From NCBI GenBank assembly GCA_947034895.1, contig OX344764.1, positions 48,403,348-48,467,347 on the forward strand: a stretch of DNA of 64,000 bases, in the 5' to 3' direction. The DNA is from Rhytidiadelphus loreus. Lineage: Eukaryota; Streptophyta; Bryopsida; Hypnales; Hylocomiaceae. Positions 1 to 64,000 of the stretch are shown here, in pieces; within the stretch, counting starts at the first letter, position 1, and every line of letters begins with the position of its first letter. The translations under genes were made by a program, and so were the position numbers. The notes beneath the pieces were generated by a model. That model was not told where the DNA came from. It made no database searches and saw only the letters and a list, made by a program, of their open reading frames with translations.

Positions 1-1880
1 TCCAGAATAAGAATGTCTATTGAGTGAAAATGGACAAACTGTATGAAACAAGGCATCTTACTGATAGCAATGAGTGACACGGAGAGCATTGAGGACCTCG
101 AAATTTTTCTACTTCGAAGCAAAGAACGAGAGGTCAACTACCTGCTCCCAACCTCATTTGAATATAATCGGAGATGACGTGCCAAAGGAGAAGGGGACCC
201 ACAACGACGAAGTTTGAACCCAACTACCACATGCCAAAAATGGACATTGTAGTGTAAACACCACATCGTAGTATCAATTGTTATGTACCATTTAATACAA
301 TTGACTAACAAAAGCAGCGTATATGTAAACATTGTAGTAGTATAAAAAACAATTGGCTTCCAAATCCTTGATTCCTTACTTCTAAAAGTGAGAAACGAGT
401 CATGTTACCAACAACACCTTAATACTATTTGTTTCTTACATTTTTGCCAAATTTTCGGTGTTAAGCAACCATAAGAATGTTATGTTGAGCGAACTAAACT
501 TTGTCCTCTACTTTTACTACAATGAATCAATCTCATTTGTGCCCGCCTAAGCTAGATGCTTGGCTTTAGATCAAAAACACAATTCAATTCATAATTCTAC
601 TACTTAGTCAAAATACGCACTAGAAAGCTACTAACATCACACACTCCCCTAAAAACAATTCTAAAATATATTTTTTAGGCTTCACAATGGCATGTCTCCC
701 CTAAAGCTTTAATGTCCGGCACACTTGTCTTTTCCTTGAACTCCTTAGATGTGACCTTTTTGAGGTGGGCAACAATCACATTAGTTGGCTAACTTTTCAT
801 ACCATGCCCAAACTGTACCCCAAAAATGAGTTGTGAAGTATACATTACACCACTGAACTTAAAAAAATTCCACAAGGTGGAGTTTAACTTGGAATTTGAT
901 GAAACTAACACCATTGGATTTATAACATAATTATTTTTTTAGGAATAATTTTTATTTAAAAATTGTAATTTGAAAATGGGCAATTCAAAAGAAGAAGAAT
1001 AGAGACCATAAAATGGTCACTTGGGTCACCCAAAATTGCACCTTGTCTAAAACCACCATTGTCACTCTATATACATCTCTAAAATAAATATGTACTTATG
1101 TCGAAGAAATAATTTTAGAACATCTAGTACCAAGAAAAACTTTGACCCTTTGTAACTTTTGCATACCATATCCAAATGTCATGTTTTGTGATGCATTGGA
1201 ACCTCCTTTCATTTGCCAACAAGAAAATATGACTAGTGTAATAATTGTGACTAGGCACAATAGCAAAAAGTGACGGTTTGAGGTGTGTACCTACCTTAGG
1301 GCTGGTAACAGTGGGCTGCCCAGCGAGGGCCCAACAAGAGAGGGGACCCGTAGTGTGGGACGGAAAACTTGGGTTCTCCACTGTTCATTTTGGGCTTCAA
1401 TCTTCATGATTGATTGATTTCTTCACTATGAATTGTGAAGAAATCAATCAACTCTTGGGCTTGGCAAACTGCCGGCCCTTGGCGCCCCGGCCAGGTATAG
1501 GGAGCGTGGTTGGGGATGCTCTTCGAACCCCCCCCCCCCCGCCCTGCAAACTACTTTAAGCTATTTGCGAGGGTCCACTGTGATGCACTCAACTGCTTGC
1601 CTGCCCGGGATGTATGGGAGGGGGCTGCAGAATTGGTCAGTCATTTACAGTCTCCCCTACAAATGCTGTGAAAATTGTGCAGAAGCAGTTTTGTGTGATG
1701 TAGATTTTTTATGTTGAGAACCACCCATCCAAAGTGGTTCATTCTAGAATAATTTTAGGGTGGAAAAGGTGATTGTACTGTATAGTATTTAGTAATGAAT
1801 GATGATGTACCTCACACTTGAAGTGAAGTGTAGTTAATGAGATGCAGTAATTTTTAATTGTAAGTTGGAACTAAATTGAA
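1..1880. other. gene-less AT-rich stretch
   Basis: No open frame here resembles a known protein and no exon chain could be built. The only structures seen are a perfect 17-bp inverted repeat at 1410-1451 (entered separately) and a run of about 12 C at 1529-1542. The region around 1290-1530 is less AT-rich than its flanks and may be a remnant of an old element, but no paired ends were convincing. Confidence 0.6.
1410..1451. repeat. perfect 17-bp hairpin
   Basis: TTGATTGATTTCTTCAC at 1410-1426 is followed, after an 8-base loop, by its exact reverse complement at 1435-1451. It lies 3' of a GC-richer patch. It could be the fold-back core of a decayed MITE; no target duplication was recognised. 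Confidence 0.7.
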
Positions 1881-2292
1881 TTAAGGTAGAAAGCTCTGAA
1901 ATGGAGTGGGCATTAAGAATGGACCTTATAAATGGTTGTGAAATGGACAAACAATAGTTTATAAATTGACCTCCATAGTCATGAATCAAGGAAAAAAGTG
2001 TTATTAATTGCAAGAGCCAATCATTCTCGTTGTTTTTCCATTTTTCTTTAGAAGTTGCAAGTGAACAGTTTATAAAAGACCTAGAGACATAAATAGGGAC
2101 CTATGACACAAATCCTTTGAAAATTCATAAGTAATTCCAAAATGCTTCAAAAAATATGAAACCACTTGTGTTAGATTCTTCTTCTATTTTTCTTTGTCTG
2201 AAAAAATGATCTAAAAATATTTCCATTTAAGAAAATACATGAAAAAGGCAGATCAACCCTTAGATGAGCCATTTCTGAGCCTCCTACCTTAA
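1881..2292. mobile_element. TTAA-flanked MITE, family C, copy 1
   Basis: A 404-bp element lies between TTAA at 1881-1884 and TTAA at 2289-2292. Its ends are imperfect inverted repeats: the left begins GGTAGAAAGCTCTGAAATGG, and the reverse complement of the right begins GGTAGGAGGCTCAGAAATGG. The interior near 2110-2220 is shared with copies near 15.3 kb (inverted), 25.8 kb and 47.0 kb. TTAA targets are typical of piggyBac-type transposition. A further end of the same type (TTCTACC then TTAA) at 2797-2807 may belong to a second, partly deleted copy. Confidence 0.65.
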
Positions 2293-2588
2293 GATGTGTT
2301 TTGCATGATTTAGAGAGTGCCATGAACACTTTAAGTTGTCATTTGATCCATTCACTGGTGTTTTTATATTCTTTACAGTTGCAGTCTATGTGCGTTATGA
2401 GCGATTGATGCACTTTTGCCTTATAAAAATTGCCAAAAATTCATTTTTACTGCAAAAGTTCTAAAAAAAATGGAATAACAGCTCCTCTTCTTTCTCTAGC
2501 CATGAAAAAAAAATTACATACTCGGTTTCACTAGCTTCTCCAAACAGGCCTATATTTCCTTACATGCACCATTATGGCCATGGTGAAA

Positions 2589-2790
2589 TGACCCCGGCCC
2601 TCGGCCCTTCGGGCAAACCCTGAAATTATTTATTTTCCACACATGAATTTTTTTGTAAAATTTTATTTCATTTTTGAGATCAGAGACCCCAAATTAGTTC
2701 ATAGAGGTCAAGAGTATACCCTAGAACGGCCCAAAATAGGGGGCTTTTTTTTACATGCACCCCTGGTAAGACCGAGCGATCCACCATTAC
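2589..2790. repeat. repeat D, copy 1
   Basis: This roughly 200-bp sequence recurs at 3229-3428. Shared landmarks in order are a GGGCAAACCCTG block, an AT-rich block, GATCAGAGACCCCAAATTAG, CCCAAAATAGGGGGC and CACCCCTGGTAAG. The terminal inverted repeat is eroded here compared with copy 2. Confidence 0.65.
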
Positions 2791-3228
2791 TGAGCCTTCT
2801 ACCTTAATAAGTTATGTCGTTGCCAGTTTCAGAGTTGGGTTGCAGGCCAGCCAGCCGGTTTCCGACATGGACTCCTGACAATTCCCACCACACCACACCT
2901 CAGTCACCCAACCTAATGATCCCTTCCACAATCCACACTAATTTATTTGGTACTATTTGTTTCCAGGCAGGTGTCAGTCCAGTAAGGGGAACCCACATGG
3001 AAAGAGGCCTCTCCCAGGCAGGCATGATTTCTGCTTCCCTTCCTTCCGGGCTGCCTGCACTTCACTTGTCAGATTGATATTCATTTCCATTTAAGGTAAG
3101 CTTAATAAGGTATTGGATTTCACAACTGATGAGTCACTTTTCTGTCTTCTCTTTTCTTACACAAGTAAAGGGTTAAGGTTTAAGTTAGGGGGCACTTTGA
3201 ATCGCCCCTAGAAATGGCCAGGGAGAAC

Positions 3229-3428
3229 TGACCCCCTCGCTTGGCCCTGCGGGCAAACCCTGGAATTCTTTATTTTCTGCAGATGAATTTTTTTGCAAAT
3301 TTTGAATTCATTTTTGCGATCAGAGACCCCAAATTAGCTAGGTGAGGTCAAGATTATACCCCAGAATGGCCCAAAATAGGGGGCATTTTTTTTACTTGCA
3401 CCCCTGGTAAGGATGAGCGAGGGGGTCA
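3229..3428. mobile_element. repeat D, copy 2: small element with TIRs
   Basis: This 200-bp unit starts TGACCCCCTCGCT and ends with the exact inverse AGCGAGGGGGTCA, a perfect 13-bp terminal inverted repeat. The interior matches copy 1 at 2589-2790, so it looks like a small nonautonomous DNA element present twice within 850 bp. No clear target duplication was seen, and the superfamily is unknown. Confidence 0.65.
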
Positions 3429-3871
3429 ATCCACCCTGATCCTAGAAATGGTGCAAAAACAGTGCAGATGCAGTTGAGTTGATTTTCTGACATTAAGAAA
3501 ACTCATTCAGATTGCTTGGTTTCAGGACCATGAGCAGTCCATAAGGGGGGCTCCATATATGTACGTTTTGTGATTGAAGAGAATGCTATTAAAAAGCACA
3601 GACAAAAATTCAGATGCTACCAATTAAATGCAATAAATTTTAGGGAAGGTCATAAATGAAAATGGAAAGTGTAACAGTGATTGCCTAGCAAGTAAGTAAG
3701 ATATTGATTTCAATTATTTATTTTTTTGGAACAAATGAATTGATTTCAATTATGAATGCAATCCATTACAAAGAGTTGCTCCATTTTTGGCACTCTCTGT
3801 GTGATTTCTACAACTTCTATGAACGTGGCTAGCTTCATGTCAGTTAATTTTGGGATTCACCTGCTCCATTC

Positions 3872-5141
3872 AAAGCCACATTCTAGCTCCGATGATCAAT
3901 CTAATCAACCTACGGTGGTCCTCCAATATAAAGCAAACCTAGATATACGACTTGGTGGACCACCAAGGACCTGGATGCTCCTAAGTACTACTACTTTCAA
4001 AGTAGTCCTGCCTGCCTCTAATACACTCATTGACTACCCGCCTTTAGACGCCAATGGCCTGCACCAATGTACTGGGACACTCCATAGGGTACACATCACG
4101 AGTATTATCCAAGGACCATGCCACAACAACATCCTTATTTACTACGGACGTGTCGACCGCTTGAGATGGGATCCACACAAGTTGCAATGGCCCGCAAAAC
4201 AAGGATACACTCCATTTATGCACTTTAGTACTAAACAAGGGCGTGCCTTGCTCGCTGCTAAGCACATTTTGCCCAACATTGTTGAACGGAAATGGCAGGG
4301 CATCCTCCCTACATCCTTTCGTCTTAGATGGAAAACAGTGTGGAGGAACCCCGTCTCTCCAAGGAAGCCGGACTACTATGGCTTGTTTGGCATCGGGTTG
4401 TCGCTGTGAATGCATGGCGTGGCCGCATCCACACTGTCTTAGACATAGGTTGCCCAGTTTGCCCACGACACAGCCACGAATCAGTCCTACATCGCTTCTG
4501 GGAGTGCCCGGCGGCTCATCGGGCGTGGCAATGGGGGATCCATATTTTGAACGTAGTGGTCACCTCAAAGGATGCTCGTGGCCCATGGTGACCACTCACT
4601 TGGAAGCAAGGGATTTTCTCCGCCCGCATTCCACGGAAATTCGACCACGTCAGCAACTTGTGGGGTATTCTTTGCACTGTCATCTTGTGGACATTGTGGA
4701 TTGAGCGGAATGACGCGGCCTTCAATGACATCAAGTGGCAACCTGCCAAGCAGCTACAACGCATTTGGCTTGGCATTGTGGATTATGGGCGGCTTGAATG
4801 GGAGAAGACTGGGAGCATGATTGCGAAACAACCGGATAACGCTACTCGCATTAGAGACCGCTTCGAGCGACGGTGGTGCCAGCATAACGTTATTGCCACC
4901 ATGATCGAAGGACAGCCTCGTTGGACTATCTCTAGGCCCCGGGCTGGCTTTGTTTTTCAACCTCCATAGACTGTTTGCGCCGTGGAGGCTCGGCTCCTCC
5001 CAGGCGCCCTGTTGTGCATTATTCTAACCCTCTTGTCTTGTTCTGCCTAGGCTGTTCTCAGCTGGGCTTTGTATTTTATATTCTTTTGCAGTAAAGGTTC
5101 TCCTTTATTTGTGTCAAAAAAAAAAAAAAGCCACATTCTAG
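3872..5141 (+). mobile_element. 5'-truncated LINE (L1-type) with target duplication
   Basis: The insert runs from about 3887 to the end of an A-tail (about 13 A) at 5126. The 15-bp sequence AAAGCCACATTCTAG occurs at 3872-3886 and again at 5127-5141, directly after the tail, which is the signature of target-primed reverse transcription. Only the end of ORF2 is present, so it was probably dead on arrival. It sits in AT-rich intergenic DNA. Confidence 0.85.
4140..4969 (+). pseudogene. LINE ORF2 C-terminus with zf-RVT domain (broken)
   Basis: This is the carboxy end of a plant non-LTR reverse-transcriptase polyprotein. The first part reads in one frame to about 4400 (LRWDPHKLQWPAKQGYTP, then a WKTVW segment). 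It then shifts to the frame of 4328-4591, which carries the zinc-binding motif CPVC...H..WECPAAHRAWQW characteristic of zf-RVT. An in-frame TGA at 4589-4591 interrupts it, after which the same frame continues to 4969 with WTLWIERNDAAFN, a standard post-zinc-finger segment of plant L1 elements. One frameshift and one stop make it nonfunctional. The 3' UTR and A-tail follow directly. Confidence 0.8.
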
Positions 5142-5508
5142 TTCATGACTCATGCAGTCTATGCGCACATATAGCGTTCTATGCCCCTTTCCATTCAGAA
5201 AATCACTGTAAATTCAATATCACTCCGAATATTATGAAAAAAAGGGATTTGCACTGTTTTCAATTTCTCTTCCTGTGATAATTAATTCGAAATATTTCGA
5301 CATGGTGGTGCCCAACCACATCTGTTTCTCTCCGTTCTCTCCTTAGGTGGGTGGTTTCTGAGTAATAAGTTAAGTTACCCTCACCATCACTTTGAAAGTC
5401 AGTCAGGGATGGGAGGGTGGTCATCTGCAACTGCAACTGATTGAAGTGGCAGTGGGGAGACTCATATCAGTCAATTTAACTTACAGTACATATGTTGGGG
5501 TCATGAGA

Positions 5509-6084
5509 TTAACCCTGGAGCGCTCCGACGTCCATTTTCTGGACGATGAACAGATTCAGATCCTTGTTTCTGTCTCATTCCTGCTTGGATGAAAGTCATC
5601 CTAATTTTTGGTGATACTTTATCAAGTTGTTGTTCTATCCATCGGTTGGATTTGGTGTTACTAGAATATATACATTTCTAAAATTACAAATGTGAAAGTA
5701 TGTCAAGTGGTCAACTTGCATTGACTTTAGTTCAAAACTAGATGTGCAAAAATGAGGTCAAAGATGTAAAGGTCACAAAAATTTCAAAAAATCACCATAT
5801 AAAGAGAACCTTATTTCAAATCCATTCCAACAAGTTTTACTCAAAAAATGATAATATTTTACTTGTAATTGAATTTAGAAGAAATTCTGAAATTTTCTTT
5901 TCAAAATTTATAAAAAAGATTGGTGATAGCATTAGTAGATCTAACCGTACGGATAGAATTAAAAAATCAAAATCTACAACTTTCATTTGTATACCAATTC
6001 CAAAATATTCTTCCAAATTGTAGTTTATAATGATTTTTCTCAAATTGTCAGTTTTGGAGATGAATCCAGACGTTTAGGGGTTAA
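5509..6084. mobile_element. piggyBac-derived MITE (568 bp)
   Basis: The element is bounded by TTAA at 5509-5512 and TTAA at 6081-6084. The left end starts CCCTGGAGCGCTCCGACGTC and matches the right end of the 8-kb piggyBac element at 25533 (read inwards) at 37 of its first 47 bases, including a GTCCA-n5-TGGAC palindrome. The right end, read inwards, starts CCCCTAAACGTCTGGATTCA and matches the left end of that element at 17572 at 15 of 21 positions. It has no transposase and is best read as a deletion derivative that the 8-kb element's transposase could move. The interior is AT-rich and noncoding. Confidence 0.75.
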
Positions 6085-6094
6085 AGGGTGTTGG

Positions 6095-6649
6095 TTAAAC
6101 CACGAAGGACCGAGAGGCAGGAATTGTGAAAAACTGCCATGAAAAAAATGAATTTTCTTTAACTCAAAATTTAACCATACAAATTTGTACTAGACTACTA
6201 TAAAAATGTGCGGAAAAAATTTCAGAAACTTTGACTGCACAGATTGAAAGATTATAAAGTTTGAAGTTAGAAGAAAAAGTTCTTTTTCAACCTTGCCCAA
6301 CAGGGCTAGCATCCTTTAACTCCTCCTAGAGTGAGATTTTTACACATGGTTATTCTTTTTTGACATTTGCATCTGTATCATGTGACTTATATACTTGCCA
6401 AATTTCAAAAATAAAGGAGAAGTTTTGCAAAAAGTGCTCGAAGTTGCCTGAACTACCTAAAAAGTTCAAGACATCATAACTTTTGATCCGGGTACTCAAT
6501 AGGAAAAAAAATTATACTTCCTTTTAAGGGGGTGCATGTTCACACATTGTGTCAAAATTTGAAGAACATTTGTTAAGAAATGACTACATACACACCTAAC
6601 TGAGATCACATGCATACATTCAACTGTCATTTGGTCCTTTAGAGGTTAA
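6095..6649. mobile_element. TTAA-flanked MITE, family B, copy 1
   Basis: TTAA sits at 6095-6098 and 6646-6649. Read inwards the ends are ACCACGAAGGACC and CCTCTAAAGGACC. Inside, at about 6165-6260, is a block (TTTAACCATACAAATTTGTA then a CACAGATTGAAAGAT segment) that recurs in family-B copies near 6.96, 8.10, 16.03 and 48.87 kb. It is noncoding. Confidence 0.6.
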
Positions 6650-6874
6650 ATTAGCAGGTAATCACAACCTCGTTCAGACACTACTAGACTTGGGCACTTA
6701 AAGACAGACGTATGGACCAAATGCCCCATGAAAATTACCCCCCTACTATACGACAATGCTCATCCGTTGCTTGTAACCTAAATTAAATTAAGTTACATGC
6801 CAACAGGGTGACAGAAGCTAATCTCTTCTGCAAACCCAGGGGCATCCACTTGGCCTCAATAGTAGACAAGCTAT

Positions 6875-8230
6875 TTAACCCCTAAAGGACCAAGACCATT
6901 TTCTGTCAAAAGCCAGTGAAAACTGCTCCTACTACTACATTCATCAAAAATTTCAACTAAATGTTATTTTGTAAATCTAACCGTAGGATCTTATACTAGA
7001 CTTGTAAAAGAAGAAGTGGTAAAAAAAAATTCACATTTAACCGTACAGATTGAAAGATATAGGCATTTCAAGTGATTTTTTAATATTTTTTCACTGTGCC
7101 CTAAAACTTTAGCTGCCTTTGATCATTGATTGTGGTAACTTTTTCCACTATGGGTGCTGAATCAAAAAATTTACCATATTCTAGATCATGTTAGACATGT
7201 CTCAAAAAAATTTCAAGGAAAAAACAAGGGAAAAAAGACATGGAACACATCCAAATAAATCTTGGAATGCAACAATGTCGAAAAGTTCACAATGCCTCAC
7301 TTAAATTTTTGAGCAAGTTCTCCACCACATAATTTTGAAACTCACAATGGTACTAATGGTAATGTATTGAACACATTTACATAATGCATCTTTGCACCTA
7401 AATAATGGGAAACACGATTGTCTTCAAAATAAAATTCTATAATACATTCAAATAATGCATCTTTCTTCTCTAGTCTATTCATACATAGTCCCCAAACATA
7501 TTTTGGCAAGGAAAACAAACAAAAAGAAACTCACCTTGTAGGGCAATAGTTACACTAGTCAAAGCTGAGCAATCTTCTACACTACTTATCACTTCATTCA
7601 AAAAATTGTCCAAGACCTTTCCTAAAGTTGTATTAAATCATAAACAAGCATTTTAGCATATGCAATTGGACACATCAATGCCAATTTTTATTTATTTTGG
7701 GTTTGGGTGCAAAAAGAATCCAAAAATTGCAAAAAAAATTGCAAGTGTCCAATGCTTCCACAAATTTACACCTACATGTCTTATATAGTAGCAAATCTAT
7801 AAAAAAATTCAAGAAAATTTAACCCCTCTACTCAAGAATTGTGGAATATTTAGTACAACTGTGACTAATGTAACTAATACACAAAAGGGACATTAGTCAC
7901 ACTATAGCCAATCTTCCAAAATTCATGTTTGTTGATTCCAAAAATTGTCCAAGACATTCTTAAAGTTGTAGAAGTCCTAAACAAACATTTTAGCATATGA
8001 AATTGGACATGTCAACACCAACTTCTTGTCAAAAAACACTCAAAATTGCCATTTTCAATGCTTTCATAAAAAAATTTAAAAGAAAATTTAATGTTTGAAA
8101 ATCTAACCATAGGATTTGATACTAGACTTGTAGAAGAAGTGGTAAAATTTTTATCACATTTAACCGTAAAAGAAAGAAAGATATAAGCATTTCAAGGTAA
8201 TTTTGTTTTTAATTGTGCCTAAGAATTTCC
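6875..8230. mobile_element. family B relics (one left end and two internal blocks)
   Basis: A clear family-B left end, TTAA then CCCCTAAAGGACCAAGACC, starts at 6875. The internal block (TCTAACCGTAGGATCTTATA then GATTGAAAGATATAGGCATT) follows at about 6978-7070 and recurs at about 8100-8200. No matching right end was found before 9 kb. Either the elements are nested and deleted, or the left end at 6879 once bounded a larger element that included the transposase relic at 8.9-10.4 kb. Confidence 0.5.
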
Positions 8231-8879
8231 ATTGCCTTTGATTGTTGATAGTGATAAAATTTTCCACTATAGATGTTGTGTTAAAAAATTTAGTACACTC
8301 AAGATTACGTTTGGAATGTCTTCACAAAATTTAACTCATCCACAAAAAAAACTTCAATGTAACAATGTCCAAAATTTGAGAATGTACAACATACATTTCC
8401 ATGGCCTTCCAACCATGGAGTGTCTAATTGAATAATAGCCATATATGATTTCTTCATAGCAAACAATTTCAACTTGCCATCATCATGGACATGCTTTGTA
8501 AGTTATCTCTGAGCCTCATTGCATAATGACACAAAGAGCAACCAAGGAAATAAGTGATGCATAGAGTGGATGTATATATTTTTCTTCTTCTTAGGACTTT
8601 CAAGTTTTCTAATTCATTGATACACTTTTCAAAAAAATTATAGGCAAGAATATTAACATAATTTCCTTCCCAAGGACATTCACAAAATGCATCCTCACTC
8701 TTTAGTTTATTTATATAGTGTCCAAAAAAATATTTTGGTGAGAGTTGAAATTAATGTTTTTTCAATTACATTCATGTAATATGTCTTTGCTTTTTAGTTT
8801 ATTCATACATTGTCCCAAAAATGCTTTGGCAAGGACACAAAGAAATTTCACTTACAACATGTAAGGGTACTCAATTGAG

Positions 8880-10400
8880 ACTTTCATGGTACATTTGAAA
8901 GCACCCTTTGCAAAAGCACATAAACTTATTGCCACATGAGGGGCAATAAGTCTTGGGCCTTGTCAAGGACAATGAGCCATCATTGCAAACGACATAAGGT
9001 TTACGCAACTCTCTAAAAGTTGGGAAACAAATACGTCTTTGTCGAGTTGTTTGAATGACCTTCTAGCATCATTTTCTATGACGGTTTTCAATGAGTGCTT
9101 CACATAATTGAGTTCAAAACTGTAAATGAGTCATAGGATGACGAGGGGGATTACAATCCTTGCATTTGTCCAAATAAATGATATGCTTGTGTCCACAAGG
9201 AAAAAAAACCCTCAGTGCCACCATCTATGCAACTAGGTTTGACATGTATAAGAAGCATGCAATTGATCTGCTGCATCAACGCCTCACATGTGTGTTGTGT
9301 ATTCAAGGTGCATTGGAAATGTTTGAATGTTGTTTCGAATTGATCCATTCCGTTGTGGTATTGATACCACTGAAAATTGCCACGGAAATTGAATGGGCAT
9401 GGCATGTGTAGAAATAATAAAACCCGGCTTCTTATCTTTCCATAACATTGAACTCATTTGTTTAGACTCGTGCATGTGCCACTCTAAGGTTCTTTGTGCA
9501 TGTCGATTGAATCCCTTCTTATCCTTCAAAGCATCTGGAAGGCCTACTCGATTAGAGCAAATAGTGCATGTAGCGTAAGTCCCTCTTTCCAATAAGTCTT
9601 TGAATAAAGCAATGGACAAAAAAAATTGTTCATAGGAATGACATGACCCTTGCCTTCATTCGGAGACAATAAACAAAGAACCACATTATGCGCTAGTCTA
9701 GCCTCTCCCCTAACCCCTTCACATAGTGCTTGAGCTTCTTCTTGTACTACATGACTTTTACTACAATAAATCTCAAAATTTGATACAAATTTTGAAATAG
9801 AGTCTACGAAACACCAAACCTTCAAACTCCACTTCTAAGGTTTTTGTGGTATGTACTGTCGTGTTGGACAATATTTGCCTTTGTAACAAATCATCATTTC
9901 ATCTATGGTAGCAAACTTCCCAACTTTCTATACTCTCTTGCAATTACTTCCAATCGCATCAATCAACCACCTCACTTGGCCTATCTTTTCATAACTTGGC
10001 ATTGCCCTATCCCTCTCATATCTACTTGGATAAGTAATGTGCAAGCACTTTGTCAATAGTACAAATCTAGACCGCAACATGAGGTTTGAGATAGTTAGGC
10101 AGTGGAATAAAAAACCTTTCTTGTGCCAATAAGTTTTTGTGTTGGGTTGATGCTCATATCCATATACAAAATGATAGCCATAAAAACTTTAAGTTTTGCA
10201 ACATAAAGTTCTTCCTAATTTGGACCACCATAAATCTCACCATCCGTATTGACCACGGTTGTATATTAGTTAGTCCTGGCAACAATGCTATGTAAAATCC
10301 AAAGTGGACAAAACATCTCAAATAAGTTGAAGAACGTTGAAAAAATTCTCCATGAAACATTTGACCTAAAATATCCATGAAATGCTTGGGGGTGCAGGTC
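8880..10400 (-). pseudogene. decayed piggyBac transposase (relic 1)
   Basis: This relic belongs to the DDE_Tnp_1_7 (piggyBac) family and is read on the minus strand. An N-terminal scrap lies at 10154-10402. The first catalytic aspartate region (TIDEMM, then YKGKYCPTRQYIPQKP) is near 9900, followed by KWSLKVWCFVDS at about 9800. The second aspartate position reads MNNFF instead of TDNFF (Asp to Asn at 9628-9630). GTYATCTICSNRVGLPDALK and WKDKKPGFIISTH follow at 9400-9590, then a degraded WWH-containing helix near 9200. A cysteine-rich tail (CPSCGNKFMCFCKGCFQMYH) lies at about 8890-8955. Several frameshifts and stops make it dead. It is homologous to the transposase at 19.4-22.3 kb but belongs to a different subfamily. 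Confidence 0.8.
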
Positions 10401-10714
10401 ATATGTAATGAAAGACTTATTTTATGTCAAATTGCGGTACATGTGTTTCATGCTATTAACATCACCAACCACACCATCATCACCATTGTCTTCTTCTTCA
10501 CTAAAGTCAAATTTGACATGGTCAAGTTCTATGTCACTATCATTGACAAAATTTATATGATCATTTTCCTCATGAAAAACATATATCTTGGCATTCTTGC
10601 CCCCTCCCCCTCTACATCATCATCATCATCCCCATAAAAATCAACATGCAAGCCAAGCCCAATGCCATCACCCCCATGCCAAAATGTATCAAAATGACCC
10701 CCATCCCCAACCCC

Positions 10715-10799
10715 GTCCCTTAAAGCCTCCTCTCCAGTCCCTAAGGCCTTTCCTCGAGTCCATGAGGCCTCCCTTCTAGTCCCTGAAGCCTCCTGTAGA
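10715..10799. repeat. four tandem 21-22 bp units
   Basis: Units begin GTCCCTTAAAGCCTCC, GTCCCTAAGGCCTTTCC, GTCCATGAGGCCTCCC and GTCCCTGAAGCCTCC at 10715, 10737, 10758 and 10779. It is a short, diverged minisatellite that directly precedes the GAC-N5-GAC array. A CAT trinucleotide run lies just before, at about 10615-10630. Confidence 0.75.
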
Positions 10800-10837
10800 T
10801 AGAATTTTTATTTTTATTTTATACTTTTTGAAAAAGA

Positions 10838-13361
10838 GACAATTAGACAAGTAAAGATTAATCGAGAACTAGAACAGAGTGTGAACTAGGACAAATAGAC
10901 ATGTGGTTACCGAAATGACTATTAGACAACCCGTTAACGGTTAGTTACAATCAGTTAAGGACTAATAGACCAAGCAGTTAGTGTAAGTGGTTACAGCCAA
11001 GAAAGAGTACAAAGACTAATCGACCGTTGAATTTCAACTCTCTCTCAGGCTTGCAGTGATTGCATTGCCGATTTTTATACTGGTGTATTCCTTCAAGCTT
11101 TAATGCAGAAATTTTGTCTATTTGTTTTATGCTCGGTGTAGCCAGTGATTGGCTTTGTCCTTGTTGTTGTTTTGTATTTTCTTAGCCAAGGATTGGCGGT
11201 GTTTCTTGAGTTTCCTACTTTGTAAGTCAATTGTGCAGAAGAGAGAGAGCCTGTCAATTGATCTTATATGTTTGTGCAAATAGTTCAAATTGTCTTATGT
11301 GCCAGTGAGTGGCTTTATTGATCAAGTATAGATCGAAGTTCAGTGAGAACTAGGAGGGACAATTTGACCGTATCTGTGAGAGCTGGGCGAGGACAATTGG
11401 TCCATAGTTGAGACTAGAGGACAACTCGCTGGAGCTGACCAAGGCAGGAGAGTAGATCGAGGACAAATTGTCTGCGGATGGAGCGGAAAGACTACTCGAC
11501 TGGAGCTGCGATTGTGGGGAAAAGCAGAAGACAAATTGACGGTAAGTGTGACTAACTAACTCTTTTGTAATTGAAGTGCTATGTTTGGTTTAGTTGTCGA
11601 TTTGTCATAGGTCTGTTTCCTTAATTATGAGGTGGTGATATATCATGAGATTAAAAATTAAGAATTAAGTTTGAGCCAGTGATTGGCAAACTAATTCTTT
11701 GAAGAGAGTCAAATTGTCTATGAACTTATTCAGTAAAGCATATAACCAGTGATTGGATTATGTTATGCTTTGGTCAAATAGACAATAAATTCTCAAATAT
11801 TAGTAACCAGGGATTGGTGCTAAGTATGACAATTAAACTGAGCCAGGGTATGGCAAAATCATTAGTAAGGTCAATTAAGCAGTGGTTGATAATAACCTGT
11901 AGTAAGCATTAAGATCAGCTCTATTCAAATTTGAAGTCTATTGGACAAAGGCTAAGTTTCTTGATACCAGTGATTGGTTATCCAAATTTATGGATAAGTC
12001 TAATAGTCAGTTATGAAGATTATTTGTGTCTAAGTCAATTAGACAGTAAATGAAATATATCTGCATTATGTGATTGTGTTATGAGGCAAATAAATAAAAA
12101 GATTAGTGAGTATTAAATAACCAGGAATTGATGTTAAAGTTATGACAAATAAATTGAGCCAGTGATTGGCAGTGTGTGACCCTGGTTGCTGGACTAATAG
12201 TCAAGTGGTATAAACATCACATGTTTTGAAGTCTATTAGTCATTTCTATAAATATGTATGTTTGGTTGTCGTTGTAGTCAAATGGTCTGGAGAGATTGTA
12301 TTAAGATGATTTACAGTTAATGGAAATTAATGTAAGACTAATGGTCTGTGTATGGTGATTAAGTTGAGAGGACTAATTGACCAAGTTGTGTGAGAACACC
12401 AAGTGCAGGTGTAAGGAGCTCAATTGCATGTTATAGATAGAATCTATTTGTGCTCCTCATTGTAGATTGAAATGTGAACTTGACCAAATTGACAAATTGC
12501 CCTGTATGAAACCTTTGTATGTGATTTATGTATTAACCTTGTTTGGGAAATTGGCCAAATTGACTACCATTACACATAAGTTTGCTTGTGGTGCTACCAT
12601 AAGCAAGTCTATTTGACCATGTACATGACTATTTGACCAATTAGTAGTAGCCTTGTTAAATTGTTGGTGTGAAATCTTGGACGAATTGACCATCTGTCGG
12701 ATACTATACACTCAGCTATGCATTAGTATAGCAAGACCAATTGACAAATGACTATTTGACAAAGTAGCAAGTAGGATGCTGATTCAATAGTAAATGAGTA
12801 CTGTGAACCTTGGTCTAATTGACATACTATGAACTAAAGGTTGAAAAGAAGAATCGACAAGACTATTTGACCTGTCCTGTGATAAATGGACAAACTCTCA
12901 ACCTTTGCATAATTTGCATACTGAGACAATTTGACAATTACAGACTTTGATATTTGCATCCTTGCATAAGTAGTAATTAGATTAAAGTAAACAGTGACAG
13001 GACCAATTGACAATGAATTAAATATAAAGAAGTAATTAAAGAAATACACAAAGGTGTTTATATACACCAAAAATATATCTATATATGTACTGTGTATGTG
13101 ATTAAGTCGATAGAACAGGAGCCATGACAAATTGACATACCTTGGACTATTTGACATTAGAAATTCTAGTACAAGACTGTGACCGTAAGTTTATAGATAT
13201 TTTTATGGGTTATGGACTGTGATTCGTATAGGTCAGGACAGTGAATACAATCATACCACACACAAACATATTTATAAAGAACTTTTATACATTGATTTAT
13301 AGAATGGAGAGATAATTCTACGTAAAAGTGACCTTAGATACAAAACGATAGACTACTTGAC
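10838..13361. repeat. dispersed GAC-N5-GAC motif array (unclassified)
   Basis: Over 2.5 kb a degenerate 11-mer recurs irregularly: two GAC triplets separated by five mostly A/T bases. Examples are GACAATTAGAC (10838), GACTAATAGAC (10960), GACTAATCGAC (11014), GACAATTTGAC (11358) and GACAAATTGAC (11530). Further ones are GACTATTTGAC (near 12625, 12747 and 12860), GACCAATTGAC (near 12732 and 13003) and GACTACTTGAC (13351). I count about 24 same-direction copies on either strand plus about ten facing versions (GTC-N5-GAC or GAC-N5-GTC). The spacer length is almost constant. No open reading frame spans it. A region of transposase-binding subterminal repeats, a regulatory array or an old satellite are all possible. 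Confidence 0.75.
11141..12170. repeat. CCAGTGATTGG motif array
   Basis: About ten copies of an imperfect palindrome (CCAGTGATTGG, with variants such as CCAAGGATTGG, CCAGTGAGTGG and CCAGGGATTGG) occur at about 11141, 11185, 11301, 11674, 11744, 11806, 11841, 11967, 12120 and 12157. They are interleaved with the GAC-N5-GAC motif. Two stretches (about 11797-11860 and 12111-12177) also align over about 65 bp, indicating a higher-order repeat with a step near 313 bp. The motif contains ATTGG, the inverse of a CCAAT box. Confidence 0.75.
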
Positions 13362-15248
13362 CTTTCCCCTTACTAAAGAACCACCACTAGGTTATTCCTT
13401 GGGTTTTTGTTCCCAAGTGAAAATAATTACTACACCTCCATTCTAGCCCTGGCCAAAAAAGCCCTAGCCCTACCTCCAATAGAATTTGATCCCCCAACTA
13501 GGGCCAAGGGGGGACTTAGACCCTCGAGTTGCTGTTGGATAGAGGGCCAATTTGCCTCCAATTGGGGTTGATGTGCCTACCAAACTCCCACTAGTTCCCA
13601 ATGGTCAAGTTGTTCTTAAGTGTCAAAGTAATTGTCATCATAGTCACCAATGTATGTTGCATCTTGAAGCTTGAAATTGTCTTGCAATGATTGTGGTACA
13701 AGAGGGACATATAAGGGTGTCAGGTAGTCTAGTTCTTGAATTGCTATAGGTGGCAGTGTAGAACTATGAAGTGATGGAAGAGAATTGCAAGATGTAGTTG
13801 CAAATTTTGAAAGCAATCTACATTTTCTCCTCACGAGTAAACCATCCCAAGCAATCTACAAGACAGTGGAGAGAACCAACATTAGAAATTGGAATAGCAT
13901 GCATCAATGAGGAAGAAGTTGTGGAGAGAGAAAACACTCACCTCTTTGTTCTTCATAATAGATCTCTCTTTAGTCATGGCTTTTCAATTTCTTGTCAATG
14001 AAGATGAAATCTTCCTTTATGTTTCCAATTTCTCCTTGTGAGATCATGTATTGCAAAGAAATGGAGTTCCAAGTTTGGAGTGCCTTTTTTTTCCACTTCT
14101 TTACATATTGAGGTGAGTGGGTGAGAGGAAATTGAATGTAAGGCAAAATTCAATGAAATAATGTGTTCATTGATTAGTGGGGGTGCCATAGTTGGCTTCT
14201 TTTATAAAAGTGGGTGGTATTTTTTTAGCCCACCTAGTTATGCATTTATTGATTATGCTTCAAGTTGAGGGAAAATTAAGGCAATTAGCAATCTTGTCTT
14301 TGTTTGATTAGGAAATTTCTCTTTTTATGGACAATCATTACTAACATTGAACAAGTCATCACTAAAATTTGACAATTGCTTTGAATTACAAGATTCTTTG
14401 GGTAGAAAATTTATTGCCGTAGTTTGTGACTCTACTTTAATTCTAGAATTCTACAATCTTAGTGATTGGAGATTGTTCTCCTAAATCTAAATGCAATGGC
14501 AATTTGACAAACCCACAAAAAATCTACTTCATTGCCATTGCAACTGCGTCGACCTTCACCGTTGCACTCCCTAGCATGCTTCACCTCCCCTCTCCCCCTG
14601 TTCCCGTTTCTCTCCCCGTTCCCGTTTCTCTCCCCCTTCCCCCTTCCCTCCCCCTTCCTAGCTCCTCACTAAACTTTGTCCCGCTCTCTAGCCCTCCCTA
14701 GCTCACTCCCTAACAAATTAGACCTGCCTCCTGCTACCCCTCACCCGTGCACCTCCTTGCCCCTCACATCGTGCCCTTCATCAAATTTTAGAAAGTAAGT
14801 TGTACTTGTGTTGGCCTCCATGTGTAAATTTTACAAGATTTGCGATAATTTTTAAATGACAAAACCAATCTTCATTAATTTTTTTTCCATATTGCCCTTA
14901 CAAAACTCTATCTTTCAAAAAATCCAATTAATTTGAAAAATAATTACTATAGTGAGAATATATCCGATTTCCATTTTGTCCCTTGAGAGGACTTTGACCC
15001 ATTACATGTTTTTTGGCCTTTGAGAGGGGGCAACAAGTTCCCCTACGTTCTGTTGTGTTCCTAAACCTTGAAAACTCCGTAGCAGCAGCCTATTGACGTG
15101 GCATAGGGACTACCACATTAAAATTAAAATTAAAAAATAATTTTTTAAATAATTTTTTATTTCACACAGCACAGGTTGGTTCCCAACAACGGGAACCAGC
15201 CTGAAACGGCCCTCCCGGTAGGCCAAAAAATATGTAATGCTTTAGGGG
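13362..15248. other. gene-less stretch with a C/T-rich tract
   Basis: No gene was recognised. A pyrimidine-rich tract with a CTCCCCGTTCCCGTTT-type repeat lies at 14583-14670, and its apparent 79-residue reading frame is low complexity. The segment 14980-15248 has facing similar sequences (CATTACATGTTTTTTGGCC and its near-inverse CATTACATATTTTTTGGCC), suggesting a small element that ends at the TTAA at 15249. Confidence 0.5.
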
Positions 15249-15660
15249 TTAAGGTAGTATGCTCTAAAAGCGACTATTTAAGGGCTGATCCACCCTTTTC
15301 ATAGGCTTTTGTGGACAAAATTATTTTTAGATCATTTTTCAAAGAAAAAAAATAGACGTGGAACCTAACACAAGTGGTTTTGTATTTTTCCAATCATTTT
15401 TTATTATTTATAAATTTTCAAAGATTCAAGGCATAGGCATTATTTGTGACCATAGGTCCCCTAAAATTCATCCACTTGCAACTTGTAAAGAGATGTGCAA
15501 AAATTAAAGACAATGATTGGCTCTTGCAATAGAAAATCAATTTTGCTCAATGCATTCAATTGCTAAAGTGATCCATTCAAGAATCACCCCATCCCCATTC
15601 TCCACCTAAAAATAGAGGTGGTTTGAAGAAGATGGTCACTTTTAGAGCATCCTACCTTAC
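15249..15660. mobile_element. TTAA-type MITE, family C, copy 2 (inverted)
   Basis: The ends read inwards are GGTAGTATGCTCTAAAAGCG at 15253 and GGTAGGATGCTCTAAAAGTG at 15656. The flanks are TTAA on the left and TTAC on the right. Bases 15310-15440 are the reverse complement of the interior of copy 1 (2100-2220), for example the CCACTTGTGTTAG stretch. The left TTAA is shared with a preceding element end (TTTAGGGG). Confidence 0.65.
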
Positions 15661-15890
15661 CGACTGTGTAGCACCACTTATTGTGCATGGCACCACGTGC
15701 CACAATGCCATATGAAAACAACAAAAAAAGAAGACAATTTTTATGAGAAAGAAGACAAGAAGAAGAAAAGAGCAAACCTTGCCAGGGCCAAAAAAGAAGC
15801 AAAGATTCAACAACTTGAGAACAACAATTAGTAGCATGTCTACGATACATATTTCACTCCATCTGTTGCTTGATGACCAATTAACCCATC

Positions 15891-16480
15891 AAGTCCCAAG
15901 GCCTTGTTTTCATCAAATTCCACTCAAAATGGCCATTTCTATTGCAAAATACAAAAATATGTAGAAACTATTGTTGTTTTTGCACTAGACAAGCATAATA
16001 ATGTCTAGAAGAAATTTCACAAACTTTAATTGAGTGGATTGCAAGATATTTGCATTTGAAGTGAAGAAAATTGATTTTGGAGCACCTTGCCTAACTAGAT
16101 TTCAAGGCTTCAAATCTTCTTAGCTTAAAATTTATATACTACAAACAATGAATTAAAATAAAATTACATTGAAGAATTGAGTTGAAAATCTAAGGATTTT
16201 TTTTCAAAAAATACACACTTGATTTTCATTCTTTAAAAAATTGTTAAGTAGAAGTAGGTACAAGATTGGATGGAAACTAAATCATTAATAGGTCTAAGAT
16301 GGAATGAAAACACAAAAAATTCCAATTGTGAGATTATTCTAGAAAGTGAACTAAATCCTCTCAACCTTAAATTAAAAAAAAAAAAAAGCATTAACAAATG
16401 AATCCTATAAGTTATTTTTTCAAGAAAATGCTTGGATTGTTTAAAAAACAATGGTCTCCCTAGATATGTAAAGTATTATA
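15891..16480. mobile_element. family B MITE, copy 2 (right end not found)
   Basis: It begins TTAA then CCCATCAAGTCCCAAGGCC at 15891. The interior at about 15920-16450 aligns along its length with 48800-49400: CACTCAAAA.TGCCATTT, GATTGCAAGATAT, CATTCTTTAAAAAATTGTTA and TTTTTTCAAGAAAATGC type blocks occur in the same order. The right terminus could not be located. Confidence 0.55.
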
Positions 16481-16556
16481 AATTCAAAATTGAAATGGTC
16501 TAACATTGAAATGTGACTTGGAAAAACCAATGTATACTATTATATCCATCTATCAT

Positions 16557-17230
16557 GATCAACATTTTATACCAAATATTTAATTGAAGTTGAAAAATCA
16601 AATTTGTTAGGTACTTAAAATAGATTTTTTTATATTCTTGTTTTTACAATGTAAAATGTTTTTTTTGAAAAATGATTTCCTATAATAATTTGAATCTTTT
16701 TTTTAAATAATTTTTTGCCGAACTTAATAGCTAGGTATAATAATAGAATTGCTAGCCACATAGACCATAAATACAAACTGAGAAGAGAATTTTAAAAAAA
16801 TAATTTTTTTATCAAGTTTCTATAATTTACGCAACCAAAATTTTGTACTAAGGTATCAACACCTACATGAGTCTGAATGAACTTTAAAAGCTTTTGTTGC
16901 ATCTTCATGGATCAATGTTGGTAGTTGGTGGAGGATTCTAATTTACCTTAGAATGCATTTTTTGGACTTCAAAGTGCTAGAAATAGTTGTACCTAAAAGC
17001 AACTCAAGGTTTTAATGTACGGAGTCTATACAATTTATACACAAACCTATAAGAGATGTTTTTCCAAACAAGTCATAATTATCGTACCTAGCTATCAAGA
17101 TTGACATTTCATGTTGAATATTTAATTGAAGTTGGAAAATCAAACTTGGCAAATGGTAAAACTAGGAATATTTCTTTTCTTTGCAGTGGATTTTTTCTTC
17201 CATATTTTTTTAAAGAAAATTTGAAAAATG
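16557..17230. repeat. pair of diverged direct repeats, about 80 bp
   Basis: AATATTTAATTGAAGTTG followed by AAAATCAAA occurs at about 16575 and again at about 17117, with related flanks, about 540 bp apart. The stretch between them is AT-rich and has no recognisable gene. Confidence 0.5.
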
Positions 17231-19357
17231 ACTTCCCCAAATACAAATATTTTATCCAGCATCTTTTACAGAATAATTTTTACTGCAGTTTACATACAGT
17301 CGTACACTAACTATGTAGCTGTATAGTACAGTACTACCTTGCAAAGATGCTTGACTTGGGAAAAGCAGGTCTCATACTGGCTCATATCATTCTCACAAAC
17401 TGAAGGAGTTGGTCCTAATAACCTAATAACTCAAGCTTACATACTGAACTGGTACTAATTACTAAGTTCTGAATTCTGGGGGAGCTACTCTAAGCTACTC
17501 TAATTAAGCTTAAATTAGCGTAGCTAATTCGACGGACATTGGTGGAGGACTTCTCTCACCCCGGGAGTTAACCCTAGAGTGTCTGGAGTCATGAGAGAAG
17601 TGGAAAGAGATCCAAAAAGTGGATCAAATTCAGTGAAGTTTGCTTCGAAATTGCAATGGTGGACAGAAAAAGTAACCGTAGGATCTGTTGCGTGTACATG
17701 GAAATAATGATAATTGGAAGTGAAATTGGGGAAAATGACCATGTCCATACGTGAAGATCATAAGCTTTGACCGGCAGAATGGAAGCATTGACTTGAGCGG
17801 GCAAGTCTGAGTTTGTCAAGAACTGAAGTCACCACTTCCATGCACATGGTCGGAAAATTATGAGGTAAATTGTAGCAGCTACGGCATGAAGACAAGAAAG
17901 GCAGCAAGCAAGATTCGTGAGTAATTTCAAAATGGATCAGGATTTGCAGATCTTGCAATCAGCGTGTGTTAGAACATCGACAGTGAACTTTTATTTTCGA
18001 AGTGCCCAGGTAACATGCCGCAGTTGCCCGAGCGGGAAGACATTTTTTCTTCCTGTGCCTGCCCATAGATAGTGCTATAAATGACAAAGTCTTCGGAATA
18101 TAATTGAAAACTACATTCCCTGACACAGGGATGTCAGGCGTTGGCAAGCTGCACATTCTCCAGGACTTTGGACTTCTCACATTCCACTAGAAGTAGAGAA
18201 ATGAAGCAGTGTGAAGAACGTCGACAGGCATCGCTTGTACGAACTACCAGATGCATAAAATTGCAGAGAAGAAGCCAGTGCAATACGGATGTCATTCACA
18301 CATTCAAGCAGAAAATGACACATGACTTTTGCCATTCATTGTTGACATATTTACATTGGAAAACGGCATAGTCTTGGTGATGCCAACACCACAAACAATG
18401 TACAAAGCACAGACGTACTACCAGCTCAAGGTGCATAAGTAAATTGCACTTCTTGTACACATCTTGTTCTCCAAAAACGTGCACTCTTGAATTAGCTTCA
18501 GTTTAGTGATTTCGGTGCAGGGCCATCGATACTTCTATATCCCTTGCTTCTTACAACCATGTCTTCATCGCAATGTCAGTGACATGGATTTGCAGAACCA
18601 CTGCAGACATGATTACCAACATGAAATAATGGACCACGAGTATATATCCATTTCTGTCGTCCAACTACTGTAATCAGTCCTATATTGATATGACAGTCAT
18701 GTGAAATGTGAATTGCATACAGTTTGAATGAACCTTATCAGAAAATGGTATTAGTTGCTTTGCACACTCAGTGTATCTAATGAAATGCAAAGAAGTGAAA
18801 TCCTATAACAAGCATACAAGTTATCTAAATTTCTTGTTTTTGGCTCAGCCTTCCTTCACCGTGCTCGTGCTACGCAAGCTTCAGTCCCGATATTGTTGGT
18901 ATGGCACGACGTACAACTTTATACATCTATAGTTATGGTCACGTGAAAAACTAGAATCGTAACCATTGAACAAAAACAGTAATTCCGTTGGAGAAGTACT
19001 TGACTGTCGGTTTCACACTCTCATCCCGGTTCTGAGGTACCCCTACCGTCACTCTTTCCATGAACAATGACAAGAATAAGCAAACAAGGGTACAGTGAAT
19101 TATCTCGCCGTCATCCTCATACTACGGCGCCCACAACCATGAACACTTCCTCCGCAACAGCGCTACCACGACCATTGCTACGAACACACTGTCCATATAT
19201 ATTGATTAGTAATTCTAGAAATGATGCATCTTGCAACTAACAACAACTACGGAACTAGCAGTTAGACATCTCTTGTTTTCTGTAGGACCACATGACAGTA
19301 TTCTCCCTCCTTGCTGTACAGAAGAGCCGTGTGCTCAGGTTCACTTAGTAGCTCGAT

Positions 19358-21590
19358 TCAATCATGACTGGAACTTCGGTGACAAGTACTGTGCTTCATC
19401 TGCAAACACTGCACAGCGCCGACCTCTCCCCATGATGTACAACTGCGCCACTGTTTCTTGCTCTGCTTACCAGTTGAGTGACCTTGCGCTTCAACGTCGC
19501 AGAGAATAATGAGTGCGTGTGAAGCACTCTCCCATGTGGAGATGCATATCCCCACATTGCAAGCAAGTGAGATTTTGTCCGCTTATTTGAAAAGCAAAAC
19601 CGGCACTTTCTCCTACTTCTGCTGCGCACAAGACAGTGGACTGCCGGCGCCGCTAATCGGAAGCTAGACACGCAGCCTCTCTTCAACATCCATGGCTTGC
19701 ACAGTGCTTCAGCTAGAAGCAATTGGAAGTCGACACGGTGCATGGACTCTTGCTGCAGTCTCTCCGAAATGGCTTTGTAGATAACGTAACAGTTCACCAC
19801 TGAAGTATCTAGTAGGAAAAAAAATAACCTGTGCCACCATTTGTGGCTACAAACCTGAGAAGAGTACGCACTTCGGAGCTGATCAGCAACGTCAACGCCC
19901 CTCATGTACTTCGTGTAGCCTTTGAGCATTGGAGAAGCGGCTATTTTTTTTTCTTCACCACCAACCCTTCTTGGAACAGTGGGCCACTCTTCATCCATAG
20001 GGGGCAAGGGTGCGTAGAAGGAGGAAAAAAGCAGTACAGGTCGTTTATCAACCCACACAACGCACGAAATTTGCCTACTTTGATGCATCCGCCATCCTAC
20101 TGTTCCTTGAGGCTGCTTAGCGAACAACTTCTTCTATGAAATAGCTTTTGGAAGGCCAATGCGGTTGCTTACCACTGTACCCGTGCTGAAAGTTCCTAGA
20201 GCAGCTAGATCAACGACGAGCTTCACAAAAGTAAAGAAATTGTCCGTGACAACAACGTGTCCCCGGCCATGCAAACCTTGCATCAACAGCATGACGACCT
20301 CGTAGCCCGTCTTCGCACCCACAACAAAGGATCCAGCAAGTGCATCCCGTTGTGCTGATCCAGTGTAAATCGAAAAATCATAGACGTAGTACTTTCTTGC
20401 ATCTGCCAAACACCAAACCTTTATCCCCCACTTGGTAGGTTTCTTGGGAAGGTATTGCCGAATCGGACAGTAGGTGCCTTTATAGCGCACCATTGATTCG
20501 TCCATAGTAACTTCTTGATGTAGCTGCCAATTTGCTTTACATTTGGCCTTCATTTCGAAGAGTGGCCATCCCAACTTCACCAATTTCTCTCCCACATTGA
20601 TCCCTCCATCAACGTCTACAGTTGTGTCATCAACTATATGCAAGCAGCGAGTAATGTCCTCAAAACGGTCTTTAGACATCGTTCTTGCTATGACGTCACA
20701 GTACAGGAATGGAGATTTCTTCTTCCAGTATGACCTGTGGTTGGGTAGCTTTTTGATGCCCATCATCAAAGAAATCCCAAGGAAAGCTCGTAATTCCATT
20801 AGACAAAGACCCCACCATCGTGGGCCGCCCATAGGAAAATGAGTTTCGGGGTGAGCTTCACTTGCATATCTATTTGTTTCTTCACAGATCCTCTCCAACG
20901 TCTTCTCTGTCCAGAATCTACCAAATAAGGAAATCTTGGATGGCATGCGTCGATATGAGAAATGAGGGCCTGGCGACAGTCCTGTAAAGCGGACGGGATC
21001 GTGGATGTAGCTGCGATGCTCAGTTGTCCACGTCTCCTCCAAGAATGTTGTTGCAAACGCTGTAGCCGCCGGTACCGCATTAACATGACTGCGACGCCTT
21101 GATGTAGCGCCAGCAGTGCTAGCCCGTCCTTGCCATTGAGTAGTGCCAGTGGCACAAGCCGTAACAGGCGGTGGAGTGGTAGTTGGCAACTGGCCATTAT
21201 GGTCTTGACCACCAATTGCATGCGTAGGTGCATGAACCGTTCTGCATGCACTGGCAACACCAAGGATTTCACAGGGGCACTTCATTTTGAAATCTAGCTT
21301 ATTTTGGCCAAGAGCGGGAATTGCGGAAGTGCACCCGCCTCGGTGGTCGACAGGATTGGGAACATAGCCGTCTCTCCTATGGTTCAGCAGTTGCATTGCC
21401 AGTGTACATCGCTCCTTGTTCCGTCGCTGTCGCTTGGCGGATGCTATCCCTAGTGTTGCTGCGGTTGTCTTCGGTAGTTGTGAGCAGCTATTATCAAGGA
21501 GTACTTGCTGGAAAACATCGGTGAAGGGAGGCAAGTAGTCGTTGCTGCAAATATCAGTGACAACACGATGCTGTAGCACCCATGAGGTGT
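19358..21590 (-). pseudogene. piggyBac transposase, near-complete with one stop
   Basis: This is a DDE_Tnp_1_7 transposase, the enzyme that cuts and pastes TTAA-flanked elements. Read on the minus strand, the core runs in one frame from about 21579 to 20134. It passes HFPMGGPRWWGLCLMELRAF, the first catalytic Asp in TMDESM (20500-20502), YLPKKPTKWGIKVWCLAD and the second Asp in VVTDNFF (20242-20244). An in-frame TAG at 20134-20136 follows GLPKAIS. The same frame then resumes to 19396 with the third Asp in GVDVADQL (19891-19893) and KWWHRLFFFLLD. A cysteine-rich tail (KCRFC...) starts near 19610 and needs a frame change near 19555 to continue (VGICISTW). All three acidic residues survive, so decay is recent, or the TAG may be read through or spliced. 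Confidence 0.85.
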
Positions 21591-22359
21591 GTGCAGGAGT
21601 GGTGATTTTGCTCGTTTTCCACGCATACTTCCTAGAGGTGAGCGCCCAGAGCGTCGATTGTCACATCCAGTGGACAAGGCAGTGTAGGCCTCACCAAACT
21701 CCGACATACACAATTCCACATCGCTTTGCAAGGGTCCAACAGGGAAGCTTCCAAGGCGAGAGGAACCGCGGCAGGAGTTCCCTGCTTGGGAGTGCAAGGC
21801 TACAACTGTGGTGGCAGTGTTCTTGGTCAATGATACAACACCGTCTTCAGTGTCCAACGACGACGGATGACCTTGTAAGTGTACATGCCCACTTGAGCTA
21901 AAATGTTGCACACTTTGTTCACTCGCAGTCGTTGCCATCAAGCATATAGGTTGCACTACTCCACATGGTAAATGTAACTCGTTACCGTCGTCAAGGAGAA
22001 TAACATAAAAAACTTCAGGACAACCTGACAGCACGTATGAGTGGATCGCCAAGCCCACCAAGAAATCAGCACATGCACTTGTACATGCCCGGTTTGTGAG
22101 GTGAGAAACTACGCTAGCTGGAATACAGACGGGGATCGGTTGGGCTATCACGCGAGGCATAAATTCTTCGCATGCTCGCAGAGGTAAGAACGGCTGACCT
22201 CGCCACAATACAGTCATGTCAGCATCCTTCTTACTTGGCATTGCTCTGTCTGTGGAGTCCTCATCTGTAGTAGAAGGTGTCTTCAATATGCCTGCTGGTC
22301 GGCAGCTTCCGTCAACTGCCGCTCTACGTGACGCAGCCACGTCCGCCTCTGCATTCTGT
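21450..22359 (-). CDS. unknown N-terminal or accessory ORF of the piggyBac element
   Basis: A 296-codon open frame runs 22340-21450 and overlaps the start of the transposase frame (21579) in a different frame. Either an intron or frameshift near 21.5-21.6 kb joins them, or this is a separate accessory protein. It has no recognised domain. It begins with a Ser/Thr/Pro-rich stretch, and a middle segment (VFYVILLDDGNELHLPCG, about residues 110-127) looks globular. The next frame downstream begins with YLPPFTDVFQQVLLDN and KRQRRNK, a basic patch that could be a nuclear signal. The open frame stops being interpretable at the CACTA insertion at 22360, so its 5' part is probably displaced to 23.6-24.2 kb. 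Confidence 0.45.
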
Positions 22360-23587
22360 CACTAGTAGAAAAAAACAGTGACCAAATTAACAAAACTCAA
22401 CACAAAAGTGTTGATTTTTTTTGTTAATTTGGACGTGTTGATTTGAACACTTTTGAACACAAAAGTGTTGATTTTTTAACAAAACAGTGCTGAATCTTAA
22501 CAAAAAAGTGTTCATTTTCTAACAAAAAAGTGTTGATTTTTTTGTTAATTTGGACATTTTTTTTGAAATATTTTTTTAAAAATTCATCCTTTGAACTAAT
22601 GCCACATGGCAATGGCTACCATTATTGGTAGGTCTGAATCTCGAAAAAATTGTTGGAGGCAAAAGATAACTTAATTTTTCAACTTTTTTAAGTTCAAAGT
22701 TTTTCCAAAAAAGTTCTTTTACTGGGTTTGAATCGCCTTTTAAGTCTGCTGACTTTTTAGAAAATCGATTAGTGATGACTTAATTTTTTTTTAAATCTAC
22801 ATTGTAAAATTAAGACTCCAAAGGCTTCTAAAGAAAAAAAAGATTTAAAATATACTTATATTTGAATTTGGAGTTGAGGTATATAATTTTATTTACTTTA
22901 TTCTTTAATGTTTTTCCCATTAAAAGTCAGTAGACTTTGGTGGCAATTTTGTCCTAGAAGATAAACTTTTCAAAACATCCTTTGAACTAATGAAAGTTTT
23001 AAGATGAAAAAATCTTTCACCTCCAACAATCCGTTTAAGATTTAAATCTTTAAATTAAAAGTTATGGACAAAAATCAGAGAAGGTGTTTCAAAATATAAA
23101 AAAGAATGTCCATTTTTACCCCTCTCTGATTTTTGTTCATAACTTTTGATTAGAAGATCTAAATCTCAAAAAAAAATTTGGAGGTGAAAGATATATCAAT
23201 TTTACAACTTTCATTAGTCCAAAGTTTCTTGAAAAAAATAATTTTTCAAGGTGAAAATTGCCCCTAAAGTCTGCTGACTTTAATAAACAGCGAATTGTGT
23301 ACTTATTTTGTTCGTAAATCTACATTGTATATTGAAGATTCTTAAAGATTTTTGAAGATTTCTAAGATTTCTAAAAAAATTCTAAAGATTCTAAAAGATT
23401 CCAAAAGATTCCCAAAAAATTAACAAAATTTTGTTGATGTGGTAATTGCACTATCCAAATCAACAAAAAAATTTGTTAATTAGGACACAGTTAACAAAAA
23501 TTTGTGAAAGTGGACGTTGTAGTATCCAAATTAACAAAAAATTGTTAATGTTTTGTTAATTTGGGCACTGTTTTTCTAGTAGTGTGT
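22357..23587. mobile_element. CACTA-type MITE nested in the piggyBac element
   Basis: The element spans 22360-23584. It starts CACTAGTAGAAAAA and ends with the inverse of CACTACTAGAAAAAC, the classic CACTA terminus. The 3-bp target duplication TGT is present at 22357-22359 and 23585-23587. Subterminal repeats AAAAGTGTTGATTTTTT and TTTGTTAATTTGG recur in both orientations within about 200 bp of each end, as expected for CACTA transposase-binding sites. The interior (about 22979-23085 and 23130-23225) is a further inverted repeat of about 100 bp. It has no transposase, so it is nonautonomous. Confidence 0.85.
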
Positions 23588-24180
23588 ATTGGAGTTTTGT
23601 CAAGCGGAAGGGTGTCGCTTCTCTTGCGTGACTTGTCTGTGTCCATAGTGACTTGTCCTGGAGGAAGGCTGGGCAATTGGCCAACACCTGTCTACATAGA
23701 AAAAGTGTCAAAGTTTTGTGTTTGCTCTGTCGCCACAATGTGCTTATTGCTCACTGCAAGGGCGACTTCCTCCCAAGGTACACTGCCTGGGCTATCAATG
23801 GGAGGCAAGTCGTCAAAGTGGGGAAGGCAGCTAGCTGGTGTTTGGCCACAATTCATATCGGAGGACGGCATTCACGGCGTCACTGAATCCATAGGCGTCA
23901 CCTTCTCGTCGTTGTCGTTTCCAGCCTAGAATTCTAGCTGCGTGGTATCGGAAGAGGAAACGCAGCCCTCGGGGAGTATCGCGTTTGTACAATCCTTTTC
24001 TTACAGGTAGCTTCAACAAAAAGTACTTCTCTAGTAATTGGAAAATGCGTCTAGTTTGGCTCCTCGATGCACCTATATCATTAGTCCATTGCTTGATAAC
24101 AACGCAACTGTCTAGGACCACTAACGTACTTTCATGTTGTGTGGGCATACTAAGGACTAGATGCACGAATTGAATGCAGC
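23588..24180 (-). pseudogene. displaced 5' coding segment of the piggyBac element (tentative)
   Basis: An open frame at 24166-23831 (111 codons) has non-random composition: VVIKQWTNDIGASRSQTRRI, then FQLLEKYFLLKLPVRKGLYK and a basic KRQRREG patch. A second frame follows at 23738-23585, ending at the CACTA insertion. Position and strand suggest that these belong to the same transcription unit as the frame at 22340. No family was recognised. Confidence 0.3.
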
Positions 24181-25004
24181 ATGTCTAATCACCTAATACT
24201 TTTGTGGAAAACATAGATGTGAAAATGAGCTGCTGAAAACGGTAGGGGCGATGTGATGGACCAGAACATGGAGAATGAGCTGTGAAGAAGGAGTGACAAA
24301 CGAAGTCCCTCCAGTAGTTGTGAATTTCTATACTGAACGATGTGGAATCACTGCACTTCAAAGCGGGTTGTTGCTAATGGTATCTCTGTGCAAGCAGGGG
24401 ATGCGTTCATGATGATATCAGCCAACAAAGTCTACCAAAATTTGCTCTTCCTGTTGTACGAAGTCATAGAACGTGTGCACATTGTGTAAAACTAAGTGTT
24501 TGAAACGAACCTATCATTGTCTATCATCTGTAGGTGCACATTGACCTACATATTGGGACAGCCTAGCACTACCAAATTCAATGAAGTTGTGCACTTCAAC
24601 AAAACATTGTTGAAACCATGATGACAACACTAATGACGAAGTTGGATGCAAGCAATTTTATGGGTCATATTTTCTCAATTAGACACAACAGTTTCTTATG
24701 TGTTCTGTCCTCAGAAAGTACCACAATGACTGCTGAAGCCAAGCAACTCAGGAGGTTGCTTCTGTTCCACAATGTGTACTCCTTGAAGAATTGTTGGTAC
24801 TCTCTATAGAAGTAATTCTTGTGGCCCCATCCTGCCGACACTTTGAACTTCTCATTGAATGTCTTTGAGTAGGACAAATGCTTCATCTAGTTGTATTCCT
24901 TCATCATTGTAGATGTCTATTTCTAGCATTTAATTCCAAGATAGAACACTACAATAGTTCACATTGAAGGTCTTTGTTGTAGGCACTGAAGCAACCGCCA
25001 TTTC

Positions 25005-25080
25005 CCAACAGAGTGACTCAACCGCCAAGCCATTCTCATAGTCCAACAGAGTGACTCAACCGCCAAGTCATTCTCATAGT
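25005..25080. repeat. tandem duplication of 38 bp
   Basis: CCAACAGAGTGACTCAACCG and the following 18 bases (25005-25042) are repeated at 25043-25080 with one mismatch. It lies about 450 bp from the right end of the piggyBac element. Short subterminal repeats are common in piggyBac ends, but only two units are present. Confidence 0.8.
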
Positions 25081-25645
25081 ACAGCAGTAATCCATAACAC
25101 TTTCAAAGTGACATCTGGCATTCCAATCCGTCAAGCAATTGTTGTTTACATCCTCCAAGAATATCATGTACTTGCAATTTTATTTTCAATTCAATTGCCC
25201 ACACATTTGTCGAGGACTATGTCAAGCAGACCAAGAAGCCCTTTCCTGACTGCCCGAAAACTTTTTTTGGCCCCAGGCAAGGCATTTCAAATATTTTGTC
25301 AAATAGGGCACATGGAATTTTTTTACAAAACTCTACATGTTGTCATGTTCGAATGCATCCATTTTTCTGTTGCACAATTTGCTTCTAATCACGCCACTAT
25401 CAACACTACTACATGCCAAACTTCAATCGGAAGCTCCACAAAATTGGATGAATGAAATTTCGTTAATCTCCGACGTCTATGCCTCCCTGACTCTGTTCGT
25501 CGTCCATTTTTTGGACGTCGAAGCGCTCTGGGGTTAAGGATTAACTTATATCTGCATTCAGACTTATTAGACTTTTCAGATCATTACTCTTGACTCATTG
25601 GGTTCAAAAGCATACTCAATGTTATCCACTAAACTGTAATTGTAA

Positions 25646-25965
25646 TTAAGGTAGTAGGTTCTAAAAGCACTCAGGCTCTAAAATGGCCCACCTCCTTAAA
25701 TGTACACTATTTATACATGTTTCTTTTTCATAAACTTCTGTAATGTACAAACAATGTACATTTTAGGAGGTGAGCCATTTTAGAGTCCTATGTCATTTCA
25801 ACTTCATAACTAATTCCACAAAACTCCAAAAAATATGAAAAGACTTGGGTTAAGGTTTATTCTACTTGTCTTTCAAATACTTAAAGATATTTCAAGATGT
25901 TTCACCTCCTCAAAATTCAGTTCCAACCCTTGTAAGATGATCCATTTATGGACCTCCTACCATAC
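25646..25965. mobile_element. family C MITE, copy 3, with internal hairpin
   Basis: It starts TTAA then GGTAGTAGGTTCTAAAAGC at 25646; the right end near 25955-25961 reads inwards GGTAGGAGGTCC. Inside, CTCTAAAATGGCCCACCTCC at about 25678 faces its near-inverse at 25763-25793, so transcripts could fold. It lies about 110 bp outside the right TTAA of the 8-kb piggyBac element. Confidence 0.5.
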
Positions 25966-26323
25966 AGGTTTGGTTGTGGGCTTTTCTAACTGAAGTTCCA
26001 CACCATCTCCTGGTTCTGCTTTTTAATGAAAGGGGGCTTCAGTAGCACCCCACCTGGCCTTCACAAGCAATCTGTGAGCTCCCAATGGAAAGCCACAACA
26101 AAAATTTTGTTGCAAACTTTGGGGTTTAAAAATCCAGGCGACCTGCCACTCGGAACTCACCCTTGCACCACATTAGTCATGCATTCCTTGCAATTAACTT
26201 AGTGGACGACCTGTACTCATACAATCAACTCATGGAGGAACTGAGCTTCCATACAATCACCTAAAAGCGGCCTACTTGCCCTGCATAAAAGAAGAAGAAA
26301 AAAAATGAAATTTGTAATCTTAT

Positions 26324-26546
26324 TATAGTAGAACCACCCATTACCGATCGGGGATGTAATTCCAACCAAATCTAGGGATGGTGCTCATTTAAGAACTTAA
26401 ATGTTCCGACACCATAGATTGCTTATCATTTCGGATCAGCCCAATAAGCAATCTATGGTGTCGGAACATTTAAGTTCTTAAATGAGTACCATCCCTAGAT
26501 TTGGTCGGAATTACATCCCCGATTGGTAATGGATGTTTCTACTATA
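26324..26546. repeat. long fold-back, 103-bp arms
   Basis: Bases 26324-26426 and 26444-26546 are inverted copies with about five mismatches in 103, separated by a 17-base loop. The outer ends are TATAGTAGAA and its inverse. It is most simply a fold-back MITE; the arms are similar enough to imply a recent origin. If transcribed, the RNA would form a near-perfect 100-bp hairpin suitable for small-RNA processing. Confidence 0.85.
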
Positions 26547-29500
26547 CATGGAAGTAAGTGTGCAAGAATTGCAAGAGGAGGATTAGGATTTTGGGTTGGC
26601 AAAAGCAAAATCCAAGGGGGACCAAGGCTCTCGAAAAGTAAAGGAAGCATTCCAAGCCCTTTTGAATTCTGGAAGACTACTTGTAACATTCAACGTTTAA
26701 CTTTGGGGTGCCTTTTAGTTTGACAAAAAGGCAAAGCTACTCCTAAAATCGGTAGGCTTTCTCTACTCACATGGAAGTGAAAGAATCACTAAACTTAGTA
26801 AAGGCAATTTTGAGTCTAGAAAACATGAAAGTCCATTTCAAATTGCAATTGTACATAGACGTTCACCCTTGTTGAAGAGAACTTCCATATTCTGTAAGAA
26901 TCAAAAAAACAAGTTTCCAATTTTTCTTAAGTCAAAATTGCCTTTGCCAAGTTTCATGATGCTTTCACTTGTTCATGAGTAGGGTAAAATTATATTTTAG
27001 GAGTAGCTTTGCCAATTTGGTACACAACTCAAAATTCAAGTCCAATGTTAAAAATAGTTTTTTGGAAACCAAAAACTTGACTTTGTAGCTTTTCACAAGT
27101 TATGGCCAAAATCTATGCTAGCCAAAAAATTTGGAGTTCGGAAAACAAATATTGCAAATTTTGATGCAAAAAATTGAAATTCATCTTGCCTCATTTGTTG
27201 GTTTTGGTCAAATTTCCCTGCATAGAAGTTTGCCCTAAAAACATTGATGAAGCATGTGAAGAAAAACAACTTTTCAATAGGTAAATTTCTAGATCTTTAA
27301 AACTAGATGAACAGTTTGTGGCAATGAGGTCTACAACTATTCAATGTTTTTCTCCTACTATAGGTCAATGGATTTCTATGCAATTTAATCCTAATAATTG
27401 GATTAAGGAATCCAAAGTAAAAAATACTAAATTTGTTTTATTGCTTCATGCTATTGACTCATGCTATTGATTTTGGATAGTGACTTTGTCATGTCCACCT
27501 ATTTCTATGTTAATAGTGACATCAAACATAATGTCAAGACGTTAGTTCTAACATCAAACGTAACATAAAAACAAGTGAACATCACAATAAATGCATTTAA
27601 AACTCATATATGTGTCTTCTAGTGTTGATAACTTGGCTAATGTTATAAGGACAAAGTCTTATAAAATATGTATGCTTGTTAATCCTTAAAGTTCCATTGT
27701 CTTTTCGATAGACTTTTACACTTTCAATCTTTGATATGATTTAAATTTTTTTTAGAGATGTAGCTTCATAGGCATATAATTTTTTTTATTGCAATTGGAC
27801 ATATGATTCAAAAGTTATGGACATTTGTTCAAAAATTTGAACTCTCATGGCATTTTGGGCAAGGCATTTGACTTTGACTTTCATGGGGCAACATGAAGGG
27901 CTTCAATATTCATGTTCTAGAAGAGAGCAAAACTATGTTAAACTTGTCTTCTATGGACATGCAACCAATGGTAGCTAGTAAGTAGGCATTTGGTTGGTAT
28001 GGCCATTTGACTAGAGGTTAGTTGGCATTCCAATCAGCCTTGTAGACAGAAGTGTTGCTAGAAGGCCTTGTGTTGTAGTGGTGAAGTTTGCATTGGCAAT
28101 TGCCTTTGCAAATTGAGACTTGGATATTACAAATTTTTGGAAAATTTTCACCAACAATGTGATTGTAAGGCACCAAATTGACATTGGACACCTTGAAGTT
28201 ACAAAATTCATGGAATTTTTTCCTAATTGAACTTGTGTGCTTTTATGGAGGAAGTGTCCACAAAGTCTAGAATTGTCCCAAACAAAAACTTCAATGCCAC
28301 CACACAAAAACAAAAACAAAAATCATGAAATCATGATTGGAATTAATAACACCTACGTCAAGCACTACCAAAAAAGTCTCCCTAATTTCCTAAGTAAGAA
28401 CAATGTAGCCATTAATTTCTACCCAAAAATGTCTCCCACTACTTCACTATTAGCACCCAACTTGTGCAATCAAAGTAAATTTAGGGAGATTTTTTTGCTT
28501 TGTCAATACTCCCTCCTCCATTAAGGACATCATGGAAAAAATTGGGGAGGTTTAAATCCACTGACCTTCCATCATCATTTTTGATACATAACAATGATTA
28601 AGGAATGCACAAGTGCCTCACTCTCACAAGTGACACATTCACAAGTAGGTTCTTCATTAGAGCAAGGAAGATTGGCACTGTCCAATCACAGAACAACAAC
28701 CGCATCGAATGAGGTACAATACTCTACTATCACTACTTTGTTTGTATTGATACTTTTGTAAAATCATACTTTAACTTCAAGTTGTTTTCTATTAATTTAG
28801 ATTGTGATGGAACAAACTCCTTGTTTGTTCTATTTGTCAATTGTTATGTTTGCAAGTTATAGCTTCCAACAATTTGGCATCACCACCTCAAAGTCCAAGT
28901 TCTATTACTCCATCAAACAAAGAACTTTGCAACAACAAGTATCCAATACCTTTGCAAGTGCCTTCCTTATCACAAGGCCTTGAAGAGAATTTCTTAAATC
29001 TAGATGCTTAATGTATTCGAGAAATCAATCACATTTTTTATGACAATCAAGAGCAAAAATTCGAGGTCGATCATCATCTAGTTGTGAAGGCCTTGAAGAT
29101 TTTTTTTTATGAGAGTCCCTACTTTGAGCAAGAAACTAGCAATTTGGACTACTTGCAATAGCCATTAGAATTATTGCATAACTGCAACAATTCACAAATT
29201 GAAATCAATGATTTCCTCATCTCCAACAATTGAAGAGGAATGAGCTAGCAATAATTTGAAGAAGAGACATGACACGCTAGCTCTGAAGCAACAAGGAGCG
29301 ATGCAAGCTCACATCCCTGATGTGGGAATGCAAGCTAGGATGTGACAATGAATAGAAGTGCTCTTAAATTTGGTATTTTTTTGCATGTTCAAGGTTCTAA
29401 AGCAAGGGCTAGTCAAGCCATTGGGATTGGATGTTCAATCCAAAGGAGTGGATGGCATATGCAATAGGATTTGTATACAATTGACATTGGGTCAGAGTGT

Positions 29501-29566
29501 AAATGATCTAGTTTGAAGTTTGGAGGGCTAATGAGATGGAATTGGAGGTGGAATGGCTTGGGACAC
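26547..29566. other. gene-less AT-rich stretch
   Basis: No exon chain, RNA gene or paired element ends were recognised. The short reading frames here (for example 28011-28524 on both strands) lack domain motifs and overlap one another. Confidence 0.55.
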
Positions 29567-31570
29567 TGTGAGCCCTAATTTCGTCACTTGGAACTCATTG
29601 TTTTCTTTTTTTTAGTTTATTACAAATTAAGGCATAAAGTAGTACAAAAAGCCCAAAAAAGAGTGTAGAACCAAAATAGGTATGTCACGCACCAATATAG
29701 CATTTGGTCATAAATAGCCTTTTATCCATAGATTACCCATAAAACCCACTTGTATATAGGTTAGAACCCGTAATCAGTGGAAAACAATAGGGCTACTGGG
29801 AACTTATCCAAAATAGCCCAAACCTAGTGCATGTGACCATGATAGGCTAAATTAGTCTTAGGAGGGTTAAGGAGGTCCCCACGTAAATCTCCAAAGATAG
29901 GTTCTAGTTTCCCCATTCCACCGACGAAACATTAGGAATCCAAATTGTTAGCTTGCAGGTGTTACTTGTCCCAGACAGGCCGCATGGAGGAATCCACGGC
30001 CGCCGGATAGTGTTCTCGGATTTGGAACATGTCGGGGTGTCCACGGCAAAATCCATTCGCCAAGATTCCCTCACGTGTGAAAGATTCCTTGACTGCCGGT
30101 GATTCAACCGAAGTCAGTTTTCACCTCGTCACCGACTGTGTGCCAGAATAGCCCAAGACTTGGCACGTGGCTTGGGGGACTCCATGAGAGGTTCCCCAAA
30201 AAGTCTCGGTTTTTTCTGATCTCCAAAGGGTCTTTTTCCGAGCAGTCAACCGCCAAAGGCCACGTGGGGAAATTCATGGAAAATACCCAGGCCGCGGTAA
30301 AATCTCACTAAAAATTAGACTAGCATCTTTTATGTTAATAACGCGCCCCGACAAATTTCATGGTGTTCCAATAGCGGGAAGCAGCCGAAATTGGCAACAT
30401 CCCCCCAATTAATAATTACGGTAGGATCCTTGCGGGGTTGACCGGCGTCCCGGGAGCGTACGAAGTCGGAACGATGACATCAAGGAGTCTTTTCTTGCTC
30501 CCTAGAGCCTCCCCAACAACCCTAGCTAGTTACCCAAGCCAAAAGAGGTAAACCCCAAAAGTTAGGTTTTTACCCTTTTAATTGGCCCCAGTTGGCACTA
30601 GTTTCCGATGGTTTTTTTGTGATAGAAATAGGGGGTAAGGGGTCCTTTATGCTAAAAATGGCATTCTGAAGCCATTGGCACAATCCATTTGCAATTCCGA
30701 GCTAAACTCCAAAAGTTAGAAGTTAGGGCCAGCGTAAAACCCAAAATTAGGTGAAAATCTCAAATTTGGATGAAAATCCGGATGGATGAGGTTACTCGTC
30801 GAGGGGGGGAGTGGGCCCTTGGAAACCTATAAAAGGAGGCCCTTCTCTCTCCCAAAACACCCCCAATACTTGTTTTGGGTCCGTGGGTCCAACCTCTTTT
30901 GGTTTTGGCAACTTTTGGCCAAAACTCCCTACGGTGTTTTGGAGCACTTTTGCTCCTCTTTGTGGTTACAAGTTTAGTGTTGAAGGTCCGTGGGGGGCCC
31001 TTCTCCTTGTCTTGTAACTCTTGTGAAGTTTCCTTTTTTTTTAAGTTCTTACCATCCAAGTCGGGTTGGGTGTTTTTGTCCGTGTTTTGTACTAACCCTG
31101 GAACCACCCTCCACCGTACCTTGGCGATGCCGCTTTGGGGGGATTCCAGTTCATGTTGTGTTATTTATGTCGCACTAACCTCCTTTTACTAACCACGTTC
31201 TTTTCCGCATTTCGTTACTAATCCAGTTCTTACCTTTGCATTGGAGTCGAGTCATTGTGTCCGTATTGGAAAAGAGTGGGATAGTTCCCCTAGGGGTAAT
31301 CAAACCCCACCATTCCTTGTCCAAGTTTAGTCCTAAATTGTGTGTTAAAGAGTCCACCACACGGTGGAGCTTTGAACCTCTAGGGGAAGGCAAAAATCCT
31401 AAATTTGGTGTTAAAACCAAATTGACGGCGAAGCCTTGAACCCCCCACGTGGTTAGTTCCAAAGTTTAGTTTCCAAAACGCTTGGAAACTATTCAAAGTT
31501 TAGCCTCCAAAAGTAGAGGGTCAACCGTGAGAACCACCCTCGGTCGTGTCTTGTTATAACCCCCACGAGA
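29567..31570 (+). mobile_element. possible LTR-retrotransposon flank (LTR or leader)
   Basis: This stretch is distinctly more GC-rich than its surroundings and noncoding. It contains a good core promoter, TATAAAAGG at 30828-30836, about 30 bp upstream of a pyrimidine-rich CCTTCTCTCTCCC, as in the U3/R part of long plant LTRs. A TGTGAGCCCTAA start at about 29568 is a candidate LTR edge. No second LTR copy or primer-binding site was found, so a non-element promoter cannot be excluded. Overlapping short frames at 30.8-31.2 kb are composition artefacts. Confidence 0.3.
30828..30836 (+). promoter_or_regulatory. TATA box candidate
   Basis: TATAAAAGG is followed about 20-30 bp later by a C/T-rich initiator-like tract. 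It is the best core promoter in the window outside the genes. What it drives is unknown. Confidence 0.4.
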
Positions 31571-31778
31571 GTAGGGGTCCCCCAGTTGTTTGGAGCGTGT
31601 GGACGTTTTTTTTGGTTTGCCCGGCAGCTCAATCCAGCAGTTCGCCCAGCTTGCCCAACAGCCAGACCGCTTGCACAGGCAGCCAGCCCAGCTCGCACAG
31701 GCAGCTTGCCCGCAGCTCGGCCCAATCGGGGTCGGGTTTCCGTTGTTGTTCGTTTTTTTTGGGAAAAATTAGGAAGAA

Positions 31779-31881
31779 GATAGAGTAGGAGACTAAGAAA
31801 AATTAGTAAGTAGATAGAATAGGAGACTAGGGAAAGTTAGTGAGTAGATAGAGTAGGAGACTAAGGTAGAATAGGAAACGA
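31779..31881. repeat. three tandem 34-bp units
   Basis: GATAGAGTAGGAGACTAAG-type units begin at 31779, 31813 and 31847, a period of 34 bp with small differences. Just before them, at 31620-31730, is a CAGC/GCCC-rich segment with repeated CACAGGCAGC words. Both are consistent with the leader region of a retroelement. Confidence 0.75.
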
Positions 31882-33679
31882 GGGAAGGACCTCGCTATAC
31901 CCGCTAAGGTAGGAGAAATCAAATACAAGAGACGTTTCCATCTCACCTCACCAACTCTCCCCTCCAACACCACACATCACCACCATCAAATGTAAGGAGA
32001 AGAAGTGGGGGAAAGAGCTTAGATAGAATTGGGGCACCATCGAAAGGGTAGGAAGGAAATCTTCTCCACCATTAGGGTGAGACGAGCGTAAAAGGTAGTT
32101 AGGCCATATTTTGACTTTTAGATTCCTTCCGCATTAGGATAATATGACGCGTAAGAGGTTGTTAGGACGTAGTTTGACCTTCTAAGTAGGTAGGTGTCCA
32201 ACCCACCCCCCTTCATCAATGGGGCACGCGGGTTGAGGAGAAGGGAAAGAAGAAAGAAGTGGTATGCACGGGAAAGAAGTGTTAGTCTTTTGAAATTACA
32301 AATACGATGGGACCAACCAAATACGTGCCCCACAACCTACAATTTACCATGGTAGAAGAAGGTGAATTGACCGCCCTCCTCGCGGAACACCACGCCGGAG
32401 TAAGAACCTAACTTCTTCCCTCATCGTTGTCCCACTAGGGGAAAGAATCCCATCTAGGCCGAGAGCTAGGTACCATTAGAGTCCAAGTCAGGTCATGTGT
32501 GATTAGGAAATCTTAGAGTAGGTTTTGAGGGGGTTCCAAAAACATAAGACACGTAGGAATCAGAGTTAGGATGGCCGAGATACTGATGGATGAAGTTTAG
32601 AGCCCAAAACGGATGAAACTTGGATGTAGTCGTCCACCCAAGTTGGGACTTAGGATTTAGATAGAGAATAGGGAGTCAGGTCCGTAAGTCAAATTTCACC
32701 CCCAACCAGATTTGGAAACCCATAGGAAACCATGGATGAAGTTTGGTAGCCTTGCGGTCAAAACTTCATCCGTCCATATCAGGTGATTAGGAAGTCCAAA
32801 TCAAGCGAGTCTTAGGTTTTTAGAAATGGCGTGAGATAATCTTTTACCCTAGGACATTAGAGTAGGATTTGAAAATAGGAAACACAAAAAACATAGTATA
32901 GCAGGATAGTCAACTTAGGAGTCATTAGAACCACGATTAGAGAGTCATGATTAGGAACTTAGCAAAAAAGATCCATTGCTTGGAAGGCACAATGGATTGA
33001 CGCTTAGACACCCCTTAGAGTAGGACACTATCATAGAACTAGAACCTGGTTGTGTTCACCGATTTACCAAGGGTGGGTAAATAAGCACCCACAGACACTT
33101 GGTACGGTAGAATGTTGTCAAGGACCATTGAGAATAAGGGTTGATACTACAATACTTCTACTTTTGCAGATGATAGTGGGAGTGAGTTAGAGATTGAATG
33201 CACCAAATTAGATTTTACTGAGAAGGGAGACAGTGGCATTCATGATGAAGGTTACGATGGAGATGTGAATAACGTCAAATATACATATTTTGGGAGTCAA
33301 CGTGGTATAAGAAATTCATAACATACGAGACAAAGCCCCAAGAATTTGGTCATATCTTTGGCTTAAATATTGAGGGATGTGAATCTTCAAACTTTTTTGG
33401 CGTTATTAAAAAAAATTGGCCAATATTCATCTTGTAGTACATATTTTTTGAGACTTGAGACCAATCAATATGTGACTTGTGAATGTGGATGGCAATACTT
33501 TTGGAGACCCACTTTGGGTATCATTTTTCATGTTGGAGTTGAAGGTGTTTTTAGCAAACATTTTATTCATGGACATAAAGCATTAATCTAATGTAAAATT
33601 GTATGTCACAAAAAGGATTTTATTTATTTTTGTCCAATTCTTTCTTTTTTCATGTCATGGAACTGATTTTAATTGTTTA
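31882..33679. other. no recognised gene
   Basis: No domain or exon chain was recognised. A splice-acceptor-like TTTTGCAG at about 33164, followed by an open stretch to 33600, could be the upstream part of the piggyBac scrap that follows, but nothing in it is diagnostic. Confidence 0.4.
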
Positions 33680-33950
33680 CTAAGTGTTTGCATGTTTATG
33701 ATCGAATTAAGTATGAAAGAGATATAGCTATGCTTGATTATGATAAAATGGGGCAAGTTTGGTGATTGATAACTGCAATTGAAAACAATAGTATAAAATC
33801 ATGGAATGTGGATAAATTTGTTATTATAGACAGGATGATTTATTTTGAGGAAACATATTGTCATGTACAATAGTACATGCCTCAAAAGCCTCAAAAGTGG
33901 GAACTGAAAGCTTGATGCTTTGTCAATTCTAGATCCAAATAAAAATACTT
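33680..33950 (+). pseudogene. piggyBac transposase scrap (relic 3)
   Basis: The plus-strand translation gives KCLHVYDRIKYERDIAML, then MGQVW, LITAIENNSIKSWN, KFVIID and YMPQKPQKWELKA, with stop codons between some blocks. These align block for block with relic 1 (KCLH, YERDRAMPSYEKIGQVRWL, KFATIDEMM, YIPQKP, KWSLKVWCFV). It covers the region around the first catalytic Asp only; the expected Glu-Met after the Asp is changed (IDRM). It is a non-coding remnant of the relic-1 subfamily. Confidence 0.7.
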
Positions 33951-34730
33951 TCGGGCAGGTACCTACCAGCTAGTGCTAGCTAGAATAAATAATAGTAATA
34001 TAATAATTAACTTTTAAATCTTTTTTTAAAACATTTTTTCAAAAAATATTTAAAATTTGATTAAATAATATGATCCGACGTTGCCAAAGTTCATCCATGT
34101 CAAACTGTTGATTCCCACAGTTTAGGAATTTTGGGGAACTTGCAGCCTTGTTGAGTACCTCAATCTCATCTAATGGAAATAAACGAGCACATGTAGAAGT
34201 TGTTGATGGCATGACTATTGAATCCGGAATCTAGTATTCAATGAATCTAAACCACTAGGTATTAGTTTGGATAATTGCTTGTGCAAAGTGACTTTCAATA
34301 TCAAACAATTATATATATTTTAGGACAAAATTGGTTAGAAATTTACAATTCCAAAATAGATTGGCAAAAGAAATAACTAAGGTTTTCAAAAAATTATAAT
34401 ATAGTAGAAATGTTTCTTAAAAGTTAGCCTTGAGGTAAAGGTAAATTTTTTTTTTTGAAAAGAACCAATTCAATGTCAATATCAAAATATTAGCAAAGGT
34501 TGTTTTAAAAAAATTCACCATGGGAATAAAATCACTAAATTCAAAAAAACTTTAATGGTGGAAGCTCAAGCTTTTATAACTGCAACTAAAGAAGGCACAA
34601 GTTTTTCAATTTATGCTTTACCAACAAATTAAAGGAAAATTGTAAATCATGCACTAAAATTCCTATTTAATATGAAGATTTTATTGATGTATTTGGAAAA
34701 AAAGTGTTTATATGCTTTCAAAGCATTGAC

Positions 34731-36744
34731 CATATGATTGTACTATTGATCTTCTAGAAGGTATTCAACCACCATTTGGACCAATTTACAACTTATCATA
34801 GAATGAATTTAAAGAATTACAAAAATATATTGATGATAATCTTAGGAAAAAAAAATCATTCAACATTCAAAGTCGCATGTTGGAGCACCTATATTATTTG
34901 TAAAGAAAAAAATGGTTCATTATGTACATGTGGATTATAGAAGTCTCAATAAATTATCAATTAAAAACTAGTATGCCTTATCATTAATTTCAAATCTTTT
35001 AGATTGTGTTGGAATTTGTCCAGATCAGCGTGACCAAAACCATAGAAATGACGGATTTTCTACTAGTGTAAGAACATATTAATTATTTTGTGGTGATTAA
35101 TCTTCGTGACATTTTAATTTTTTCATACAATGAAGAGGACCATAAAAAAACATGATTGTTTGATTTATTTAAACTTTGACAAATAGTCCCTTTATGCAAA
35201 ATTAGAAAAATGTGAATTTCATCATTATCAAGTAGAGTGGATTGGATGTATAATCTCTCCATTTGGCATATCAATGGATCCTAAACAAATGCAAATTATT
35301 GTTGAGTGGGCAATACCTTCTATTCTTTGTGATGTGCAATGTTTCTTTGGCTTTGCCAATTTTTATAGAATTTTTATTAAGGATTACTCTAAAATTGCAA
35401 CACCACTGATATATGTCACTATCAAAGAAAAATTTGCTTGGAATGATCAAACACAAGAAGCTTTTGATAATCTTATAACAACTTTTTCAATTGCACCCAT
35501 TTTGATACATGTTGATTTTATCAAACTTTTCTTTTTGGAAATCGATGCCTTGGATTATGTGCTTGGAGTTTTCCTATTTCAACATGGTGATGATAATTAT
35601 CTTCATCTTTTTGCATCCTATTCTAGAAAGTTTACAACACTAAAAATTAATTATGAATTTCATGATGAAGAAATATTAGCAATTGTGACTTCCTTTGAAG
35701 TTTGGCATCATTTTGGAGAAGGTACTCAACTTCACATCATAGCCTATACTAATCATAAAAACTTGGAATATTTTATGAGTGCAAAAATTTTAAATTGACA
35801 CCACGTTCATTGGAGTATGCCTTTATCAAGATTTGACTTTGTTATCACTTATCAAAACTTGTAGTCAAACAAAACTCTTGATGCTACAAGATACAATTAG
35901 AATTAGGGAAGCCAAGAATTCTAAATTTAAAAATGAATTATTATTTTACAAAAATTTGTCATTTGTTTTGCCTAACTTCAAATTTATCTAGCACGTCACA
36001 ATTTTCTAAGTGTTGGACATTTTAGATATTAAAAAAATGAATTAATATCTATATATTATTGGTAGATGCAAATATAGAAATCTATAAGAGATTACATCAA
36101 GTTATGTAGTATTTGTTCTTGTGCTAAATGTACATGTCATCTACTACATGGACTTTTGTAACCACTACCTATACTAGAAAACCTTGAACATCATTGTCTA
36201 TGGATTTTATCACTGACCTTTCAAGTTTGCATCAAAATGATTGGATAGATCTTTTACCTTTGGCACAATTTGGTTTTCATGATATTTGCATTCATCAACT
36301 AAGTAAATTCTATTTTTTTCAAATTATGGTCAACACTCTAAAGAGGATTCTTTTCAAGTAAAGATGAATGGAAGTCTAGTAGTTGAAGATCTTACAGGCC
36401 ATATAGTTTCCATTTACAATGACCTTAGATTTCAACTTCAACACTGAAGCTCAAGATCATTGAAAAAAATATGGAGATGTTTGCTGCAAAGTAAAACCTA
36501 CATTCAAAGTTGGGGGATCAAGTTAACAACAATTTGGAATATGAAGTAGAAGAGGTATTAAACTCTCAAATAAAATGATTCCTTTTAGAATATTTTAATC
36601 ATTGGAAGGGTTGTGACATAAATGAATGTACATAAGAGCCTACATCAAATCTTCAATTGTCCCTAAAAGAATTGTTATCTTTCATAAAAATATCCTCAAA
36701 GATCAAAACTCGCTCATCTTGGACCTTGTTGCTAGAAGGGAGGG
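34731..36744 (+). pseudogene. decayed Ty3/gypsy chromovirus pol
   Basis: Domains appear in canonical order with many stops and frameshifts. The RT N-terminus (GIQPPFGPIYNLS, APILFVKKKNGSL, VDYRSLNKLSIKN) is at 34760-34980. The RT catalytic region is at about 35090-35130, where the usual YLDD box reads NLRD. The open RT/RNase H part at 35274-35798 includes FGFANFYRIFIKDYSKIATP and DALDYVLGVFLFQHGDD. Integrase scraps follow (SMDFITDL at about 36195). A C-terminal chromodomain (YEVEEVLNS, then HWKGCDINECT) lies at 36539-36685. A large central part of RT is missing. The chromodomain places it among chromoviruses. It ends at a polypurine tract, AGAAGGGAGGG (36734-36744). Confidence 0.85.
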
Positions 36745-37010
36745 TGATGCCACAAATATATAGATTTAAGAACAGGTTTAGTTTTAGGAAAATAGTTTTG
36801 GACATTATAACCAACAACTAAATCTCGTGAAAGGTTGTATATAAGAAATGTTGACAAGACAAATTAGTCTTGTCAACTCCTTTTATACTTGCTATATTGA
36901 ATTAAACTTGGATTTTTGTATTTATTTTTTTAATAAAAAAATAATTCAGATAATGATTTGGCCATCTTTGATACTTTGAACCTCAAAACAAGGCCTCAAC
37001 ACCTTTAGTA
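36745..37010 (+). mobile_element. probable 3' LTR start of the chromovirus
   Basis: The sequence directly after the polypurine tract starts TGATGCCAC, as an LTR should. It carries a TATATAAG at about 36838 and a small GACAAG...CTTGTC palindrome nearby. The far edge and the 5' LTR were not found, so the right boundary is a guess. Confidence 0.45.
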
Positions 37011-38397
37011 GGGCATCATGAGTAGAGCGTAGAGCAACTGAGCCCTAGTGAATAGTGAGATGAATATTATCAAGTTGAATTCTTACTCTAATTTGAAATT
37101 TTGGAAAATTCTTAAAATTGAATTTTTCATTTTATAGCAATTTGAACTTTGGCAAGAACTTTGGACCTATAATCATAGAGTGCAAATTTTTTAATTTTAG
37201 AATGACATAACACAATAATTCGCATCATGATGTTTTATATTAGAATATAAACCTATGGAGAAATTGCAAAAATTATGACTATTAGAAGACATATAAACAC
37301 ATCTTTGAAGATACTTTAAAAAATATTCACATTCAGAAGTAGTTGCAAAATGACGTAAGAAAAAATAATAATAGGCTTGTCTTTTTAGGGTAATAAGTTT
37401 GGCAATTATAAACTTGTTATGCTAGACTTTGAAGGTACATGTTAACCAATATCCAACATTGAATCCTATATTTATTGATATAAATCTACCAAAGATCTTG
37501 ATTCCATGGTTGCAAAGTGAATTCTACATTCCACTTGTTTTTTAAGCCCCATTGGTTGACTCAAAAAATCTTTCAACTTTGTCATTTAAAAAAAATTCCA
37601 ATCCAAATTCTTATGTCATTTTGTTTTAGAAATAATTGAACTCCAAAGGTTCTCTTTGGTTCCCTCAAAAACTTTTCAATCCGTTCATTTTAAAAGACAC
37701 TAAATTCTTTGTGGGCTTCAAATTTAGCAATTTGATTTTGAAATTCTATTATTTTTGTCGTAGCTTCAAAATTTTGATACTTTTGTCTAGGCTTAATTTC
37801 ACCATTTTTAGTCTTGGCTTCATTCCGTCATTCTTTTGGGGGCTTCAATTTTAGTCATGGCTTCAAATGCACATTGTGGTTGTGAGGTGGATACTATATT
37901 TGTCAATACAAAAAATCCAAAGGTTTCTCCAAAATTGGCTAAACCAATTCTACCTAAAGGTTGTTAGTATATTGAGAACATAAGTTGCTTTTGAATACAC
38001 CTATTTTCAACATCAATACACACCACAACACATCAACATTTGAGCATCAATACTTTGAAAAAAAATTCATATAGTTTTTCCTCATAGTGTCTAAAAATGC
38101 ATAAGAAAGGAATCTAAAGTACTATTTTACTTCCAACTGAACTAGCAATGTGATAGAATACACCTAGGGCTCTAGAATGCACACAAATGTTGGTGATTTG
38201 TTGTGCTCCTAATTCAGGTTGTAGGAAGTTTTTGAATTGATTAGTATACCTTTGTAACATAATATGGATTGAATTTCATGAATTCATAGTTCTCTATAAG
38301 GTCTATCTTGAGAGCAACTATAGTTTGGCTACCTTTTCAATGCTTTTGTTAATGTTAATGTTAAGCTGTTAATGTTAATGCAGTAAAATGCATCTTT
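37011..38397. other. no recognised gene
   Basis: AT-rich, with no supported coding or RNA gene. A short TTAATG repeat (TTGTTAATGTTAATGTTAAG, then GTTAATGTTAATG) occurs at about 38347-38380. Confidence 0.55.
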
Positions 38398-38432
38398 TGA
38401 GCTCATTGTGTGACAAAGTCACAATGAGCTCA
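38398..38432. repeat. perfect 13-bp hairpin
   Basis: TGAGCTCATTGTG and its exact inverse CACAATGAGCTCA are separated by nine bases. It adjoins a TTAATG repeat and a C-rich tract. Confidence 0.75.
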
Positions 38433-38540
38433 TTAATTAATTTCATTCCTTAATTAATTTCCCCTCCCCCTCCCCCCCTCTTTTGTAATTTTGAGAAACA
38501 AATGATCTTACAATCAATATGGGATAAGTCAATGTTTCCC

Positions 38541-38695
38541 AAGTACGTATCCGTATGCATATTAGTATGTATCTGTATCCGTATTTGTATATATATCTAC
38601 ATCCGTATTTGTATCAACGTATTGTATTTGTATTTGTATCAGCGTAATGTATCTGTATCAGTGTATCTGTATTAGCGTATGCATATGCATATCAG
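38541..38695. repeat. degenerate GTATCC/GTATTTGTATC minisatellite
   Basis: About 155 bp are built of GTATCCGTAT, GTATTTGTAT and GTATCAGCGTA words, a hexamer-based array (GTATNY) that has drifted. No gene lies within 5 kb on either side. Confidence 0.75.
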
Positions 38696-38950
38696 AGTTT
38701 TTTGAGATCAACGGCTGTGGGGGTGTTTTTTAATTTTCTTTTGTAAAAATCAACAGTTGTCATTTTTTAGGAGGGGAGGGGGGGCAACTAATGACAGTGA
38801 TTGCATCTCTTGGACTCATTGTTTATAAGTGCAAAAAAATTGTTGCACATGATGCAAAGTTTTGTTGAAAATGCAAAATTTAACCTTCAACAAATGAATG
38901 ATTACTTCCACTAGAAGTTGTTACATTGCATATTTATTACTCCGTAACTA

Positions 38951-38999
38951 CAATGCTAGTTTGTCTTTTCAAAGGGTTTGAAAAGACAAACTAGCATTG
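38951..38999. repeat. perfect 23-bp hairpin with 3-base loop
   Basis: Bases 38951-38973 are the exact reverse complement of 38977-38999, with GGG between them. The arm begins CAATGCTAGTTTGTC. Such a tight, mismatch-free fold-back is not random; it may be the core of a tiny element or a hairpin created by repair. Confidence 0.9.
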
Positions 39000-39170
39000 A
39001 TTGCCATGACAAATGTGATTGTTGTGTACCCTTGTGATTTATAGGGTTTAGGCTTGCACAAAGAATACAACTCAATGATTGTCATTCAACAAGTAATCAA
39101 TTCTAGATGAGAGTTCAGAGAGTGTTGAAGAGCAAGTTTTCACGGTGATACTCCATGAATTACAACTTAG

Positions 39171-39342
39171 TATATAAGATAACTTTGCCTATGATAGGCA
39201 AAACTTGGGACCAGCCTAATGTAGGCAAAAAATTCATGAGCGGTACATGTGTCTTGTGAAATGTATTGCTCATGAATTTTTTGGCCTTTATTGGGTTGGT
39301 TCCAAGTTTTGCCTGTCATAGGCAAAGTTACCTTACATACAT
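39171..39342. repeat. fold-back MITE, about 70-bp arms
   Basis: The left arm at about 39171-39241 (AACTTTGCCTATGATAGGCA ... AAATTCATGAGC) pairs with the right arm at about 39268-39342 with some mismatches and small gaps. The loop is about 26 bases. The arms themselves contain the small palindrome TTGCCTATGATAGGCAA. No coding content. Confidence 0.8.
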
Positions 39343-39614
39343 ACATACCAAACATTTAAGGCTAACAACCTAACTATTTTGTAAAAGAAATAATCCTAAG
39401 AATCAATATTCTCATATTTGGCTAAATTTAGCAAAAGTTCTCCTAAAAAATATTTACAACTACAAAATAATTTGAATCTACATTACAAAATTAATTTTTT
39501 TAGCACATTTAGCAATTTTGAGATTGGAGTTCTAAATTACGACATCTATGTGAGAATTTTTTATCCAAGACTTTCCAATCTAGAAACATGGCTCCAAAAC
39601 CTTCAATTTTTAAT

Positions 39615-39684
39615 TATAAAAAATCCAAGACACCTATTGAAAATTGAATGTTTTGGATCAATGGAGTGTCTTGGATTTTTTATA
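39615..39684. repeat. perfect 19-bp hairpin with 32-base loop
   Basis: TATAAAAAATCCAAGACAC at 39615-39633 pairs exactly with 39666-39684, and pairing continues imperfectly into the loop. It is the third fold-back within 800 bp. Confidence 0.8.
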
Positions 39685-42600
39685 TTTGAAATTTTACTCA
39701 TTCATTACTAATTAGTTTTTTTTAGAGTACTTCAATCATTCTTTAGACTTTTATAATTTAGAATCTAATTAACTTCTCACAATGATTTTAGAGTATCAAA
39801 TAAATATTTAAATTGAAGCATTTGATCTTTTGTAAAATTTATGACATTATTAAACCACATGCTTTTAATACCACTCCTAACCCGACAAAAGACAAGTTTT
39901 TGACAAATACTTTTGATATAACAAATCAATTGAACAATAGATAAAATAATCACTTAAATCGCATTGAATGAATATATTTCTTAATGTTTTTTGGCACAAG
40001 AAGAAATTCTTTATTCCAATGCAAAAAAATTCATGCATTTCTACAAACTATAAATACAAAGATTTATAAGCTACATTTTTATCAACTAGAGTGTAATTCC
40101 TACTTGACATTTTCTAGAATCCAAAGATGCTTCAAAAAATCCAATGCACTCAAACCCTTGTTGACATTATAAGTCAACATTTTTGAATGAGAACTTTTAC
40201 ACCCTCTAACATGCTCAGCCATGGATCCTTAAAAAACAAGTCATGTCCTTCATGACTTCTTTGTATGTTTGCTCAATTGTGTTACCTTCAAAAGGAAAGA
40301 TCCCCACTAAGAGCACATATGGTACCACCTTGGTGCTCTAAATGTTCACTTTGGATCCCATTCATTACATGTGTTTTGGTTGTTGGGGAGGGTTGTAAGT
40401 TCCCAACTCGGCCCCCCCCTGAGAACCGCCGAAACCTGCCGAAACCCGCCTGTGCTCCAGCCCCCCCCATCTCATCTAATGGTGGCTTTCCACTACTTTG
40501 AGAGCCATATATGATGGAGTCCGAACGACATCGGTCAATACTTCATACATTGCTTAAAGAATCAGACCAATCCAAAATCAATCACTTTGAGTGGTAAATC
40601 TACTGGCATAGGCTGGGATCTAGTTTCAAGGATTCTAAGGATTTAGTTTTGTCAATGAGACAAATTGAGAGCATTTCACTTGGAAGAAAGTATATTATGA
40701 AGTTTATTGTTGTCTCATCTATGACATAGAAATATTTGTAAAATTAGGGCTCACTAAAATTACAAATTAATTCATGAATATTGCAAAGGTGTGAGATCAT
40801 TGTTGTGGGCTTCTTTCATAGGCAATATTATTATATTTAAGTAAATGCAACTTGGAAATCCTACATGGCCTATTAATTGGAAACTTGGTCCATACTCTAT
40901 ATGTAAGGTAGTGCATTTGTAATGAACCCCTAAGCATCAATAAAAACATATCCAAGAGTTTCATTATAGTTGAGGCATTTTGAAATGGTCATGTTCACCA
41001 TGTTGTGTCTAAAGCAACATGGCTTTTGTTTTTTTGCACTTGATGCCACATGCTTGATTAGAAGATATTTTCATCTTTGAATGGTTGTTTTGTTGTATTA
41101 CAAAAGTGTAAGTTGCATATGAGCTTGTGTATGGATATTCTTATTTTTGAATCAAGCAGAAATATTTATTTCATTTTGCTTAGAATTTCACTATTATTTG
41201 TGTTTGTCTTTCCTTAAAGGATTGATGGAATTGTCAATGCTTTGATTGAATGATGTGTATATTGCTTTAGTGTAAGTTGAAATATTACTCTATTGAACCA
41301 CTATCCCCCCAAACAAAATTTTGTAGTGACATTAATTTTTAAGACGACACTAATTTATCCCCCTCATTTTTTAGACAAATTTGTGTAGCTTAATGCCCCA
41401 AGTGTCCCTTTCTACTAGTGCATTATGTTTTAAACCTTGGTGTAATTTTCTCTTTGTATGAAATGTTTCAATGTATCAAGAACTAAACCATTCATTATTT
41501 TACACTAACATGTTTAGTTTAAAATAAATTGGAAATAATTATTTTAATTCAAACTCCTTGTAATAGATGACAGTTATCCCCTAGGGAATCAAAAATGTCC
41601 CCACATAGTCTGGAAGTTCAATTTGAAGTGCTATAACTTTTGCATTCAATGTCTGAATTCAATAAAACTTGTTGGTAAATTTGCACTGTCTTCTAATTTG
41701 TGTGGTAAATTTTTTAGATTAACCCAAGATATAATAATTTTTTGAAAGCCATTCAAAGTTCATAGGTTCAATTTGAGTACACCAAACTACATTCTGATGG
41801 CTGCAACTTCAGGGGCTTGTATCTCCTTCATCTAATGTTTGTTTTCAATAAAATCTATTGGATTATATTTCCCTTGAAGTCCAATTATTGTAGTTAGATT
41901 TTCATGTCAATTCAAGTTGTTTCGAATGTTTGGGAGCAATTCTAAGTTCAAAATCTAGACATTTATGGATTACAATGAACTTCAGTGGCTTGTTCCTTCT
42001 TCATACACCATCTATTTCCAATAATTATTTTTGGGAAAGTTGTGTGTACTAGTCTAGTCTATGTAGTTAACATTTCATATCAATCCAAGAAGTTATGAGT
42101 GTTTGAGAAGCATTTCAATAGAAGGTCATTCAACCATAAATGTGTTTTTGGCAAAAAAAAATTGCTATTTTTGGCATTTCAAAGCCATTTTGTAGACACA
42201 ATGAATCAATTGAATGATATTTTCTTTCACCAATGTGTTTGTATGATGGTTTTGAAGTACTTTACAATTTAAAGTTTTTTCATTTGAGTAGGTTTAAAAA
42301 TCAAATTTGACCTCCAAATGTGTTGCTAGGTATTTTCAGCATCCTTTGGTATGCTTTGGACAACATTGGATACTGTTTTCTTGGGCATTTAATATCAACA
42401 CTTTGCATTAGACATGTCAGTTACCTTCTGAGTTTGTTTGCTTTTTCTCAGATTTGGTCTCAGGCAGTTACTGCCACTTTTGAGCACATTATGATAAATT
42501 GTTAATTTCAAAGAAAAACACACATAATTTCCAAAAGGGGTCCACATGGCATTGTCCCATTCATTGTAAAGCTTTTTGAAAGGGGTCCACAAGGCATTTA

Positions 42601-45145
42601 TGTATTGAATGTAAAACTTTCAGATTGCAAAGTTCCCAAAGAAATACACATGATATTGTAATAAAGAAGAATCCCATTTGAAATCTCTATGAGGAAGCTA
42701 GTGCATTGAGACAAGAGTCTGTAGTTCAGAATGCACATAGCAAGATTTGGAAACAAAGAACTTGATTGCATGGCTGAAATCACACCCTAGCACCCCCAAG
42801 TCAAACTTAGATCGAGGATTCAAAACCCCTCAACCCTAAACTTTGCACAATTCAGATGAAGGAAAAAGTTTTTTCTCATTTTGAAAATTACAAGGACTCA
42901 TAAGTTCAGAATTGAAGTATGACTCTCCCACCTTCGTGATTGCCAGGATTATTTTCTGAAATTCAATTGCAACACGATCTACTAAGTTAAACTTCCTCAT
43001 CCAAGGATTCCTGATTCAGAACTCCCGCACAATTAAGTAAAAGAAAAACTTTCCTAAATAAGACTAGAAGCAAAATGATTGTCACAACTTTGTGATTACC
43101 AGGATTATTCTTTGTAGAACTTGTAGACTATGCGCGCTGAAGAAATCGCGATTTGAATTTTACTCTCAGCATCACTTCATGGAAAAATATAAGTTTTTGA
43201 TCTACAGTTGTGAAGTTTTGATCCAACATTCTGAAGACTAAACTATCCAGTATTTGAATTGGACAAAAGACCTGTGAAGACGTTGTTGGACAGGTCTGAG
43301 ATTTCCACATGATTCTGTGAACATTGATAGAGGTATACCTGCCCACCAAATGCAACGTTTGTGTATAGCAGAAGAAATCACTACTTTAATTTTACTGTGC
43401 GTTGAAGCGAACTCAACAAAGACAAGCAAATTTAGACCGAACAAGAACAAAACTCGGAAACCCTAGAAGTACTAAAGCTGGAACGAATGCTCACAAAATT
43501 ACCTCCATGTGCTTACGAAGTCACCTCACGACATAGGCAAACTCCACTAGCACCAATACCTCCACCGGCGCCTCCACGCACTCAAGAAATCCAGAAATGT
43601 AGACACATGAACGCAGGATCGGAGGAGCGCAGGAACACAACAATGTAGGAGAGCCCTGAACACAGAGCGCCAAACCCTAATGTCATCGACGGCCAAGATC
43701 GCCTCTGAGGACGACGCCATCAACGGTCGCAATATTTTCCTGCTCGGTTAGATCGACGGTCTTGGAAAGGGCCGTTTCTACAATGTGTCTTTGTAGCCCA
43801 AAAATTCAAATTTTAATTTGGAAAAAGATTTGAAGTTTTCATATTTGAGTAAATCCTCAAGTTAGGAAGAAATATGCCAAATAATGCATATTCCACCTAC
43901 TTAAATTGGAAGTTAAAACAATACAAAAAACTATTCTTTAGATCTTTGTAAAAATTAGATTCCCTTGAAATTTGTTTGATTTTCCAATTCCAAAAAAAAA
44001 TGAAAGAATGAAACCCAAATCTAATACTTCACTTTGGATACTCCAAACACCCCCAAAACGTTTCAAATTTAAAAGAACTTTAAGGATTAACCTTGAAAGA
44101 ACATGGAGGCTTTCCATCAATAGAAATGAAGAATGCACCAATTGGTCCAAAAACCAAATCATTGTTGAGTGTCTACCTTGGTCATCAGCTAGTGTCTTTC
44201 TATGATTAACTTCTAAATGCATTTGGAGGTAGAAAGTGTCTCCTACATAATTTGTGATTTATAGATCATGTCTATATGATTTGATTTACTATTACACGAA
44301 CCAAAAAGATTCAATAAAATTTGATACCGATAATTGAAATTCCTTCTAAAATTTGTTTTAGATTAAATATATGTGATTTTTACAAGAATTTCTTTTCCTT
44401 CTAAGTTGAAAAATGTAAAGTTCTAATTATAGTGGTTTCTTAAGATTTCTATTTTACATACTTTAATACTTTACTCTACTTCTTTCTACGCATTATTTTT
44501 GAACTAGAAAAGTAACCTTTTTAGGTCAAACATGTTTGCACCCCTTGAACCTATAGAATATTTGTAAATTAAAAATAAATAAATCTATATGCTACAAATG
44601 TAAGACATCTAAAAGAAACTCATACACAATGAGATGATGAAAAAATCAAGACTTTGAGTGCTTGAAACCACCCAAAGATTGCGATGGTTTGACAAATTCA
44701 GGATCCGCACATCCACATATTAATCCGAAGAAACGAGGAGCACTTCTCAATTCGAAGAGCTTCCCCGTTTTCATAATTTAGCATACATACGAAGCATCTT
44801 AAAGTGCTTACCGACATCAAATGCGTGACATATACTGCCAGCTGTTGAACGTAAAGCCCCCAAAGATTAGTGACATAAACATCATGAAACAACACCCTAC
44901 ACTAAATAAATCTCCAGTTTCATAACTGCAATACTGAACACTCCCCATCTAAACACACACAAAAGCACAATGTCTGATTTCCTGGGGCCGAAACGAGAAA
45001 AAACTTCAACAAGATCCTATACGGAAACGCTGCACAAGGAAGCAACGAGTTTCTTTGCTATTATTCTATACACATACTGGGTCCTCGTCCCAGGGATTTT
45101 GGGGAACTCAAATGGAAGAGGAAACAGAGGTATTGCCATTAATCC
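39685..45145. other. long stretch without a supported gene
   Basis: Mostly AT-rich. A locally GC-richer patch at 43490-43735, read on the minus strand, starts ATGGCGTCGTCCTCAGAGGC, gives about 57 codons and has a donor-like GGAGGTAATT near 43500. That could be a first exon or an LTR leader, but no downstream exons were found. Bases 44690-45145 are the probable 3' flank of the minus-strand gene that follows. Confidence 0.45.
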
Positions 45146-46811
45146 TCATTCCACCTTGTCGTACACTCCCGCTTTAATGTAGGTCAGATTCAGATCAGCT
45201 CCGTAAGCAACGGACATGACACGCACTCGGTTCTCATTCTCCACAAAGGTAATATAGAAAGCAAAATCCTTGTGCACAGCAGCTTTCTTTGGCGCAAAGA
45301 TGGTGACATTGTTGGGCATGTACACCAGGGTGTAGTTGGTCGCTTCTTCATCACTCAAGCCTCCTTTGAAGCCTTGCCACTCCGCCTCCCGCTGCTTCCA
45401 CTCTAGAGTTGGCGATATACTCTCCTCGTGACCTCGGTAAGTTCCTTTGGGCTCCTCCCTGCTGTCTAGTAGTGGATCCCTGCAACACCAAAAATCAGTC
45501 ACACGCAGAACCCTAAACCCTAATCTTAGAACACGGTAGACGACACTAAACCATTAGAGACATGAAGCCGTCCCCAATACCGATCCCTGTTACGAACAAC
45601 AATTCATCTAGTCATGCAATAGGTTGCACTTGGTTGGGCTTAATCGTGAGTGGTGTAATCATGTCTGGACTACATGTCTACGACGACTAACTTATTCTTT
45701 GAAATGGAAATGGAAATGGGGTTAACAGCTTCCCACTTTTACTGTAAAGAAATTCATACTCGGTGATGGAAACCATTTGATCCCAAGAAAGTTTAGTTCT
45801 TGTACCCAAAGTGATCTCTCCACAGCTCTCTACTAATGAAATTAGGTTTCTTCAATACAGACGAACAGTACTAGTTTGCGTACATGCAGTCAATAACGAA
45901 TCACATCTCTCAAGCTAGAGATAGAAGCAATGTGTGGATCCATGCCATGTGGATGAGAGAGTAAATTTTTACACCTGGTATGTTTCCAGAATGTCCCCGA
46001 CCACGAAGAGTCCATTTTCTCTTCATGGTCCTTCACCTCTTCCAGAAGAAGAGCCACCCCAAGCTGACCTTCGTTGTCATAGCCCACAGGCACGGAGATT
46101 CTTTGTTTGGGGTCTGCCAACAACAGGTTACTCACCAGTGAGCTTAAGAAGCAATACTAAGTCAATGCTCACTGTTCGGGTAAAGCCTCGACAGATTGAA
46201 AATCAAGTGAATTCGAAAGAGATTAGGATTGTGTTACTTACTAACATAAAACATGGGCTCGCTGAAAATGACCGACCTTGGGTCGTTCGGCTTGAGATAC
46301 CTCGCAATCCACCCAAGGTTTCCATTCGGGACCAAAAGAATGCGGTGATCTTTAGAGTTTGGGTGGAAGATTCCATCCGGTAAGGAGTGCTCCTCTAGTG
46401 TCATGTTCCATGGCCCATACTCCCAGTTGACGTCTTTTCCGAATCCTTTCGCATCATACCACTGGTTTCTGCACACAAGCCGTAAACAGTGTCAATTGAA
46501 ACATAAACATTTGGATAAAAAGCATACCGTAAACACACCACACACTAGAACACGTACCGATGGTACAGCTTTGTCCGTTCAGGGTCCACAATTTGCAGAG
46601 ACCGAACGGACTTATACTCCTTGACGACTTCTTTCCCCTTGAATGGCTGATACTGGATCCAAAAGCCATGCCAGTGCTTCCAATGCGTGTCCGCTTGCCA
46701 ATACCAGATGTCGCGGGGGGTGACTTGCACCACGGTTTCATACCCAAGTCCCTTGCTGTCGGGCATGGTCCATTTCTCAGTCCCCACCTCCATTTCAGCT
46801 CCCTGCTTCAT
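45146..46811 (-). CDS. four-exon gene, DUF3598/calycin-like protein
   Basis: Exons on the minus strand are 46811-46558, 46468-46242, 46113-45975 and 45479-45146. All introns are GT-AG, phases 2, 1 and 2 close exactly, and the product is 317 residues with TGA at 45146-45148. The N-terminal half (WKHWHGFWIQYQP, KEYKSVRSLQIVDPERTKLY, then WEYGPWNMTLEEHSL) resembles the plant and cyanobacterial DUF3598 proteins, a calycin-type beta-barrel family without a settled function; that assignment is from memory of the family pattern and is moderate. ATG 46811 is preceded in frame by TGA, so the start is this ATG or the one at 46793, unless an upstream exon joins at the AG at 46804-46805. No transit peptide is evident in this model. 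Intron 3 contains two plant telo-box units (45509-45523). It is divergent from GAPN. Confidence 0.75.
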
Positions 46812-46839
46812 TCATAACCCATGAGCGCGGTGAAACTGA

Positions 46840-47150
46840 AGCACAGTGATAACCCCGGGATTGGGCTAAAACAGTCCTTGCTCTTAAAGCGTCATAATCA
46901 AGTTTTCGATGTACCGAAAGTGAACATTTCAGTGGAGGGGACGCTTTTAGCACCCCATTCCAACTCCAAATATCCATACCTAATTCAATAATTCAATAAG
47001 AGTCCCAAAATATGAATGAAAGTGGGTCACATGCGGCTTCTACTTATCTTTCAAGGAAAATTGACCGAAAAATGTTCTGAGGTGTGCAACCCTTTCGAAG
47101 ACCCGGACTAGCGCTCAGAAGGACGCTTTACGGAAACCCACCTTAAAACA
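46840..47150. mobile_element. family C-like MITE relic upstream of the DUF3598-like gene
   Basis: CCCAAAATATGAATGAAAGT followed by CTTCTACTTATCTTTCAAGG (about 46998-47060) matches the interior of family C copies at 2.1 and 25.8 kb. Facing GGACGC / GCGTCC-like pieces near 46939 and 47123 may be worn ends. It sits 30-340 bp upstream of the start codon, in the likely promoter. Confidence 0.4.
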
Positions 47151-48770
47151 CTTTCAATGTCATCTCCCTTTAATTACAAAAAAATACCTGTGCACTTGCC
47201 ATCCGTATACAGCTCTTTGCAAGCTTACGTCTTAAAGTGAGGGTGGTGGTTCCTGAACAAAGGAGACGAAAATTCACCAATACAAAGTTAGCTGACACAA
47301 ACAGATCCAGAATTTTCTCCTGAGAATGACGGAATGAGGGATTTCAAAAAGTATGGGACTAACACATGAAAGGAAAACAAGTTATGTGAGTCAAGAGTGG
47401 CGATCAACCCCAAATAAGCAAGAATTCATGGTTTGAAAATGACGAATTCGATGCTCACATTATGAGTAATATAACTCAGACGGTGTCCGATTTTATATCA
47501 CCAGGTAGGTGAGTCTCTTGCACTTATCCGATATTTTCCATACTTTGTTAATCTGATTTGACAACCTAGATTGGCTAGTAAACTTCCGGTCGACAAAATC
47601 AGTGCATTGATGTACCTGCGAAAGACGACGCTATACCAGCGCTCAAGCTGTGATCAATTTGAACACGGTTGATCGATGCAACTTTTTGGATGCTACATGC
47701 GGGTGTCGGTGCAATCGCCCTATTTAAGAAAGTCGCTTCCACTAATCTTGAGGCCATGAATCGAGTCAGCGCATTCTACAATCACGGTACCCAAACAAAA
47801 CAAGCACATTCAAATCCGTCAAAACCAATAGAGCACGACATCAACTTGATACTATCAAAATTCAATCCCAAGGGGGCCTTCCTAGCCATGTCCATAAGAA
47901 TTGGCCATACCCATCAGCGCCATAGCCACGACCCTAGCAACAACAATCACGATAGAACGATCGGATCTAGTCCAAATAATTCGACAGCAACAGCGTCATT
48001 CAAATGCACCAACTTTCTGGCAGGGCGTAACTTCCAAGACAAGCGGCAAACCACGACCCCCCAACTCAATTCGTCAGCCAAACTCCGAAATTGAGATGCG
48101 CATGCCAACCTGGAAGTGGAATTAGCCGCAACGAAGGGCGCATGAGAGCTGAGAAAGGAGTCACGAGATGAATGTTATAGGTTAGGAAGCACTCAGCCAA
48201 CGATGGCGATGGCGTGAAGCAAAGCCCAAGACAAAAGGCAGGCCATTTGTCTGGAGTCGACGAATCGTGGCATTTGGTCAGCAAGTTTGCGATCGACGAT
48301 GCCAGATGCTCCTCACTGGGTCTCCATCGATCTTCTTCAATCTCGAGGCTGAAATTCGAACGAGTTCCGCCTCCGTCCCCTCCAAGACACGAATTGTAGT
48401 AAGCTGCTTTAGATTGTCTGCTTTAAAACTGAATGATCGATCGCGTGACTTTGGTGTGTTCTTCAAGAAATAGTGGAAAACTACACTGATTTTTTGTCCT
48501 ATTAGCGAGAGAGAGTGTGTGTGTGGATGATCTTCTTCTAGAAAATTAGTGTCACTACAAATTTTTCATTTTTTGTGAAAATTTTTACAATTTCTTTCCA
48601 CTTACACTAATTAAACAATATTGCAATAAAGGCAATTTGATAAATAAGTATCAAACATGCTAATAGGACAAATTAGTGTAATAGTACACTCTTGGAACAT
48701 TTGCGACAATCCCCTAATGCATAAGAAACATAATGTTTTTTAGTTTATTTGGATGTTTTTATGTGCTTAT
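47151..48770. other. intergenic, GC-richer; possible upstream exons
   Basis: This segment between the DUF3598-like gene and a MITE is less AT-rich than most of the window, and several overlapping short frames occur at 47.7-48.5 kb on both strands. None has a recognised domain. It could hold a promoter or 5' untranslated exons of the minus-strand gene. A GA/GT microsatellite (GAGAGAGTGTGTGTG) lies at about 48508-48522. Confidence 0.4.
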
Positions 48771-49588
48771 TTAGCCCCTAAAAGACCAAGGCCTTTCAAT
48801 TGCCAAAAAACACTCAAAACTGCCATTTTTATAGCAAAGAGTAAAAAAATTTGAAAATTGTTTTTTCTGCACATCTAACCATAGGGTCTTATGCCTAACT
48901 AGTATGAGAATGTGTGGAATTTTTTTCAGAAATTTGACCACACAGATTGCAAGATATCTGCGTTTAAAGTGAAAAAAACAAGTTTTTCAACACATTGCAA
49001 AACTAGATTATTTGACTTTGAACCTTCTTAAATTAAAAATTTTGCACTATAGAGTTTTCAACTATAAATCTTTCTTGTAGGAAATTGAGTTCAAAGTCTA
49101 CAATGAATTTTTTTTCAAAAGAAACTTAATTTTTATTCTTTAAAAAATTATCAAGTAGGAGTATATTTGAGATAGAAGGAAAATCTAAATTATTAATATC
49201 TCTAAAATGGAATTAAAATGTACTAATTCCAATGGTGAGATTATTATAGGGAGCAAATTAAACATTGTGAAACTTTTTTTTTTGAAAAATTATAAAAATT
49301 GCATTCAGAAATCAGTTCTACAAATTATTTTTTCAAGAAGATGCTCTAATTGCCTGAAAAACAAGATTGTCTATAACTTTCTCATAACAAGTCCAAATGG
49401 AATGATTCAAAGCTTCCCATGTAAACAAAAATATAATCTATGAGGAAAAGAAATTTAATTCAAATTTTGAATTATTTTTTTGCTGCCCCCTCTTCCCTGT
49501 TTTAAGCTTATTTGGGCATAACTTTTGTTCCAAACCTACTTGAAATTCCATTTGTCCCTTAAAGGGACAATGGTCATTTAGGGGTGAC
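48771..49588. mobile_element. family B MITE, copy 3 (both ends)
   Basis: The left end begins CCCCTAAAAGACCAAGGCC at 48775. The right end, read inwards from 49584, begins CCCCTAAATGACCATTGTCC. Flanking tetramers (TTAG and TGAC) are eroded TTAA. The interior carries the family block ATCTAACCATAGGGTCTTAT, then CACAGATTGCAAGATATCTG, and aligns with 15.9-16.45 kb. It lies about 1.2 kb upstream of GAPN and is noncoding. Confidence 0.7.
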
Positions 49589-50749
49589 ACAACTCGACAT
49601 CAATATGAGTTATGACTTGATATGATTTGATTGCTTCAGCAACAACCATATGTTATCAATATAACCTCTAAGAAAAATAGTTAAAACACTTATTTTTTAT
49701 AATGTTCCAAATACAATTAAAGATACAAGTTAAATAACTACATTACATCTACACAAAATATAGATATAGATAACTACAAAAAGTTTACACAAGGTTTGAT
49801 TGGGCACAATTCATGAAGTTTGGAAGCTCTTATTCCTTGATCTTTAAGGAATTTTGAAAATAAATCTTTCAATCATGAGAATATATTTTCTACTTTGAAG
49901 TTTGTTGTAGTAGTTCAAAGATTGCATTCCTTTATATATAAAAATTTCAGATTTTTTGAAGGCATAGTTGTGGATTTCTTTGAGTTTAAAGGGCACTACT
50001 ATTGTGCAACATATTTTGACAATTTTGGTCATTGTGATTGTTATAACTTTGAGATTTCATCATTAGATCTTGGTGAAACATTGTGAAGTGGTGCATAATG
50101 AAATATTCTTTGAGACCTTGTAGTTATTTTGTTGAAATTTGTGACGGACAAATACATTTCGAATGCATTTATTTGCAAGGATTATTTTTTGACCACGAAT
50201 GACCAACTAACCTCGAATTACTTATTGGCTACAATCCCAGCCTTTTAACCTTGAGAGGGATAAAATAATTGGATTTCGGAGGGTCAGAATAATTCCAATA
50301 TATCTTCTTCCAATCTCAATCCTTTATGAAAGTGGAGGTTATGTTCTCCTCTCAAGGCCAAGATATCAATACTGTGAATGTATGTGCCCACGAGGGGGTA
50401 AAACTGGGCAACTCCACTGGGACACTGCAACTCTTCATCCTCAACCAAACTCAAGTCATGGAAGATCGAAGACCACACCATGTCTTCCGAATGTCATGCT
50501 TCAAGCCCTTGCCTTTGCCTGCTTGGAATCCATGAACCCTAATCTGCAGGGCAAAGTCATGAACCCTAATCTACCAGATGCAGCAGCTTCGCATCTCTTG
50601 GCAGAATCTTACAGGCACATTTCTCAGATGCCAACAGACTTCTCCGTGATAGGAATTTGGATCCCATTCAAATTGACGGAAGAAATTAGGTCAGGCAGCA
50701 TTAGGGCAAGGAGGTACTCCTGCAGGGTGCATGAGGGGTACGCTTCAAC

Positions 50750-53700
50750 ATGGCTGGATTTTTCAAGGAAATCCTTGCTAGTAATGGAGCGTTCAAGTTT
50801 TACATCAATGGCCAGTGGAAGGAGTCTGACTCAGGAGTTTACGTGGACATCATCAATCCCTTCACATTACTGAAGCAATACAAGATTCAAGGTACCGTGT
50901 GACTTTTTCTCCTATAATCTCTATTGTCTTCTTCTTTGAATTCGAAGTTTCTGTCGCTGTAGTTTTGATTCAACAGTACACAACATGCACACCAACCACA
51001 TGAGTCAAAACATGGACATGAATGTGCAGCGTGTACTCCTGAAGAAGTGAACAAGTGCGTGGACCAAGCTAAGGCAGCGCAGAAACTGTGGGCTCAAGTT
51101 CCGCTGTGGAAACGAGCCGAAGCACTTCATAGGTTTGCCAAGATTTTAAGGGACCAGAAAGATCCAATTGCTCGATGCCTTACAAACGAAGTGGGGAAAT
51201 GCTTCAAGGATGCTGTAGTGGAGGTGATCAATCCTAGCTCTAGTTCGAGACCCTTATTGTTGATCGGTCCAGTGATAATGACGCCAGCAGTTTTTGTAAT
51301 TCGCACTGCTCCCGAAGACATTTGAATGGCGAATGGCGAATTTGTGTGTTCAGGTGGTGCGTTCCGCTGATCTTGTATCTTATGCAGCAGAGGAAGGAAT
51401 CAGGATTCTATCTCAAGGCAGATTCTGCGTGTCAGATTGCTTTCCAGGGAACGGGAGGAATAAGTTATGTCTTGCTTCCAAGGTAATGGCGACTCTTGAT
51501 GTCACGAAATGCCGAGTAGCAACTGATTTTACAGCTTGCAAAATCGAGATACTATGCCTCAACTATGTTGCTTGATTTAACGCTCTGCTATTGGGTAAAT
51601 GCTGCAGATTCCTCTGGGTGTCATCCTCGCAGTTCCTCCGTTTAATTATCCCGTAAACCTGGCTGTATCCAAGATTTCTCCAGCCCTGGTCGCAGGAAAC
51701 TCGGTCGTGCTGAAGCCTCCCACTCAGGTTCACCACTGGAACTCAGATAATAAGCAAGGCTTGAAGTACCAATGATTACAAGAAATTAGGGTTTTATAGT
51801 TCGTCTATCCATTATTGAGTCTTTAAGCACAAGTTTATGGATGTCAGTGCCATTGGCTCAGAACTGAGAGTTTACAAGTCTGTATATTTCTTTTCAGTTT
51901 GGGATGAGAGACATGACATGAATCAGCCCGCTATCAATGAGAATAGTGGAAACCATGTCATCTTAGATTTTGGTTTTCCTGGTGGATACAAGCGTTGGAA
52001 ACCTGTTATCACGATTCCCTCACGTATTGAAGATGTTCACCGTAGTACATGATTGGGCTCATGGAAGCTCAAGTTGGAAGCATTTCGTTTCGAATCCTTA
52101 ATTTTCGGTTTGGCAGTCTGGTATTCACGGGTTCATTGATAATTCAGGGAGCAGTCTCTTGTTTGCACATGATGCACTGTCTGCACGAGGCTGGTTTTCC
52201 GAAAGGCCTCCTTTGTGCTGTAACGGGAAAAGGCTCAGAGATAGGAGACTTGCTCACCACGCATCCCAAGATTAATTGCATAAGGTGAGCTGCGGTACTC
52301 CGTACGAAACTCCCAAATGGAGTGTAAAAGCTTCAAGAGGGGATTTTATTTGAAGGGACCTGGCCAGAGATGACTTGTAATGACCTTTTTGTTATGAATA
52401 TAGTTTTACAGGAGGTGACACCGGCGTTGCCATCTCCAAGAAGGCTGGCATGATTCCGCTTCAAATGGAGCTTGGAGGCAAAGATGTTTGTCTCGTGCTT
52501 GAGGATGCAGACTTGGAGCTTGCTGCCACTCACATAATCAAGGGTGGCTTCTCCTACAGGTACCCTAAGATCATGAAAACCGTCATTGAGGACCTTGAAA
52601 AGACTGCTGTCTTTGAATTGGAGGTGGTTCTTTGACTTGAAAAGAACCTGCTGATGCTGTATTACAGTTGAAATGTTCCAGTGGACAAAGATGCACTGCA
52701 GTGAAGGTGGTCTGCGTGATGGAGAAGGTGGCAGATGAATTGGTGAAGAAAGTTACTGACAAAATGGGCAAGTTGACAGTTGGTTTTCCGGATGCCGACT
52801 GTGATATCACGCCAGTCATCAGCACAGTGTCAGCTGAGTTCATTGAAGGCCTTGCTATGGATGCGAAGGAGAAGGGGGCTAGGTTCCATCAGGTGAGGTT
52901 CGTACACCATGCGAGAAATGCTAACAGTTTGTGGAGCATAGTCAATAAATTTCTAAACTGGGACTGCTGTCCGACGAACTTTGATCAGAAGTATTTACGA
53001 TCCAGGAATGGAAAAGGGAGGGTAACTTGATTTGGCCGCTTCTTATTGACAATGTCACAACTGATATGAGAATCGCTTGGGAAGAGCCCTTCGGACCCGT
53101 CATCCCTGTCATACGCATCAAGACTCCAGAAGAAGGCATCGCCCATTGCAATGCAAGCAAATTGGCACTTCAGGTACTAACCTCCTTTCAATTGTTTAGC
53201 AATATAAGTTAGAAGATCAGCACATCTGGATCATCCCCTCGCTGATTTCTAGTTTTAAGTCCTCTTTGGCAACAACAACCAACTGGTTTTTTTTGGACCT
53301 TGCCCTTTTGTGAGGGACATTTCATCGCAGGCCAAAAACGACCTCGAATTATTTACAATCCCGTTCATAGTTGTCATGATATCTGTTTCTAGGATTTATT
53401 CATTCATCGAGAGAGCATAGGATTATTTTAAGATAAAATTTGGCGCTAACCTGGTTGGGCTCAACTGCGCATAACTCACCTGGGCACATGGAGTTCAGGG
53501 TTGCATCTTCACCAAGAGCATTGACAAGGCTATCCTGATGAGTGATGAAATGGAGTCCGGAACCATCCAAATAAATGCTGCACCTGCACGAGGAACAGAT
53601 CATTTTCCTTTCCAGGTTTGAACTCTATCAAAAGCCATCTCATCATGCGTTGAGAAATGCCTTCAATCGCTGATAAACTTTTTTGCATGTTTTCATCATG

Positions 53701-53821
53701 AACACAGGGTCTGCGTGATAGTGGCATTGGCTCTCAAGGAATCACCAACACTATCAACATGATGAGCAAGACCAAAAGTACTGTCATAAACTTGCCTCAA
53801 GAATCCTACAGCATGGGTTAG
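50750..53821 (+). CDS. GAPN: NADP-dependent non-phosphorylating glyceraldehyde-3-phosphate dehydrogenase
   Basis: GAPN (ALDH11A family) oxidises glyceraldehyde-3-phosphate to 3-phosphoglycerate in the cytosol, giving NADPH and bypassing one ATP-yielding step of glycolysis. Exons: 50750-50891, 51030-51223, 51354-51482, 51608-51727, 52148-52284, 52404-52559, 52682-52892, 53006-53173, 53499-53615 and 53708-53821. All introns are GT-AG and frames close to 495 residues, the family's usual length. Key residues are present: Asn168 in PFNYPVN, FTGGDTG (242-248), Glu263 in MELGGKD, Cys297 in SGQRCTA and WEEPFGP in exon 8. The N-terminus MAGFFKEILA is typical; no transit peptide. The C-terminus is SYSMG then TAG. 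It appears intact and functional, and converges on the PDI gene 1.9 kb downstream. A copied AACCCTAATCT word at about 50535 and 50563 lies upstream of the start. Confidence 0.95.
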
Positions 53822-55724
53822 ACCACTTTGCATTGCACCATATCTCAGACAAACACAAAATTATAGTCAAACTACAAAAAATAAAAAAAACAAAGGTTTG
53901 GCAGGTGCAGAAATAATACATTTACCACACAACTGTGCTAATGGATCTTGTGTGCCACTAATAACCTGTTTTGTACGGTATCACTGAACATGCTAGAAAC
54001 ATGTGAGAATTGGTACAGTTTCCAAATCTACACATCTGAGTCCAAGGCAAATACGGAAATCATGAAATGTTATTTGCTTCATTTCATGATGATGAGCAAA
54101 GAACCTGCCACTAGTGAAGAGTGAAGACCAGCCTAAATAATGTGGTAAGGTCTGAGCATCAGAATTGCCACTTACTGCAATTATGCAAAAACTAACGGGA
54201 ATTTCGAGAAAGGATGAATATGTGCTCCTTTGAGAATGGAAGAGTGACTACTTGAATTGGAAACAAAGAACTTTCACCCAAAAATGGAGTAATATTCACT
54301 TCCAAAGTTCATTTGAATAGAGTACCAATAATTGGTTCAATCAAATTTTCTTCTTTGGATTTGTGGAATTGTAGATTACATTATATGATTTAGCACCATG
54401 TCGAAGATGCGGTTTGACAATTGGGTGAAGTCTCATGATGGAAGGTGGTGTTTAGAATGATGTAATTCTTACAATAATACTAAGTAATGAGTATGTTGGA
54501 ATGACTTGTGTCATTCTATTTCTTACCAAAATGTCATTCAACTTGTTACATGGTTATTATAATATTTCAATGTCATTCTTAGTATCAATCTATGTTGCTC
54601 TCTCTATGAAGGCTAGTGTATGAAAAGGTCTACCCAATTGCATATTTGTAAAAGATTTTTGGGCTAAAATGTTCCATCCATCCATAGATGTCCAAGATCA
54701 AATGATGGATTGCCAATCCTAAAAGTCATATGAGACTGAGTAAGCTTCCCTCCACCTTTGAATAGGCATTCTCAAAGTCTTTTGAATCACTTAGAGAAAT
54801 TTACATTTTCATTTAGTTGTAATATGGTTGCCATGAGGTGCTTTCCCTACAAGAGTAGTGCCTCAAAAGAGTGCTTGAGTAGGTCAAAAGTAAACCTAAA
54901 GTTGAGTTAAATGTAGCTCACAAATAAATACACAACATCTAATCATTGTAAAAACGTTTTACTAATTGAATAGTCAATAGTACTTACAATATGAATTCCT
55001 CTATGAGCAAAATTTCAAAATTTCATAATTTATTCATATGAAATCCAAATAAAATATTTTTAGTGCATTACAATCCTCAAATTCTCTTTGAAAATGAGGA
55101 CAAGATCCACATAAAGTTTGATCCCTCTAATAATTCAGAATCAGTAGCTTGAAAGTCATAAGAATGGGTCTACTCCCTTGTTACTAAAAGATTGGCACAT
55201 GCTTGAACTCAAAATATGAATGTAATAATTTGATTACAAAATGAATGGATTTGAATGAGTTTTGTGGTGGAATTGGGGCCAAAAGTAGGATGACAGAAAT
55301 ACGCAGTTGGCAGAAATGGTCTAGTTTACCTTATGTGAATTTGATGTTCAATTTGAACTGAATAACTTAGGACCATCTCGCTAATCAAGCAATAAGGTCA
55401 TGGCAGGCTATCTTAAATTGCACAAAACATGTCACAGGTTATGATCCTCTTCTCACTAGCTAGTGACACGGTTGCCTTTTACACAGACGTGCATTGTGGT
55501 ACACTAATCCGCAGATCGCAAATACTAGATTGATTACCTCTGAAATTTGTTTACATGAACGTGTTCTAGACTTCCAGGGAGCTTCGGGTGCAGATATACA
55601 CTTGAACCCCACGACCTTCTAAAGGAGGGTGTCATTAGCAACACCTCTTCACATCTGCTCAACTTGAACTTGGACTAAATCAAATCTCCCCACCCACTGG
55701 GCACACGAATTCATTGACACTAAT
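53822..55724. other. intergenic between convergent genes
   Basis: This holds the 3' flanks of GAPN (plus) and the PDI gene (minus). No gene, element ends or strong repeats were recognised. Poly(A) signals could be anywhere in the AT-rich DNA and were not assigned. Confidence 0.6.
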
Positions 55725-58700
55725 TCAAAGCTCATCCTTCAAGTCTGTTTCGACATCCTTGGGATCAGGAAACGGAATAGCAACGTTTTCCTTCAAAAAG
55801 GTGAGCAGCTTTTTCCAACTGGTCTTCTTTGGTTTAGCTATTATCTGCAGGAAGCAACTCAAAAAGTCAGGATATGAATTACATATGGCCGAGAAAATCA
55901 CATTGCAAAACTGGGCTCTTCCCTACATTTTGAACAACAGAATTATGTTTTGAAAGTTACAGAAATCGACTATGAACTCTCCAAAGTGGACTTTTTATTA
56001 TTATTATCTTGGACATTTGGGGAATACGCTAAGTGCCTACGTGGGAGCTTCCATATCTATAGGAGTAGAGATTAATTATTCATCCTGTAAGAGCGCAAAA
56101 CGAATTTACTAAAGTCACACTATTTTAAATAAGTGCATGTTGAGATGTTCTTCTGTTGTACTAGATTTCTACAAATTTTTATTTTTGAGTGACTGATTTT
56201 GCAAGTGACTCTAATAGGATAAATCGGTATAGCCAAAATATAACAACATAAAGAAGAAACCAAGACCCATCGTTTTCAACAGCAGAAACATCTTGGATGT
56301 TACTATAATTGGATATGACTTTCCAATGTGGACATCCTATTTAAGTTTAGGCACGAAGGCAAGACTCCTTTGAGACAAAATAGAAGTTTAAAAGGTGGAA
56401 ACGAAAGGGAATGACTGAATACGAACCGGTTTACTTGACTTTCTTCCAGCTGGGAACAGTAACAGTGATGGATAATCCAACACATCCTGCACCAAATAAT
56501 CAAGCCATGTGACCATCTACAAAGCCTTCCTTAACAATATCCGAATACAATTGGCAGATGATCATAACATGCATTTTCTTTTGCAAGTTCAAGAAGTAGA
56601 AATAAAGCACCAAACTTTTCTCCCAAATGCCCCCCAAAACCACAAGAGTGTTCGAGGAGATTATCTTCTTTACCACTAAGAAGGGGTGCTCATTTGCTTG
56701 CCCATCAAACCTCGCCATGACAAGTGAAGGCACGTCTTGGACGTGTTTGGCCAAGTTCTCAAAAACTCGACTTACTTTCTCACATGATTGGCACCAAGGC
56801 GCATGGACCTAAGTCAAACTCAAACAAAAATATCAGTCACTGGGAAGAGCCACTTGTTCACGCGCTCTCCATGGTCATTACAAGCACTCAGCCGCAAGCT
56901 TGAGCAGTTGGGTTAGCCAAGTTTATATGATTCTAGACTATTTCATTCAATCTAGACTGTTTTGTTAAATTTAGACCATTAACGAGCTGTCAATCCTTGT
57001 TCGGGTAAATTTCAATGGTCATTTCAGGAATCAAATTTTGATTTCTGTGTCGGTATTGATGTTGAGCAGGATTTCAGGTGTTTGTTAGTCATTTTCATTG
57101 CTTCGAAACATTCTTCTATCAATAATTTAAAGCTGAACGGTCTTATTGACATCATGGTGGCTATCAACATTTCACCTCTTTCTAGTCTAAGATTTGGTCT
57201 AGAATACTTAAATTTGAGTTTTGTCAACATCGGCAGACAAGATGTTTTGAAAAAATTTAATTGATGGACACTTGATGTAAGAAGAGCGATGATGCAAGAA
57301 GAGTAGCATAGCATAAGAAAAGGTCATGTGGACACTCTTATCAACCATGGTTGTGAGAGCAGCAAGTAGGAAAAGTGGGTATTACTTCAAGAAAGACATC
57401 CTTCGTGTCATCCATCACAATCTCGTCAAAAGTCTTCCCCACAACTTTCTTCACCAGACCTTCATTCTGCACACGTTATCAAAAGTGCCAAGATTGGATC
57501 ACCGACAGAATATTTCTTAGATGAAATCCAAAATTCGACAAGGACATTTTCAGCATGTTTTAAGTACCCTTCACAAACTACTGGCAAAAGAATCCCCAAC
57601 GACAGAACGTACCGCAACAGGAACCGGTTCAGACTTGTGATATACTGGCAGTTGTCCAGCATAGAGATCATCTGCAAATTTCTGCATTTCAGAACAGGTT
57701 AAATAAACTGGTACTACGTATTTGCCACAACAGTCTCATTTCAAATAGCCTAGTGTTTCTAAAAGCCTACGATGACAGTAACTAGATTCCAACTATAATT
57801 TGCATTAACATGTAGCTTTCCATTACATGAACGAAACACTCGCAACCTATGCAACAGAAATAGTGCTTATACTAGCTCAAAAATTTCCGAGAAGGGCATT
57901 CAAAATCCTGAAATTCATCTGCAGTAGCCAACCCGAAATGAGTTTTCCATATCCTATTCCATCATTACCTTCACATTCGCAACGGTAACGTCTGCCTCCA
58001 TAACATACCGGGAACCATCTTCATTGTTGAGACCAGCAACCTGCCAGAACAACCAAGATAAGGGATACGGCACCACAAATCTATAACTCAAAAAAATAAC
58101 TCCGGTTCCTTAAACTATTCCATGGTGTGAGAATGGTCAAAAGGCGTCACTTCCTTATATAAGAGCTGAAATTAATCATATAAGAAGCTTCAGAAAAGTT
58201 AACAAAATGTACCAATAGAGAAGAAATCACACCCTTCAATAGAATTGTCTTGAAAGTTATCAATCAAGTATAAGCTTCCCAAGTGCGAAGGAAATAAAGT
58301 TTGGAAGTGACATAACCGTGGCAACTCACATTAGTACAACCGCGGCTGTTAGCAGTCCGTGGATGCAATTTTCATTCAAATCCTTATTTTTTCTGATCAT
58401 CTAATCCACGGCACAGTAACCATTTCAGAGTCGGAACTTTTTAGAAAGCTTGACATCTTACAAGTGGTTTTTTGGCGTCCAATCCATACACAGCAAGCAT
58501 AGGCATTGCAAATTCTGGGTCCTCCATATCAATCACTAGAAACATGATCTGCCCCAACAATGCCACGCAATGTTAATTTGGTTATACATAGATTCAAGCA
58601 ATGTGATCCAATGCGTCTCAACTCTCCCCTCGGTCAAGAGCCAATAAATATAAGTTCTTCGTTTTCCTCAATTCATTGACGTCCAAGTAACAGTGTCCAA

Positions 58701-61090
58701 CAAAACGCTTGCTTCTTCATTGCCATGTCATCTTTCATGTGTCACGTAGGATACTCGGTGCATGTCCAAATGACAAAAGAATATTCAATCTTTCGCTAGT
58801 GTGGTAGCCACAAGCTGTAATAGATCAAAGACATTCATTTCGCATAAGATGAAAACAGAAGAGAACACAAATAAAATAGTGCGCGGGTCTCTAATTTCAG
58901 AACAATGTAAACAACAGAAAGAACAGAAATCGAACCTTCTCCTTAAAATCTCTTGCTGCTTCCAGGTACAAAGATTTAACGTTATCATAGTCCTTACTTT
59001 CTGCAAATAGCAAAACCTGAAACCAAGCAGTATGTTCTGTCATCACTACAAGAGTACTTTTCAGGACGTTAGAAAAACAGGTAAGAGCTTCCTTCTTCCC
59101 AAAGTCAGAATTTCACTCCCAATCTTTTACACTTGTAACACTCAACCATATGCAGGCAAAACCATTTCTTTGGTGTGACACAATTGGTAGTCAGGAATTA
59201 GGAAAAAAAGAGAAGTAAGAATGAGTTACATGCAACTTCATAGCACTCGCATAAACCGTGTTCGCATTCTTAGAATTCAAGACGGTAAGAAGAGGGTGCT
59301 TGTTGATCTCCACGAAAGACTTGATCTCCTCTGTGTTGAAACGACCGCCTGCATCATTAAGTGCAACATAACGACAACTTCAGTCAATTTATAAAACTCT
59401 AACGCCAAGGAATTGTTATTCATCTGCAAAAGCCTAGAAATTCATTAATGTCCTAATCTTAGGTCTACAAGTACCAGTATAGCCAAGAGCACAAAAACAA
59501 AACCATACCGAAGGCAGTGAAGTACTCTGGTTGTTGCTTGCGCAGTGCGATAAACGGTGCCCTAAAAGGTGGGCTCATCAATACCTCTGCAACTTCACTA
59601 TCCGTAGTTTGCACAAACTCGGTGTCAGCTTTTGCTTGAGCCGCTGCCATAAAAGCATCATGCTCTGGGCCCTGCAGCAAATTCAAATTTAAGAGCTTGA
59701 ATTACAAGCACTTCAGTACCCTAAACCCTAACCTAGATACTCCAATTCAACCTGGCATCTATAACCTCCACCAATATCACTTAGTAGCAACCAAAACCAC
59801 CACATCCTAGGATTCCATGCTCTTGGTAACAACCAAAAAACTTTAAAAACCAACTCTCACCGTAGGTCAGATCACGGTTTGAGGGAACTTATGTTAAAGA
59901 CCTTAAACCCTGGCCATGCAACGAAGACTAGGAATGGGTTATGCATACCTCTAGATTGGAGAAGAAACCAAGGACCATAGTCACACTCTTGCTCACAAAC
60001 GTCTCGGCCTCGTCTTTACTCATGATGGTGGTAACAGCGTCACCCGTTTGTTTCCGCACCCACAAAACGAGCTCCTCTCTACAACGCCATTACACATGCC
60101 CAGCTTTGTTACTTAGGACGGTCAGGGTGTAAGACAAGCGCTCCAAGCATTGAGGCAATTTCAGCAGCGCCATTGGAAAGTTCAGCAAAGGGTCCTACTG
60201 CTTTGATTCTGACTAGATTCTGGGACTCAGAATCACACAGGCGTGGATTTGAAAGTAGGGTAAAATCCCAAGAGGGGAAATATATGCTAGGGTTACCGTA
60301 GTATTTTGGCCACATTTTGGTACTTAGCATCATTCATGGCGCGCAATAGAAACGAAAAAGAGAATGTCACAGTGGAAGTCACCTACTTACACCCCCTACT
60401 CGCATTGCTGCAGGAATTACTAAGTGAAAGACGCGAATAACCGAACTAAGGAATGGTTGCCACCCCAAATCTAAGCCACCAAGCCTAGCATTGTTCCGGC
60501 ATTCGCAACGCCAGCCCAAGGCCAGACCGGACATGGTGGATTGCAGCCCACCTGGAGAATCCGCCGTTGTACGCCTGTTGCGAGCCGTTGACGAAGAAGA
60601 CGAGCGTGGGGAAGCCGCGGATCTGGTATCGGGACGCCGCGGACGGATTGTTGACAGCATCGAGCTTGGCCAGTACGGCGGCGTTGCCGAGCTTCGCCAA
60701 GCGCACGGCGGCGGCGGCGAATTCCGGCAGCAGCTCCTGGCTCTGCGTGTCCCACGGCGCGTACCCCACCAGCAACAGAAATTGGAACTTGGCGATCACG
60801 CGCTCCACGTCCTGGTCGTTCACATTGGCCACTTGGCTGGCCGCCAGCGCGTCCGCGGAGCTCGACGCCCAGTCTCTTCCTCCTGCTGCTGGGGCTGCTG
60901 CTGCTGCCCCCTCCACCTCGCCCATGCCCTCCTCCAAATCCTCCAAATCCTCCAGATCGTCATCGCTCTCCTCCTCCGACGGCACTGGGTGGTGGTTTCC
61001 CAAGCATTGGATCCACACTGCAGACAAAACGAGCAGCAGGAGCAGGAAACGAGCCCACCGCTTCCCCATCGCGATGCCGCACCTGCCCAT
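55725..61090 (-). CDS. protein disulfide isomerase-like protein, PDIL1-5/1-6 type
   Basis: Exons (minus): 61090-60552, 60078-59949, 59671-59509, 59348-59230, 59016-58936, 58548-58462, 58040-57969, 57681-57613, 57466-57386, 56808-56674, 56486-56427 and 55844-55725. All junctions are GT-AG, frames close, and the product is 551 residues. Residues 1-31 form a signal peptide (FLLLLLVLSAVW); 39-60 are an acidic run. The first thioredoxin fold has APWDTQS at 111-117, where both active-site cysteines are absent, but retains its cis-Pro in GFPTL. The last fold has CQSC at 453-456 and DYPSL. The C-terminus is KDEL, for ER retention. The Arabidopsis relatives PDIL1-5 and PDIL1-6 carry one cysteine in domain 1, so loss has gone further here. 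Start ATG 61090 is the first in frame after an upstream TAG. It likely acts in ER thiol exchange through the C-terminal domain, with domain 1 as a non-redox binding module. Confidence 0.95.
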
Positions 61091-61749
61091 CGCCTCCACC
61101 AGAAGCTGCGGCAACTCCACCCCTGCACTGAAAGTCGAGATCTAGGAAGCGCCGCAATGGAAGGCCTAATCAACTCTGTGCCTATGCGGCTGAGCCCAAC
61201 TGCCCACCCACATTCACTTGGAAAAGCAAGCAAGACCACAGAGAACTCCTTCGATAGAGCAGTAAGAGCACTGGCACTGTTCCAATGCCTCTTTCTGAGT
61301 TACATCACTACTACAGTAGTCTACTATTGTCCAGCACTTCCCATTTCCGGAAAACTCTGAGAAAACTCCTCAAAACGGGGCCTTGCCAAACGGAGTTGCA
61401 CCCCAGCAGATCCGATCCGAAGGGGGCGAAAGAAAGGAAAAGAAACAAGAAAAGGAAACGGGGCCCGAGAAATCCTCATGGGAGAAGAAGCACCGAAGCC
61501 AAGCTCGGCTGCTGGTGAAGCAGGGGATCGGACACAATTCGTGCGATCATGTCTCACCGAGGGGACAAAGTAACTGACCTCCAGCAATGCCGGACGCAAA
61601 GGGTCCAGAGTCCAGACGACAGAGTCCAAGCAAAGTCGCCAGTCTCGCCAGGGGCCCAGGTGGTCGAGGTGCCTCAAATCTAACTTTGGTGGTCGGTTTA
61701 TATTTGGGGCCGAATTGAAGGTTGTCCGGAACTCTCCAACTTTGAAGAG

Positions 61750-62172
61750 GCAACTCTCCATTGCCTCATGGACCTCCAGGATCGGAGGGGTCCAGGAGGG
61801 CACCATTCAAAAAAAAAAACGGACTGGAGGTCCGGGCTGGAGGTCCAGGCTCCAGTCCGCGCATTCCGGCCGCGCCGGGCTGGAGGGGCCGGACCCTCCC
61901 CCGGACCCCCTATTTGCAGATAGAATCTCTGTACCCGGAACTGTAGCTCATAATTTCGGGGTCTTCTGCGCTAGTTCATTGGAGCCAGGCTAGTCCTCCC
62001 TCAAAATCTGCCAGGCTGGTCCCCCCTCAAAATCTGTTTTGGAAAAGTTCCCTCCACGTCCTGGCCTCTAGGACCCCAATGGAGACCACCCGGAGGGGTC
62101 TGGCGTCTCCGACATGGAGGTCCGGGCGGCTCCAGCTCCTAGAGGTCCAAGAGCGCAATGGAGAGGGGCCCT
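61750..62172. mobile_element. GC-rich inverted-repeat element, possibly hAT-like MITE
   Basis: The left end at about 61750 contains CTCTCCATTGCCTCATGGAC. The right end, read inwards from about 62170, contains CTCTCCATTGCGCTCTTGGA, so the termini are imperfect inverted repeats about 40 bp long. The interior is rich in GGACCTCCAGG/CCTGGAGGTCC words in both orientations, with a run of A at 61808-61819. The outer GGGCCCCTCTCCATTG pattern resembles plant hAT-type MITE ends, but no 8-bp duplication was confirmed. It lies about 660 bp upstream of the PDI start. Confidence 0.5.
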
Positions 62173-64000
62173 AAGATCACTCAATTTCTCCAAATCCTAC
62201 TAAAGGGTTTTATACTAGGGTCAGATTGAAACCACAACTCATCTTACGTGTTGTCTTAGGTGGCATGATTTTGACACCAAACCATCTGGCCCCAAAAGAG
62301 CAATCGGGACGAGGTTTTGGGTGGTCCGATTTTCCATCTAGGGCTGGATTGGGGCTAGATTGAGCTCTTATGTTAGATCGTACAAATCTCCACTGTCTAC
62401 TAATGCAAGATTATTTGTTTCTTTTTTGGTACATGTTTCTTACATTAATTGGGAGCTCAATCCCATTTTTCCTGCTAAATTTTTGGAGTATTGGTATATA
62501 TTTGGAGAGCCATTGGGTTGAGTCAAAGTACATACATGTTGTGGTACAAATGCTTATTTCTTGTTTGAACAGATGTTCAGTCTTTGCAATTGATTTAATA
62601 TGGGATGTTATTAACCAATTGTAATGGTTAATAATTAATTTTATTATTATTAACCATTGCAATTGTAACAACAATGTCTTTGCAATTGTTTTAACATGAG
62701 ATGTTAATAATTAATTTTTTTGGTGTAGACACAAATTACATATTGTATTATAGGCACTAATTTTGATAAATTATATGCTTAATAATTAAATTTCTTGTAC
62801 AAATACTAATTTGTAAATGAAAGTCATTGTTGAAGTTATGCCATAAACTTTGACATCTATGAGATAATGTGTGTTTTTATCAATTTTGATGAGAGATACT
62901 TGAAAAAAGAATATGGTAAGGAAAAATTATGCTACTAGAAATAACATGTATAGTAAAACCTAATTTACATTTATCATTGAATTCATTCAAGTTTTCATAA
63001 TAAAAAATTCTATGCTTTTCTTTTAAAAAAACTAAAACTAAAAATTTAAAAAGGAGATTAAAAAATTAAATGTTTTCTTGAACTATATGTTTAGACGTGT
63101 AATTATTTTCAAACCCCTATAGTGACAAGACCAAAATTATTTATTGCTTTAAATTCTTTAAATTCTCATGAAAATAAATGAAAACTATAATGGGGCTACA
63201 AATCTATTTTCAATGTCAACTCTAATTTTAGTGTCAAGAGAAAAGAAAAGATTCAAAAGAAGTTAAAGAATTCCCTTTTCTTTCCACATAGAAAAAATAG
63301 GAAGGAGTGGAAAAGGTTAAAAAAAAAGTAAAGAAAACTCTCTCTTCCATTTTTGAAATAGGCAAAGTAGGAATGAAAATGAAAAGTTTTAAAAAGTCTA
63401 AAAACTTTTTTTTCTATATTTGAAATAGAATAAATAGGAAAAAAAACAAATTCTCTTTTATTTTTTTGAAATAGAAAAAATAGTAAGAGAAAGGAAAAGA
63501 TGCATGTTTTTAATTTCTTAATTGAGCATTAAGAAGATCCAAGAGCACATTAATAAGAAATTCAGCCTTAGAATTTGGCCACTTTAATTATCTAAGGTCA
63601 GAGTGGTGAATTGGGTCTAGATTGAAGGCAAATTGGCCAACCTTCCATCCAACCCTAGAGCTAGTATAAACTGGGCCTAAGACCCATCATGTGAATGAGA
63701 TACACATGGAGAAAGGAACTTGTTGAATTTCATATTAATTGAGTTAACAAAATGTCAAAAATTCAGTAAATCAAAAGATTGATGTTGAATCTACCTTTTC
63801 TTATTTTTAATAATTTTTTTATCAATATGTGTCCAACCTGCCAATTGCCTACGATAGAAGAGTGAAAGGGTATCTTGGCTTTTAACAAATCCTTGCATCT
63901 ATTTGGTAGATTACAAATGATTTTAACAAGCAATATGAAATGGATGAAGTACATTCAAATATGTTGAGAAAATCAAATTCATCTTTTCTTCAACAATATA
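62173..64000. other. gene-less AT-rich end of window
   Basis: No supported gene. A 20-bp inverted repeat with one mismatch (CAATTGTAATGGTTAATAAT at 62616-62635 and its inverse at 62646-62665) lies in a TTAATTAA-rich patch. The rest is A/T-rich with purine runs (about 63240-63500). Confidence 0.55.

What the first reader, a model, noticed from the sequence alone, without database searches (positions are those of the whole stretch)
10838..13361. Array of a spaced motif, GAC-N5-GAC, over 2.5 kb with no known explanation
Two GAC triplets separated by five mostly A/T bases recur about 24 times in direct form, plus about ten facing forms (GTC/GAC). Chance in 2.5 kb would give about one. The spacing inside the unit is constant (8 bp GAC to GAC), but distances between units are irregular, so it is not a satellite or CRISPR. 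Selection for a protein-binding unit is a natural reading. The right half carries many TTGAC (W-box) cores, but the left half (TAGAC, TCGAC) does not, so W-boxes alone do not explain it. It could be a transposase-binding subterminal region of a large element, or a regulatory or replication array.
Basis: seen in the sequence. Interest (0 to 1): 0.75.

Follow-up and report, generated by a model that had tools for sequence, protein, structure and literature searches.

The report
Retrotransposon LTR packed with palindromic sites
The 2.6-kb stretch is the leftover end (solo LTR) of a jumping element, and this element and its relatives carry a precise palindromic site, probably protein-binding, over their control and 3' regions, even inside a gene, with outer bases that differ between families, which suggests that they may carry their own DNA-recognition code.

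Summary
In detail: 25 direct plus 10 facing G[AT]C-N5-G[AT]C units; shuffles average 1.1 (maximum 5 of 1000). The unit is sharper than stated: an 11-bp palindrome, GWC-N-AWT-N-GWC, 31 sites. The block is a solo LTR (10794-13434, TSD CCTCC) of a Ty3/gypsy retrotransposon; 28 other LTRs match at 88-97%. In one copy the first 7.7 kb of the internal region (5' ORFs, gag, nearly all of pol) has no site, the next 6.4 kb has 47, 16 of them inside a 3' ORF (synonymous shuffles: mean 2.0, maximum 7). Over 14 LTR copies the fixed bases vary less (0.033) than flanks (0.090) or the rest of the LTR (0.078). Four sampled families share the core CNAWTNG but differ in outer bases; one clade with intact 3' ORFs has no array. 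A GTGAT-loop hairpin with covarying stem recurs in the LTR. Best reading: sites for a lineage-specific, probably element-encoded, dimeric DNA-binding protein that marks the element's own DNA for activation or anti-silencing, working like Arabidopsis VANC. The array is shown; the binder and its effect are inferred.

The parts
10794..13434 (+). solo LTR (2641 bp, TGTAG...TACA) of the F1 Ty3/gypsy family
   Evidence: second copy L011 aligns from 10794 to 13434 (pieces of 90, 85 and 87% identity); 28 other matches from the LTR start to the query end (13420) at 88-97%. Strand: same as gag-pol in L028.
10789..10793 (.). target-site duplication CCTCC, left copy
   Evidence: Sequence.
13435..13439 (.). 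target-site duplication CCTCC, right copy
   Evidence: Sequence.
10838..13155 (.). 31 palindromic sites GWCNAWTNGWC (first 10838-10848, last 13145-13155); a degenerate site GACTACTTGAC follows at 13351
   Evidence: positions listed.
11053..12169 (+). 12 hairpin-like copies of CCA-GTGAT-TGG (loop GTGAT, A-T closing pair, covarying outer pairs), all in one orientation; three weaker matches lie further right
   Evidence: with L044 copies; with all weaker matches kept.
13059..13090 (+). TATA-like sequences conserved between two copies, possible core promoter (inferred only)
   Evidence: (TATA matches at 13059 and 13080, among six in the LTR), alignment.

Best explanation
The block is a solo LTR left by recombination from a Ty3/gypsy retrotransposon (family F1; LTR-LTR spacing about 16.7 kb, so about 19.3 kb full length). 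In this lineage the LTR and the segment from near the end of pol to the 3' LTR are studded with a double-stranded, two-fold symmetric 11-bp site, GWCNAWTNGWC in F1. The simplest mechanism is a homodimeric DNA-binding protein specific to the lineage, most likely encoded by the element (candidates: the sense 3' ORF, which by eye has a coiled-coil-like stretch and a Cys/His-rich C-terminal part, or the two small 5' ORFs). It would bind many sites per element (31 in the 5' LTR and 47 after pol in the copy examined; about 109 if the 3' LTR, which was not fetched, is like the 5' one) and so tell the element's own DNA from the host genome, keeping it open (anti-silencing) and/or activating LTR transcription. 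Core CNAWTNG is shared by the sampled array-bearing families; outer bases differ, as expected if each family's protein and sites drift together. Shown: LTR identity, array, its symmetry, its confinement, its conservation between LTR lineages, selection inside coding sequence, family-specific flanks. Inferred: that a protein binds, that the element encodes it, and that the effect is activation or anti-silencing.
For: LTR. Palindrome with a fixed 1-bp centre (78 sites against 0, 1, 0, 0 for centres of 0, 2, 3, 4 in 9.05 kb of F1 LTR and post-pol DNA), all four orientation classes present. Confinement: 31 per LTR, 0 in the first 7.7 kb of the internal region, 47 in the next 6.4 kb; a second copy has 53 in 7.7 kb. 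3' ORF: 16 sites against a synonymous-shuffle mean of 1.98, maximum 7 of 2000; all three frames. LTR diversity over 14 copies: fixed 0.033, W 0.048, N 0.073, 10-bp flanks 0.090, rest of the LTR 0.078, G and C of GWC outside sites 0.131; 0 of 5000 resamplings of flanks or rest as low as the fixed bases (which corrects). Families: core CNAWTNG 10-17 per kb in F1, F2, L043, L044, L047 against 2.2 per kb in the rest of the window; outer G/C in 179/214 half-sites in F1, 57/232 in L043 (Fisher 8e-38), 111/206 in F2 (3e-11). In another family's presumed LTR (C1:2911212-2913436) 18 of 20 listed sites have A at position 4 and T at position 8, against 6 of 31 in F1, p=6e-7. Genome: 17,657 sites against 3,502 for the reversed pattern. 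Extra ORFs conserved between F1 and F2: 43% (3'), 57% and 28% (5').
Against: Two sampled elements with intact 3' ORFs (L045, L046; one clade) have no array (core 3.4 and 2.9 per kb) and no replacement motif was found, so the 3' ORF does not strictly go with the array. No DNA-binding domain is recognised in the 3' ORF (only sub-threshold Transposase_32 matches, 30.2 and 18.5 bits against a cut-off of 45). Between two internal regions 96-98% identical the fixed bases are not better conserved (8/324 against 139/6493). There are 34 one-mismatch relatives beside the 78 exact sites. The 12 right-hand sites of the LTR all contain TTGAC, which a host WRKY factor could read. Families share ancestry, so a shared core alone does not prove co-evolution. 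Most sites are not in tandem repeats, unlike VANC targets. No expression, binding or methylation data.
Confidence: 0.55

Rival explanations
1. A host transcription factor binds the sites: the array is a U3 enhancer that the retrotransposon evolved for its host's activator.
For: 31 sites lie in the LTR, some next to TATA-like sequences; the 12 right-hand sites all contain the W-box core TTGAC; several families of one lineage share the core CNAWTNG; plant LTRs are known to carry repeated host-factor boxes (recalled).
Against: Sites continue over 6.4 kb downstream of pol and inside a coding region at the cost of codon choice; outer bases differ by family, which one host factor would not require; one related clade lacks them; 14 of 31 LTR sites lack T at position 8, so W-boxes do not explain the set.
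Confidence: 0.27
2. The motif works on the element's RNA or cDNA (packaging, cDNA protection, nuclear import) rather than on chromatin.
For: In the RNA the arrayed part is one contiguous 3' block (post-pol plus U3); a separate covarying hairpin in the LTR points to RNA-level elements.
Against: The motif is an IUPAC palindrome used in all orientations, and positions 2 and 10 do not pair (30 of 47 post-pol sites have the same letter at both), so it is not a stem; an RNA reader would hardly accept both strands. cDNA binding remains possible.
Confidence: 0.1
3. Passive spread: local duplication or mutation bias made the array, with no binding function.
For: A few sites lie in old local duplications (L029 about 1150-1250 and 1390-1490 are 75-77% alike); decay is mostly C to T or G to A; no extra conservation between near-identical internal copies.
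Against: Irregular spacing, no strong flank consensus, conservation above flanks across 14 LTR copies, excess in three reading frames of the 3' ORF.
Confidence: 0.04

Closest known systems
VANC anti-silencing proteins and their YAGTATTAY arrays in Arabidopsis VANDAL elements (PMC5735166, PMC10398659; passages seen)
   Same: Short motif at high density in one mobile-element lineage and scarce elsewhere; related families carry different motifs; candidate element-encoded factor.
   Different: VANDALs are DNA transposons (recalled); VANC targets are mainly non-coding, often tandem repeats, with motifs in one orientation. Here the carrier is an LTR retrotransposon, the site is palindromic, mostly not in tandem repeats, and also written into coding sequence. 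Binding is not shown here.
[quoted passage not shown] passages seen)
   Same: Long region between pol and 3' LTR with extra ORFs that may bind DNA.
   Different: Retand extra ORFs are mainly antisense with TRP28 (PF04195) and LTRs are 315-1194 bp; here the long 3' ORF is sense, no PF04195 match was found, and the LTR is 2.6 kb. The passages seen mention no dispersed palindromic site array.
Foamy virus Tas and its LTR binding sites (recalled, no call)
   Same: A 3'-encoded DNA-binding activator acting on its own LTR.
   Different: Few sites, no known relation in sequence (recalled).
Tnt1/Tto1 U3 enhancer boxes (recalled; PMC3316501 seen only as a search listing)
   Same: Repeated short motifs in an LTR U3.
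   Different: Few tandem boxes for host factors (recalled), not dozens of dispersed palindromes.

Membership tests
Ty3/gypsy LTR retrotransposon | LTR with TG...CA ends and 5-bp target-site duplication | tested here: met
   CCTCC on both sides of 10794-13434; GGGAG at L011; 8 of 14 LTRs examined show a flush 5-bp TSD in the script's output, 3 run into the internal region, 3 were not resolved by it (one of these, L037, reads GGTAC on both sides by eye).
Ty3/gypsy LTR retrotransposon | gag, then RT, RNase H and integrase in that order | tested here: met
   For the family, not the window copy: on L028:2291-7366 (gag 48-137, RT 1036-1193, RNase H 1259-1388, integrase 1489-1662; protease only sub-threshold). 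The window copy is a solo LTR.
Retand lineage | antisense TRP28 (PF04195) ORF between pol and 3' LTR | tested here: not met
   The long 3' ORF is sense. No PF04195 hit at E up to 0.1 in the sense ORFs or in five antisense ORFs of 103-146 aa; shorter antisense frames were not scanned.
Retand lineage | reverse-transcriptase phylogeny | not tested
   No reference set was used.
VANC-type anti-silencing system | dense short motif in one element lineage, scarce outside | tested here: met
   F1 11-bp site: 31 in the LTR and 47 post-pol against 1 in 61.4 kb of window and 1 in 104.8 kb of flanks. One search left out L001-L008 (24 kb), which hold 4 sites, 2 each in L001 and L008. Other repeats of the genome also carry sites.
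VANC-type anti-silencing system | motif largely confined to non-coding DNA and often in tandem repeats | tested here: not met
   16 of 47 post-pol sites lie in the 3' ORF; inter-site distances in the LTR are irregular.
VANC-type anti-silencing system | element-encoded protein binds the motif and removes silencing | not testable with these tools
   No binding or methylation data; candidate ORFs only.
WRKY W-box array | TTGAC core at each site | tested here: not met
   Position 8 is T in 17 of 31 window sites: 12 of 12 from 12371 on, 5 of 19 to the left.
DNA transposon subterminal repeats | terminal inverted repeats at the ends of the element | tested here: not met
   Ends are LTR ends; of 33 inverted-repeat pairs in 9500-15000 the 25 shown do not bracket 10794-13434.

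The most novel reading that the evidence does not exclude
A lineage of Ty3/gypsy retrotransposons encodes its own sequence-specific DNA-marking protein and has written a palindromic address code over its LTRs, intergenic DNA and even codons; the code's core is shared and its outer letters have split between families, so that each family marks only itself. This would be a second, independent origin of VANC-like self-recognition, in a retrotransposon.
Probability: 0.42. Interest if true: 0.85.

Novelty: new variant of a known kind. Interest (0 to 1): 0.72.

Why it matters
How mobile elements escape host silencing without opening the whole genome is an open question; in the papers whose passages I saw, sequence-specific self-recognition of this kind is that of Arabidopsis VANDALs. 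Here one genome holds several sister retrotransposon families with the same core site, different outer bases, open candidate genes and a natural array-less clade as a control. That makes protein-DNA co-evolution directly testable by binding assays across families.

Tried and rejected
Rejected: chance; W-box array as the whole explanation; satellite or tandem array (irregular distances; no tandem-repeat row inside 10838-13361); DNA-transposon subterminal repeats; helical phasing of sites (no peak near 10.5 bp); an RNA stem formed by the GWC arms. Paper searches: nine; eight bear on the question and one (85) on the organism; their listings showed no description of such an array in an LTR retrotransposon, and only they support that statement.

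Results against my reading: L045/L046 have the ORF and no array; no excess conservation between near-identical internal copies; a first genome-wide pattern of two GAC-N5-GAC units 21 bp apart was hardly above its control (135 against 115); 34 one-mismatch relatives exist beside 78 exact sites; in the second part of the F1 3' ORF alone the seven-base core is not clearly above synonymous shuffles (13 against mean 7.3, maximum 14), although the 11-bp site over the whole ORF is (16 against 2.0). In one search the core beats all 1000 shuffles in F2, L043, L044 and L047 (the last with 7 stops) and sits at the mean in L045 and L046.

Mended on checking: one search had counted about 30 bases of host flank at each end as background (0.091); restricts it to the LTR (0.078; the conclusion stands). 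Rows dropped: 3 of 15 hairpin-like matches in the window and 2 of 9 in L044 were left out; with all 24 kept the covariation score is 0.228, 0 of 500 shuffles as high. L001-L008 were left out (they hold 4 sites).

Full report
WHAT IS IN THE SEQUENCE. The spacer is not free: its second base is A in 35 of 35 and its fourth T in 33 of 35. The unit is GWC-N-AWT-N-GWC, which equals its own reverse complement in IUPAC letters. There are 31 such sites in the block, 1 in the remaining 61.4 kb of the window, and 1 in 104.8 kb of flanks of other loci (L001-L008, 24 kb with 4 sites, were not in that last count).

WHAT THE BLOCK IS. A second copy (L011, C1) aligns from 10794 to 13434. Both copies start TGTAG, end CTACA, and are flanked by their own 5-bp duplications, CCTCC and GGGAG: solo LTRs. 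A whole-genome search (203 candidates, 40 scored) lists 28 further matches running from the LTR start to the end of the query (13420) at 88-97%, and several LTR pairs about 16.7 kb apart on the same strand, including three LTRs in a row at C1:33147680, 33164385 and 33181090.

THE ELEMENT. The internal region of one copy (L028, L029) holds two small 5' ORFs (159 and 164 aa), a 216-aa ORF, a 1692-aa gag-pol ORF with gag, RT, RNase H and integrase in Ty3/gypsy order, and a sense 3' ORF in two pieces of one frame, 391 and 603 aa, interrupted in this copy. A second family, F2 (about 18.15 kb, LTRs about 2.26 kb, TSDs TTTGT and ATTAT read by eye from the flanks printed), has the same plan: its 3' ORF is 43% identical over 516 columns and its 5' ORFs 28% and 57% identical. 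The N-terminal part of the 3' ORF matches Transposase_32 weakly, below the curated cut-off.

WHERE THE SITES ARE. In the F1 copy there are no sites in the first 7.7 kb of the internal region (both 5' ORFs, gag and nearly all of pol); the first lies at L028 7796. From there to the 3' LTR there are 47 in 6.4 kb; a second copy's 7.7-kb stretch (L042) has 53. The 5' LTR of the first copy (L030) has 31; with a like 3' LTR, which was not fetched, that makes about 109 per element. In F2, 4-5 sites lie in each LTR and 11 in the internal region, all after pol. Sixteen F1 sites lie in the 3' ORF in all three frames; shuffling synonymous codons gives 1.98 on average and at most 7 in 2000 trials. The sites thus seem selected as DNA even where they are codons.

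SHAPE OF THE SITE. Over 78 F1 sites the centre must be 1 bp (0, 1, 0, 0 sites for centres of 0, 2, 3, 4), there are 34 one-mismatch relatives, and all four orientation classes occur. Outside the 11 bp there is only a weak symmetric trend (C just before the site in 0 of 47, G just after in 2 of 47), which CpG loss could explain. This is what a two-fold symmetric protein dimer on double-stranded DNA would leave. In 14 LTR copies, pairwise diversity is 0.033 at the fixed bases, 0.048 at W, 0.073 at N, 0.090 in 10-bp flanks, 0.078 in the rest of the LTR and 0.131 at the G and C of GWC triplets outside sites; 0 of 5000 resamplings of flanks or background were as low as the fixed bases (correcting). 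A subfamily (L031-L033) has sites of its own. Losses are mostly C to T or G to A, as in methylated, silenced copies (inference). Between two internal regions 96-98% identical there is no extra conservation (8/324 against 139/6493), as expected for dead insertions.

OTHER FAMILIES. A protein search with the 3' ORF found 74 matches in the same genome (245 candidates, 73 scored), 13 of them F1-like at 93-100%, the rest 30-56% identical. I fetched five non-F1 places. The seven-base core CNAWTNG runs at 14.8 and 10.6 per kb in F1 (LTR, post-pol), 13.7 and 13.1 in F2, 17.1 in L043, 10.6 in L044, 10.1 in L047, but 3.4 in L045 and 2.9 in L046; the first 7.7 kb of the F1 internal region has 3.5 and the rest of the window 2.2. 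A protein tree groups L047 with F2, and L045 with L046, so the sample holds four array-bearing families and one array-less clade. Its long branches make the deeper order unsure. Outer bases differ: the outer G or C is present in 179/214 half-sites in F1, 92/140 in L044, 111/206 in F2, 65/138 in L047, 57/232 in L043 and 51/274 in the rest of the window. In the presumed LTR at C1:2911212-2913436, near another 3'-ORF place, all 20 listed sites begin GACA and 18 have T at position 8. Genome-wide the F1-type site occurs 17,657 times against 3,502 for the reversed pattern; a fixed pair of GAC-N5-GAC units was hardly above control (135 against 115).

A SECOND ELEMENT. Twelve short hairpin-like copies of CCA-GTGAT-TGG lie at 11053-12169, all in the sense direction. 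They give a covariation score of 0.261 (1 of 500 shuffles as high; cells paired 51/500, further pair types 458/500). With 7 from L044 it is 0.291 (0 of 500; sliding controls at most 0.102). With all 15 window and all 9 L044 matches, the weak ones included, it is 0.228 (0 of 500; slides at most 0.084). Pairs of exact copies 20-50 bp apart occur 113 times in the genome (70 and 43) against 0 for the reversed pattern; many of the listed ones recur at LTR-LTR distances near places. One orientation and covariation suggest an RNA structure in the LTR transcript (inference).

HOW IT LIKELY WORKS. A lineage-specific dimeric DNA-binding protein, probably encoded by the element, would coat LTR and 3' DNA and mark it as self, opposing silencing or activating transcription. 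This is how VANC proteins work in Arabidopsis VANDALs (PMC5735166, PMC10398659, passages seen), where dense motifs recruit the element's own factor and related families use different motifs. Retand retrotransposons also carry extra post-pol ORFs with predicted DNA binding (PMC11963269, passages), but mainly antisense and with another domain. Against: the array-less clade keeps its 3' ORF, and no DNA-binding fold is recognised, so the binder may be a 5' ORF product or a host protein.

VERDICT. As far as the listed paper searches reach, the array is not described.

Noticed in passing
window 19396-21579 (-): piggyBac-like transposase (DDE_Tnp_1_7) in two ORFs, interrupted in this copy; 43 relatives in the protein collection, one with an organism name.
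   Followed up: partly
window 11053-12169; L044 4446-4850; 113 pairs genome-wide: Hairpin CCA-GTGAT-TGG with covarying stem in LTRs of several families; near C1:2911573 the printed sequence suggests a longer stem with one bulged A (read by eye).
   Followed up: partly
window 12371-13155: All 12 palindromic sites of the right third end TTGAC, only 2 of the 19 to the left end TGAC: a local variant of the site, or an added W-box function.
   Followed up: partly
L045, L046: Sister elements with intact 3' ORF (853 and 855 aa) but no palindromic array: a natural control or a lineage that changed its code.
   Followed up: partly
C1:33147680-33183719; C1:2911518-2947575; C3:63696128-63728063: Three LTR-like units in a row at equal spacing: signs of unequal recombination between LTRs.
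   Followed up: no
L032 and L042 (C2:60052125-60072017): LTR 88-91% identical to the window copy while the post-pol region is 96-98% identical to the C1 copy: LTR and internal parts seem to have different histories.
   Followed up: no
L011 about 3499-3597 and about 3786-4600: Two insertions inside the second LTR copy; the first (about 100 bp) has inverted ends with CACTATACG, MITE-like (read by eye).
   Followed up: no
C1:237614/237622, 483911/483919, 515790/515798, 1418654/1418662: Overlapping double sites such as GACTATTGGACTATTGGAC (8-bp step) recur at dispersed places, and site pairs 25 bp apart recur elsewhere: other repeat families carry the motif too.
   Followed up: no
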